The notes under the pieces were generated by a model. It made no database searches. It was given only the letters and a program-made list of their open reading frames with translations, and had not been told where the DNA came from. A stretch of DNA of 64,000 nucleotides from Daucus carota subsp. sativus (lineage: Eukaryota > Streptophyta > Magnoliopsida > Apiales > Apiaceae), in the NCBI RefSeq assembly GCF_001625215.2, contig NC_030384.2, positions 37,420,390 to 37,484,389 on the forward strand. The letters are read 5' to 3'. Below, piece by piece: positions 1 through 64,000 of this stretch (position 1 is the first letter of the stretch; each line of letters begins with the position of its first letter). A program made the translations under genes and the position numbers.

Positions 1-589
1 GACATACAAACAAGAAACATGAAAATAACTAAATGAAAGCATCTTTTTTTATGCAATTTAAATTGCGTGAAAAATTTGTAAAACGTTTTTTGTGAAACGT
101 AGGGAGTATAAGAAAAAGAGAGAGGAGAGATTTTTTAGAAGCATATTAAGAAGTTAATTACATTTAAAGGATCTTTATAATAGGTTTCATCTAATAATAT
201 CAAGGTAGGTGCTTGAGAATTAATATAATAGTCTTTATTTGTTTTTCATCCACAATTTCACTCATTTGCTAAAGCATCAACTGACACGTAGCTGGAACAA
301 CATATATTTGCAATTGTGTGTCCTCATTAAAAGTGGTATAAAATAAAATCATGTTTTAGTAAGCCAGTTATGCACTTACAAGAGTACATTGTAATTTAAG
401 GCTAGTCTTTACTACGGTGCAAATAAAAAATTTAAATTCAAGACGATTTCATTTAGTTTAATGTCTAAAAGAGTATTCTTCACATCTTTAAAGTAGATCA
501 TCATATAGTTACAATACTGCAAAATTAGATACTAGGTATGACCTATTAAGATTTGCTACATCAAGATCAAGTTTTAAAATGCCAAAGGA

Positions 590-618
590 GATGATGAGAT
601 GATGATGATGATGATGAT
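590..618. repeat. (ATG)n trinucleotide microsatellite
   Basis: About nine near-perfect ATG/GAT units lie inside the presumed PTB intron. The ORF through it on the minus strand gives a run of histidines, which is only a product of the repeat. Confidence 0.9.
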
Positions 619-1255
619 AAAGAATAATAAAAATTAAAGGAATTTTATCAGCGGAACACTGCATTCGAGTGCAGGTCAGGTATATATTGCAACAGAGATC
701 AATTAAATTCTCTAATATAACTTTAGCCACTATGCTTCTGTGAGACAGTAATGCAGAAGTATTAACATGCAGATGATAAAATCTTTATAATTACAGCCAG
801 CATCAGGAATGCTATATTTCCAACACGGAACTGGTAGATGCTTAAGTTTTGCCTATAACTTCAGCACCAACAAATTCAATCCGAGATTACAAGAAACTGA
901 GTTTAAGAGCAATGGATAATCAACAGTGTGTGTATGGCTTTCAAATGATAAAGACAGTTGCAGGACATCTCATTAAGAACCATGTTATCGACTATAGGTG
1001 CTGATAAGTGAGTATGCAGCCTTTCATGAACATAAATATGCAGAGACTGGCAACAAAGTTATTATATGGATCAACTCAACACGTTTATGGTGCTATAGGG
1101 AAATTACATCGTAGATGTACCAGCAATTCTTTAAAAAAGAAAAAGTTTCTTCTGATCAACAGTTTCCATCTTAACAAATTTAGAGATAGTAACGGTGATG
1201 GATGTTATCATACTTGTGTTTTTGACAATTGTGCAATATAAATACGAATTTTCTA

Positions 1256-1426
1256 TGGTGTGCCCAAGGGCACACAATAGTCACTAACTCTCATGAAAAT
1301 TCTAGCTTTTGATTGGTTGATGGATAATAAATGTAAATAGCCCCCCTGCATTCACATCAATTCTACCAATCAAAACAAGCCATTTTCATGAAAGTTGGTG
1401 CTTATTGTGTGCCCTTGGGCACACAT
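1256..1426. mobile_element. MITE-like inverted-repeat element with palindromic ends
   Basis: The left end GTGTGCCCAAGGGCACAC (1258-1275) and right end GTGTGCCCTTGGGCACAC (1407-1424) are each near-perfect short palindromes and are reverse complements of each other. The inverted repeat continues inward through CTCATGAAAAT on the left and ATTTTCATGA on the right. The element is about 170 bp and has no coding capacity. The target duplication is unclear, so the superfamily is not assigned. Confidence 0.7.
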
Positions 1427-1742
1427 TAGAAAAACCGATATAAATATAGATTACAGTCGAACAAACTCTTCAACAACTACCTTCTCAGAAACTATATTTA
1501 AATTAATAGTAATTCGCTGGATTGAAAAACTTAAATGCATAAATACAAATCACGCATCCTAGTTTTTGGCAGATAAAGGGCAGATAGAAGTTTATTTTCA
1601 CACTTCCAAGACGAAGCACGGAATTTCAGTGGAAGCATGTCATTTATTTATCCTCTACCCACAAGGCATCATTACCACAAACACTATCAAACACTTCAAT
1701 GATAAGCTATTTCAACATACACATTCATAAAGGGTTCACACC

Positions 1743-3290
1743 AATCCAGAATACTAACCTCGTCTCCTCGTCCTTGTGCATTCTGTTCAACAGTAGTTAG
1801 TTCTTGGTGAGATGAAAACTGGATGTAAACATTTCTTCCCCTGGACATAGTAGTCAGATATTGAGCAACCAATCAAGATAAATGAAACAACACACTATAC
1901 ACATGGGAAATGGAAAATAGAGTGTGGTTTTAATAATACAAACTGAAAACATACCTTATGCTCGGCTGAACATTTGTGTAGAATTGTAATGCATTCACGG
2001 CTGTAGTAACATCTTGCATTTGGAGAAGAGCCTGCACCCGAGGATCCAATATGCAACCAAGTTCGTAAATAAGTTCATTGCTAAACCCTTCCTGGGCCTT
2101 GCTAAAAAGAGCTCCTTTTACATGACAGCAGAGAACATACCTGATTTTTTGCACGAAGCATCACCAGTTTGGTAATAACTCCAAAAGGCTGAAACAGCTG
2201 AAGCAAATCATTCTGCAGAAACAACGTCATATTAATATTATCAGTATGAGCAAACAATATTAGTTATATATAATATAAGACTCAAGTATTTCCGGTGGAT
2301 CCAGGAAGCAAGTCTAAGATCCCAAGGTACACCCCACTATAGGTATTAAAATGAACCTGGGAATGCCAGCAAACACACTGTATATATACATGGAGATGTG
2401 ATAGTTGATCATACTTCCAACCACCACGGGATATTTAACACTTAGATAACTCATTGTAGAATTGTAGAGGTGATGGTAATCCTCCAAGGACTTTGAGTTA
2501 ATTGTTGCTCCATTCTTTTATCAAATAGAACACGTTTTATGTAGTAAAAAACGTTTACCGTTTTTCAGCTAAACATGAACCTCAATTGCACTGAAAATCT
2601 ATTTGTTCGACCATCGACTATTTAATTTTTAAAACTTCTCAATAATAAACACACAAAGACCTAAACTTTTATCAAAATAACCACTTACAAACATTATAAT
2701 CAAGACCTGGAAAATACACTCAACTAAAGAGAAAGAATATACCTCAGAAATCTCATGGCCCACATTGCGCACATGGATAACTTTAGAAGGCTCCGCCATT
2801 TGAAAATTTTCCTAAGTAAAAAAGATATCATTACCGTAGAACCGGAATAAATAAACATTCAATAAATAATTTAAAAATTATTTCCAATCCATCCATAACA
2901 ATAAATACAATGTAATTGTAGCTTCGATACACCAATAATTTTTACGAATTTAATTCTCCGGTACCACGGGTATTCATTCATCGAGGTTTAACTCAGTACA
3001 CCGAGAAGCAACATAACGCAGATTATCTACTGCCTCTATTCTAAATCATAAAATACATGAGATTAAATTCCAAAGAAAGTACGATTAAGCTGTGAGTGTA
3101 TCGATAGTGATATCTAAAAATCAATTAAGTGTTCGCATCGAGAGACAACACAAGAGAGTTGAAGTAAAAGATTATATGAATATATTTGTGTACCTCCGGC
3201 GATGATTGTGGTGTCTCCGGCGTGAATCGCTGTTGATGTTCACTCTTTCTGTTCTGGTTTTTAGGTCGTCCGGCGGCGCCAATTAAAATT
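1743..3290 (-). CDS. PTB3: Polypyrimidine tract-binding protein (PTB3-like), 5' part, cut by the left window edge
   Basis: PTB proteins are nuclear and cytoplasmic RNA-binding proteins that bind pyrimidine-rich tracts and control alternative splicing. The minus strand gives four coding exons with clean GT-AG borders: 2799-2743, 2212-2141, 2031-1955 and 1840-1759, 96 codons in all, starting MAEPSKVIHVRNVGHEISE. RNP2 of RRM1 is IHVRNV; then come NDLLQLFQPFGVITKL, ALLQMQD and the start of the linker (VYIQFSSHQELTTVEQN). The start ATG at 2799-2797 lies 12 nt inside exon 2; a non-coding first exon seems to end at 3194 (GGAG|gtac) with its intron ending at 2812. A TATA-like run near 3300-3306 suits transcription from about 3275. 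The next expected exon (PNRILLVTIHHMLYP in homologues) was not found before position 1, so intron 4 is at least 1.7 kb and RRM2-4 lie outside. The family call is from remembered homologues and is strong. Confidence 0.9.
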
Positions 3291-4923
3291 GCTACGTCAT
3301 ATATATCTCTTCGCTGTATCTAATCTATCACTTTATTACTCGCACTATTTTCTGCCTCCCACACATCACATAATTATTATTGCCCTTTTTTCTGTAACTT
3401 AACGTTTTATTTTTGTTTTACAAAAATTATTATCTTAAAAAAATACAATCATTATTTATATCATTATTTTTAAGATATAATTTAATTTAAAATATTATTC
3501 AATAAATAATTATATTATATAAAATTAATTTAACTACAATTTTAAATATTATTTCATACCAAATATTTATATTATTAGAAAAAATAAATAAATATTTATA
3601 ACAGTTCCAATTAAAAATATAAAATGAGTATTTATTAATATAATCTGATATTAAAAATTACTTTGTGGTTAGAATGAGATTATCCTAATATTAGTTATAT
3701 TTTATACTATAAATTAAATTACTTTTTTGTCTCTCTACAAATATTCGCTTAAAATATTATTTGTAATTTAGATCATTCTTTTCAAAATTTGTTATTAAGT
3801 TCTGAGAAATCACAACACCCATGTTTTTATTAATTTTGATACAAACATGTTCTCTTTAACTAAGTTTGTATCAAGTCCCGTTTATATCGACGGTCATGAT
3901 AATATTCCGTCAGACGAATTATTTATGAGAATCACGAGGTTATAAAACCGACATGTACAATCTCAATCTCAGATAAAGATAGTCGATTTCGTTGTTATGA
4001 TCAATGTGGTACGTTTAAACGGGTATATAATCTATCTTGTATTGTTCCTGACAAAGATGCTAAGTCTTATTCAAATAATTAGTATACCAGTCGAGGGTTG
4101 TGTTCAAATGAAGTTGAAAAGGGGAGGTCTATAACTGAATTTGTGAAAAAATAAAAGTCTACTACAAACACAGTCTTATATTGCTAATTGTGACATCGGT
4201 TGTAATCTTTTTCCATAATGTCTACAAGATAACTAACGATGAGAATATGATAATAATTTTTTTAAGTGTAACGAACTTCAATATCCATGTGTCTTATTAT
4301 TATAGTATTTTAATTTATAAAGCTAATATATTGTTTATCTATAAATAATCTTGAAAAAAATAAATTTATATTAATCAAAGGATAAATATATTAATATGTG
4401 TCTACAAATATAGTTCGAGTTATCATATCTAAAGCATACAATTAAATACATACAAAACTCATTAACTAATCGTATGTCTATTTAAAAGAGGTAACAAATT
4501 TGGTATCTGTTGTTGACTTGTTTTAACAGAGGACTCGAATACTTTATATCTCATCGGTGTGGTGTATTATAAATACCCCTGTTTTACTCGGCTGGCGTCC
4601 TTGTTTGTGCGCTAACATCATTTATAACATCTCAACATCACAAATGAATATATATAGGATTCATCAATGCAACATTAGTTTATACCAATATCTCGTATAT
4701 CTCTAAAACGTTTGATCCAATAGTATTTTTTGACAAATACTTGATCTTTGTTAAAGTCTTCTGAACATAATCATGATTTTGTTATTTTTATATTTTCTTT
4801 TAAGTTGTTTCCTGCTTAATTTTTTTTTCCCATTTTGTGCAAGTTGTTCTATTTTCCTAGATTTCTATCAACTTTCTATGGAAACAAATTAAAATATAAA
4901 CTTCCAGCAAAGATGCATATTAT

Positions 4924-4932
4924 ATCTATCTA

Positions 4933-4974
<42 letters not shown>
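4924..4974. repeat. (ATCT)n(TA)n microsatellite
   Basis: A few ATCT units lead into about twenty uninterrupted TA units. Similar TA runs occur at 13198-13230, 16258-16293, 45679-45701, 47371-47407 and 58388-58401. Confidence 0.9.
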
Positions 4975-4976
<2 letters not shown>

Positions 4977-5694
4977 ATATTGAGATATCTTGAGTGTTTT
5001 CCCACTTCTTTGTAGTATTAATATTTTGATCACTTACTCGCGAAGACCTCATCGTGATCCACTCCAGTTTCTATCAACTTATTCAACTCGAGTCTTTTGT
5101 TAACACGTGAAAATTTAAATATAATCATATGCATGAACGGTAAAACCATGATCTCATTCACATATTTTCATCTCGATAGTTCTCGACACAAGTACTAATA
5201 TAACATCAATTATTACAAGTCGAAGAGGTAGAAGTGACCACTGATACCCTTACTTTAAAATTCAGCTCTCAAAGTTGTAAATCTTGAAAAGATTATCTTG
5301 TGATTCAATTTTAATTTGCAGTGAACTCCAAAATTAATTCTTCAGCATAATTTGTATTCCCAGTAACTAAATAGTTTTTTTTTTCAACCTAGAATAGACG
5401 AAGGGTTTGCAGTTTTGAGAGTCAACTTTTAAAACTAGAGTTCTAGTCGTTACTTCTTCGCTGTTAGACATTCATCCTCTTTACCGATTAAATCATCTCC
5501 GCTCTTCCATCTTCTCTTTTATTTATCAGTTTTATTAATAAAAATCAATAATTCACCCTTTTTGGGTGATTTCTTATTGAGTACCATGTCATCAAGGTCG
5601 TTAGTCGTGCCAATTTTTTGGTATGTTTATGTTTGTTTTGATGTTTTTGTGTGTTTTGTTATGGTTTTCGGTAACGTTTTCATGAAGGACTTAC

Positions 5695-5976
5695 ATGGTA
5701 TTTTGGATGATCTGTAAGGCTTGCATCACATATAACACGGTGGTTAATATCGCAAGTGTTCACTTTTCACGACAAAAAGTTGTTCATGCTTTGAGGTCAT
5801 TTGTTGATTCAATATCAATTAATGTAACTAATAATTTTGAAAATTGGGCTACAGATGATACTTATGTGAAGGTCAACTGCGATGATATTATGTTCACAAC
5901 TGATGTAGGTTGGAATTCTATAAATTTGATTGTAATACTTTTTAGATTGCAAGAATTTAAATATTCTATGTGTTAA
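5695..5976 (+). pseudogene. Possible decayed RNase H fragment of a non-LTR retroelement
   Basis: A 93-codon ORF contains WATDDTYVKVNCDDIMF, which loosely resembles the W..P....KVNCDG start of the RNase H domain of plant LINEs. The following residues do not clearly continue the fold, and no reverse transcriptase is seen nearby. This is a weak call; it may be chance. Confidence 0.2.
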
Positions 5977-6378
5977 GCGATCTGAAAACAAAACATGTAT
6001 ATGTTTAGCTCGTTTTTTTATTCATAATCAGGTTGTAATTGACAGTTTGAGGATTTGTCTCGTCTGAGTTTTAATAATTTATTAGATTCTCCGTTTTTCA
6101 TAAAAAAAATAGTTTTCCAACCTAATAATTGTATCAAAAAGTATATTTTTACAAAATTAAAGAAAAAGAATATTGTTCACTATACAATTCCAAAGGCTGC
6201 TAATCACACATTCTTTGGATCTGGAATGTCACTACTTTATTACATAGCAAATCCAATGAAATCAAATTCGCAGGTCGCACTAACAAGCATCTGCTCCTGA
6301 TCAGCACCTTTTATTACACGACACACACACACACTTGACATAAATAGAAACCAGATCATCGGAGTCTGATGCTCAAGC

Positions 6379-6879
6379 ATGGCCTTAGTAACAACAGCTG
6401 AAGTCTGCGACGCCAACCCCCAGCTCATCGTCAGCGGCGAGCTGCGAGCCCTCCAACCCATCTTCCAGATCTACGGCAGACGCCAAGTCTTCTGTGGGCC
6501 CGTCGTCACTCTCAAAGTCTTCGAAGACAACGTTCTTGTCCGGGAATTCCTCGAGGAGAAAGGCAACGGCCGCGTCCTCGTCGTCGACGGCGGCGCCAGC
6601 CAGCGCTGCGCCATCCTGGGCGGCAATCCGGTGGTCCAGGCCCAGAATAATGGGTGGGCTGGGATAATTGTGAATGGGTGTGTGAGAGATGTGGATGAGA
6701 TTAATGGGTGTGATATTGGGGTTCGTGCGCTGGCTTCGCATCCGATGAAGGCGAGTAAGAAGGGGATTGGGGAGAAACATGTGCCTGTGATGGTGGGGGG
6801 GACTAGGATTTTTGATGGTGAGTGGATTTATGCTGATACTGATGGCATTCTTGTTTCCAAGATGGAGTTGTCTGTTTGA
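6379..6879 (+). CDS. RraA-like protein / putative 4-hydroxy-4-methyl-2-oxoglutarate aldolase
   Basis: This single-exon gene encodes 166 aa, the normal length for plant RraA-like proteins. The family includes bacterial RNase E inhibitor RraA and class II HMG/CHA aldolases, which cleave 4-hydroxy-4-methyl-2-oxoglutarate to pyruvate using a divalent metal. Older annotation as a menaquinone methyltransferase is a misnomer. Visible motifs are VLVVDGGASQRCAILGG (residues 67-82) and GWAGIIVNGCVRDVDEI (92-108); R103-D104 match the Arg-Asp pair used in HMG aldolases. No targeting peptide is evident, so it is probably cytosolic. The start is the first in-frame ATG (AGCATGGCC) and gives the usual N-terminus. 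Base use changes sharply at about 6640: codons before it mostly end in C, codons after it mostly in G or T. The 131-codon ORF on the other strand is a shadow of the first half. Confidence 0.88.
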   Translation: MALVTTAEVCDANPQLIVSGELRALQPIFQIYGRRQVFCGPVVTLKVFEDNVLVREFLEEKGNGRVLVVDGGASQRCAILGGNPVVQAQNNGWAGIIVNGCVRDVDEINGCDIGVRALASHPMKASKKGIGEKHVPVMVGGTRIFDGEWIYADTDGILVSKMELSV

Positions 6880-9800
6880 GCAGTGGAGTGCTTTTCGGGG
6901 TATGTTTCGGGTTTCTGTTATTGATTGTGTTGTGATTTTGTAGAATCTTGATGAATTTGGGATGTTATGAACTTATTATTGATGTGATCTTGACCCTTTG
7001 TGTGAGCTCTTGTTTAATGGTCTACGTTGTAAGGCTATTAGTTATATGTTAAACACGTTGTAGAACCATAAATTTATAGTGATGATAATAACCATTATGA
7101 AGATGGGTTGTTATAATTGATATGATCAAACCCTTTTGGGTGATCTTTAAATTAATGATCGACTCCTTTTTAGTTCGTTTCTTTGTGGTTTCATAATTCT
7201 GATCTTTTGACTTGTGTAGTATGGTTTCGATTTATAGAGTAGATGCTTCATCTTTTGCAAACTGGATAGTTATTGTAGAGTGATTTTCGGAGTTTAGGCT
7301 GTATAAAGATAAGTTGCTAGGTGGTTGGTGAAGCATTAGATTCATTATCATTTTATTTTTTTTTGGAAAAATGTTTATGGTTTGAATTGTACAAGTGTCT
7401 GTTTGTCAAATTTAAGGGTGCAGTGATTGTTTGTTACAATCAATATCAAGGAGATGCTTTGAGTGATCTCTCTTAATGATCTACTTTTTAGGTTTATTAT
7501 GCTTTGTGATTAATGTTTTCACTCTTTTGATTCATGTCTTATCCCTTTTGTGATTCGCAAACTGAATCGAGATATTTTCGAAGTATAGCTGTTTTCAAAC
7601 ACAAAAAGGTAGTTGTTTTATGGTACAAAGAATATTTCCTCTTATCTAGTTGGTGAATCTGTTGATTCGAAGTTCTTTTTTGTGGAAGTTTTTGGTTTAA
7701 TAGATTAAATTAGGACTTGCACTTACTGAAAGAACTTTTACTTGTAAATGGTATTCCGATTCCGAGGCGATTGAGAAATGGCTTCTTGCTGAAAGAACAA
7801 AATATAATAGTCTCGTAACTTAAAGAGAGAAAGAATTTAGGTTCTTGTTTTATAGAAGGAGATTGTCACATATAAGGACCTCTTTTGTCAGTTTTGTGTG
7901 AATGGTCAGTATACCACCTACATAATTACCAAGTCATCTGCTTTAATTAGCAAGACACTGATGAGTTGGTTACACATGGAAGCTTTTTTAAGTGTTTTTT
8001 TTCCCTTCGAATTTTCATTTTCAGTCTATTTTTTGTTTTCCCGTCCTTTTATCTTGCTTTGTACTATAAATCTCTGTTCTTAGACTAGAGAAAACTATTA
8101 ATGGTAAGAATCCATTTTCTCTAATCACACTCTGTACTAACCATATGTACCTTGCCAGTTGCCTCCATATGCTTTTGATAATTTATGCGGTGTGGCGTGT
8201 TTTGTAGCTTAAGTTTGTATACAGAATGATAAACTGCATGTCATTTTGATTCACAAAGTTTTTAGTTTAAAAACAGTGTAAAAGGGATCAAATCTTTGTA
8301 GTAACAAAATAAACATGTTTCCATGAATGTCAAGGAGATGTTATCTCGAGACTGGAGCCAATTTCTGATTTGGATTTTACTCTTCAGACTTTGGATGCTA
8401 GAATTAGAACCTCATGCTTACTCCCTACAAGGAAAAGCCAAATACTGTTGGTGACTAATGAAAATTAGGAAGAACTGCTGAAATAGTTGTTGAGATTCCA
8501 GAAGTTCTCATTGCATTTTTTTTATCATTGGATAACTTATTTTATGATGAAAGGTTTTAGAAAGACTAACGAGGGCTTAGTATGTTTTCTGATCTCTATA
8601 TACCTTGAGAATAACTATATTTAATAAATATAGCGTAGAACAGATGGAGTTAATGTGCCAGTGACACCACAAATTACGGACAAGAGGATTAAATGATTAA
8701 CCGTGAGGGTGGCTAGAAATTTGGAACACAAGACTATTGTACCTGCAGTAGTGTGGAAATTGTACTCATTCTAGCATAAGTAATTTCTCTTCACGCCTGC
8801 AATTTGTAGTTTGGGGACTATAGGGAAAATTTCCTCACCTTGCTTCAAATCCTCATCTTCAGCTCACATTGCTTTTGCATTGGATGCCAGTCCTTGTCAA
8901 ACATGTCTGCCATATTCACCATTTGGCTGTTATTGGCCTCAGCCGAGGGATAAGTATCAACAATCTCAGTCCGAGATTATCATGCAGATAGCCTTTGCTA
9001 TTATGAACACTCATGGTTTCCAAGATCCCACTATACATTGATGTAAAACAAAATCTTCTTTCTCTAACCCTGTTTTGCAAAGAATGTTGACACTAGCCAT
9101 CCTCTAGAAATAAAACACGTTACACTTGCACTTTTTTGCTTTTATATTCTTGTTATGTGTTCCAGAATTCCGAATACATTTTTCATTCAACTTGCTCGGG
9201 ATTAGCAATTGTTGTCGGAGACCGTAAAGGTTGCAGATTACTCCATCGCTAATGAGTACTGTTAGGTATCCCTTAGGTCTTTGAGAAACACATCATCCTC
9301 ATTACAGACGGTGATACCAATATAATTTGTTTATTTTCTTTGCTAAATGTGATGCCAAATTGCCAATCTAACTGGATACTGGTGTTTCCCTTGGCAAAAC
9401 GCACTGTCCCCCAACTCCCAGGGAAAATGACTGAAAAGGAATTGCATATGTACAGAGGAAGAAGTTCCTCAAGAAAGAGAAAGGTAGAGGTGGAGCTTCT
9501 AGTCATTATCACACGGCTATGCTGAAACCCCTGTCAGGCTGTCGCAACAAATGTTTGAATCCCATGGCTCTTTTGATATATTTCTGATCTTAACTTGAGT
9601 TGCATACACCTCCCATCCCAGGTCCCCAACACCAGAAAGGCGATTACAATGGTCCAGCTCTTGTAAGAAAGTCCACAGAACTTCCAATGTACCCATTTTT
9701 TTTAATGAATTTATAATATTTTTAAAAGTTTAATTTTCTCAAGTCATTTCCTCTTAAACTTTTTTCCCAACAAAATTGACATGTTAAACGGCATTTTAGA

Positions 9801-10080
9801 ATCCCTTCCTTCGCAAGTCCTAATAGAAGAAAACACTTCAACGGCCTCCTTGAAGAAAACACATCAATGGCCTGCGCTGCTCAACTACTTAATTGAAGTG
9901 TCTTATCTTCTCAATAGTTCTCATGGTCGATTTTCATAATTTTACTTATTACTACCACACATTGACCCCTTGCTAAATGCTAATGATAAAGCAAACACAT
10001 TACTACCACTAATGATGGCAGTAATTTTGCAATTCACAGCACATTATAGCTTAACAGAAAACTTTCAAATCTAGAAACTC
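6880..10080. other. Intergenic region with two unassigned exon-like stretches
   Basis: Downstream of the RraA-like gene I see no complete gene. Two stretches look exon-like. One is at 8811-9040, after a plausible acceptor (TTTGTAG), with a 76-codon open frame rich in Ser, Pro and Gln. The other is at 9430-9484, after CTCCCAG, reading GKMTEKELHMYRGRSSSRKR before a possible donor. I recognise neither, and they may be fragments of a dead gene. 3' sequence of the L3 gene occupies roughly 10080-10292. Confidence 0.4.
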
Positions 10081-10292
10081 AATAGACAAACTTATTTGGA
10101 AAAGATCTAGCAATTGATAAAAGCAAAGGTCCAGCAGCCAGCAAGTACCACAATTTCAAAAACTGATCCCAATATAAAAATCTCAACAAAACAAACATTG
10201 ATTCTATTGTACTCAAAACTTTAACATTTAAAGTACTCAAATAAGCATGGAAAATAACTAAAAGCATCAGAACTCGGTCACCAATGATATGA

Positions 10293-12488
<2,196 letters not shown>

Positions 12489-12846
12489 TCAACAACGCGC
12501 AACAAACTAATCACATTAAACCCCAGAAAACATATCTACACAAAAAAGCCATAAATCGATAAACGAAACATATATCAATCTATACAAACCCCACAACGTG
12601 TATCGAGATTAAAACAGAATTATTAAACATAACAGAGCTCCACATTTTCAAAAACATAATAATCATTGAATTTTCGTATACATAAACAAGGTCGAGAGAG
12701 AATTTCACATACAAGAAAATGAATATGAGAATGAAAGAACAATTAATGGAAACGAAATGTGAATAGAGTGTGTGAGAGAATGAGAGAGGGAGAACCTGAG
12801 TAGTGTGCGCTTGAGGCTGTGCGGCGAAGGCAGATGAAAATGTATT

Positions 12847-12996
12847 AAACCCTAGCTAGCTCGCTATATGTAGCGTCAGGGTGTGTGAGAAACTGGGCTT
12901 TGGTGATAGACTTGGGCTTTTAGAATGCATCCCCTGGTTGTATCTGACTTTTGGGCGGAACGGAGATCGAGCCCGTTTATCTGGGTTTCAAGCCCA
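12847..12996 (-). promoter_or_regulatory. L3 promoter: telo-box and three site II elements
   Basis: AAACCCTA (telo-box) is at 12847-12854. Site II cores (TGGGCY on either strand) are at 12894-12899, 12913-12918 and 12991-12996. A TATA-like CTATATG lies near 12863-12869. Telo-box plus site II is the well-known pairing in plant ribosomal protein promoters, and its position just upstream of L3 supports that role. Confidence 0.8.
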
Positions 12997-13198
12997 TTTT
13001 TTATTTAATCCCGATATATAATAAGGCAAAAATCCGTTTAAATTAAAAAAAAAAATTAGATTCAGAATTAGTAGGATGTATTTTTGTGAATAATTTAATT
13101 TTTCTAATTGAAGTCAATTTCGAAAATAAAACAAATAATTTATTAAACTTATTTTTATTACTATATTTTTAATTTTTAATGACACACAAGTTATATAT

Positions 13199-13234
<36 letters not shown>

Positions 13235-13291
13235 GATTATCCAAATAAATATTTCAACATAGTACTTATTACATTAGATCATGATAAATTA

Positions 13292-13719
13292 GAACAAAGT
13301 TCCATGTAGTCCACATATTTACCGTAGTACCGTAGACCACGTATGTTCTGCAACTATATAATGACATAAAAACATTGCAAAATGTGTTATTTTGCAAATC
13401 ATGTTCTATAAACATCATTATTTTGTTAAAAATTTTGACAATCCTAAACATTCTACAAGTTAAATAGTGAAAAACACATTATTCTGCAAAACATGTTAAG
13501 TTTGCAGAACATATTTTCATATTACAGAACATATGTGTTCTACTTGTCGAACATAAATGATTTTCAATATTTTTCATGAAATAGTGATATTTATAGAATG
13601 TATTTCACAAAATAACAAATTTCATACATTTTGCCATCTTTTTATGCCATTCTATAATTGCAGAACATACGTGGTCTACGGTACTACAGTAAATATGTGG
13701 ACTACATGGAACTTAACTC
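13292..13719. mobile_element. Mutator-like foldback MITE with 10-bp target duplication
   Basis: The element is flanked by direct repeats TGATAAATTA at 13282-13291 and 13720-13729. Its ends are inverted: AAGTTCCATGTAGTCCACAT on the left and its complement on the right. The complementarity continues with small indels to about 13460 and back from about 13540, so nearly the whole 428 bp can fold into one hairpin with about 170-bp arms. A 9-10 bp target duplication and long terminal inverted repeats starting with G fit Mutator-like elements. No transposase is present. Confidence 0.8.
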
Positions 13720-13739
13720 TGATAAATTATTATCTTAAA

Positions 13740-14500
13740 TATATCCGAACAATTAATTTTCCGGTCTCGCTTCCTCTTTGTCAAACTCCTGAGATTTCAA
13801 AGCGTGGAACATAATTATACAAGATCGAATCAATTTGGTTGATTGAATCGTTCAAACCAGAAATTTTCAATTTTCTAATTGTTTGGTTTGGTTTCGATTT
13901 AGTAATTAGAAAATCGAAATTTTTCGGTTCAGATTTGGTTTATACTTTTAAACCAACCGAAATAACGACCCTGCAAACCTAACTATTTCATTTAGATTCA
14001 GTTCAATTTATATTAATTTTTATACTTGTTTGTCTTGTTTTGACTAACTTACATTCTTTAATAATGGTATATCTCCAACATTCATAACAATCACATCAAT
14101 AAAAATACATCAAATTTATAGATTTTGATATTTGACTTGTGTTCATGAACACACACTAGACAGACCGGTTTGTATAACATTCAATTGGAATCCAGTTTCT
14201 GAAGTTCCAAAATTGGTTAACCCAGCAATCACCCTGATACTTTAGCTGTATTTGAAAGTCAGCAGTTTAGGAAAAAATGAGAAATTTAGGGTGATTTAAA
14301 GGTTTGACCATTTCAATCCGCTAATGATAGTGTTTGATAGTTAGCGGATTGAAATAGAGGTTTGAGCTCAAAAAGCTAATTTTCAAAAAACTGCTTTGAA
14401 GAGTTTTTGGGTTAGAGGTTTTGGTATGTGTCATAAAAAGTTAATAAGTTAATGAAACAGTTATTTACCAAACAGGTTTACACAATATAAAGAGAGAAAT
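13740..14500. other. Intergenic region with a perfect 15-bp inverted repeat
   Basis: ATTTCAATCCGCTAA at 14310-14324 and its exact complement at 14341-14355 form a stem with a 16-nt loop. Repeated GGTTTGGTTT-like text at 13860-13960 and TTTACCAAACAGG at 14464-14476 suggest fragments of hAT-type or other non-autonomous elements. No intact ends were found. Confidence 0.4.
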
Positions 14501-16250
14501 CGCACTTGAATTGCAGTAACGGCGACTAGAAGAATTCAATTGAAGCGCGTATGATAAAGATTAGGGTTTCTCTCTTCTTTTTCTTTTTATTTTTTAATTT
14601 CAAAGTCGTCGGCTTTGTTGTGGTGTTTGATTTTTCGTTGGTTAAGTTAGTGATAAGCTAGGGAAAGATTTACATGAGTAAACAATGACATTGTAAATTC
14701 TATCTGTTGCGGAAAACTATTGTATGCGGATACTATGTAGGTTGTGATGAGGAGTTTTATTCATTTACTCTCGGGTAAGTCTAGTGTTGTGTAGTCTTAG
14801 TATTTTCCTACCAGTGTCTTAGAACAAAGTATTGAAGTTATATACTAATATTAAAAAATAGCAATCAAGAGGCAGAACTAAGGTGATGTTTGTCTTAACT
14901 AGATTTCTTTCGGTAGCTAAATATGTCGGAATTTGTTTGCCGGAACTTCTCTTTGAACTCTGTGCTAACTTTAATGTCAAATTATGTAGCTAAAAGTTTT
15001 ATATAAGGTAGTTTTCTGATTATCTAATTTAATCGCAGGAGGAGATCAATGAGGGAGATACTCTGTTGGGATCTCTGGGGATTCATAGGATCTTATATGT
15101 CCATAAAACACTGGTTTTTTACTATGTATTATGTTTCAATAAGTTTGTGCAGTAGCACAGGGACTCGATTATTATGTTAAGTTCAAAGTCATATTCTATT
15201 TTTAAATTTTAAGGTGCTGGTATTATAGATTTGGAATTGCTGGATAAGGATATTTCTTGTCATTTGCAGTTTGTTTATCTTATGATTGGATTTTATTAGA
15301 GTAATAAACAATGGTGAAGATTTTATTAGTCTTATTGATTCACTCGCTCTATTGATGGAGTTTCTTCAGACTCCAGCTATTCTCTCCTTCTGCTGGCAAA
15401 CAATAACAGCGACTCAATAAACCAATCTTTGAGTCTCGGAACAAATTACCAATTGGATACTTAAGATTCATCTGTGGTTCAAACAGCAGTGATTTAGGAG
15501 TAAGCAACTCCTGTTACTGCAACTCCAAGTGAGCGTCATTTAGGAGTAAGCAAAACAGAGGAGGGGAAACCTTATCATATGGAAAGTCGTGCGGCTACTT
15601 CTCAAGAGAACCAACCTGTTACTGAACTACAGTTCAAGTCATCGTCGAAGCAGATGTTTCATGCAAGCAACCTGGGGCTTTTCCAAGACTATCCCGAAAT
15701 GCAGGAAGACATATTCACTTTTGACAAGGTTATAGTTATAAATTTAGCTTCCCGTTCGTTGCGCTAATACAAAAGAGGTGCTAAATCTGGCACTCATATG
15801 TGCCCAGAAAACTTGGTCTAAAGCTAAAACATGAAGTAATCATATTGTGTGATATAAAGAGTTTATGCCATTATATCTGGAATAGGTGAAATGTTCTGAA
15901 TTGTGTGGAGCACATTATGCAATTTTAAAAAAAGGGAGGGTGGCTGGGTCTAATGAATCTCGGGGAATGGAACAAAGTTATAGTGATCTTTTAAATTTAA
16001 CTACTAGTACACACTTAATCAAAAACTAATTATTTTAAAAGTCTGTTATATTATTCAATCTTATTAGTTATAAAAGTCTGCTAAATTATCATTCAATTAA
16101 ATTTATTAGTTTCTTGTCTAACCAAAGGGTTTCCCTTTGGTTAGATTTTCTTTTGTAGTTTTATTGATACTTCTACTTTATTTTATTTTTTCTTTAATTT
16201 TGAGAGATCATCTCTTTTGTTTTGTTTTTAGTAGACTTACTATCTTGTTT
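14500..16250 (+). other. Unassigned transcript-like stretch with an open exon at about 15508-15766
   Basis: GATTAGGGTTTCTCTC at about 14568-14583 is typical of plant 5' leaders. A frame open from just after a stop near 15505 to 15766 reads ATPVTATPSERHLGVSK, then MESRAATSQENQPV, then FHASNLGLFQDYPEMQEDI. A 16-nt piece (ATTTAGGAGTAAGCAA) is repeated directly just upstream and breaks the frame there. Composition is protein-like, but I recognise no family. It may be one exon of a gene or a captured fragment. Confidence 0.3.
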
Positions 16251-16254
16251 GCAT

Positions 16255-16257
<3 letters not shown>

Positions 16258-16293
<36 letters not shown>
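16258..16293. repeat. (TA)n microsatellite
   Basis: About eighteen TA units lie immediately upstream of the poly-A-ended repeat at 16355-16564. Confidence 0.9.
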
Positions 16294-16296
<3 letters not shown>

Positions 16297-16354
16297 TCTC
16301 TTGTATATTGATTTATGTTTTGTTTGATTTATTTTTCGTTTGATTTATTTTTCT

Positions 16355-16564
16355 CAGGTTATGTCGGAAGCGAGCAGTTCGTGCCTTCTTCTACGGGTTT
16401 TCTTTTCTCATTCATTTAAGCTTTATTGTCTAAGCGTCCGGAGTTATGCTTGCATGACTTTCGGTTAGATGATAAACTTTCTTGAAAGAAAGAATTCCCG
16501 GATGCGGTTTATTGTATCTCGATACAATTCATCTACGTATATGTAGACCTTACAAAAAAAAAAA
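16355..16564 (+). mobile_element. Poly-A-ended repeat, probably the 3' tail of a non-LTR element (copy 1)
   Basis: This stretch shares ordered blocks with 25975-26158: TTTATTGTCTAA, TCTTGCATG or GCTTGCATG, CGGTTAGAT, and TTTTCTTGAA or TTTCTTGAA. Both copies end in an A-run of about ten. A shared tail ending in poly-A is the mark of a LINE or SINE 3' end. No ORF remains. Confidence 0.5.
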
Positions 16565-17405
16565 CTAGGGAAAGATTTTGAAATGGAAAAAAGAGGGTCT
16601 TGCGTGGCTTTTTTTTGTGTTTTTTAGCGATTTAAATCGATGAAAATGTGATGATTCTCTGCCCTCGAGTTGGTGATGGATTTCACGAATCAGAAATAGA
16701 GTGACCGAGATTTCAAATACAGGAAAGTGTCTTTTCCTTCTGTTTTCTTTTCTTCTCAACCCTCGTCCCCAATACTCTTTCTTTACTCCATTAATAATAC
16801 TGATGTACTATACAGTTTTGTATATTTGTCATGTTCCATTTGTTTTGTCCATTGATCTTCCCTCATATGAGCAGAGCAGAGTAGCTACAACATGGTAACA
16901 GGAGTATAGGGGCCCTGTTTGCATGAGGGTTTGAGCTGACAGAAAAAAGAGATGGGCATGAAAGAGAATTGGGAGGAATACGGCAACAGTATCATAACGT
17001 ATCATGTTTTCAAGATAAGCTTCACAAGCCCCTGTTCAATTTATCTATATCTATATATTCTTAATGAGCGCAATGCCCATTTAGATAATTACCCACGGGT
17101 TACCCATGTTTTACCCGATTCATTATATAATTCACCTATCTTGCATTACCCGTTTAGATTAAAAAACCCGATGTATAACCGACTCCACGAGCTCATTCTG
17201 TTTGCTTTCCTTATTCACGGGATTTGATTGCTTATTTATTCTGCTGTCCTGTAATTTTGGCATTCATATATTTCAACATGGAAAGTGCATGTAATCAAGG
17301 ATGCGTATTGTTATTTTTCAAAATTCAAACTGATTCTCTTTGCGTGCTATGTAAGAGTCTTTTTGTGGGTTGGTGGAAAGATTTTGTCCAAGAGTTTCAC
17401 CAGCC

Positions 17406-20400
17406 ATGGATTCACTTTCGCAGCAGCCAGTTAATAATTGTTCAAGCTCAGGTTTGTACCCAAGAGGCATCTCTTCCGACAGTATTTACCAATGTTGTAC
17501 TTTGCTCTGTGTGTGTGAGGATCGTCTATTGTGTTTGATGTGCAGGTCGTAAAAGAAATAAAGAAAATCAAGCAGAGGGTTCACTTGCTGGTACTGGTCA
17601 AACTATAGCCTTGCTTTTAAAATAAGTCGTGTCTGTTTATAGTAGGATCACCATGTGTTTGTGTTTATAATTCACCGTTGCATGATGTTGCAGGTAACCG
17701 TCAACAAGGGTCTGGTAGTGCTCTCGATTTATTTTTGCAGAGACACACTGAAAACATTAAGAAATCCAGAACTGCTGGGAATTCGTCATCCTTCGACAAT
17801 ATCACCTCAGGAAGAAATGGTATTGATGCACACTCATTACAATTTCTTGCTTATTGGTTTTTGATGGCTTACAATGTGTCCAACAACTGTCATTTTTTAT
17901 TGTCCCAGCCACGAATCGTGTTGCTCTATTGACAGTTGATCAAAATGAATCCAATCGATATATGTCGGATTTTCTTCCTAACATACAATTTAAACTTGAT
18001 ACAATTTACATTCTGTTTCTTTTTGCATCGTGTGCTCATTTCATCATGACTTGGAGCAAGGCCGTTGTGTGCATAATCAGTAAGAGTTGCAGCAAGGCCG
18101 TTATAACCCCGTTATCTTTTTGTTGCAGCAAACAAACGTTCTCCTTTGTGCAATGTTGATCTGAATTCTGCTCCTGGCTTTGTGTTGGATTCTGCCGTCA
18201 CGGGTAGTTACCAAATAACCTCTGTTTGAGTCCATTTTAATTGTCCATTTTAATAATCATTATTTCCCGTGGTAGAATTTGAATCTGATGATTAACTTTT
18301 GAATCAGGTGTCAGGCGTAGAGGTCGTGGACCAAGCATTGAGATATTGTTTAAGCATTCCAAGAGTTTGAGCGCCTCAGGTTTTTTATCCATATACCTTA
18401 ATTTATTTAAACATGTGTGATTTCAAGGGCAGTCACACACAAGTCAACACATCTGATGCTTTCCACAAGCAAATGCCACATTCTCTCCAAGTGATTTGTG
18501 TAATAGTACGCTGACCAGCGTTGGGCATCACGCATCACGAGATCCCAATAGTGCCACGGGTATGAAAAAATTCTAACACCGTCTCGCATTGAGACTTGAA
18601 TGCTCCTGTGTGTTTCGGTATTTTATTTTTACACCGACAATTCCGAGACAATGACTCTGGATCTTTCCTTTTCTGTAGCAGCTTCCAGGCGTTCTCCGTT
18701 GTGCAGTGTCGATCAGAATGCAGATTCTCGCTTTGTGTTGGATTCTACCGTTACAGGTACATAGCATTTAAGCTCTTTTTAAATCCATTTTAAATGTCCG
18801 CCTTTATACCACAGATTATGTAAATTTTTAATTTGTTGTTGAGCGTGCTAAGAGAACACTCTGCTGATGAAATTTCGAATCAGGTGTCAAGCATCGAGGT
18901 TGTGGACCAAGCATTGAAACATTATTTAAACATTCTAAGAAATTAAGCACCTCAAGTTATTCATCCTGAAAAACTACCTTTTATTAAACACGTGTAACTT
19001 CAAAGGCAATCGTACACAAGTTTACACAATCATGCTTTATACCACCTTGATATCTTGCTGAGTTATTTTGGGTGGTTATTAGTTCTGGTACTACCTTGAT
19101 ATCTTGCTCAGTCAGGGTTTTTTGAGAGAATTAAGTGCGGTTGAGGAATGTTATTTTGCTGGTAATTGAGTTCAGGACCTGTAAGTATTGTTGTACCTTG
19201 GCTTCCCATTTTTTTATTCTCAATCATTTAAGCTGGCCAAGTGCGATTAGGATAGTAGTTCAGTGGTTATATAATGGTTGCTTGCTTTGGTTTTTCTGGG
19301 ACTTATGTTGTGTGGGTCATTGGTATTGCTCAGAAGTGATCAGTGCATGGTCAGAGTTTTGGGTGGGTTGCATGGTAGATTCAATTATTTGGAATGGTTG
19401 GGGAGGGTGCAATTGTCTCTGGCCGGAAGTTTTTGGTTTTGTTTGGCTTGCTTTTTATTTTTTTATCCGTTGGAGGACATACATATTTATTTTCTATAAT
19501 TAGTTGATCGTTTTGCATCTTTGAGTTTGTTCTTAGAGGTTTTGTTTTCCAGAGAGGAGTCCTCTCTTTGTATTTTTCTCTCTATGTTATAAAATTTATA
19601 GAAGGTGCCGCCATCATTTACCGAAAAAAAAAAGTATGTGTTTGATTACTTTTGTAGAAATTAATATTGTATGTGGCGTTATTCTGTATTTTCTTATCAT
19701 CCATGTCGGGATTCAAGAATTTAATCTCTGATTCCTTGATTTTACAGGTCTTGGTATGAATTCTAATCTCAATTCTTGCGGTGAACAACAAAATGAATTA
19801 GAATGCTATCTCCGTCCTTAAACGAAGATATTATTGCATCTTGACTTTCTTGGAAGGTTTGTCATTTTGATCCTACAATCTTGCATCTCATCTCTTTTGC
19901 ATTAAAAATGTACATTAACATGTAGCAGACTTATTCAAACATTAACGATAATAGACTTCTTCAAACTTTATTGGTAGTGACCAGAATTGTCTAAGGTGTA
20001 TAGGTGCTCTACGATTGGTTGCTTCTGTTGCCAGTGCATAAGCAAAATAATCTGTCTAGCAAACTTGAGGTGATTGCTGTTATAGAAATGTTCCACTATC
20101 GCCTCTTATTTCACAAAAAATGGTTATTTCTTCTTCTAGGTCATCTCTTGAATCACTTTTAGAGTTCTTCTAGCTTATATTTTACGGTTTCTTCTTGCAG
20201 AAATCGGATCGAACTTTGTCACCCTGGCTGCGATGTATGGTGGTAGCCAGAATCATAAAAGAATGCACACAAAAGTGGTGGTATTCCAAGAGTTAAAAGC
20301 TATTTTATGTTAAAGTTTTAACATTACTTCACAATTGTTTGCTGCCTATTGGTTTAAAATCTAATGTTTGATAATCTCAGTATATAGTATAATATTGATA

Positions 20401-22633
20401 TCTGTAGATTTATATTATGCATGTGTGGTTCTTTCAAGGTTAGTTTTCACTTAATTTTTGATATCATAAAAGTTTAGTTCAATTATCATTTTTTGATTTA
20501 CCAGTGATTGCTTGCACAATCAGATTACAATGGATTTAACAGCCGCTTGATTTTCACTTGATATTGTATTTTCAGGTTAGCAGTATGTTATCCGTGAATG
20601 CTTTTCTGTTAACATATGAACTAATCAAGCCTAATTGCAGCTTTCTCATGTTGATTTACAGTTATGAGGATAATAATTTTATGAAGAAACTGTTTTTTTG
20701 TCTAAAATGAGGCTGCCTCTGATGGTATCTATTGTATAATACTACACGCAGTACAATAAAAAGTTGGCCGGATAACATTTTATGTGTCACTGAATGTTAC
20801 ATATTTAAATCTCAAGCCTCGCATCAAAGAGCTTACTGATATCATAAATGCACATCATATATTATTTTACTAATAATTTGAAATTCATACAATCTATGAT
20901 CATGATTGTATTTTTTTATAAACATACATCATTAATATAATATTGCATATTGCAGAGAGTGTTAGGACTTAGGATATAGATTTATGTACATATCTCTGCA
21001 TTCTGATATATACTTTTTGTTTCTTCCCTTATCCCTACAGGAAGAAGTCCTCTTGGCAAACTTGATACCAATGTGTCTCATAAGGACAATAGTAATGTTG
21101 TGGACAATGTCATGGTAGACAGGAATTATACATAACCAAAATTACACTTGAGGAGGTATTCCTTTATGACAATCTGATATGGTTTTTAACTAACTGAATA
21201 TTCACCATTTATCTGTTGTGTTTTAATTTCTTACTAGCAGGTCATCTACCTAGATCTACTGGTACAGCTCTGGATAATTTTCTGAGCAATAGGGCAGAAA
21301 GGATTCAAACGAAAAAAACTGATAATCAAAATCAGGATGCCCAATCAATATCTTCAAACAATTGCGGTATGGTATGTATTTATATTTACTTTATTTTGTG
21401 TTTTTATTCAATTTATTTAATTAAGTTGCTGTTAGTTAAGTAATTGGAGGCTTCAATTAAGTTAAGTTTGTGTGTGTGTGTAAATTGATTGTTACTGCCT
21501 GCTGGATACTATTTGTGTGCGTAAATTTATTTGCTGGCTCTTTGTTGAATTCTGCTGTCAAAGGTACAAATCTATTTAGAGTGTTCTTATCGTGTGTTTC
21601 GTTATTTGATTACATTTTCTATTCATTTAGCCATTTCATGATATCAAATTTACACTAGACAAGGTGGGATCAAAATTACACTTAATAACTAATTTTTAAT
21701 TGTTTCTTTAATTTTTTGGAGCAAATTTAAAGCCAAAGCCAAATGAGAGCGAAAAATGGAGAGGCGAATGAAGGAATGACCGGTTTAGGTTTTTATTCAG
21801 AACTTGGTGCTGATTTACGATTTTTATCTATTTTCACTGTTTTCAAAATTATACAGTATTGCGGATATATTATATTAGAGATGCTCTGATGCTTATGCTT
21901 CTTATCGTGCATCTCCAATATTTTATCTGACATATTTATATAATTTGGTGGGGATTTTAGATAGAAGCCGTGCCTTTATGTTTTGCCTCTTCAAATTGTT
22001 TTATTAAATTATGAAGTAGGTATTATCTTTCCGAACCACACTCACAATGTGCTGGCAAAATGTAGAAGTCCCGTGTTCAAAATTTATCACAGTGTGTTTA
22101 GTTATTACAATTGTTAATCTCATTTTATTATCTAGGAAATCACAGTTTGACAATTACAGTTGTTCCTCTCATCTTATTCTCAATTTATTACAGTAGTTCG
22201 GTAATTGCTTGATTTCCCAACAGGTGTACCGCGTAGAGGACGTGGACCAAGCATCCAAACTTTATTTAAACAAATAAGTTCATCTAGCAATTCAGGTTAT
22301 TCACAGAACACAGACTTTTGAATGTCCTGTTATTATTTTTTTTTCCCCGTCAAAGTATTAGAAAAACACATGTATGTAGCTCATGTACACATGTTCTATG
22401 CTCTGATGTTTTTAAACAGCAAACCCTACATGCTCTCCAAGCGAATTGTGTGAAAGTACAATATCGAGTTCTGGAAACTGTACGTCAAGTGATTCTAAAA
22501 GCAACACAGGTATGTACAAATATCATATTCACGTTGTGGAGAAGCAAACCTTAACCGTGGTGATTTGTCTTCAGGTGTAAAGCGTAGAGGTCGTGGTCCA
22601 AGCACCGAAACATTGTTTAAGAAACTTAGATGA
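17406..22633 (+). CDS. Unrecognised multi-exon gene made of repeated phase-1 exons
   Basis: I do not recognise the family. Exons inferred from splice sites and frame: A 17406-17451, B 17546-17590, C 17694-17819, D 18129-18203, E 18308-18379, F 18679-18756, G 18884-18955, H 19748-19780 (weak), I 21041-21091 (donor uncertain), J 21241-21366, K 22224-22295, L 22420-22509, M 22575-22633. They join without a stop into about 314 aa, starting MDSLSQQPVNNCSSSG and ending TLFKKLR. Every internal exon is phase 1-1. Three exon types recur. E, G, K and M carry VxRRGRGPSIETLFK. D, F and I carry RSPLxxxDxN, and D and F also share FVLDS. C and J are both 126 nt and carry SALDLFL/TALDNFL. The protein is basic, Ser-rich and without membrane segments. 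It may be the N-terminal exon array of a Helitron gene or a captured host gene. Confidence 0.6.
18129..18955 (+). repeat. Direct duplication of an exon pair (D-E and F-G) with introns
   Basis: Exon D with E and exon F with G are copies about 550-575 bp apart. Shared DNA includes TTTGTGTTGGATTCT in D and F and GGACCAAGCATTGA in E and G, and GAATCAGGTGTCA spans the acceptor in both. The introns between them also look related. A decayed third D-type copy ends at 21563 before GTACAAAT. Confidence 0.75.
19050..19632 (+). mobile_element. Probable 5'-truncated non-LTR element in an intron
   Basis: Sequence ending TTTACCG followed by about ten A (to 19632) resembles the tail of a plant LINE, with the 3' UTR-like text CTCTCTTTGTATTTTTCTC before it. 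A 122-codon open frame at 19135-19503 is rich in Trp and Leu and matches no domain I can name. The stretch lies between exons G and H. Two copies of TACCTTGATATCTTGCT (about 19043 and 19093) sit near its left side. Confidence 0.4.
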
Positions 22634-25500
22634 TTTAATCAATATAATCTTGAGAAAAGTGAAGAAATATAACTCTCGGATCAAGTGAGTATAGCTTGGA
22701 ATGTGAAGAAGTGAGTATCCTGATGCTACTACGATTAAGGGAATCCACTTTTACAAAATAATGAATAAAATGATGGTTAATGCAATGTAACAGCTAACAC
22801 AATAAATTTGGAAATGAACAAAATTATCAGCCAACAAAATTAATAGGCAACATACAATGTCATTCATAACTTAAAAAGGAACGAGAACAAAGAATCTAGG
22901 AGCAAGATGCAAACTCTCTTGAAGACGTGAGGCAAGAACTGTAAGTTTACACAATTCTGATATGGTTCATGTGCTCATACCAGTTTTCAAACATTGACTT
23001 AGTGAGGCATAAAAATTAACCTTTCTGTGTTTGTGAATGTAATGGTTGTGCACTTATGATAGGGTGACATGACCAGATGGAAATTCAGCAAACTATGTAC
23101 TCTAACTAGGCATGTGTTATTTATAAGAAGACACTTTTTATCTTTTCATTTATCAGTCAAATATCAGTTGGTGTAGAATATACCAGTTTGTTGTAATTCA
23201 TGCTCTGAGAAAGGATTGCTAAATGTTTTAGATGATGGGGAACAATTTAAATAAAGAAGAGTTGGCAGCTTTAGATACTATTGGTGCAGGAAAACTATTT
23301 CATCATGGCAAGAATCGAGACATTCCAGGTGCAGCAGAGACCTTCCGCTATTAAGCAGGGGGCAGCAGATAAAATACATGGAGATACACTGAAGATTAAA
23401 ACTTGGTGCTGATTTACGGTTTTGCAACGGGAGGGAAATGATTGGGACAACGTGTAAAAAGAATAGTGTAGAGTGTGAGATCCTTTTTTTCATATGACAT
23501 GCATGGCTTTATTTTTATATATGATGATTAATGTAAAACTGAGCCTGACAACTTTTAATACTGTCATCTACTTACTGGAGTAGATTACATTACATAGACT
23601 GTCTTTTTTTGAGACCACTTGACTCGGTTGTCGACTGAGATATATGTTTTCATATTATAACCTGTTACTCAGCCATGTGATTGGATTTGAGAGTTCGACG
23701 TGTTTATGAGATGGGCTCGGAAGATAGTTTCATTCTATTGCCTGCTATGCGGTGCAGAATTGCTAGATAAAAAGCTTTCAGATGGTGTTTGCTGTAAAGT
23801 TTCAAGTGGATCACCTTCTACAAATGAGCAGCGTGCAGTCTTAGCACTGGTTTTGGAGATATTTGGGCTGCAACAGTTATACTTGCTGTCTGTTGGTGTT
23901 TCTCTTCCTCTGCATCATGCAAGTGATGAATAAATGTGATTGTGTTTTTTATATGACTAATCTGGCATTCAAAATTTTTAATAATTTTTAATTTGAGACA
24001 TAGGAGCCGTGCACCGATTTATTAGGTAGGCTATATGTTTGAGCAGCTCTGAGTTTCCAAAGCAATAGCAATTCTTGGATCTATAATAACAAATGTTGCC
24101 GCGTTTCTTTAACAACTAAGAGTTGGAGTATGATAAGTGCAAATTTCAGGATTTTCTACATTTGCAGCCATCCAGGAATTCTGTAATATCTAATAGGTCA
24201 CAAGAGAAATGTGTGAGAGTTGAGACAACAGCCAGCAAGAAAAGAAGTAAACCTCTGTCCTGATTTATATAAGGTTTCAGGCTTACATCTCCAACTTCAC
24301 GCTCTGATCATCTCCTGGTGTTATCAATTTCTTCTCGGGGAAAGTCCTAACATCTCTGGAAACACTCTCACGTTCCTGGGAAGTATTTATCTCTCAAGTC
24401 CTATCTGAACCAGCAGTTTTTTCATGTGCATCGACCAAATCTTGAGATTCTCTGCTTGAAAGAGCAGCAAGCAAAATTTCCCCATCTGACATTAACCGAG
24501 ACATTAACTAAATGAGATACACCTCCTCAGGATTTTAACTTTAAAACAGAAGTGACCATGCTGGCATATGTGTTTAGAAATTAAATATTACTCATATTTA
24601 TATTTCACCAGCAAGATATCATCAACTATCTACCTGCCCAGTCATGTACAGCAACAAATTGAACAAAATAAATCAACTGGCCTGATTCATGCTAATAATA
24701 TTAAAACTTTTTTATTAAACATAACATCAATTATAATAAGACTAATTGGATTAAATACTGTAATCAATTATTTAGTGTTGGTAAGTTTGGATTTTTATAT
24801 TGTATCCCAAATTAATTTTTTAATGATGCAGTACCTCTAAATATACATAATATGTTAAACAAAGATTAAATATCTAATGTTAATATTGGTTTAATTTATT
24901 TTTCCAACCTCATAAAAGAGATTATAATTTTTATTTTAAATAATATACTCTCTTAAGTTAATATTTTTATAAGTAAATGTATTAGTATTATTCTTATTTA
25001 TTTTATTCCAGATTTTTACTTACTTTGAGCTTTAATTTAATTATAGAAATCAAAAATTATATGAAAATCAAGAATTATAAGATAATACTGTTAAATTTTA
25101 AGAAATAACCGTTAGAATCAAACATAGAATTTTACTTATCATATTTAACAAAATTCTTAAAATGAAATTCCAGATTGCCTTACAATTAAATTTAAAATTT
25201 TCTGTAGATATAACCTAACATTTGATAAGAGGGAATCTAAATTTTTTTAAAAATGCTATAATATATAAAAATTAATAAATTAATAAGTATAACTCAAATA
25301 CAAATATTACTTTCACTGTGTTTTATTAGCATAAATCTCAATTGTTAACGCCTTAACGGTGAATAAATATATCCCAAATAATCAATTTTTTATTGATGCA
25401 TTACCTGTAAATATACATAATATACATAATATGCTAAATAAAGATTAAAAATCTAATATTAATAATAGTTTAATTCATTTTACGACCTCATATAATGAAA
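22634..25500. other. Non-coding remainder of the putative Helitron
   Basis: No gene is recognised. A 77-codon ORF at 23700-23933 (LLCGAELLDKKLSDGVCCKV) may be a captured exon but matches nothing I know. AACTTGGTGCTGATTTACG at about 23400 repeats a piece at about 21804. The right third is very AT-rich and includes the diverged direct repeat at 24800-24930 and 25370-25495. Confidence 0.5.
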
Positions 25501-25662
25501 ATTTAAACAATTTACCCGCACGCGAAGCGTGGGCATAATTCCCTAGTTACAATAACTTTTGTAACAGGATTTACATGTTATGTTATGTTCTCTCGTTTAG
25601 ATTTCATTGCCCCTCTACGTTTTGACTTTGTTGTTTAGATTCTTTTCCGTTTTAATTAGGAA

Positions 25663-25841
25663 GGCGTTAATTGTGCCTTAATTGAGGGCGTTAATTGTGC
25701 CTCTTAATTAAGAGCGTAAATTGTGCCTCCTAATTGAGGACGTTAATTGTGCCTTAACTGAAGGCTTTAATTGTGTCTTAATTAAGGGCATTAATATTTT
25801 ATTAATTGTGCCTTAATTGAGAGTTTAATTGTCTCAATTAT
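25663..25841. repeat. Minisatellite of about seven 24-27 bp units
   Basis: Units follow the pattern GGGCGTTAATTGTGCC then TTAATTGA or TTAATTAA, with single-base changes and one expanded unit containing TATTTTATTAA. The repeat starts about 115 bp after the Helitron end. Confidence 0.85.
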
Positions 25842-25974
25842 AAGTTATCATGATTGTGGGAATATTTTGATCAGCACTTGCAATATACATGTGTTTTTAA
25901 TAATAATTATATATTGAATATATATTATCTACTACGTATATCGACTTATATTCTTCTTGTTTTTTTTGTTTTAT

Positions 25975-26158
25975 TTTCAGGATTCTCGGAAGAAAACTGG
26001 TTTCTTTTCGGACATTAAAGTTTTATTGTCTAAATTTCCCCGGTCATCTTGCATGTCCGACGGTTAGATAATAAGTTTTCTTGAATGAAAAAATTATCAC
26101 GGTGAATTGCCGATCCATATTCATTGAGATTTATTCTCATTTTCAAAAAAAAAAACAG
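25975..26158 (+). mobile_element. Poly-A-ended repeat, probable non-LTR tail (copy 2)
   Basis: Related to 16355-16564 through TTTTATTGTCTAA, TCTTGCATG, CGGTTAGAT and TTTTCTTGAATG, and ends in ten A. It lies just after the minisatellite, which may be part of the same element. Confidence 0.5.
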
Positions 26159-26290
26159 ATTTACACAAAACCGCTAATTTAATTTGTTTCAACCAGCTAA
26201 TCAAAACATTTGATTCAATCAGTTAACCGTTGATTTCCGAACAACGTCCTTATTATCTCGGCTAGCAAACCTGTGGTAGCACACATTCAA

Positions 26291-26361
26291 TGGGCCCAAG
26301 CCCATATATCAGAGGCCCAACAAAAAAGTCCAGGTATTAAACACTCCTCCTTGAAACCCTA
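26291..26361 (+). promoter_or_regulatory. Second promoter with site II elements and telo-box
   Basis: TGGGCCCA at 26291-26298, AGCCCA at 26299-26304 and GGCCCA at 26314-26319 are site II cores, and AAACCCTA at 26354-26361 is a telo-box. This combination usually marks housekeeping genes (ribosomal proteins, mitochondrial components, snoRNA hosts). The pyrimidine-rich text after it (26380-26420) looks like a 5' leader on the plus strand. Confidence 0.6.
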
Positions 26362-26534
26362 TTATCCTTCGCTTTACGTCCCCTTCAACTATTTCTGCAG
26401 CTCTCCTTCCCCCAAGTCGCTCTGTAAATAACCCACCTCAAAATTCTATCCCTCAGCTCACACGCGTATATATCTGAGTTTATATACATGTTATTTATTT
26501 GATTTTAGAAGATTATTTGAATCTGAAGTGCCCA

Positions 26535-26666
26535 ATGATGGAAAATCATATTATATTGAGCAGTGCTATCTTATGGTTGATAATCATATGTTTTTACTCT
26601 TTGCCTGAAAAAAATAATCACAGAAAAGCACACACTGCGCACTGGGCGAAGAGTAAACGCTTTTGA
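26535..26666 (+). CDS. Candidate 43-aa single-pass membrane microprotein
   Basis: The first ATG after the telo-box/site II promoter opens a 43-codon ORF with tandem ATG codons, starting MMENHIILSSAILWLIIICF. Residues 6-22 are hydrophobic enough for one membrane span, followed by a basic, His-rich tail (KNNHRKAHTAHWAKSKRF). I do not recognise it. Its layout resembles tiny subunits of membrane complexes, and site II promoters are common in front of nuclear genes for mitochondrial parts, but that is inference. It could instead be an upstream ORF or chance in a non-coding transcript. Confidence 0.35.
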   Translation: MMENHIILSSAILWLIIICFYSLPEKNNHRKAHTAHWAKSKRF

Positions 26667-29600
26667 TCATCCTATTCGATTTTTACACTGTTGATGATTT
26701 TAATGCTATGAGATCTGAGGGCTTTTTTGATTTATTATTTTTTGTTCTTGTAGATATTTTGATTCGTTAGCTTACCGTGATTCAGTTGGTTATTAAATTG
26801 GTAGTTTATATTATGTGTTTTTTCTTTTCTTCATTCTTTTTTGTGGTGTAATTCTGCCTATTGTTATGCTTAATTGCTTAATTGCAGGCTGCAGGCTGCA
26901 GGCTTTAGTTATCATATATCTTTTGTTCTGAAACAAAAGAAATCAAACATATAAAGCAAACTAATGGCAATGTTGATTTGATTATTGGAAAAGTCTGATG
27001 ATGTTAATTGAGGTATCTTCTGTGGAAGATAAATATTTTGAGCTATTTACATCTGTTAACTATTTTACTGTGATAATGGTTTATGTTTGCAATACTTTGC
27101 ATTCATGATCTGATATTACCCGTTGGAAGAAAAACTGATATTAGGCGAAATTGAACCGACATATCTTTTCATCTTATGTATAAATCCTCTGTTAAACAGA
27201 CAAGAATTCCAGTGCATACATTTGTTCTTTATACTGTTAAGCTATGAAAGAAGATTGTTAGATCATTATATTCTAACAAAGTTAAAAAGGTTATCAGATA
27301 ATTTTCATTTGCTTACCGGATAATGATATGTAGTAATATAATCGTTGTGACCAATTAATAGACTTGATTTCGATTTCTTAAAACTGATTAAACATAAATA
27401 CTCTTTTGAAATAAAAATAATAATTTATGAAATTAATTGTTATTTTTTTTTGAATCTGATGAAATTAATTGTTATTAAAAAATTTAATATACCAATTAAT
27501 GTCCTGATTATTGGATTAATTGCTAATGGTGGTTCAATAAATTTAAGATTATTTATACATTGCGAAATTGGCGGTCAAGCTACGATTTGAGATTTATCAC
27601 GAATTTATTTCAGTATTTTCAAAATATTGAAAATTCTAGTTGAATCGGTTCATAATTAATAAATTGGCAAGATAGTTATTTACGAATTATTATTCGGAAA
27701 ATTTTGTGAAAATTTTATAACACTAATTTAATGTATTTCTTCAAAAAAAAAAAACACACTAATTTAATGTAGTGTGGAGTTCCGGTCATGTTTAGATTTT
27801 TGAGCTCGTAAAGGAGCATCGGACTTGCGCTTGTCCGTCAGATCTGTTTAACTATAACAACCCGACAGTTCGCAAACCAGAAAACAAGCACGTCACGGGA
27901 GATTGATGCGAGTCAGGTCGCATCTCTGTCACGATGTCTTGTTTTCTCAGTTAGACATTTCTGTTGAATACTCTCCTGTCCTATCAACTGTCATCTTACG
28001 GACACAACACCGAAGTCACGAATTCATTGATCACAGAATTTGTCAGTAAACATGGACTACTAATACAGTACTCGGTCTTACCAGTTGATTCGTAGTTTTC
28101 TTGACAATGAAAACTTTATTTCAATCAATTGAATACGGCACACTCTCGTATTTTGTTCAGTGATAGGATTTGGAAGATTACAATTGTGATGTTAAATCTT
28201 AGTCGAATCTGATTGTATGATCATGTGTCCTAGTTGATTGTACAGGATTGTGTACTGATGTGTTTGATGTATGAATTCAACTTCCTTTCCTTGTCCAAAA
28301 CCCAGCTTCCACTCGATAAAACATGCAAGGACAAAGAAAAGTTCATTCTTATCTAGATTTTTGAACAATAGATTCAGAAGTTTTCCTGGCTTCCACGACT
28401 TATTTTATTTCTATGCTTTTCGTTTCCTACCTCCCTCATTGAGTCATTGTCATGTTTCTCAACAAATCAAGACTGTGATATTTACAAGTTTTCTTTTATG
28501 TTTTAAATTCTGTTTTTTCTAAGATATGAGTTTGGGCCGGGTTTGTTTACAAATCATTATCATTATTTCTAGGAACAATATTTTATTAAAATTAGTCACT
28601 GGTTTCAAGATTAATTACGTGTCAAATTGTTACTTATTGAATTGTGTCCCTTCTAATATTTCCGGTTTAATGTTACAATTTTGATCTCGGCTAATTCAAT
28701 GTTTGATTCAGGCCCGACTGCGGCTGATGATGATGGTGTCTTGTTGGTATAATTTCTTATCGAACTCAGAATAAAGAAAGAACCACAATGTGACTCGAGG
28801 CCAAAATGAATGCAAATTTGTTATGCTGGCAAGTATATTCTTTGACATTTGGTCAGGTGAGCTCAGTGGCCGACTAAAATTACCGGAACTAACCGACAGT
28901 TTGAGCAACCGGAAGTGTGTTGTTTCAATGTATCTCCACCTGAAATTATGTTTCTTCTTCTCTGTGCGGTAGGATTCGATCCTATTTTATTGCTTCCCAC
29001 TCCTTGTGAATGCAACAAACGACACAACCATTATGTTAACTTGCCTCCTAAAGAGTCGGTTACACATGGCGAGTTCACGGACTATTCATGCCTCGCATGA
29101 CTCATGACTCTTGCCGTTGACAATGTATTTTTATTCGACTAGTTTTGTAGTCACGCTTAATCTATTATATGAGCGTTTTATATGGTTTTCTGTAATTATT
29201 TGAAATACATTGTATACACGGAGTATTATCAATTATATGTTATCCTTGTGAGGAGAAGTTGACGAATGAGTATATTTGGACTATTTTGATTATAATATTT
29301 AACGGATACTAGTTAAACAAGACATTCTAAATTATTTTGCTCATATTAGATGTATTCAAAATTTATCAGATTTTTAACTTATTAAGGTATAATAAAAACA
29401 AACCACTTGGTATTTGAAATATATTTTCAAATATAATTCGGATGTTGGTATTTCTTTTAAATTAAAAGCTATATTGCAATCTCACTGTATACTTGAGATT
29501 TAGACCTATTCCATATTTCAAAGTTTATAATTTATTAGTCAAATTAGAATAAAAACAACAAAAATATACAATTCAAATAAAATGAAAATAATGTAAGTAC

Positions 29601-30980
29601 ACAGCTTAAAGTTCAAGTAAAAAAAAAGAGTTACGTTTTAGTGTTTAGTGAAAGTAAACGTCGAAGGAAGAAGAATTAGGATTACAAGTCGAAAATCAAA
29701 ATAAAAGTAAATTGAAACGAATGAAAATAAAGAATTCAGATCTGACAGTCCAAAGTCTTATATCTGATAAGCTTGAATCGAAATAGAAAAAACTGGTCAT
29801 TCCTCGAAAGACGAAAATTATTGAAAAAAAACAAATCAGATTAAAAGTTTAACCATTAGAATTATGTGTCCTTTGGTGCTTGTGATTTTTATATCCAATA
29901 CGATAATGGAATTTGAGGTTTTAGGTTCAATTTTTTTTCCTCCGAATGGAATAGTCTTTTAGAAAAACAACGAGTAGACATGGCGTCACTGATTGAGTCA
30001 TTTTATTTCAAATTTTATATTTAGTTATTAAAAGATTTCATTACTTTCTATTTTCCTTTTCTTAAATAATGTGTTCGAAACTACATCAATTAGAAATGTA
30101 GTGCTCCATTATATTTTTAGATCTCATCATAAATTTTTTCGTTTACTTGGTTTTTATTTTTAAATTTCTCTTCTATCTCAATTAATTTTCAAATAATTTT
30201 TACTCATTTTATTCTATTTTGTTTCAATTTGTCAGACTAAACACGCTGTTCCAGGTACGTTTAATTAAATTTGCCCATGATTACTAAATTCTAGGATCAT
30301 GTCCGCATTTATCGAATTATAATATTCTATGAATCTAATAAATTTTATATTATTTAAGTCGAACTCATTGAAAATGCTATAACCGGTACCACAAATCGGA
30401 TTTTTGATTTTCCTCCGTCGTTCACAGCTTGTATTATCCACCAACTTATCTACGTTAAAGTTAAGTGAGTATTTGACATTTTCATCCTAAGAAAAAATGA
30501 AAAACTAACGGATTCAGTCTACAACATTGGTAGCAGTGAACAGTGAAGATGTGACCATAAAATTGACGAGGTCCTTTTCTTGAATACGCGCCAACGTAGA
30601 AATCAGTAACCTCCTGACCCCACCTGCTACGTCACTCCTCTTCCTTTCAATCTCATGACTCCGTCCATCCGGCCCCACCACTTAACATCCGCCACCTGTA
30701 ATTTCACCCATCACTTTCTAATTATTTTCCTACGTGGCATATTATTATTACCTGCTCTACTACTCAAACCAACGGCTCAGATTCAATCTGGTGCCAGATG
30801 TGTGGGCCATACATCACATATCTATCAGGCGTGTAGAGTGCGTGTATAATATTGTGCATATATTACTGCTCAATTAACTCCGTACTAACAAAAAGGCTAA
30901 TTAACGTTAATCAAATTGTGTTATTTTAGTTAAACTCTTGATTTTGACGAACTCTTCTAGTTCCCGACAACCATTGTACG
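26667..30980. other. Long region without a recognised gene
   Basis: Introns and 3' exons of the transcript implied by the promoter at 26291 may lie here. A GCAGGCT triplet repeat is at about 26884-26903. An imperfect hairpin is at 27880-27946. Open frames at 28271-28522 and 28790-29100 are short and match nothing I know. From 29100 to 30600 the sequence is AT-rich and featureless, and the last kilobase is upstream sequence of the ROH1-like gene. Confidence 0.5.
27880..27946. repeat. Imperfect inverted repeat (hairpin with about 32-bp arms)
   Basis: GAAAACAAG followed by CACGTCACGGGAGATTGATGCGA faces TCGCATCTCTGTCACGATGTCTTGTTTTC around a 6-nt loop. The arms pair with a few mismatches and bulges. 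It could be the core of a small inverted-repeat element or a small-RNA precursor; the sequence alone does not decide. Confidence 0.5.
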
Positions 30981-30992
30981 CGGTCCATTTCC

Positions 30993-31000
30993 TATATAAA
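30993..31000 (+). promoter_or_regulatory. TATA box of the ROH1-like gene
   Basis: TATATAAA lies about 230 nt before the ATG and is followed by a CT-rich leader (TCTCTCTTCACATTCTCTC), as in many plant 5' UTRs. Transcription probably starts near 31025-31030. Confidence 0.65.
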
Positions 31001-31230
31001 CACTCTCTTCTCTTTATGTATTCAAAACATCCATCTCTCTCTTCACATTCTCTCTCTACAACACTCTTCTCCTAACCTCCAATTCACCCATTTTCATCTT
31101 CTTAATCAATCTCAACTTTTCATCCCTCTATTAATTTTGTGTTAAAGCTCGAATTTTGTGTATAATTGGGTGAATTATTGTTTTTATGTTCGAGATTTGA
31201 TTAGGGTTTTGCTTGTGGTGAATGTAAGAA

Positions 31231-32373
31231 ATGCCAGCAACGGATTATCAAGGCTCATCAGCTTCTCACACGACTCGTTCGTTCTTTAGTTTTCGTCGGG
31301 AGCAAATCCACTCGATGGATTCTCCACACGCGACTAGTCAAGATATGGAGCTTGAATCTTTTCAGAGACTTGTTGCTGAGAGGTTTAGTGATTTGTCAGC
31401 GGATAAGGGTGATGATTTTCTCTCACTATCGTGGGTTCAGAAGCTGCTCAGTGTGTTTCTTGATTGCCAGGAGGATTTTACCGAATTGGTTTCCAGGAAT
31501 AAAGGGTACTTAAACAGGGCTCCGATGGATCGTATGATTTCGGAGTTTTTCGAGAGGAGTGTGAAGGCTTTAGATGTTTGTAATGCGATTCGAGATGGAA
31601 TTGAGATTATTAGGCAATGGCAGAAGCAATTGGAGATTGTGTTGTGTGCTTTGGGTAATCAGAGGAGTCTTGGAGAAGGTCAGTTTCGTCGAGCCAAGAA
31701 GGCGTTGGTTGATTTAGCAATCGGGATGTTGGATGAGAAAGAGGGCAGCTCTTCGGTTTCTCATAGGAACAGGTCTTTTGGGCGAAATAATGTAGTGAAG
31801 GATCAGAAATCAATGGGGCATTATAGGTCGTTGTCGTGGAGTGTTTCGCGATCCTGGTCAGCTGCTAAGCAGTTGCAGGCAATTGGGAATAATTTAGCTC
31901 CTCCGAAGCCTAATGAGATTATGGCTACCAATGGACTAGCTTTGGCTGTTTATACGATGAATAATGTATTGTATTTTGTAATGTGGGCTCTTGTTGCCGC
32001 AATACCTTGTCAGGATCGCGGTTTACATGCTAGTTTTCATATGCCTAAGCAGTTTGTTTGGGCTAGTCCGATTCTATCTCTTCATGAGAAGATATTGGAT
32101 GAATCGAAGAAGAGGGACAAGAGAGCCGCCAGTGGCTTAATGAAGGAGATTCATGAGATTGAGAAGTGTGCGCGTTTTTTGAATGAACTGATGGATTCGG
32201 TTAGCTTCCCTTTGAACGAGGAGAAGGAAGAAGAAGTTGTAAAGAGAGTAAAGGAGTTAGGAGTAGTTAATCAGGCTATAAAGCAAGGATTGAACCCGAT
32301 GGAACGGCGAGTTAGGGAAGTGTTTCATAAAATTGTAAAGAGTAGAACCGAAGGCCTTGAATCTTCCGGCTGA
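31231..32373 (+). CDS. ROH1/BYPASS1-related protein (DUF793 family)
   Basis: An intronless gene encodes 380 aa, a normal length for this plant-specific family. Arabidopsis ROH1 binds the exocyst subunit EXO70A1 and affects polarised secretion such as seed-coat mucilage; the biochemical role is not known. Family features include the N-terminal SFFSFRREQ (18-26), the helix [15 protein letters not shown] (42-56), [20 protein letters not shown] (64-83), the basic Ser-rich middle (172-210) with [20 protein letters not shown], a hydrophobic segment at about 234-259 ([20 protein letters not shown]), and an acidic and basic coiled-coil-like C-terminus. The hydrophobic stretch may anchor it to membranes. 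The start is the first ATG of the long frame (AGAAATGCC). No defects are seen. Confidence 0.88.
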
Positions 32374-33518
32374 TCAACACATCATCCCAAGTAATTCAAT
32401 CTGTAGTTGAATGCAGAAACGAGTGCTATGTCTATAATTTGTATACTGGAGAAATGGGGATTGGATTATCTTGTCCACGATGTCTATGGCCTTCTTGTTT
32501 ATTACTACTATATCAGTTGGTTTTTGCAAGTAGAATTGGCTTGTTCATTTTTGTTTCCATTTTTATGGTTTGAATGTCATATAGAAATTTTTCATTCGAT
32601 ATCTTATGAGTTTAATTTTTGTCGCAAAATTCCTCTTAATCGTTCTAATTTCCGACTTCAAATCGATGGTTATGTCACGATGCCCTCGCCAACTAACCCT
32701 TAAGACAAGATTGTAAAGTGTCAAAATGGCATCGATTTAAACAGAGTGAGCCACAGCCACACTAGCAGAACATCGCTGAATTAGTCCATATCAGATGTGA
32801 AGGGGTTGGACTTGAGCACTTGCATAGCATCGAAAAGATTTTTCAGAAAATTCCAAATCAGAAATTTGTTTTCCTCTGACCATTTACGGAGTCCAATTCA
32901 AGTAAAACGGATCGTGTCTCCTGTTTGATTGATTTTTGATTTACTGATAAAACATTGTAGCATCGCAGTAGCCGAATAAAAATGGAGGGAGTCAAATTTG
33001 ACTCACATCACTCTTCTTTTAGTTAATGATTCAACTTGTAGCATAAAATAAGGATTCAACGTTCAATAACAAGGTACTGGTTTCGAACAAGGTCAATATC
33101 TACATTTTATAGTTGACAAATTATATTCATAAAAAATGATTTTTCAAGATACAACAAGGCGTGTCTCTGCTAAAAGGTCCGTTTTCTTATCCTGTCAGCC
33201 AGCTAGCAACACGTTTATTACTTTCGCTAATTTAATCGTATCCTCCTAAAATCTAAATGGCAGTCGTTTTAAAGGTGATATACTATCACGTCCACACAAT
33301 AAAATTTTATATTAAATTTATCGAGTAAAAGAGTTAATTCGGATAAATTTGGAAAACAATAATGCTACTATACTATAAATAGAAAATGTGAAAAAATTGA
33401 AAATTAGAGAGGGACCTTTTCTTTTGAAGGAAAAGTTTAAAGATCGGTTCGTAATAATATCATGTTATCCCAATTTGAAAGATGGTTTTTCCGGAATGAA
33501 ATGAAAATTGGATCATGA
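32374..33518. other. 3' UTR and featureless intergenic sequence
   Basis: The first 300-400 bases probably include the 3' UTR of the ROH1-like gene. The 98-codon frame at 32407-32703 shows no domain. I see nothing else. Confidence 0.6.
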
Positions 33519-33585
33519 GCCCCAGCGGGAGGCTCGCACGACGGCCTGTTAATTTAGTAGTAGAGCGCGTTCCTGATAATTGCGT
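33519..33585 (+). other. Nuclear plastid DNA fragment (rrn16-trnI spacer and 5' exon of trnI-GAU)
   Basis: CCCAGCGGGAGGCTCGCACG at 33521-33540 followed by ACGGCC is the end of the plastid rrn16-trnI spacer. TAGAGCGCG and CCTGATAATTGCG (33561-33584) are the D-arm and anticodon region of plastid trnI-GAU exon 1, as remembered from plastid genomes. Several differences are C-to-T or G-to-A, as expected for decay of methylated nuclear DNA. The tRNA is incomplete (no second exon) and cannot be functional. The match stops exactly at a Stowaway-like terminus. Confidence 0.8.
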
Positions 33586-33586
33586 A

Positions 33587-33850
33587 CTCCCTCCGTCTTA
33601 CTCATTTATGCATTTTTTTACTACTCGGTACATATTTTAATTTTTTTATAAAATATAATTCTATAACTTATTATATTATTAGTTTTTTTGAATAAATTAA
33701 ATATTATTTTTTTACACAAAAAAACTTAAAAATAAATTATAAATTATATTTATAAAAATATTAAAACATGCTCCAGTTCCCCGTTATATATAATTTCTGG
33801 AAGTGAAGGAGAGCAACCTAACCTTACAACCAGAGTGTAAATGAGTCAAA
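33587..33850. mobile_element. Stowaway-like MITE, right end lost
   Basis: CTCCCTCCGTC follows a TA target dinucleotide (33585-33586), the usual terminus of Stowaway (Tc1/mariner) MITEs. The left arm ACTCATTTATGCA is answered by TGTAAATGAGT near 33835-33846, but the terminal GGAGGGAG is missing on that side. Confidence 0.6.
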
Positions 33851-34422
33851 CTGGTCGTGAGCTACTCGAACTCGGCTCGTAAAATATTTGAATTTCGAAC
33901 TTGGCTCGGTAATAATCGAGCCGAGTTCGAGCTTTTAATTTATCACTAGTCCAAAAAAAATTTATATACTAAATTTTAAATTAATAAGTAATTTTGAAAC
34001 TTTTTAACTAAATGGACTAAATTTCATATGAAAGTTGTACATTTTTATTATTTAGAAATTATAAAAATAATATAAATGAAAAGTATACTCAATTTATTTT
34101 AAAATAATCCTCTTTGTTAAGATTATGAAAAGCAATATATAGTTAAAAGATTAATCAACTTAATTATAAAAATTTAAATAAAACTACTAATTTGAGAGGG
34201 GAAGTAACTTAAATACCAGGTTCAGTAGAGAATATTTTATTTATATTTTATAAAGAAAGTATCCAAATTGTATGTCAAAAAAAGGAGTGGAGAAATCTAT
34301 TTATTTATTTGAGAAAATGAGTAGGGACATTTATTGAATACACATTCATTTCAGTTAAATGCCAAAAGTTTTCTGGTAGCTGGAGCCGAGTCACATGCAG
34401 ATAAATGGTCCGTTCTTTAATA

Positions 34423-35053
34423 CTCCCTCCGTCCCTTTTTATCTGTCCATTTTGGAAAAAAAAACACATACCAAGAAATACTTGATTGTACTCCCTCCGT
34501 CCCATTTTAGTTGTCACATTTGACAAAAACACACATATTAAGAAAAATTTAATTTTACACTTTGTTGGTTTTGTTTTCATCAATATTTTGGTGCTTGATT
34601 CTATATCATTAATTACTGTACATGAAAAATGTAGATATATATACACATGGAGCATGATTTAACTATAAAACTCTTCAATAGTCAAACATTGGAATCAACC
34701 AAGCAGGGGTAGCCATGGAAAAGTCTACACAAATATGCATTGGACTTGATGTGAGACAACTATTTTGGGACAAAAAAATTTCCCAAATGTGACAACTAAA
34801 ATAGGACGGAGGGAGTATAAACTTTTTCATTAAATACCTCTAATTAATATCTTGAAAATGGTAAAATATCCCTACTTTATGTCTTGAAAACATGAATTCA
34901 ACCAAGTTTTAAATAAGTCAAGCCTTGAAAATTGAAATTATGGAAATATATTTGAAAAACTATCATTAAATTAGTTTTGAAAGTATAAATGGACAGATAA
35001 ATAGGGACAAATTTTCACTTCCAAAATGGACAGATAAATAGGGACGGAGGGAG
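34423..35053. mobile_element. Stowaway MITE (outer), interrupted by a second Stowaway
   Basis: The left TIR CTCCCTCCGTCCCTTTTTAT continues CTGTCCATTTTGG; the right end is its near-perfect complement ending GACGGAGGGAG. TA lies on both sides (34421-34422 and 35054-35055). Removing the inner element leaves about 304 bp, a usual Stowaway size. Confidence 0.9.
34491..34815. mobile_element. Stowaway MITE (inner), nested in the outer element
   Basis: CTCCCTCCGTCCCATTTTAG with GTTGTCACATTTG on the left is matched by CAAATGTGACAAC and CTAAAATAGGACGGAGGGAG on the right. TA duplications are at 34489-34490 and 34816-34817. The element is 325 bp. It must be younger than the element it splits. Confidence 0.92.
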
Positions 35054-35382
35054 TAATTAGATTCCAATATCATAAATCAGAAAGTACTAGAACATAGAAA
35101 ATAAAAGAGAACCCAAGCTGATGGTGGTCTTGTTGCACAGTCAGTGCAATCAAATATAAGCCATAGAATGGTTATGCAAGTGTATATAAGAAGAAGAAGC
35201 AAGGTAGATGTGGTAAGGCTGGCAAATCATAATTAGCAAAAGCTACATCTCAATCTCTGCATATAACTCTGGTTTCTTTATCTATTTTATGTAATGAATT
35301 ATACATGTCACACATTTTTATACTGGAAAGTGGATTAGACATTAATCCAGCTAGTAGTTTAATTTATTTTTTAATATTTTCT

Positions 35383-35780
35383 TTTTTTTGAAACTTACTG
35401 ATTCAATTCACTCAAAACGAAACATCAAAAGGAAGAGCCTCCAACAAACACACAGAGGAGACGTGAACGCATTATAGCCACCTCGTGTGCTACCTTATTA
35501 GCATTTTTCGGGATAAAAACAACTCAAACTCTATGCATACTATTGAGAAGTTTGCAACCCTCAATATCTCTCCAATCTCCAAGCAGTTCATACTTTAGCT
35601 TCGAATGGGATGGACAGTGAGCTGAGAATCTGATTCCACTATTATTTCATCATCTTGCCATTGTAGTTCTTTGATCCAAGATAAAATTTTAAGTACACCA
35701 ACAGCCTCCGCTTCGACTACTGATACCTCACCACAGAACTTGTAATTTTTGGCTGTTATGAAAGTACCCTGATTATATCA
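35383..35780 (-). pseudogene. 3' fragment of a LINE with a broken RNase H domain
   Basis: On the minus strand the sequence reads FCGEVSVVEAEAVGVLKILS, then ELQWQDDEIIVESDSQLTV, the pattern of the RNase H domain of plant LINEs and non-LTR reverse transcriptases. A stop follows and later frames continue NANKVAHEVA-like text, so it is frameshifted. A T-run at about 35383-35390 on the plus strand is the poly-A tail of the minus-strand element. No reverse transcriptase part remains. Confidence 0.75.
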
Positions 35781-36292
35781 GATGATATATCAGATATGCT
35801 ATGGACTTGTACTAAAAACAAATTTTTAGGAACGTGAGAAATTAAGGCTGGCCCAAAAGCAAATACAGATTTACGGAGAAGTCATTTCTGTGGTCTAATT
35901 CCTTGTGAACTGTGAAGTATATAAATCAAAAACCCATTACTTGGAAAGGCCTTGTGGGAGTTCAGAGACAAAAATGACAAGGGCTTGTTTGCCACACTCG
36001 CGAGCTGTAAGTTATGGAACAACACAAGAGCATTTAGCTCTGAAGTAACTGGACTGACCAACTTAGATATAGATGTCACATGAGATGGGCCACACAGGGC
36101 CTCAACCATTATGCAATAACACAAAAACAGTCTACATCTATTATACTTTACTTGATGTTTAGTTAAACAAAAAAGTGGTACATGCTACCCTGTCCCAGAA
36201 AATGTACAACAAGCTTCTTCCAAGATTTCTATGAATTGGTTCTTGCTCTACATATAAATTCCAGATCGAAAAAAGTCTGCGAAAAGCTGAAA

Positions 36293-37375
36293 ATGGATGT
36301 TGAATTAGGTCTTGAGCTTGCTAAATGCTTGGATGAGTTTGTGTCAGGCAGTCCTATTTTCATCTCTGGAGAAACAGACAGCATGTTTATCCTCACAGCA
36401 GTTCTTAAAGGTACAGATATTTCAGTTGTTCGAACGTATAGTTTTAGTAATTACTTTCGGATTTAGAATAATTATATGGAGTTATGAATTCATGCAGGTT
36501 ATACCAGAGAGCTGATTAAGATTGATGTAAATGACTGTGAAAGAAGCCTTGTGATTAGTGGTGAAAAGCCGATTCAAGATATGGTCATGGTGGGGTGGAA
36601 AGTGTACAAGAAAGAGATCAAGATGATGGGATTCACAAAGGCTTTTGTGATTCCTGATGGTGTGATTATTGATCGAATTGAGGCGAGGTTTAATAAGGAA
36701 AATTTCAAGTTAACTGTTGCAATGCCGAAGATGGTGAAAGGAATTAAGGGGATTAAAGTTAAAGAAGTGAAAGTAGAAGAACATGACACAGGAGGATACA
36801 GATCACTGCAAGTTGTGGATGATGATGAGAGTGTTCGAAAAATTGATCTAGCCTCCGGAGAGTTGGCATTAGTCTCTGAGCGCGACAGAGAGGTTCATAG
36901 TACGAAAGAAAAGATTGAGAACGAAGTTGAACAAGAAGAAAAAAGTTTAGATGAGACAATTGTGACAACAATTCAAACATTTGCTGATTGTGAAGACAAT
37001 GTGATCATTCCTGATGTGCTTCCGCAGATACAAGGCGAAAAAACAGGGAAAGCATTGGAGGAAACACATGAAAATCACAGTATTCAAGAACAGGAGGCAC
37101 TAAAATGTGATCAAAATGAAAAGGAGAGAGTAGGCTACGAAGGAGAAGGTAGTGTTTCATGCAATGCACAAGGACATGAATCTCCTGAGGAACCATCTAC
37201 GACGACAGAGAAGAAGTTCCGCGACCAATCAACACAAACCGATCCACCTAGAAGGCCTAAGAAGTGTTGTGTTCCGATGATTGCTGGTGGATCAGCTCTA
37301 CTAATATCTGTACTGGTGTTTGTAATCCATTTGATCAGAGATCAGGACAAGCCTAGGAAGAAGAAACAGCAATAA
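36293..37375 (+). CDS. HSP20-like protein with C-terminal membrane anchor (RTM2-like)
   Basis: Two exons, 36293-36410 and 36498-37375, encode 331 aa. The family has an alpha-crystallin/HSP20-like domain at the N-terminus and a tail-anchor helix; in Arabidopsis, RTM2 of this broad group restricts long-distance movement of potyviruses in phloem, but most members are uncharacterised. The start MDVELGLELAKCLDEF matches the family, so the more upstream in-frame ATG at 36182 is probably not used. The HSP20-like domain spans about 25-120 (SMFILTAVLKGYTRELIKID, LVISGEKP, FVIPDGVIIDRIEARFN, LTVAMPKMVKGI). A charged, Glu/Lys-rich linker follows, then a membrane span at about 297-319 (VPMIAGGSALLISVLVFVIH) and a basic tail. 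The final exon is intact. Confidence 0.83.
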
Positions 37376-40310
37376 TTAAGAGCTGGCAATTACATTTCTA
37401 TCTCCATTACTAGTTATCTAATATTTCCTTCTCAAAGCATTTAGAAGAATTTCAAAATATTATTCATTTATTGATTGACGTCCCCTAATTTGAGCAATGA
37501 GGAAACAATATTTTGTTCCAGAAAGAGAAATGGAAGGTATAACTTTGCAGAATTTACTCAACTTAACAGACAAAAGTTAGTTAGGAAGGATGTAGCACAG
37601 TTTGGGGATACTTTAAAGCCAATCAAACATGGCTTTCTCACGTCTTATTACAGAGAGAGAAGATAAAGTAGTAACTGTGTAAAGATGCAAACTAAAGAAT
37701 AAAGTGGTATGATAGGTAAAGACATTCTGTGATTTATGCTAGCCTTGAAACTTTTTCAAATTTATTAAAAAACCCGCAGAGAAGCGAGTAGCCGAATCTC
37801 GAAAATTTATGCTAGCAACATTTATTTTCTCATGATCTTCTAATATTTTCACCGGAAATCTAACTCAAAATTTGTACAAATCCATTAAAAAAATATGAGG
37901 AGAAATTAGAAATCATATCCCGAACATGATTTCATCGAGAAACTCAAATCGTAGAATCAGACTTGATCAAAATCAATTTTTGTTTTCCTCTGTCAATGAG
38001 CTACTTCCCCGTTGATAGCTTGTGCATATTTTTTTCATTCTATAATTGTTCCGTCTGTCTCAAAAATTATATACTGTCTGTCCGAGAAATTATACAGACA
38101 TATGTAACTTGGATTTATACAGAAGCGGATTCATGTCAATTAGTATGAAGCTTAAAGATTGAAAGTTGGGATACGTATGCCACAGCTCCTGGAAGCTGAC
38201 CCTGTTGGCCTGTTCTTAATTTTGCTCCTAGTCCTGGAAACGACAAATAGAAACCTGAGGGAGTATCAAATTTAGATATCCCTTGATCATTGTTTTATTA
38301 CAATCCTACTCGGAGACCTGGAGGCCCCTGACTCATTGACTTGCACTTGCACCTTCTGTTTAACTACAGAACCTACAACAGTACAACATATTGTTGTTCA
38401 ACAACAGACTTATTTTTCATCTATGGTTTTAAAGAGACTTTATCTGCAAGATATTATGAACTAGCAAGAAAGCAGGGATTCTTGACTCATTCTTCACTCA
38501 CCCGCCGCAGCGGCCACACCACGTCCTCGATTCTTGGGAATTCCTGGATGATCCGGGATTCTTATTAATAACTAATTTTGTAATTAGTTGAATACTTTAT
38601 CACTTAATTACTTTATAATACAATATTTATGTTATAATATAGTTATAATATAAATCCTTAAAGATATTGTCTTATTTATTTGATCCTTTGGTTTAAATAT
38701 AAATATAACTCTTGAAATACATGCATAATATATATTTTTAATATATAAAAATTTGTAAATCCTCGCACCCGAATCTCCATATTTTTTAAATTTGCTTAAT
38801 TCTCGTGTTCCATGTCGTGCACTCCTGTATACCCACACTCATGCTTTATGGTGATCTAGTCAATTTCTGCATTTGAAAATGAACCAGGAATTCTGTAATT
38901 ATAAACTCTGATTTTAGAGTAAGAATACAATCCCTGTACAAGTGAACCTGCATTTACTGGAATGGGCGAGGGAGATTGATACAATTAGCTTATAACATTT
39001 TCTAGCCCAACAACTGAATTCCCACTCCCACCAAGTTGCAGACTTGCAGTAATTAAAAGATTTGTTGTCTTTAACTTCAGACTAAAGACTGAATAGCAAC
39101 TGCATCTGTACTAAATAGAACTCGTATCCATCCAAAATTTCTACACCAAAATTCTCAATCTACTTTTTGTTCCGTGCATTATACTCAGATCCTAGTAGTA
39201 CAGATATTCTTTCGAAGAACACCCTGACTCAGGTATTAAGGAATATCCCGAAAAGGTTTGAAAGCATTAATATTAGCGTAAACTTATGCTATTATTTGTT
39301 TCTTTTCAGAACTCCTCGCCAATTGTCACCTGGATATAAAAACTTCCGTTTACATGGTCAAACACTTATTCTACACAACAGACGGCTAATTCAAGATTCA
39401 TCAGAATTCTGATATCCATAACTTACTCTATTTAACATGTCAAATTTGCTTGCAGCAGAATAAATTAGTTATTAGTCAACTGTACATCATTAGAAAAACA
39501 TGAATGTAGACATGAATCACCTGTTGAGAAACCGAGACGATCTGGAGTTAAAACTAAACAATCTTTCTCCGGCAACTCCTAAATAATGTACTTGAACATG
39601 TTTCCTTTCTTTATTAGGCGCAGCATGTAACACCATTGTTTTAAATATACCAAAATTCTTCAGCAGATGACCAGAATCAAATCAAATGGTTAGAGATTCA
39701 CCAGTTGTAACACTGGCTGATCTGCAGACTGCAGATTAATGTTTTCGACTAAAATATAAACTGCTGACTATAGGATATGATTAATCAAATAAGCTTGATT
39801 AGTAAATAGTACTATTCCTTACACCTCAGAGAGTGCCTACAGCTACAAGTCAGCTTCTTATTTTAATCATCACATCGCTTGTCATGCGTTACTAAGTCAA
39901 AAGATCAAAGGATTAATATATAATTAAAGGGAGTTTAGACCATCAAGTAATTGCAGTCAGCAGAGCGTCAGCCCCCAGTTTTCTCATCCTAAAGTAATAA
40001 TTATCACAAAGAAAAGATCTTGTTTAGAAGAGTAAAGCAAACCTGAAGGTGAAAGATTAACAAACAAGTCTAGGTTGAGTTAGATATGAAAAATTAATGT
40101 ACATTGGTAATTTTGGGGATAGAATTAGTTTAACAATAGTTGTAATATTATAGCTTATCAGTATCTCTCGCAAAACATTGACCTTCATTCTTGCGTTACT
40201 AGTTAAGTGATTATGTCACCGTCCAACACCTTACTCTGAAGAGAAAGGCTACTTAATAATAGAAGAGTTGACATTTGATCCCATGTGTGTTGGGGGGTGG
40301 GGGGAATGAA
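37376..40310. other. Intergenic region with no supported gene
   Basis: The frames here are short, AT-rich and without domains. The last 300 bases are the upstream region of the ACC oxidase gene, including a G-run (TGGGGGGTGGGGGG, about 40290-40303) a little ahead of its TATA box. Confidence 0.6.
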
Positions 40311-40315
40311 GAGCC

Positions 40316-40324
40316 TATAAATAA
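40316..40324 (+). promoter_or_regulatory. TATA box of the ACC oxidase gene
   Basis: TATAAATAA lies about 100 nt before the ATG, placing the start of transcription near 40348-40355 and giving a leader of about 65 nt. Confidence 0.7.
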
Positions 40325-40416
40325 TCAAAGTGATCCAACCTATTTTCCAACATTACAAATTACGAGCCTTGTTACTAAACCTCTCAGAGTAACTAGCTAC
40401 CTCAATCGTCGATCCA

Positions 40417-41709
<1,293 letters not shown>

Positions 41710-42980
41710 AAAATTATATGTGCAGTCAGCTTCTCAAAGTGTGTTGTGTGTGTGTGTTTGGTGAGTACTATATATTTCTCAAAGTGGAAAAGATCCTGCT
41801 GGGATCCTCTATATCAATTACTTCTATACTACTGCAGTTGTTGTATCAATGTTTCTTGTTCTGCAAAGCAATATTATAATATAAGGTGCCTATTGTAATT
41901 GTTAAAGTTTGCTTCAAGTATTTATAAGATGCATCAATTTGTCACATGTTAGTGTTTCAAGGTATAATTATAGTAAGTGTACAAGGACGTTACGATACAC
42001 AAAGTCTGCTATAATCAACATTTCATTTTAGATTCTTAAATATGTCAGTTTGATTACTAAACATTAAGCACTTATTTTCTGAAAGCGAACCAAAAATTAT
42101 AACCTGGGAAGTGAAGCAAAAATTAAGAGATTGACCCTGGTTAAGTAATTGAATGAGTTCACAGGAACGAGATGGTGCAACAAGGTGGAGAATATGAACT
42201 CCCGGATATTTTCAGGCTGTGCATCCTTATCTCACATCAATCTGGAGACCATTTATGCTCCAAAAGCACTACGATTTGGAGGAAATAATCATCCGTTTGC
42301 ATGGTGCATGTTCCTTTTACGTTTTCTTTTCCCTCATATTTGAGTTCCATCAGACCAAACTTCACACAAAGATATAATTACCAGTGAGTTGAGCGAATCT
42401 GCTGAAGAACATGACGGCCTTGGCTTCTCCGCAATAGGGATGATATTTTCCATGAGCTGCAAGGAACAATTTATATAACCACTAACACCAATTCTTTTTT
42501 CATTATAATTACTACAGAACAAATTAACAAACTACTAAATTACTCATTAGTCATTACTGATCTTATAATCTATAATTTAGCAGGGTCTTCTTGGCCGAGA
42601 GCTTCATGGTTCTGTACCGAACACAAGTTTAACCTCACAAAGCAACCATTGCCAGTAAAACTCGAGCAACTTCTATAAACTTAACAAATGCTTTAAGGGT
42701 TTGCTTTGTTTGATCTATTTACCAGCATTAGATACCTCACAAGTCACAACTCATATCGTTACTGGCACAAATTCAAATATGTGCCATAAACAAGGATACT
42801 CAGCCATATGCTGTAAACAGTTGGAACAAAAAGGAAAGAACATATAGAAGAATGACAGAGAACATTACATCTGGTAGGAGGGAGGATTGCTGTGGTATAA
42901 TTGTACGAGAAATACAGTAAACATTTTTTTTAAAACTTTTTGAAATACTGTATTCCATTAATTCACTGTCCTGTCCCTGA
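41710..42980. other. 3' UTR of ACO and intergenic sequence
   Basis: A short GT repeat lies at about 41742-41757, in the probable 3' UTR. I find no gene in the rest. Confidence 0.6.
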
Positions 42981-43176
42981 TGTTGGACCACGCAATACCC
43001 GTTAACTTCTCATTAGTATGATATTGTCCGCTCGATATGGACCGTGGCCAAGTCCGCACAAATTTGTTTTCAGGCTCCTCCCAAAAGGCCTCATAGAGTT
43101 GTCCGGTTGCTTATATTCAAGATAAATTTTCTTTATCTCTCTCCGATGTGGGACTTGGGTTGACATCCACTCAACA
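42981..43176 (-). mobile_element. Solo LTR with perfect 5-bp target duplication
   Basis: On the minus strand it starts TGTTGAGTGG and ends TGGTCCAACA, the TG...CA ends of an LTR. CCTGA flanks both sides (42976-42980 and 43177-43181). Internal text (CCCACATCGGAGAG, GAGGCCTTTTGGGAGG, GCGGACAATATCATACTA) is related to the TRIM LTRs at 59382-60247. No internal domain remains, so it arose by LTR-LTR recombination. Confidence 0.88.
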
Positions 43177-43829
43177 CCTGATTCGCCAACTGGTAAGCCT
43201 AAAGCAGGTTCAATACCCAGCAATTACATGAAGTAGTGGAAGAACCAACAATGGTATATCTTTGAATCCCATATCAAGAGTCCGAACCTCGTCAAAGAGA
43301 AGACGGATACATGAGTGTGTTTAATTATAAAAAAAAATATTGTCACGATGATGATAAAGAATTGCAAGCTTAACATTTATATTCAACTTTATTATCTGCA
43401 GTCTATATGAAAGGAAGATTACCAACTAATTAACTCCCGCTGAATCCAGTTCAATTTGCTTTCTTCGAATACAACAAAACCGAATTCAGTAAATACCAGG
43501 CTTTTTCTGCGGCACTTGTATTTAAAAAGAATAAAATACGGAGGGCATCTAATAGGTGCAACTAGTTGTTCACCTTTTCAGCAAGTTCATGAGTTTTGTC
43601 ATGTATATGTTTTAAAGATGAGATCATATATCTACATAACTCAGTTTTGCAGGAAGCCAGTGGGCACAAGAGAAGAGATTCTTATACGTCACAACTTCCC
43701 TCTTTATAACAACTACCCCTACCCTTTTGTTTTATTAGTCTTCTCCACAGCTCTTCATATCTTTAATAATCTTTTTATTAGTACTCTCTTGAATATATAT
43801 GAATTATTATATAAATAAATTAATTTTGT

Positions 43830-44235
43830 ATAATTTTTCGACACCCAACTTTCAGCAGCTCAACTTGTAACTATTAAAGATCATTGCAAGAAATCACGGC
43901 TAAAAGCAACCAGATAAAATCCATATACCTAGGTGGTGTGTGCTTTACATGCAGTCTGCAAAAGCAAGAAGTATAAGCTTTGGAGAATCTTCCCTGCCAA
44001 TACAACCTCTGTAGATATCCATATATATGGATCTTATGTTATATTTCAACACTCCCCCTCACTCGAAATCCCATTTTTTGATAATGCCTACGTGTTCATA
44101 TGATGATATTATGAGAATATCGGGGGTGATAAAACGTCAAACTTGATACCTCCATTGGGAACCAGTCCATCTAAAGCCTTAAGGTGTAGAGGAAGACTCC
44201 AAATGAATTCAATGCTATATTTCAACAGATATCAA
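43830..44235 (-). mobile_element. Probable remnant of a small LTR element
   Basis: On the minus strand a purine tract GAGTGAGGGGGAG is followed at about 44041 by TGTTGAAATATAACATAAG. A second copy of TGTTGAAATATAGC starts at about 44229. This looks like two LTR starts with the polypurine tract before the 3' one. The far end of the 3' LTR is not clear. Confidence 0.4.
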
Positions 44236-44907
44236 CAACACAACCTGAATACAAAATGCCAGAAAACCTGTGAAGTAAAGTAATCTTACTGATGACCAAT
44301 TTGAAACTAATTAAGCATATGGTTATTAATCTCTCCACGACTCATTCATAACAACACATTTTAGTTACATGGTGTAAATTCGGTGTAACCAGAGAAAAAA
44401 GTAGAATAATCGACAAGTATTGTATTGTTTACAGGAAATAAAATAAAGTTCCAGACGAAACAAGAATACCAAAAGGGCAGCCAAATAAAAGGTGGGCTAC
44501 CGGAATGCAAGTTAATAACCAATTCATCAGATTATAACTGGCTTGCCTTGAACCTTGCAAGCATTTTGGAGAAGTTACTAACCAATCTCAATCCTGTTTT
44601 ACAATAAGATAGCGTGAAGCACAAGTTGCTTTCTACTTTTTTAGTGGCTTCAAAACTTACATATGTTATTCCAACTGACAACCCTATCATTTTGTTCAGC
44701 TTCTCCTCTGTGTATATATACACACATTTTCTGTTAATGTTTCAGCTAGATTTTGATCATTAATTGCTTGGGACAGGGACTTGAAAGAATCTTTGTCATG
44801 CTCTTTTATTCCTTGGTGAGAGCTACATATAACTAGCCTTCTTCATCAGCAGCTCATCAGCTTCGATCTCCTGCATATATATACAGCTTCTTTTGCTTGT
44901 TATAAAG
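44236..44907. other. Upstream region of the UPF0496 gene
   Basis: TATA-like sequences lie at 44714-44722 (GTATATATACAC) and 44874-44882. The nearer one leaves almost no leader, so the first is the better candidate. Nothing else is recognised. Confidence 0.4.
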
Positions 44908-47066
44908 ATGTGGGCAAGATTCAGAACTTCCAAGAGAATTAAGAAAGGTATATTTTCTTTCTCAATTTGCACATCATAGAGTTAAGACTGTTCGAAATTC
45001 CAATTCATGCATATACAGGCAGCTCTGTAAAATCAAATCATGGTGCAATCTACAAACCAAATCTAAGGTCTTAGAGATAAATCTATTCTTGAATAATTAA
45101 TATACAATTTGTTCACCCTTCTCTCCGTTTTTAATTTCATTTTTCACGTTAATCAGTAAGTTTTTTCTGAAATATGATTTTACTGTATTTTTCTTCATGC
45201 GATTAATTTACTTATCATGTATATTATAATTCGATATGATTTAAAAATTTCTTTTATTTTAATCTATTGTTTTAAAGAGATTTATACTGATGTAGGACAG
45301 GTAGGAGTACCCGCTATATTGTGTTCTTGGTGAGAGAAATTAATTAGTCGACTTGTATAAGGTTGAGGTTTATATGATAAGTTTGAGCCAATTATATATG
45401 ATCAATCGGAGACATGCAGGACTTCGATCATGTTCGCTTTGGTTTGTATAATAAATATTTATTCACTAAAAAAATTTATTACATAATTTCAAATATTTAA
45501 ACAGGTTACTTAACGATATCAGCATCTTGTTAACATTTTTGTGATGAAGGTAAACTTTGGATTACACGGTACAAAGTTCAGTAAACCAAGGATCATTTTA
45601 CTCCGGATTTTCTTGCGTTTTTTTTTCCTAGTTTCTTTTACGCATAAATAAAAACATCCATATCCTAAATCTCAATTAATATATATATATATATATATTT
45701 TCATAATAATAAAATAATATATTTTATCATTTGTCATTATACCAAAATCTATGTATATTCCGTTACAACATCAATTAGTTTCATGTGTGTTAGCTAGAGG
45801 AACTTTCCCATTTTATGATTTCATCACATAATTATTGCACACGCAATCATCTCTTTTGGTCTGGTTCGAAACCCTTCTGATCTCTCACGCCATTATATTC
45901 TTTTATGGCCACTCTTCATCTTATCATTTTTATTATAAATCGTTTGATAATTTATCAATATTATATGACAAATTCTCTTCTTCTTAACTGACCAAAGATG
46001 CTTGCATATATTCTCAGATGGAAAGGAAAACAAAGATGTCAAACAAGGCCTTAACGTGAACGAAGAGTATCGCCGCGCCATCAGAACAAAATCTTACGCT
46101 GATTTCTTCGACAAAGCTCAATCACTAGTGAAAGAGCCAGATTCCGCATCTTTCTGTTACCATAAATTCAATGACATTCTACTCGAACCAGGCCAGGAAA
46201 CAATCTCAACAGTCCTCGGATCCGCAACCCTTTCGACGAAATCTGACCTCAAAGACTTAATCCTCAACTACTTCGACATAAGTGCCGAGGCCTCAAAGAT
46301 CTGCACAAATCTCCTCAGAAGCATCAACCAGATCCAAGGCAATTACTTGTTCATCCAACAAATACTTGACTCCGTTGACGAGCATTCCTCTCCCGAAAGA
46401 TTCTGCAAGATAATTTCAGAGCTAGGCTCGTTCATCATATTCAACAACCCGTTTTCGAATCTCAGCAAACACGACTTCAAGGCCATCCACGAGAAGTACT
46501 CTTCGTTTCTGCAAAACCTAAAACTCAAAAGAAAAAAAGTGGCTAGAAAAATCAAATTGATAAAATGCTTCAACAAGGCTTCCGGGGTTTGTGTGACTGC
46601 GGCTTGTGGAGTTGTGGCGGTTGCAGCTATGGTTCTAGCTGCGCATACGCTGACCGCGTTACTCATGGGACCCGCTCTCTTCAGCCTACCATTGAAGCCG
46701 ATAAAGAAGAAGATCATGGACTTTAAGTTTTTGAGGAGTGGCGTTTTGAGCAAAGTTGGTGAGCAGCTTGATGTGGCGGCTAAGGGCACGTATATTTTGA
46801 ACAGAGATTTCGATACGATGAGTCGGCTTGTGGCTAGGCTTCATGACGAGATTGAACATAACAAGACAATGATTCAGTTCTTTTTGGATAGGAAGGAACA
46901 TACATTTGCTTTGCAAGTGGTGAAGGAGCTGAAGAAGAATGATGTAGGGTTCAGGAAACAGGTTGAGGAGCTTGAAGAGCATGTTTATTTGTGCCTTGTG
47001 ACCATCAATAGGGCAAGAGCTTTGGTGATTAAGGAGTTTGGAACAAAGTGCGTAGGCATCAAATGA
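44908..47066 (+). CDS. UPF0496 family protein (At3g19330-like)
   Basis: Two exons, 44908-44947 and 46018-47066, separated by a 1070-nt intron, encode 362 aa. The function of UPF0496 (DUF677/At14a-like) proteins is not established; some At14a-like members have been linked to the cell wall-plasma membrane-cytoskeleton link. It starts MWARFRTSKRIKKDGKENKD; the family motif NVNEEYRRAIRTKSYADFF follows at about 28-46. A double hydrophobic segment at about 202-239 (VCVTAACGVVAVAAMVLAAH, then LTALLMGPALFSLP) is preceded and followed by Lys-rich stretches, as expected for a membrane hairpin. The C-terminus is a helical coiled-coil-like region ending ALVIKEFGTKCVGIK. Exon 1 codes for only 13 residues, so the upstream start depends on the splice call; the frame and the KK|D junction support it. 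Long minus-strand frames across exon 2 are shadows. Confidence 0.85.
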
Positions 47067-47366
47067 GTTGTATGTGTGTAGATTATTCTTTCGTTTTGTA
47101 AATGCTAGCTTGTGAATATATAAGTCTAACTCCATGTAATTTGTTGGAATACACATGATTATATTATGGGAAACTTATTCAAAGGTCTGGGTATTTATTT
47201 CTGGGAAATGTTCGGAGATGTCCTTGAAACTGTTGTGGCTGTGTGTTGGTCCAGAAATACGATAATTATTTAGTAATTTTTTTGATATTTACATTTTTTG
47301 TGTTAAAAAAAATATTATAGTACATCATGTAAAAACAGAGAAAAAAAATCTTTGAAACGGCTGGCA

Positions 47367-47409
<43 letters not shown>

Positions 47410-48240
47410 CCAGAAATGCAATTTTTTTTTTAAATCATGCTTATTTGCATTGCAACTAGTTGCAAAGGCAAAAAAAACTCCTACGGGGCCAATTCTAATA
47501 TCAACATTGCAATTTTAAAAACAACTAAAACATCAAACTAAAAAACTTAAAAGCAACCGACTAAAATAAAAATCTCGAAGAACACATCGACGACAGGGGA
47601 ACCACCAGCATTGTCGCCAACGAGTCTTTGATTCATCTCGAAAAACAGAATCACGCGAATTTTGGCGACTCGAATGCTCAAATGACCGATTTCTTCGACA
47701 TTATCGCCGAACTGAAATTGGAGCAGTGTTTGGCCCCGGTCTCGCTGCCACCACTCTCCCTCCCCGGACCACAGAGAGACCGTGCCGGAGAAACTCATCC
47801 TCCGCCGCTGCCGTGTTGGAGTTCGTGGACGGATAGTTAAGGAAAATTATTTGATTATATAATTATTAAATTCATAAGTTAACAAGTTTTCTCAACGAAT
47901 TATTAATATTGCAAGATTAATATCTGTTCGTCCCATTTATATAGAACTCTTTTTACATGACCAGATATATATTTTAAGATTTTTAAATAATATTTTATAA
48001 TACATTTTGAATTTTTTTATAAACAAAATATTAAATTTTTTTGAAAGGAATATAAATAATTTATGAAAAAATATTTTATAAAAATCTCACTCACAGAGAA
48101 AGGCGGAAGTATATGTTTTGAGGCGTAGAAAAATCAAGAATTATTGAAAACAAAACAGGTGGAGAGCGGAGAGAATTGATGTCACTTGCCATATTTAAAA
48201 TGTGCCAACAGATTATTTGCTGTAACCTCGAGAGCAGTCC
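47067..48240. other. Intergenic region with TA microsatellite and a GC-richer island
   Basis: A TA repeat lies at 47371-47407. The island at about 47550-47840 is clearly GC-richer than its surroundings and is open on both strands (70 and 83 codons), but neither translation resembles a family I know; it may be a degraded gene fragment. CGTCCCATTTATATAGA at 47930-47946 is a likely broken Stowaway end. Confidence 0.5.
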
Positions 48241-49314
48241 CACAGTCCTTATTTCTTCATTTTTTTTGTTATCTGTCTCCTCAAAGTCTCTCTCTGCTCT
48301 GTCCCTCTTTTCAAAAACAAACACTTCTTGTAAATTCCTAATTACAGTAGTGATTTTCCCTGGTAATTCTTTACAATCTTGGTAGTATCTTCAATCAATC
48401 GTAAGCCCTTTTGTATTTATTTACATACATATAAAAGCACACATATCTCAAAAACCCCATCAGATATAAATATCAACACACTTCTTACATGATTACAGAC
48501 ATCCCATAGTTGCTGCCTCACACTATCTCGATTGTTGAAGTATCTTTTCAAGTAAAAGGTCTGTCTTTAATCTTTTTGATGTTTGGGGAAGACCCATGTT
48601 CTTAACTTTGATCTTGATTAGAGAATCTTAGTTAAAAGTAGTCACTTTTATAAGTACAATGATTGGTTGTTGTTGTGTATGATTTCTTTTAATCTTCATT
48701 TCTTATGTTTGGTAGGAGTGGTTATTTATGAGCCCCCATTTGCTTGCTGGCTTGACCTTTGCCTAGCTTCTTGTACAGATATCTATTGTCTTGAGTATAT
48801 AGCATCTGGGTGTTTCTGCTCTGTCAATTTTAGTTTCTCGGACTGAGTTGAATTATCAGATAGTTGGTCATAGCTCTTTTATCAGGCTTGGTAGTGATTC
48901 TCGTGTCCAGTGAGTGGTATATGTCCAAATCAACACATGATATTTGTGCTCATATATGATTTGTATTATTCTCATGGCTTTTCTTTAGATTGAGTCTTCT
49001 CGAATGTTACTGTATAGTTTGGTAAATTCGATTTTGTAATTGAATAAATTGATTTTTCTTTAAATTTTGAAAATTTGAGTTTTATGTAAAATTTGAAGTT
49101 GTGGATTTTCTGATTCTAACTGTTTATTTGTTTTGTAGCTGGACTTGACCAGAAGTCTTTTGGGTGATTTAGACATCTTTGTGAGGTTTATCTGTTTTGA
49201 CCCTCCTTCTGCCTCAAAGTTCGATAAAATTATGAACTTGGATGGAATAATATTGTTTTGAAGAGTTTTAAAGTTCTGGGTTTCACTTATTGTTGTGGAA
49301 CTTACTAGATTGAG
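48240..49314 (+). other. 5' UTR of the sterol glucosyltransferase gene, probably with two introns
   Basis: Plausible splice sites give untranslated exons ending at 48400 (ATC|GTAAGC), 48499-48558 (TTACAG| to AAAG|GTCTGT) and from 49139 (TTTGTAG|CTGGACTT) to the ATG. The start of the first exon is not fixed; CT-rich leader sequence begins near 48240-48300. cDNA would be needed to confirm. Confidence 0.5.
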
Positions 49315-52300
49315 ATGGGTATCGATGGGTATGCTAATAGCTCGGAAGTTCAGAAGGATAAAGGGGAACATAGGCAGGTAGCACGGAGCCTGAATTTTGA
49401 TGCTGATGCAGCACAAGAGTCGAAAACTAAGTCTGACAATGAGCAGTTTGGTAATGGTACTTTAGATGGGGCAGATGATCCTTCAGTAAGTGTATCAAGT
49501 GAGTCGACATATGATCCCTTTGGTGCCAGTTCTTCTGATGAAGAGGACAACCAGATAATTAATCCAGCCGCTACAGAAGAAAAGACTTCAAGTCAGCCGT
49601 CAGATGTTGGTTCTGTCCATCAAGTAAACAACCACCTAAAGAACTGCGTCAAACATTCACCAAGGTTGGAGGTTGCTAGAGATTGGAGCATTAGTCCTTC
49701 TCGGCATCCCCGGAGAGGTTAGAGCAAAGCAACATTTCTGGAGACGCTCTTAGTTTGGATGACAGTAGGCTATGCATAAATGACAAAAGACCATCACTAT
49801 ATTTTTAATAACTAGGTAGTGTAGTTGATTCACTATTTGACCATTACAGTTGTCTAGTCAAGTTGTGCAAATTGTCAAAGAGCAACACCGATATACTGTT
49901 ACAGAATTTCAATATAAGTAGAATCAGAGAGAGTCTTAATTTTTTTAAATTAACTAACAAACTTGTCTGTGCTTAGGGGGAAATAGTTACCTAGATAGGT
50001 ACTTCTACTTCAACTGGAAATTTAAATTAGTCAAACACTATTACTACACTTGTCTTAGAGACTTGAAATGACAAACTTATCAATATCAGGATATTAGAAT
50101 CTAAATTAAGATTCTGTAATATAACGTATTGGACACTGATGATGTTAATTCTCGCAAGCTAAAGATGTGATGAACTGATGGTGTTTAAAGAAACTTTCAA
50201 TCACTATAAAAGTATTTTCTATAAAGATTCACTTATCAAGTAAATGTTCTCAATATAGATTGAGATCACTTTTGGTCATAGGTAATATGATTATAAACCT
50301 CTTTGCTGAATACTGTGTTATGATTTAAAAGTTGTGTTTAAGGGATCTTCATGTTTTATTTGTATGCAAATTTCTCTTTCGAGCATGTAATAATACTGAT
50401 TTTTTTTTTTTATAATGAAGGCCTGGGTCATTCCATTACTACACCTGTAAGAACCCACAGAAATCACTTTTTTGAAAGTCACGGGGTTGCAATTTCTAGG
50501 TCTATGACTGAGAAGAAGGACATGCCAAGGCATGATTTAAAATTGGATAGACTGTCAGAGCGTGAAAAGGTAAATATTAGTATAATTTGGATATGACTGC
50601 AAGTGGTATCCAGTCTACTTTTCCATTTAAGTTCAAGTAGATTGTGTAGCTATATAAACGCATTTATATCCCACCATTGTCCTACGTGAATACATACATT
50701 GACATGATTGATAGAATTTGTTTGTATGAAATTTGGATTGCTCAGGCAAGTCTGCCACATTTATATATTATTTTTTATTGCTTTAAATTGCTTTTGACAA
50801 GCTTTCAACATCTGCATTTTTTTTTTCATTCTAGGCCTCTCACGTTTCCTATAACTATAATTGATTGTTTTGTAATTTCTCAGAAAAAGCTCATTGTGGA
50901 ACTTGTGAAGATACAAAATGATGGCACTGTTAAGGTTGATCTGACCGATAATGCACCTGTAGCATCAGAATTGTTAGAATTTCAGTCTGTTGAAGGGAAA
51001 CGTCCTTGTGTTGATTACACTGTCAATGATTCTAGTAAACCCATTCCAAAATTGAAAATTGCAATTCTTGTGGTTGGGACAAGGGGAGATGTCCAGCCTT
51101 TTCTAGCAATGTCAAAGAGACTTCAGGCATGTTCTTCATACATTGCTTCTTAAATTATCTATAATATTTAATAACCGTATCTGTTTGGTTTTCCTGATTC
51201 TCTTGATAATACATTGAGTCATTGACTATATACCTTCTCTAGGGAATACACATGTATAGTGATATCCATGACTGTAACTTTTTAAGAATTTTGATGCTTA
51301 TACGCTGTTCAGCAGCTTAAATTGCTTCCCTAGTTGTAAACTTGTAAATTTGTAATACATGGTCTGCTACTCTGCTATTACTTATAATGACTTGGTGAAA
51401 TGTGGTGAGTGCTTTCTTGGGATATTTACTGGATCCAATAATCTGGAATTTGGTTGTGAAAATATATATACCTTTCTTCCTTTTTACAGATATACATATG
51501 CATCAAATCCATTCTGGAACTTTATGCCTTTGAGATACTCCGGTTATTCTATAAAAGAAAAATATTACTTTTGAAACTTAGGTCAACTTAATGCTAATTT
51601 TTGTACTTGGGGTTTGCAACAATTAACTTACTAAGGCCACTAATAAGCTTGGGTGAACCTATTAAAGCATCCACTTTAGCAGAGTGTTAGCTGGGTTGCT
51701 CTTTAAGATAAAGGCCGGTTATGTTGTTAATTTATGCAGATTACATAACAAAATGTACTCTTCTTCTGCACCGGGGATATCTTTTTTGTGTGTATGTTAT
51801 ATTCTTGTTAGTTGTTTGTCCCTCTAATTATCAACTGTATGAAAATATTAGTCCACCCATCACCAGACGTGTTTATATGTTATTTGCAGGAGTTTGGTCA
51901 TCATGTTAGATTGGCGACTCATGCTAATTTCCGCACTTTTGTGGAATCATCTGGTGTGAACTTCTATCCACTGGGTGGTGATCCTCGAGTTTTGGCAGGA
52001 TGTAAGAGCTTTTTGGGCTTATTATTTATGCATCTAGTACATTCATCTTAAGATGAGCCCTTTTTCTCTAAGAATCTCCTTGTTCAAGATTTGTACAATG
52101 TGTAGTCTTTTCATTATAAAATAACATGACCGGAAGTAATTTAATCAGCACTGGTCTAATATTCCGGTGCAGAGTGCTAATGAACATTTAATGTTATGCA
52201 TAATGAAAATCTGCAATTACAAAAGTTATAATGATTAGAAGTTGTCTTTAAAGTTTAAACACTGCATCGCGTGCTTCAGACTTTTACTCGAAAAAGGACG

Positions 52301-55300
52301 GACTTGTGTAGTTCAATATTTAACAAAATATGAGAACTGAAAAATTAAACAATTAGTAACCAAGAGACTTAATCTTAGTTCCATATTTATGTTAAATATG
52401 AAATTTTGTGCGAAGAAAGCTAAAAATTATACAATTAGTAATCAAGAGATTTGGTCTTAGTTCCATATTAGATGATTAATTTTCTTTAAAGATTATACAA
52501 TTTTTTTTTTCCACATAAAGATTATACAATTAGTAATCAAGAGATGTGGTCTTATTTTCATATTAGCTGATTAAATATGAAGTTTTGTCTGAAGAAAGTT
52601 ATAGGTAAGGAACCGAATTAGGACTTTTGTTGGCTTAGGAGTAAGGACTGTAGAGAGAGTATTAAGTAAAAGCTATTATCTTTGAGGCAATTTTTTTTTA
52701 CAATGAATGAAAAAATGTATTTAAAATTAATCACAATAAATTTTTTTAAAGTAAAATAATGAATATAATTATAAAATTATTAAGGGAGGTTTTAAAGTAA
52801 ATTTGTAGATATCTCGAAACATATGTTTTTGTAAGAATTTAAATATTTTATTGTATTTCATAAAGGACTTTAATGGGTGGGAGATTGATGACAAAAACAT
52901 TAGATGGACGGACCAAAAATAGAGAATAATGGAATTTGTCTGTTCTTTTGATTAGTTAGGAGAGTTGTTTAAAAGGTACTTGAGGGTGCACCTTTTGTTG
53001 AATGCATTGCATAACTACTTTTGTGTAATCAGTTCTTAGGAGAACTCAAGTATAGTTGATTTCGTTTATTGACTCAATTTTGTTTTATAATTTATTTGTT
53101 CTGCTGGTTGCTGTTGTCACAGAAGTTGTTTCTCATGTCCTAATTTTAGATATGGTCAAGAATAAAGGACTCATTCCATCAGCACCGGGTCAAATATTTG
53201 TGCAAAGAAAGCAACTAAAGGCTATAATAGAGTCTCTTCTTCCAGCATGCACAGAACCAGATATAAAATCTGGAGAACCTTTTACAGCTGAAGCAATAAT
53301 AGCGAACCCCCCTGCTTATGGTGAGCTTTTGTCTTCTGTAGTATCTTCTGTATATATTTATTCAGTATTCAGTTAAACTTGCTATGTTTTTTTAACTCCT
53401 TAATGTCTGGGGACACTACAGATCATGTAAGTAATGATGTTGTAATTGGTTTGTGATTTTATTAACTATTTGAGCATTTTAAACTCAGTGTTACAATCCA
53501 GATTCTTCCAGAAATTTCTGAAGAAGATATAAAACTCTAATCTTGTAAATGTCTATGCTGGCTGACAGGACATGCACATGTTGCTGAAGCTCTTGGTGTA
53601 CCCCTTCACATATTCTTCACAATGCCTTGGACGTGAGTTTAAGCAACGTTCTAATTGCATGCACTATTTTAATGTTTGATCTCCTAGGTAGACAACTAGA
53701 CATACTTCTTCTAATATTTGCAGCTTACTGTATACACATTACATTTTAGCTATGTTACAAGTGGACTTAGAAACAAGGAAATGTTGTAGTAAAAACAATG
53801 AAAAGATAGGCTTTGGGTTAACAACAGAAATCCGCTAGCCTTAGCCAACTCGACCACCGAAGACCCACTACTCCCTAATTTTTCAAATGCAGGAGAAGGG
53901 ATTTGTAAGATAATAATTTTAATCATCACTCGAAAGTTTCCCAATAATAGAAATTAACATTTTCTTATATAGGACTAAATCCCTAAAAGTTCAGCAACTC
54001 GTAATAATCTTAATAACAAAATCTGATCTAAACAGCATCTACTTGTATATGTTAATCTACAACATACTTATGATCCTCATAATGCACTTATCTATATAAT
54101 GAACTTAATAATGCATTACAAATACCAATAGTAAGATAAATGTAAATAAACGATATTAGTTTGCTTCTGCATCACTTATCTTCTAATATGAATTTAGAGT
54201 TTCCTGCTCATTACTTCTACCACATAAGGCTATGCATCATAAAAGCAAAAGCTATGATGTTTTGTTGTGCCTGTGTGTACTTTGGCAGTTATATTGACAA
54301 GTTACCTTTTATACTGAATAGAATACTGATATTAGGACTATTCTATGAGGCGGGAATATATTTATATAGAGCTCACTGTAACCACATAAAGATACAGAGA
54401 AGAGTTATTTTTTTTTTTGGGCTTTCTTAAAAGATACCCAAGTTGCAATTTTTTTTTATAAAAAATGTGGTGCGACCTCAATTACAAGTATTGCAACCTG
54501 AAAAGCAACTGCTTTTAACGAGCATAACAACCTCATATGCAGCTTTGACCTCATTTTCGGAAAAAAGTTTGAAAACATGTTTGTAATTTTCCCTTTTGTA
54601 TTTTTATTTTTTGATGTATATAGTAAATAGAGACAGTCCTATGATTTGAATCTATGACTTCAACAAATAAGAATGCACTTCAATCTGTAATGACCATGAT
54701 GATCTTAAGATTAAGTTGGCACACTTACAAATATCTTCTTGCAACTACTTGTCTGTTACTGGATCTCAAAACCAGTCTGCTTCCTTCAACTATAATTTCT
54801 TTTTACCCCCAACAGAAAGGAAGCTTTATACGCAAATTAGAACCTGGCTTTTTGGTTCCAAGATGAAAGACTTTTAGCTTATAAGCTAGCTAATTAGCTA
54901 GTCATAAAAACATGATACTAGTTCTTTGAGCTATTTTGTGCTTTTTGGTCAAAACAATATCAGGTTCTAGACGGTCATGCCCTTTTTTTAATGTCATGTG
55001 CCAGATAAGAGATTGCAAACCGAAATATGTCTCCTGGTGGAATGTTTACTTTGTTAATACAAGCTTATAATTCTCTTTCTTTCTTATGTTATTATAGTAT
55101 ATTGCTCCCTCACATATATTTTGTATAGGCAGGCCAACACATGAATTTCCACATCCACTAGCACGTGTTCCCCAGAGTGCTGGTTATTGGGTAATTTAGT
55201 CGCTACTCTGCCAACACCTAATCTTATGTGTTTTCGCAGTTATAGAATTCTCATTCATAATTCAAGACTAATTGCTTTGTTCATGTTTTTTTTTTTCTGT

Positions 55301-58300
55301 ATTCAGCTTTCATACATAGTTGTGGATTTGATGATATGGTGGGGGATAAGAGGATATATCAATGAATTCAGGAAAAAGAAGTTGAATCTCCCTCCTATAG
55401 CATATTTTAGCACGTACCATGGGTCATTATCTCATTATCCAACTGGATACATGTGGAGTCCCCATGTCGTGCCAAAACCAGTTGGTAAGAATTCTCTATC
55501 CATGTAACTGGTCACAATTCTTTATCTATATAGATACGGAATTAAGTTTCTATAATATGTATAGATCAGGTCATATGATTTTAACAAATTATGTAGTGAA
55601 GCTAACCTGATGTTTGCTGAAACACATTCTGGCTTAAAGTGGAGATATACACGCACTTGCAATATAAATCGTTAATGTTTCATATAGTCCAAATTTTAGA
55701 TGATGTTACAAATGATGAAGCATCAAATCTCCAAAAAAGCCCTAATAGACTTCAAAACCTGTAGCATGTTATCTTTCAATAGACTTGTTATCTCCCAGTA
55801 TTTAGTAAAAATATCTGACACAGCGGAGTCAGTACTCAAATGACTCATTCCACGGTAAATCCTCTTACACCTTAAATCCACAAGGGTGTACTTGGATCCA
55901 GATGGATGAAGTATGAACAAGCTTCACGGCTAAAGTTTGTGTAAAATCTCACTTCTCTAGTAATTCATTTTAAAAATTTTTACGATAAACTAAAAAAGAG
56001 TATCTATGCTGTCTCAAAAAATCTACTAACTAGAGGTTAATGCAAGTAAGATTAAAGCTTTCTTTTGGTTGTATATATTAGAGATTAAAGAGTATATACT
56101 GTAAAACGTGTCAGAAGTCAGAAATATTTGAGGTATCTGTTATTAGCTCTCTCTAAGTTAATGAAAAGCATGTTTGCTTTTTTGCTTTGCGTAGTGAGTG
56201 GCTGAATGAACTACCTTCACTGTTTTTTTTATGTTTCCACTGGTTATTGTCTGAAGTGCGTACTGTTTGTATTAATGCTTGCAGTTACCTTATTCTAATT
56301 TCATTCAATAGTAACTCCTATTATTTGTGTATTACTGGTCTATGAGTTCTCGTTACTCCTTAAAAGTTAAATTCTATTCTAAGTTGCATACACTCTTAGG
56401 AGTCTTGCACATTTGTGATTTTTTAGGAATTAGGTTCTACGCTTCATATCTTAGAAGCACTGTAATGTTTGATTTGTTTTTAATCTTTGCAGATTGGGGG
56501 CCTCTAGTTGATGTTGTTGGTTATTGTTTCTTAAATCTTGGATCGAAGTATAAATCTCCTGAAGACTTTAGTCAGTGGATCCAGAAAGGATCTAGACCCA
56601 TATATATCGGGTTTGGAAGCATGGTATGTACTTGATGCCAAATTGATCTACTCATGATGCTTAATTTATCTGTTTTTTAATCAATTTATCTGTAAGTTTG
56701 TTATATGTGTATGATTGTGTGTTCTGATTTAATATGGTAACTTAGTAAGATGAAGCCATAGTAACTACAAATTTACCGCATGTATAGTATTCTAAACATA
56801 CTAATAATAATGTCTGTTTGATGAATCAGAATAAGCAGTTAATAAATTGTGATTACAGTTAGATTCAGCTAATTTGTCAACTTTCAGTTACCTTTATGTT
56901 TCAGGAAATCTACTGGTTTACTTGCCCACGAGGGATTTGTGTTCATGATTGTCTGCGTTTATGTCATGCTGTATATAATATTTATCAGGCCCTATTGGAC
57001 TGACATTGTTTGTGTTGCTTAATGCACCATTTTTGTTGCAGCTGATAGGTAGGAAGATATACCGAGTTTTTCCATCTTGTTAGCCCTCATATGTGTGTGT
57101 CCAATAGTGGAACCAGAAAATTCAATCTCCGGGGATGATATTTGTACTTTATTATACAGATGTCTTTAAATCAACAATATAAGGAAAAAAATGTTCATTG
57201 TAATTTAGATCTACATGTATTATTCCCTCATAATTATAGAAATATTGAAATGAATTTGATTTAATCTATTTTGGTATTGAATAGTTATGTTAATATTATA
57301 TAGAGATTTTATGTGTGCATGTTATACAAGAATAGACAAACCCATACTTATTGTATGTAGGCAACACTAAATAATCTTAAACACTTCCAAAATTAATTCA
57401 TGATAGAACTTGAAAAAAGGGGTATATAAATTAGGAGTATGCTCTATAATGACATTATTCTGGACACAATCAAGGAGACTGTTGTGAGTGTTTTGATATA
57501 CCATGTTTAGTACATGACCGTTTACTCACCTTGTACAGAATTAAAGTATAGTTATTATAATCTCTGTACCACCTTACTACTGACATAGTGTTTTCTTAAC
57601 TTTGGTTCTGTTGTTCCATGGATTATTTAGGAACAGATTATTTTGTGGAATATATGCTGACTATTTATAGTAAATTCAAACTGTTTGTTGATAGCATATA
57701 CATATTTAAACAGCTAACTGGTATAACATTTTATTTAACTGAAGCCTCTTGAAGATCCCAAGAAGACGACTGACATTGTTCTGGAGGCACTGAAGAGCAC
57801 TGGACAAAGGGGTATAATCGGCAGAGGTTGGGGAAATCTTGGTACATGTGAGTCTCTTTTTCGACTCTATTGGCTTTTCTTGCTTCCTCGTTTTAAATTC
57901 CAGTGAAAAGTAAGCCTTTGATAAGTAGAAGCATACCTTTGGACTTTTAAACATTATTTAAATTCCATTGGACCAGTCTATTAATACAAAAGTAGCATTA
58001 GTCAAGTTGGTTCTAGATGAGTTGCCAAGGTCATATATCACTAATATATATGTTTGTGCCTGTCAGGTTACCTTTATGTATGTATATTAATACTTGTAAA
58101 GGTTACTCAACACCTACTATAAATGTGTAATACATGAATAAAAGACCTAGTGCCCTAGTTTGTTATCTATTTATCTTCTATTGATAATTAAATTTATTGT
58201 GTGTTAATTGTGGATCAAAAGATTTTTGCAGAAAATCATAGTTAATTAATAAGAATATATAAGCGAATGTGGAATTATGTCCTTTATTAACGCAAATGGT

Positions 58301-61300
58301 GATCTCATCTCATATTTGATTTTTGAAAAAAATTCTGTTCTATTATTAATTCCTTGTTGTCTCTATTAAATTTGGCAATGTTTTCATATATATATATATA
58401 TTAGAGACTCATGTAATATTGTATCGATGTGCATATATTAGATCTCACTTAACTCTTCTGCTTCAATTCATATGTAGCTCCACAAACTTCGGATAGTGTT
58501 TTCTTCCTGGAGGATTGCCCTCATGATTGGCTGTTTCCACAATGTTCTGCTGTTGTGAGTGTTATTTTATTTGCAAGAAGATTAACCATTCATTATTTAT
58601 AAACTTTAGTTTGCCATTTGTTAGCCAGTATCAACTTATCTATGTTGATTATCCAGGTTCATCATGGTGGCGCTGGAACAACAGCTACAGGATTAAAGGC
58701 TGGGGTATGGTTCTGAATATTAGTTATCGTTCTGTTATCATGATTAAATTATGTATTAAAAAAATTGAATCTTTATATAACATATTTACCTGATAGTCAA
58801 AATAATGGTCAAATGGAGGAATTTAGATGTTGGTATAAAAACTCAGGGGCCTGGCAATAGGTTGATTTTTTTTTTTTTTTGCATAATTACATGCTACTTG
58901 AAAAACAGGTTTTCTTCCTCTTTTTCTTGACTCATTAAATATATATCTTTATTTCATCAATTGCAGTGTCCGACAACGATTGTTCCATTTTTTGGAGATC
59001 AATTTTTCTGGGGTGAGAGAATACATCAAAGGGGACTGGGTCCTGCTCCAATCCCTATCGATAAACTCAGTGTTGAAGCCCTTTCAGATGCTATAAATAT
59101 CATGCTTCAGCCAGAGGTAAGGAACATATGTCTGTTCATTGGTGTTTTTCCATGCAATTTATTAGTTGCAAGATATGCCTACTGTATCACCTAGCATGTT
59201 CCTAAAGAAATTGTTATTTCCTCTGCTTCTTAACTGACTCTTTCAATTTTATCTGTGTACTCATGTCAGACACTTAACACTCGACATAGGTATGGAGCTC
59301 AACATGTAATTTTACATAAAAAACATTCAAAATTATAAAATATTGTCGAGTACAACAATAGGACATATTTTATGTTGGACATGTTAGGAGTTGTTCCACA
59401 TATAGGAGACTCAAATATCTAGAAATAAGCAGCCAGATAATTTCAATAGAATGAGGCCTTTTTGAGATGTCTAAAAACAAACCCGTGCGGACTCAGCCTT
59501 AGCAGGCCCAACAAGTGGTTTCAGAGCTCCAGGTCGGAATGGTCCATAACAATCTCACACGGGCTCTGGAATGGGCTTAGGGGAGCCAGATCACACACCG
59601 GGAGGCAGTGTTCGGCAAGTGTCGAACCCGATGTGTGATAAGGGAGAGTGTTACGAGTTTTCTCACATTGATTATGGGAGTGGCAGATAGCTAGAATATA
59701 ATCAACCATATAACTTTACTAGCACGAGGCCTTCGGGAGGTGCCCAAAAACAAACATGTGTGGACTTGCCCCAAAGTGGACAATATCATACCATTGTGGA
59801 GTTAGGCTTGCTACATTTACAAAAGTGGTATCGGAGCTAGGTTGTGACGGTCCGTACCAATCTCTGATAGGCTCTAGAATGGGCCTAGAAACAGGCAGGT
59901 GGCCAACCAGGATGGGCTTAGAGATGAGACAGGTGGGCCTTTCTTTATGGGCCTAGGGGAGCGAAATAGCCAAATGAACTTCCAGTATGGGTCTAAGGGG
60001 AAGCCATATCACACTCAGGGAGACGGTATTTGACAGGTGTCGAACCTGATGGGAAGGGGGAGATTGTTAGGAGTTATCCCACATCGGTTGTGGGATGGAC
60101 AAATAGCTAGAATTTAAGCAGTCAGATAACTCCAGTAGAATGAGTCCTTTTTGAGGTACCCAAAAACAAACTCGTGCAGGCTTGGCCAAAGCGGAGAATA
60201 TCATTCTATTGTGGAGTTAGACTCGCTTAGCAGGCCTAAGCCTAATAGGACACTTTTTATGTTGGACACTTCTACCCGAGTTGGGTATCACTTTTGCTGA
60301 TGATAAATTAGTTATATATTGTTGGAGGCAAATGCCAATTTGCATTACCATTTAGGGATGACAATTTCTGTTTAAGGGACCAGAGGCTCTATATGGCACA
60401 ACTCAACCACGTTGAAAATATGGGCCGACCCGAAAGTTATATCACTTATAAGATCTAAGCTGAACATGAGCAATTAGAATTTGGCTGAAGCTGACACAAC
60501 CTGAAATTTTCAGATGCAGTAACCAACTGTTTCACAGTTTCTAATCTTAAGGTTTTACAAGTTCACTTTGTACAAACATATGCAGTTAGACAAATAATTA
60601 GAGAGAACTACATAACTTAATTGGAGGAAATAGAGAATGTATGTTGATATACTAAACTAAACTAGAAAAGAACATAATAGAAATTTAGAGTTGAAAGGAA
60701 AATGAAACATTGGGGTTCGTAGCGACTATTATTCATGTTGTCGATCCCTTGCTGAGTTAGGTTTAATACTATAATAACAAAACAAGTACATAAGTTCAAG
60801 ACTTTCAACTCCTAAAGTGCCACTTAAAAGTTAAACATTCAGGGCATCTGGGTTGACACAAATTTGACCTGGTTTTTTCCGTTCAAATTATGGTCAAATC
60901 CTAATTAAGGTAGTTATAAATACTTGCCCCAATTTTTGTTAATTTGTGTCTGCTTACCTTGTCGCATATCTCCATTTCTATCACCAAGAAATTGGATGTA
61001 TCTATTGATCAATAGTTCAGAAAACCATACAATGGCAGTACTCTGACATCTACTATATGGCCCATGTTAATCAGTTACCCCCTTTCAAACATGTATTGCC
61101 AAATAAAGTAATTGTATCTGTTGGTGAAGCTTCTGGTTTACTTGAAAGGATCAACTTGCCATTATTATGTTTATTTTAATTTTGTCCTAATCTTTTTTGG
61201 TTAAATAAAATTTGATGACCACTGTTGGTTTACACTTTATTTTACATAATGGTAGACTACTGTTTTCGCGCTCTTGAAAAGGAATCACAATTTTGCTGGG

Positions 61301-61547
61301 TTTCATGTTAAGTTAAAAGCTGGATTATCTTTCCTTCCAGGTAAAATCTCTAGCAATGGAATTAGCAAAGCTGATTGAGAATGAAGACGGGGTTGCATCT
61401 GCTGTTGATGCATTTCACCGACATTTGCCGCCTCAGTTGCCAGTATCAGATGATGAACCGCCAGAAACCGAAACCGATGATAGCCCAAACGTGTTGCAGT
61501 GGGTTTTTATTCAGATCGGAAAAGTCTGCAGCATCCCTTGTGGTTAA
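49315..61547 (+). CDS. UGT80B1: Sterol 3-beta-glucosyltransferase (UGT80B1/TT15-like), 14 coding exons
   Basis: The enzyme transfers glucose from UDP-glucose to the 3-OH of membrane sterols to make steryl glucosides; Arabidopsis UGT80B1 (TT15) loss alters seed-coat colour and cuticle. Exons: 49315-49717, 50421-50569, 50884-51126, 51890-52001, 53150-53320, 53569-53632, 55133-55190, 55307-55484, 56493-56623, 57745-57847, 58478-58554, 58657-58704, 58967-59116, 61341-61547. They join in frame to 697 aa. The GT28-type N-domain begins KLKIAILVVGTRGDVQPFLA (about 243-262); the nucleotide-sugar box is [20 protein letters not shown] with PFFGDQFFWG (about 550-595); it ends FIQIGKVCSIPCG. FFGDQFFWG and the C-terminus favour UGT80B over UGT80A. 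Intron 3 has a GC donor (CAG|GCATGT). The acidic, Ser-rich N-terminus of about 240 residues is longer than I recall for UGT80B1 (615 aa). Confidence 0.93.
52349..52602. repeat. Three diverged tandem copies of an about 85-bp unit in intron 4 of the glucosyltransferase gene
   Basis: Units start at 52349, 52431 and 52526 with ACAATTAGTAAYCAAGAGAY followed by a CTTAGTTCCATATT-like block. Copies 1 and 3 also share AAATATGAARTTTTGT and GAAGAAAG. Copy 2 is shorter or altered there. Confidence 0.7.
59382..60247 (+). mobile_element. Tandem TRIM retroelement: LTR-internal-LTR-internal-LTR
   Basis: Three related LTRs begin TGTTAGGAG or TGTTACGAG at 59382, 59649 and 60065. The first two are followed by primer-binding sites TGGTTTCAGAGC (59516-59527) and TGGTATCGGAGC (59826-59837), complementary to the 3' end of initiator methionine tRNA. 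Each short internal region ends with GTGTCGAACC then TGATG. The block is flanked by GGACA (59377-59381 and 60248-60252). No gag or pol is present, which defines TRIM elements. It lies in the last intron of the glucosyltransferase gene in the same orientation. Confidence 0.85.
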
Positions 61548-61762
61548 TAGATTTCCGCTTGAACATGTGCACTGTATATAAGATTTAGTTCACTTAAGTA
61601 TGTACTGGCTATTGCAGGATTAGCATTTTATTCATTTAATTCATGGGTGTGCTATATTAGCTACGAGAGAACACTATAATGGGAGTATAAAGGAAATGAT
61701 ACAAGTATAGGTTTGTTTTCTAGATAGTATGCAAACGAGAGTGTCCTCTATTCATATTCGTT

Positions 61763-61985
61763 ATAGGTGTAACGGTTTAATAATGTAAAATTAGTTATTG
61801 CATGATATGTGTTCATGACTCTTATTTGGATTTATATATTTGAGATTTTTTATTTTTTTTTTGCCTTCATCATAGGTGTAACGGTTTAATAATGTAAAAT
61901 TACTTATTAAAATATTTGTGTTCATGAATTTCAATTGGATTTAATATATTTGAGATTTTTTTTAATTTTTTATTGCTTTGTAAAT
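61763..61985. repeat. Two tandem copies of a 109-bp unit
   Basis: Copies start at 61763 and 61872 with ATAGGTGTAACGGTTTAATA and end with TATATTTGAGATTTTTT and a T-rich run. They differ at a few positions. They lie downstream of the glucosyltransferase stop, beyond the likely 3' UTR. Confidence 0.85.
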
Positions 61986-63431
61986 TCATCTGTAGAATAG
62001 TGACACTTAAATGGCCATAAATCAAGAAAAGATATGCTTTATTAAAGGTTTTGTCCAAGGACGTATTAGGGATTCTTAAGATTTTTCAATACGAAGTCAT
62101 GTTCAATTTGGATTTAAAAAATTGTATTAGAATCTTAAGATAACTATCCCAACTGAAATATAAAATTGTCTTAAGATATTATAAGATTTTAAATTATATT
62201 TAGAAATTTGTTAGTATCAGTTGTAATTATATTATCAAGGAAAATATGATGATATTTAAAGATAGATGGATTTTTAAAGTAACGGATTTTGTGATATTGT
62301 TTAGTGTTTGTTTTGGCAACTTCTGGCTTTTTTCGATAAGAAATCGATTTTTACTTTTCTTCATCCAAAAACCAGAAACATTTGTCAGAAACCCCGAGAC
62401 TGCTAACTTTTGTTTAAGGAACTCAACTTCTTTCCCAATCAATTTAATCACTTATATTATTTACTTTTCACTTTTATTCAATTTCTCTATTTTACGTAAT
62501 AAACATTTTTTAGATTTACCCAAATGACAATGTTATTAGAAATTTTTTCGTAATTTACGGAGATTTTGAATTATGGAGTTAAAGTCTAAAAATTCTATAC
62601 AAATTTTGTAATATTTTATCGTGAACCCTATGAAATCAAAATCATATATTCAATCTGACTAACAATTCACAGCTTTTAATAATATATGAGATCTAAATTA
62701 TTCAACTCTCTCGTAATTAAAGATTTTAATGGGTTCAAAAAACATCTATAGATCCCTTTTTTTTCTTTTTGAGTAGAATTCATAGATTCTCATTCATTGC
62801 AATTGAGTCTGGTCATCGACGAATTGCGGAATCTAACCGATGGATTTTTTCGCAAATTGAATAATCGAATCCAACAAAATTACTTGACACCAAATTGAAT
62901 ATCCCCAGGCTCATATCATCAAAATCAATTTTGACGGCTAAATTTGGTTGTTAAATTTTGGTGTTGGAGTAAGAAACCAGTGAATAATTAGAATAATATA
63001 AAGCATAATTTTGATAACATAATTGAAAACTTTGCATATAGGAAAATAATTTGAAAAATAAATCATAATTTTCAATTTTCTTTTAGTATTTTTTTTTTTT
63101 GAAATAAAATAGAATGGAGTAACATATTTAACCAGAAACTTACTGAAACTGCATGTAAGATCATGTTATATAAATAGAATAAACAAATGCAAAAGCAGAT
63201 TTCGAGAATGGAAAATTTTAAATTCCAACGTGACCAGAGAATTCGAGAAGTAATTTCCAAAATTGGAGTACACAATCATTTTCTATATTCCATTCGGTAA
63301 ATAACAATCCAGAAATAAAGACAGTTAAACAATAAACAAAAGCCAGTTGAATGTTAGTTACACTCACTTTCACTTCCCCATTCTACTTCCCTTTCTTCTC
63401 TCTCGGGCCTCATTGACTCCCACGCGCCTCC
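61986..63431. other. AT-rich intergenic region
   Basis: Only short frames without domains occur. The last 80 bases (CTTTCACTTCCCCATTC, then CTTCTCTCTC) look like the leader of the gene that follows. Confidence 0.6.
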
Positions 63432-63739
63432 ATGAGGCCGTCTTACCCACGCGCCTTCTGGCCGGCGGGAGGCGGGCTGGGAATAGCCGCAATGACTTAC
63501 ATCGGCGTTGACTACATCCGTCACATATCACCGGCATGGCACGCGCGGCTGCAGCCGGTGCTGTGGGCCCTACTCGCTTTAATCGCAATCATAAGAATAC
63601 CGTATTATAAGCACTGGTCGGTGGAGATGAGGTCGGCGGTGGTGTTCATAGCTTCAATGATATTCATGGTCGGATCACTTCTCGTTGAGATGATCACTGT
63701 TCGCTCTGTCACTGCTGTTCTTGGTCTCGATTGGCATAG
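63432..63739 (+). CDS. Plant sphingomyelin-synthase-family membrane protein, first exon; cut by the right window edge
   Basis: The first exon encodes 102 residues starting MRPSYPRAFWPAGGGLGIAA and ending AVLGLDWHR, where a donor (CATAG|GTACTC) follows. The frame runs on to 63815 but the downstream residues are not protein-like, so the donor is preferred. From memory the sequence matches the N-terminus of the plant family of At1g43580, annotated as sphingomyelin synthase family with a PAP2-like catalytic part further on; that part lies outside. Hydrophobic segments are at about 42-58 (PVLWALLALIAIIRIP) and 68-88. Plants do not make sphingomyelin; related plant enzymes form inositol phosphorylceramide, but this subgroup's reaction is not established. 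The 5' part of the exon is GC-rich. Confidence 0.75.
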
Positions 63740-64000
63740 GTACTCGATCCGGAGAACAGTTTTTAGCGTGAGAACATCGAAAATAATTGTTATGTTATTA
63801 TATTATTTTGTTTAAGTTGATGGTCGATTGAAATTATTTATGTGGTGATCTATAATGTTTAGATACTATTATGATATGGTATTAAGTTAGGATATATATA
63901 TATGTCTGATTTTGTCATAATTATTTGTTAATTGTTATCAGTTCAATATAGAAAACCTACTTACCTGTTTGCAATTTGATGTTAGAGATGGAAATTTAGT
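63740..64000. other. Start of intron 1 of the sphingomyelin-synthase-family gene
   Basis: AT-rich sequence after the donor at 63740, with a short TA run near 63894. No second exon is seen before the window ends. Confidence 0.6.

Follow-up and report, generated by a model that had tools for sequence, protein, structure and literature searches.

A repeated-exon array in the window

The window, a 64-kb stretch of carrot DNA, contains on its forward (+) strand an array of short exons between positions 17406 and 22633. In our exon model, exon A (17406-17451) supplies the start codon (MDSLSQQPVNNCSSS), and exon B (17546-17590), which has copies in relatives, encodes a KEN tripeptide in the context RKRNKENQ. 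The RGRGPS type follows four times: as exons E (18308-18379), H (18884-18955) and L (22224-22295), each 72 nt long, and as the terminal exon N (22575-22633), which carries the stop codon TGA (22631-22633). Exons C (17694-17819) and K (21241-21366) are of the ALD.FL type, share a length of 126 nt and are supported by genome matches. The SPS[DE]LC type occurs twice at 90 nt, as F (SPSDLC, 18470-18559) and M (SPSELC, 22420-22509), and the RSPL type twice at 75 nt, as D (18129-18203) and G (18682-18756). Length and phase are the same within each recurring type, and GT/AG sites are present at all these copies. The four RGRGPS exons and the pair of equal-length ALD.FL exons had been proposed in an initial annotation of this DNA, and both proposals are confirmed here. 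Joining A to H with K to N (12 exons) yields a single-frame product of 315 aa.

Profiles score the exon copies at 60-122, compared with a maximum of 28 across six simulated sequences of 64 kb, although the profiles were built from the same window copies that they then scored. In codon usage the exons outscore every one of 1000 sets of stop-free random stretches, and the predicted frame ranks best by codon usage in 9 of 14 exons. Amino-acid changes between exon copies fall below the neutral expectation in a comparison that leaves out the pairs D/J and G/J, exon J being out of register. The pair C/K requires 11 gap openings at the DNA level and is identical at 54 of 126 positions without gaps, and is of no use for a gap test. 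The joined protein has no match among PDB sequences, and its only Pfam matches, DUF6626 (E 0.1) and CDH1_2_SANT_HL1 (E 0.26), are both below the cut-off. Searches of prokaryote and viral collections gave no confirmed relative of the exon-array protein, and our literature search found no mention of RGRGPS.

The segment D-intron-E recurs as G-intron-H. The exons of the two blocks are 77 and 81% identical and their introns 71 and 81%, and by this pairwise comparison G and H are duplicates of D and E that arose, introns included, in one tandem duplication. Growth of the array through duplication of symmetric exons, as first suspected, is thus supported.

Frame-breaking and decayed exons

The array does not join in frame throughout. 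Splice sites were ranked by percentile with approximate matrices; on this scale the acceptor of F is poor (35th percentile) and the donor of H comparatively weak (81st). The third RSPL-type exon, J, starts at 21041. The donor at 21114 (90th percentile) gives a 74-nt form (21041-21114) that shifts the frame, and the donor at 21155 (97th percentile) one that includes a TAA at 21133-21135; the only form that keeps the frame is 51 nt long and uses a donor merely at the 66th percentile. Two of the three RSPL exons originally listed, D and G, therefore stand, J breaking or stopping the frame with its better donors. The claim of in-frame joining likewise holds for A-H and K-N, and the claim that all internal exons are phase 1-1 fails at J. 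Possible exon I (19748-19856) takes in an in-frame TAA (19819-19821) with its stronger donor at 19856 (98.9th percentile); a 33-nt form with a donor at the 91.5th percentile stays in frame. Exon I does not resemble J, K or M (P 0.29-0.90). Profile and splice scores also reveal two decayed RSPL-type exons that had been overlooked. One, at about 17909-17971, has an acceptor at the 96th percentile and lacks a good donor; of the other, at about 21534-21563, only the end and donor are left. The exon array is now in partial decay.

The array lies within a Helitron copy

Queried against its own 441-Mb genome, the joined protein gave 73 matches at E≤10, of which 50 had E≤6.1e-4; 41 of those 50 lie outside the window. 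Pairs of relatives are 97-99% identical across 2.3-3.2 kb. The idea of a new host gene family was rejected once these dispersed matches appeared.

Alignment of relatives defines an element of 8497 bp at 17050-25546, flanked by A (17049) and T (25547), whose left edge is common to 13 relatives and whose right edge is common to three. Homology begins in 13 relatives at window positions 17042-17058 and resolves to an A followed by TCTATAT, with the boundary between 17049 and 17050. The 5' terminal sequence of the window copy (17050-17074) is TCTATATATTCTTAATGAGCGCAAT, and the pattern for such 5' ends is TCTATAT.TTCTTAATG. Judged by eye, the base before the common start is A in 10 of the 13, T in L035 and ambiguous in L018 and L011. 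Some relatives do not reach the left edge, L020 aligning from 17090, L026 from 17308, and L013 and L015 from 17495. At the other side, the last 75 nt of the element align with L040, L041 and L044, whose sequences diverge after a terminal CTAG (25543-25546) followed by T; the element edge lies between 25546 and 25547, and the blast right edges fall at 25548-25549. CTAG followed by T is also found in L045. The text pattern used for the ends demanded A at the 5' side and CTAG and T at the 3' side; the blast edges did not.

Alignment and folding place a 19-nt hairpin, CCCGC.C.....G.GTGGG, at 25515-25533, with a predicted folding energy of -8.6 kcal/mol. Helitron hairpins are described as G/C-rich, 15-20 nt long and some 10-15 nt from the 3' end; this one ends 9 nt before CTAG, slightly nearer than in those descriptions. 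A hairpin scan requiring stems of at least 7 missed this 3' end, which was found by homology instead. The cited sections of two reports give as Helitron hallmarks a 5' TC, a 3' CTRR, a hairpin and insertion between A and T (PMC4683698, PMC13286980). The window element has TC after an A at its 5' end, CTRR and then T at its 3' end, the hairpin, and dispersed copies with common ends and differing flanks. On this sequence evidence, the edges at 17050 and 25546 are taken to be Helitron ends.

Related elements carry Rep and helicase sequences

Two related elements, C1 and C3, were located via the DNA of the motif RRGRGPSIE. The C1 copy (7.55 Mb) has a PLSNIDLN exon and two RGRGPS exons, followed by separate ORFs for Helitron_like_N and PIF1, whose matches (E 3.1e-40 and E 2.2e-53, respectively) exceed the cut-off by a wide margin. 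RepSA (E 1.8e-6) and DUF223 (E 0.0012) matches in these ORFs are below it. The 3' end of the C1 copy is similar in kind to that of the window element. In the C9 copy, RSPL, RGRGPS and SPS exons precede PIF1 (E 1.3e-85) and both element ends are present; a domain search did not find Helitron_like_N in this element, and the linkage to Rep therefore rests on C1. In the C2 copy (L017), exon C is followed downstream by sequence similar to a helicase (E 4.8e-52), and C3 (L046) has similar ORFs, judged by eye only. In the window copy, a six-frame search of 12.9-27.8 kb with a method that does find RPL3 detected neither Rep nor PIF1 helicase, and the copy is therefore classed as non-autonomous.

We conclude, with a probability of about 0.92 for this explanation as a whole, that the exons at 17406-22633 form the 5' coding part of a Helitron, within the 8.5-kb copy at 17050-25546. 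Since such exons stand ahead of Rep and PIF1 in a related element, they would encode an N-terminal extension of the RepHel transposase, predicted to be basic and disordered. Although the exon repeats are genuine, they do not make up a new plant gene but belong to the front of a Helitron whose enzyme part has been lost and in which some of the small front exons have multiplied. The novel gene family with many isoforms of the initial annotation is not supported; in its place stands a Helitron family with relatives genome-wide, where such exons precede ORFs for Rep and/or PIF1 helicase.

On this explanation, exon-intron-exon blocks were duplicated in tandem within the element and so enlarged the array, a growth that the 1-1 phase of the exons made tolerable. 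If ever mobile, the window copy was presumably moved in trans by RepHel made elsewhere, which would recognise the 5' TC end and the 3' end formed by the hairpin and CTAG. The N-terminal extension may serve in nuclear entry or in binding nucleic acids or partners, and splicing as drawn is a prediction of the exon model.

Origin and present status of the exons

That the locus is an ordinary host gene family, enlarged by exon duplication and with no transposon tie, would agree with the exon structure originally described and with a joined protein that has no Pfam or PDB match. The common Helitron edges and the placement of the exons before Helitron ORFs for Rep and helicase leave this reading almost no weight. 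Capture of host exons by Helitrons, in place of a native RepHel part, is more probable than that and still very unlikely. Helitrons do take up genes, and the sister loci L039 and L028 carry host-like fragments, but the exons begin at most 360 bp from the 5' end in RepHel orientation, and RGRGPS stands immediately before the Rep ORFs in the C1 element and, as judged by eye, in that at C3.

We consider it equally improbable that a Helitron N-terminus was co-opted as a host gene, with expression of the 12-exon ORF and selection on it for a function in the cell or against transposons. The 315-aa frame is open with good codon usage, and RGRGPS copies have changed less than neutrally for E/L (P 0.0005) and H/N (P 0.005), with L/N at 0.058 and E/N at 0.073; such constraint among copies can, however, stem from formerly active elements. 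Exons are gap-free in 8 of 12 relatives, and non-exons have 7-23 gaps in 12 of 12. For 11 of 12 relatives, exon similarity to the window equals or exceeds non-exon similarity, the largest excess being 8 points (L011), yet exon and non-exon identities are nearly equal in the three relatives most alike overall to the window copy (L018, 87.3/87.3; L026, 86.0/86.7; L019, 87.1/84.5%). On the window branch, changes fall at 13 of 191 sites in exons and at 52 of 567 sites elsewhere. Seven of the 13 exon changes are nonsynonymous and six synonymous, a proportion under the neutral 75%, but this signal comprises 13 changes only. Exons J and I disrupt or terminate the frame, and splice sites at F and H are weak. 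Present-day selection on the window copy is unproven.

Degron-like motifs in the N-terminal extension

Read as part of a Helitron, the locus is nearly ordinary, with one testable leftover. The pattern R..L..(hydrophobic)D.N and the KEN tripeptide resemble APC/C degrons at the level of motifs. Among 21 hand-picked exons, L, D and N of the pattern are present in all 21 and R or K in 20, and KEN occurs in 17 of 18 listed copies of exon B. In the 315-aa protein R..L..[LIVM] occurs twice and KEN once (shuffle P 0.04), a combination reached in just 5 of 4000 shuffles. RSPL is compatible with a D-box in which P3 is Pro and P2 a CDK site, according to the cited part of PMC5717348. That source calls Asn at P9 essential, whereas here Asn sits at P10 and RxxLxxxxN occurs 0 times in 315 aa. 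Strict R..L..[LIVM] is found in just 14 of the 21 exons, several copies having F, and the invariant D at P8 is without explanation. The copies are moreover kin collected by similarity, and two weaker exon B-like matches (L013 and L015) read NEN, with which KEN stands at 17 of 20. It is unlikely in our view that these motifs function as APC/C degrons and so couple turnover of a Helitron-encoded protein to the cell cycle. Slightly less likely still is a broader proposal, in which the N-terminal extension would be an array of short linear motifs (KEN, R..L..(hydrophobic)D.N and RRGRGPSIE) that can be duplicated and that lets the host APC/C match the amount of transposase to the cell cycle; non-autonomous, exon-multiplying copies would make interfering decoy peptides.

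A host multi-degron protein of the APC/C, similar to securin or PATRONUS, had also been considered. It was dropped after the matches in the plant's own genome, and multiple degrons were retained only as a feature that the transposase N-terminus may have. The plant APC/C substrates PANS1/RSS1 and SWI1 likewise have a KEN tripeptide and R..L motifs, some repeated, in the cited sections of PMC8058418; unlike them, the carrot exons lack canonical RxxLxxxxN, and the likeness is one of motif description, not sequence comparison. Among the literature matches listed (titles and starts of abstracts), none linked Helitrons with degrons or such exon arrays, and we found no paper joining D-box, KEN box, exon duplication and plant.

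Comparison with known systems

Phase-compatible exons are known to duplicate in tandem along with their introns. The carrot array is alike in this respect and differs in that it lies inside a transposon and is decaying. Among Helitrons, wheat Xuan-Feng/FENG8 is similar in its 5' TC, its 3' CTRR with hairpin and its multi-exon RepHel gene, as far as the cited sections describe it (PMC13286980). FENG8 has a large N-terminal domain that includes a 264-aa disordered region (PMC13286980, same sections), the protein part that the carrot exons would supply. In carrot, by comparison, the N-terminal part is strung together from short phase 1-1 exons that fall into repeated types, and no RepHel is seen in the window copy. 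Rice Mothra, in the sections of PMC4683698 cited here, also keeps its ends without RepHel, has internal repeats and presumably relies on relatives; its repeats are two tandem-repeat blocks alongside a captured gene fragment, whereas the carrot element has multiplied coding exons of the transposase N-terminus.

Recognising the Helitron keeps a transposon fragment from being mistaken for a plant gene family, as its 12 exons mimic a clean gene. The little-studied region before Rep in plant Helitrons can consist of short symmetric exons that duplicate and decay. Together with the motif RRGRGPSIE, common to diverged elements of one genome, this opens the region's role to testing.

Composition of the window copy

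The best matches of exon K are L028, L030, L031, L033, L036 and L037, and because these are copies with unmapped ends the window element may be a mosaic. The segment at 22825-23252 is 92% identical to L039 (C5, 0.37 Mb), where the match lies downstream of related exons. The host-like fragments in the sister loci are S4, PAE and ArgoN in L039 and ankyrin in L028.

Exon array and coding signal

The initial annotation described a gene of repeated, phase-symmetric exons, and twelve of these (A-H and K-N, 17406-22633) are present with GT/AG borders and join in a frame of 315 amino acids. Four exon types, named by peptide, recur. RGRGPS (72 nt) occurs four times, with TGA closing the fourth copy; RSPL (75 nt) has two intact copies, and ALD.FL (126 nt) and SPS[DE]LC (90 nt) occur twice each. 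Exon-type profiles made from these same copies scored them at 60-122, whereas six simulated 64-kb sequences never exceeded 28. With codon usage trained on six other ORFs of the window, the exons outscored every one of 1000 sets of random stretches free of stops, and in 9 of 14 exons the predicted frame beat the other two.

The description fails at exon J (21041), which is 74 nt long via the donor at 21114 (90th percentile; splice-site percentiles throughout are from approximate matrices) and shifts the frame. With the donor at 21155 (97th percentile) it contains a TAA at 21133-21135; the in-frame form is 51 nt, but its donor reaches only the 66th percentile. Exon I (19748) has a possible in-frame form of 33 nt, and its stronger donor at 19856 brings in a TAA at 19819-19821. 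The acceptor of exon F is poor and the donor of exon H weaker. Two additional RSPL exons are both decayed: one at about 17909-17971 has a 96th-percentile acceptor and no donor above the 39th (shuffle P 0.001 versus G, 0.036 versus D), and one at 21534-21563 has a 97th-percentile donor and lacks its front half (P 0.001 versus D and likewise versus G). The exon J peptide resembles D (P 0.0064) and G (P 0.0016); its DNA showed no resemblance to D (P 0.33) or G (P 0.73) in the shuffle test.

A single tandem duplication, introns included, relates D-intron-E (18117-18462) to G-intron-H (18670-19038), with identities of 77 and 81% in exons and 71 and 81% in introns. Gap openings number 0 in exon pairs D/G, E/H and F/M, 2 in E/L and 11 in C/K, and 2, 4 and 9 in three intron pairs. 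Amino-acid changes between exon copies fall below neutral expectation, as in E/L (3.5 of 11 changes amino-acid-altering versus 8.1, P 0.0005), F/M (18.5 of 33, P 0.007) and the other RGRGPS pairs (H/N, P 0.005; L/N, P 0.058; E/N, P 0.073). The deficit is weak for D/G plus E/H (17 of 29 versus 21, P 0.048).

A dispersed family with Helitron ends

The window lies at C4:37420390-37484389 of the 441-Mb, 11-contig genome, among plant-type neighbours (ROH1-like, ribosomal protein L3, ACC oxidase). With the protein as query, 73 exon matches reached E<=10; 50 of them reached E<=6.1e-4, 9 within the window and 41 outside it, several falling at one locus. In light of these dispersed matches, the idea of a host protein carrying cell-cycle degrons was set aside. 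Certain locus pairs share 97-99% identity across 2.3-3.2 kb, which marks the exons as part of a mobile family.

Homology to the window starts at 17042-17058 in 13 relatives, and further in for some others (L020, 17090; L026, 17308; L013 and L015, 17495). The common start is TCTATAT.TTCTTAATG, preceded by A in 10 of the 13 (by eye); to its left lies mostly unrelated or TCTATATC-repeat sequence, and the window junction is A(17049)|TC(17050). Homology to L040, L041 and L044 stops at 25548-25549. The last 75 nt, alignable in these three and the window element, contain a 19-nt hairpin and a terminal CTAG, followed by T and then by sequence unrelated among copies. These ends match the Helitron hallmarks of PMC4683698 and PMC13286980. 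Judged from sequence, both edges are ends of a Helitron, a rolling-circle transposon, and delimit an element of 8497 bp (17050-25546).

The 3' subterminal block occurs twice (24803-24917 and 25370-25495), with hairpin and CTAG after the second only. Just outside both ends lie direct repeats (16399-16496 and 26001-26095, 77% over 98 nt), perhaps belonging to an older element that received the insertion. Just left of the Helitron, a perfect 12-bp hairpin followed by CTAAT (16070-16135, minus strand) is a possible 3' end of another, reverse-oriented Helitron; such hits occurred once in 20 shuffles of one strand. A self-inverted foldback element at 13276-13735 (73% self-complementary) has a 96% copy at L018 119-564, upstream of a related Helitron. 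Long reverse-transcriptase-like ORFs lie beyond the Helitron 3' end at L044 6237-8701 (C5:24.75 Mb; by eye).

The enzyme in relatives and its absence from the window copy

In longer relatives the exons precede parts of RepHel, the Helitron transposase that combines Rep and a PIF1 helicase. An element on C9, bounded by its two ends (22855700 to about 22866068), carries RSPL, RGRGPS and SPS exons, then an unbroken 550-aa frame matching PIF1 (E 1e-86) and Pif1_2B (E 9.8e-21); Rep was not detected there by Pfam search, which gave one sub-threshold DDE_3 match (E 0.036). On C1 (L008 and L045), one PLSNIDLN exon and two RGRGPS exons lie upstream of ORFs matching Helitron_like_N (E 3.1e-40) and PIF1 (E 2.2e-53), with RepSA (1.8e-6) and DUF223 (0.0012) below cut-off; next comes a 3' end like that of the window copy. 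The C1 and C9 helicases are 85% identical across 193 aa. Helicase similarity also lies downstream of exon C on C2 (L017; E 4.8e-52), and two RGRGPS exons on C3 (L046) precede ORFs similar to those of C1 (by eye only). In the window, a six-frame search of 12.9-27.8 kb found no Pfam family above cut-off, only NDUF_B7 below it (E 0.012); the control, RPL3, was recovered across its introns.

The exons would form an N-terminal extension of the transposase. Ser, Asn and Arg are abundant in the joined 315-aa protein, which lacks Trp and Tyr and which a charge-hydropathy plot places with disordered proteins. In wheat FENG8, a disordered region of 264 aa lies within a large N-terminal domain (PMC13286980). 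The window copy retains the ends on which RepHel acts and lacks the enzyme, and would therefore be movable in its present form in trans only. We infer this mobilisation and, likewise, the role of the extension. Helitrons and their non-autonomous derivatives are known kinds of element; the coding N-terminus of this one is unusual. 'RGRGPS' was absent from the open-access literature text searched, and the open-access matches listed held no link of Helitrons to degrons or such exon arrays.

In or beside sister copies lie pieces resembling S4, pectinacetylesterase and, below cut-off, an argonaute N-terminus (L039, minus strand), ankyrin repeats (L028, minus strand) and an ORF of 202 aa that matched no Pfam family (L041 3080-3685). 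These may be genes captured by Helitrons.

Constraint and degron-like motifs

Exon and non-exon identities to 12 relatives were compared over exons A-D and surrounding DNA. They are nearly equal in the three most similar overall (L018, 87.3/87.3%; L026, 86.0/86.7%; L019, 87.1/84.5%), and codon differences from L018 are 9 synonymous and 24 nonsynonymous. In the remaining nine, exons are 2-8 points closer than non-exons (maximum L011, 91.7/83.6%). Exons are free of gaps in 8 of 12 relatives, and non-exons hold 7-23 in all 12; third codon positions change most in the most distant relatives (L021: 12/24/32). Changes specific to the window branch number 13 at 191 exon sites and 52 at 567 other sites; the exon changes are 6 synonymous and 7 nonsynonymous (75% nonsynonymous expected). 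The pattern agrees with constraint while the elements were active and little afterwards, and weak constraint on the window copy is still compatible with so small a sample.

Among 21 hand-picked RSPL exons, related copies collected by similarity, L, D and N are invariant (21/21) and R or K occurs in 20, giving R..L..(hydrophobic)D.N, the first half of which fits a D-box. RSPL also agrees with a D-box variant in PMC5717348 that has Pro at P3 and a CDK site at P2. Of 18 exon B copies, 17 carry KEN (17 of 20 counting two weaker second hits), and KEN with two R..L..[LIVM] arose in 5 of 4000 shuffles. Against APC/C-type degrons stand the lack of Asn at P9, F in some copies where L, I, V or M is expected, and the relatedness of copies found through similarity; at motif level, such degrons are a possible but unlikely property of the transposase extension.

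Other features of the window

A palindromic element (77% self-complementary) lies at 1249-1433. Repeats of about 240 bp (76%) occupy 59382-60227, and the plus-strand frames of 58-64 kb gave no Pfam match. Repeated segments at 52340-52601 fall within an apparent gene that we take to be a sterol glucosyltransferase; its Glyco_transf_28 match in Pfam is just under cut-off.
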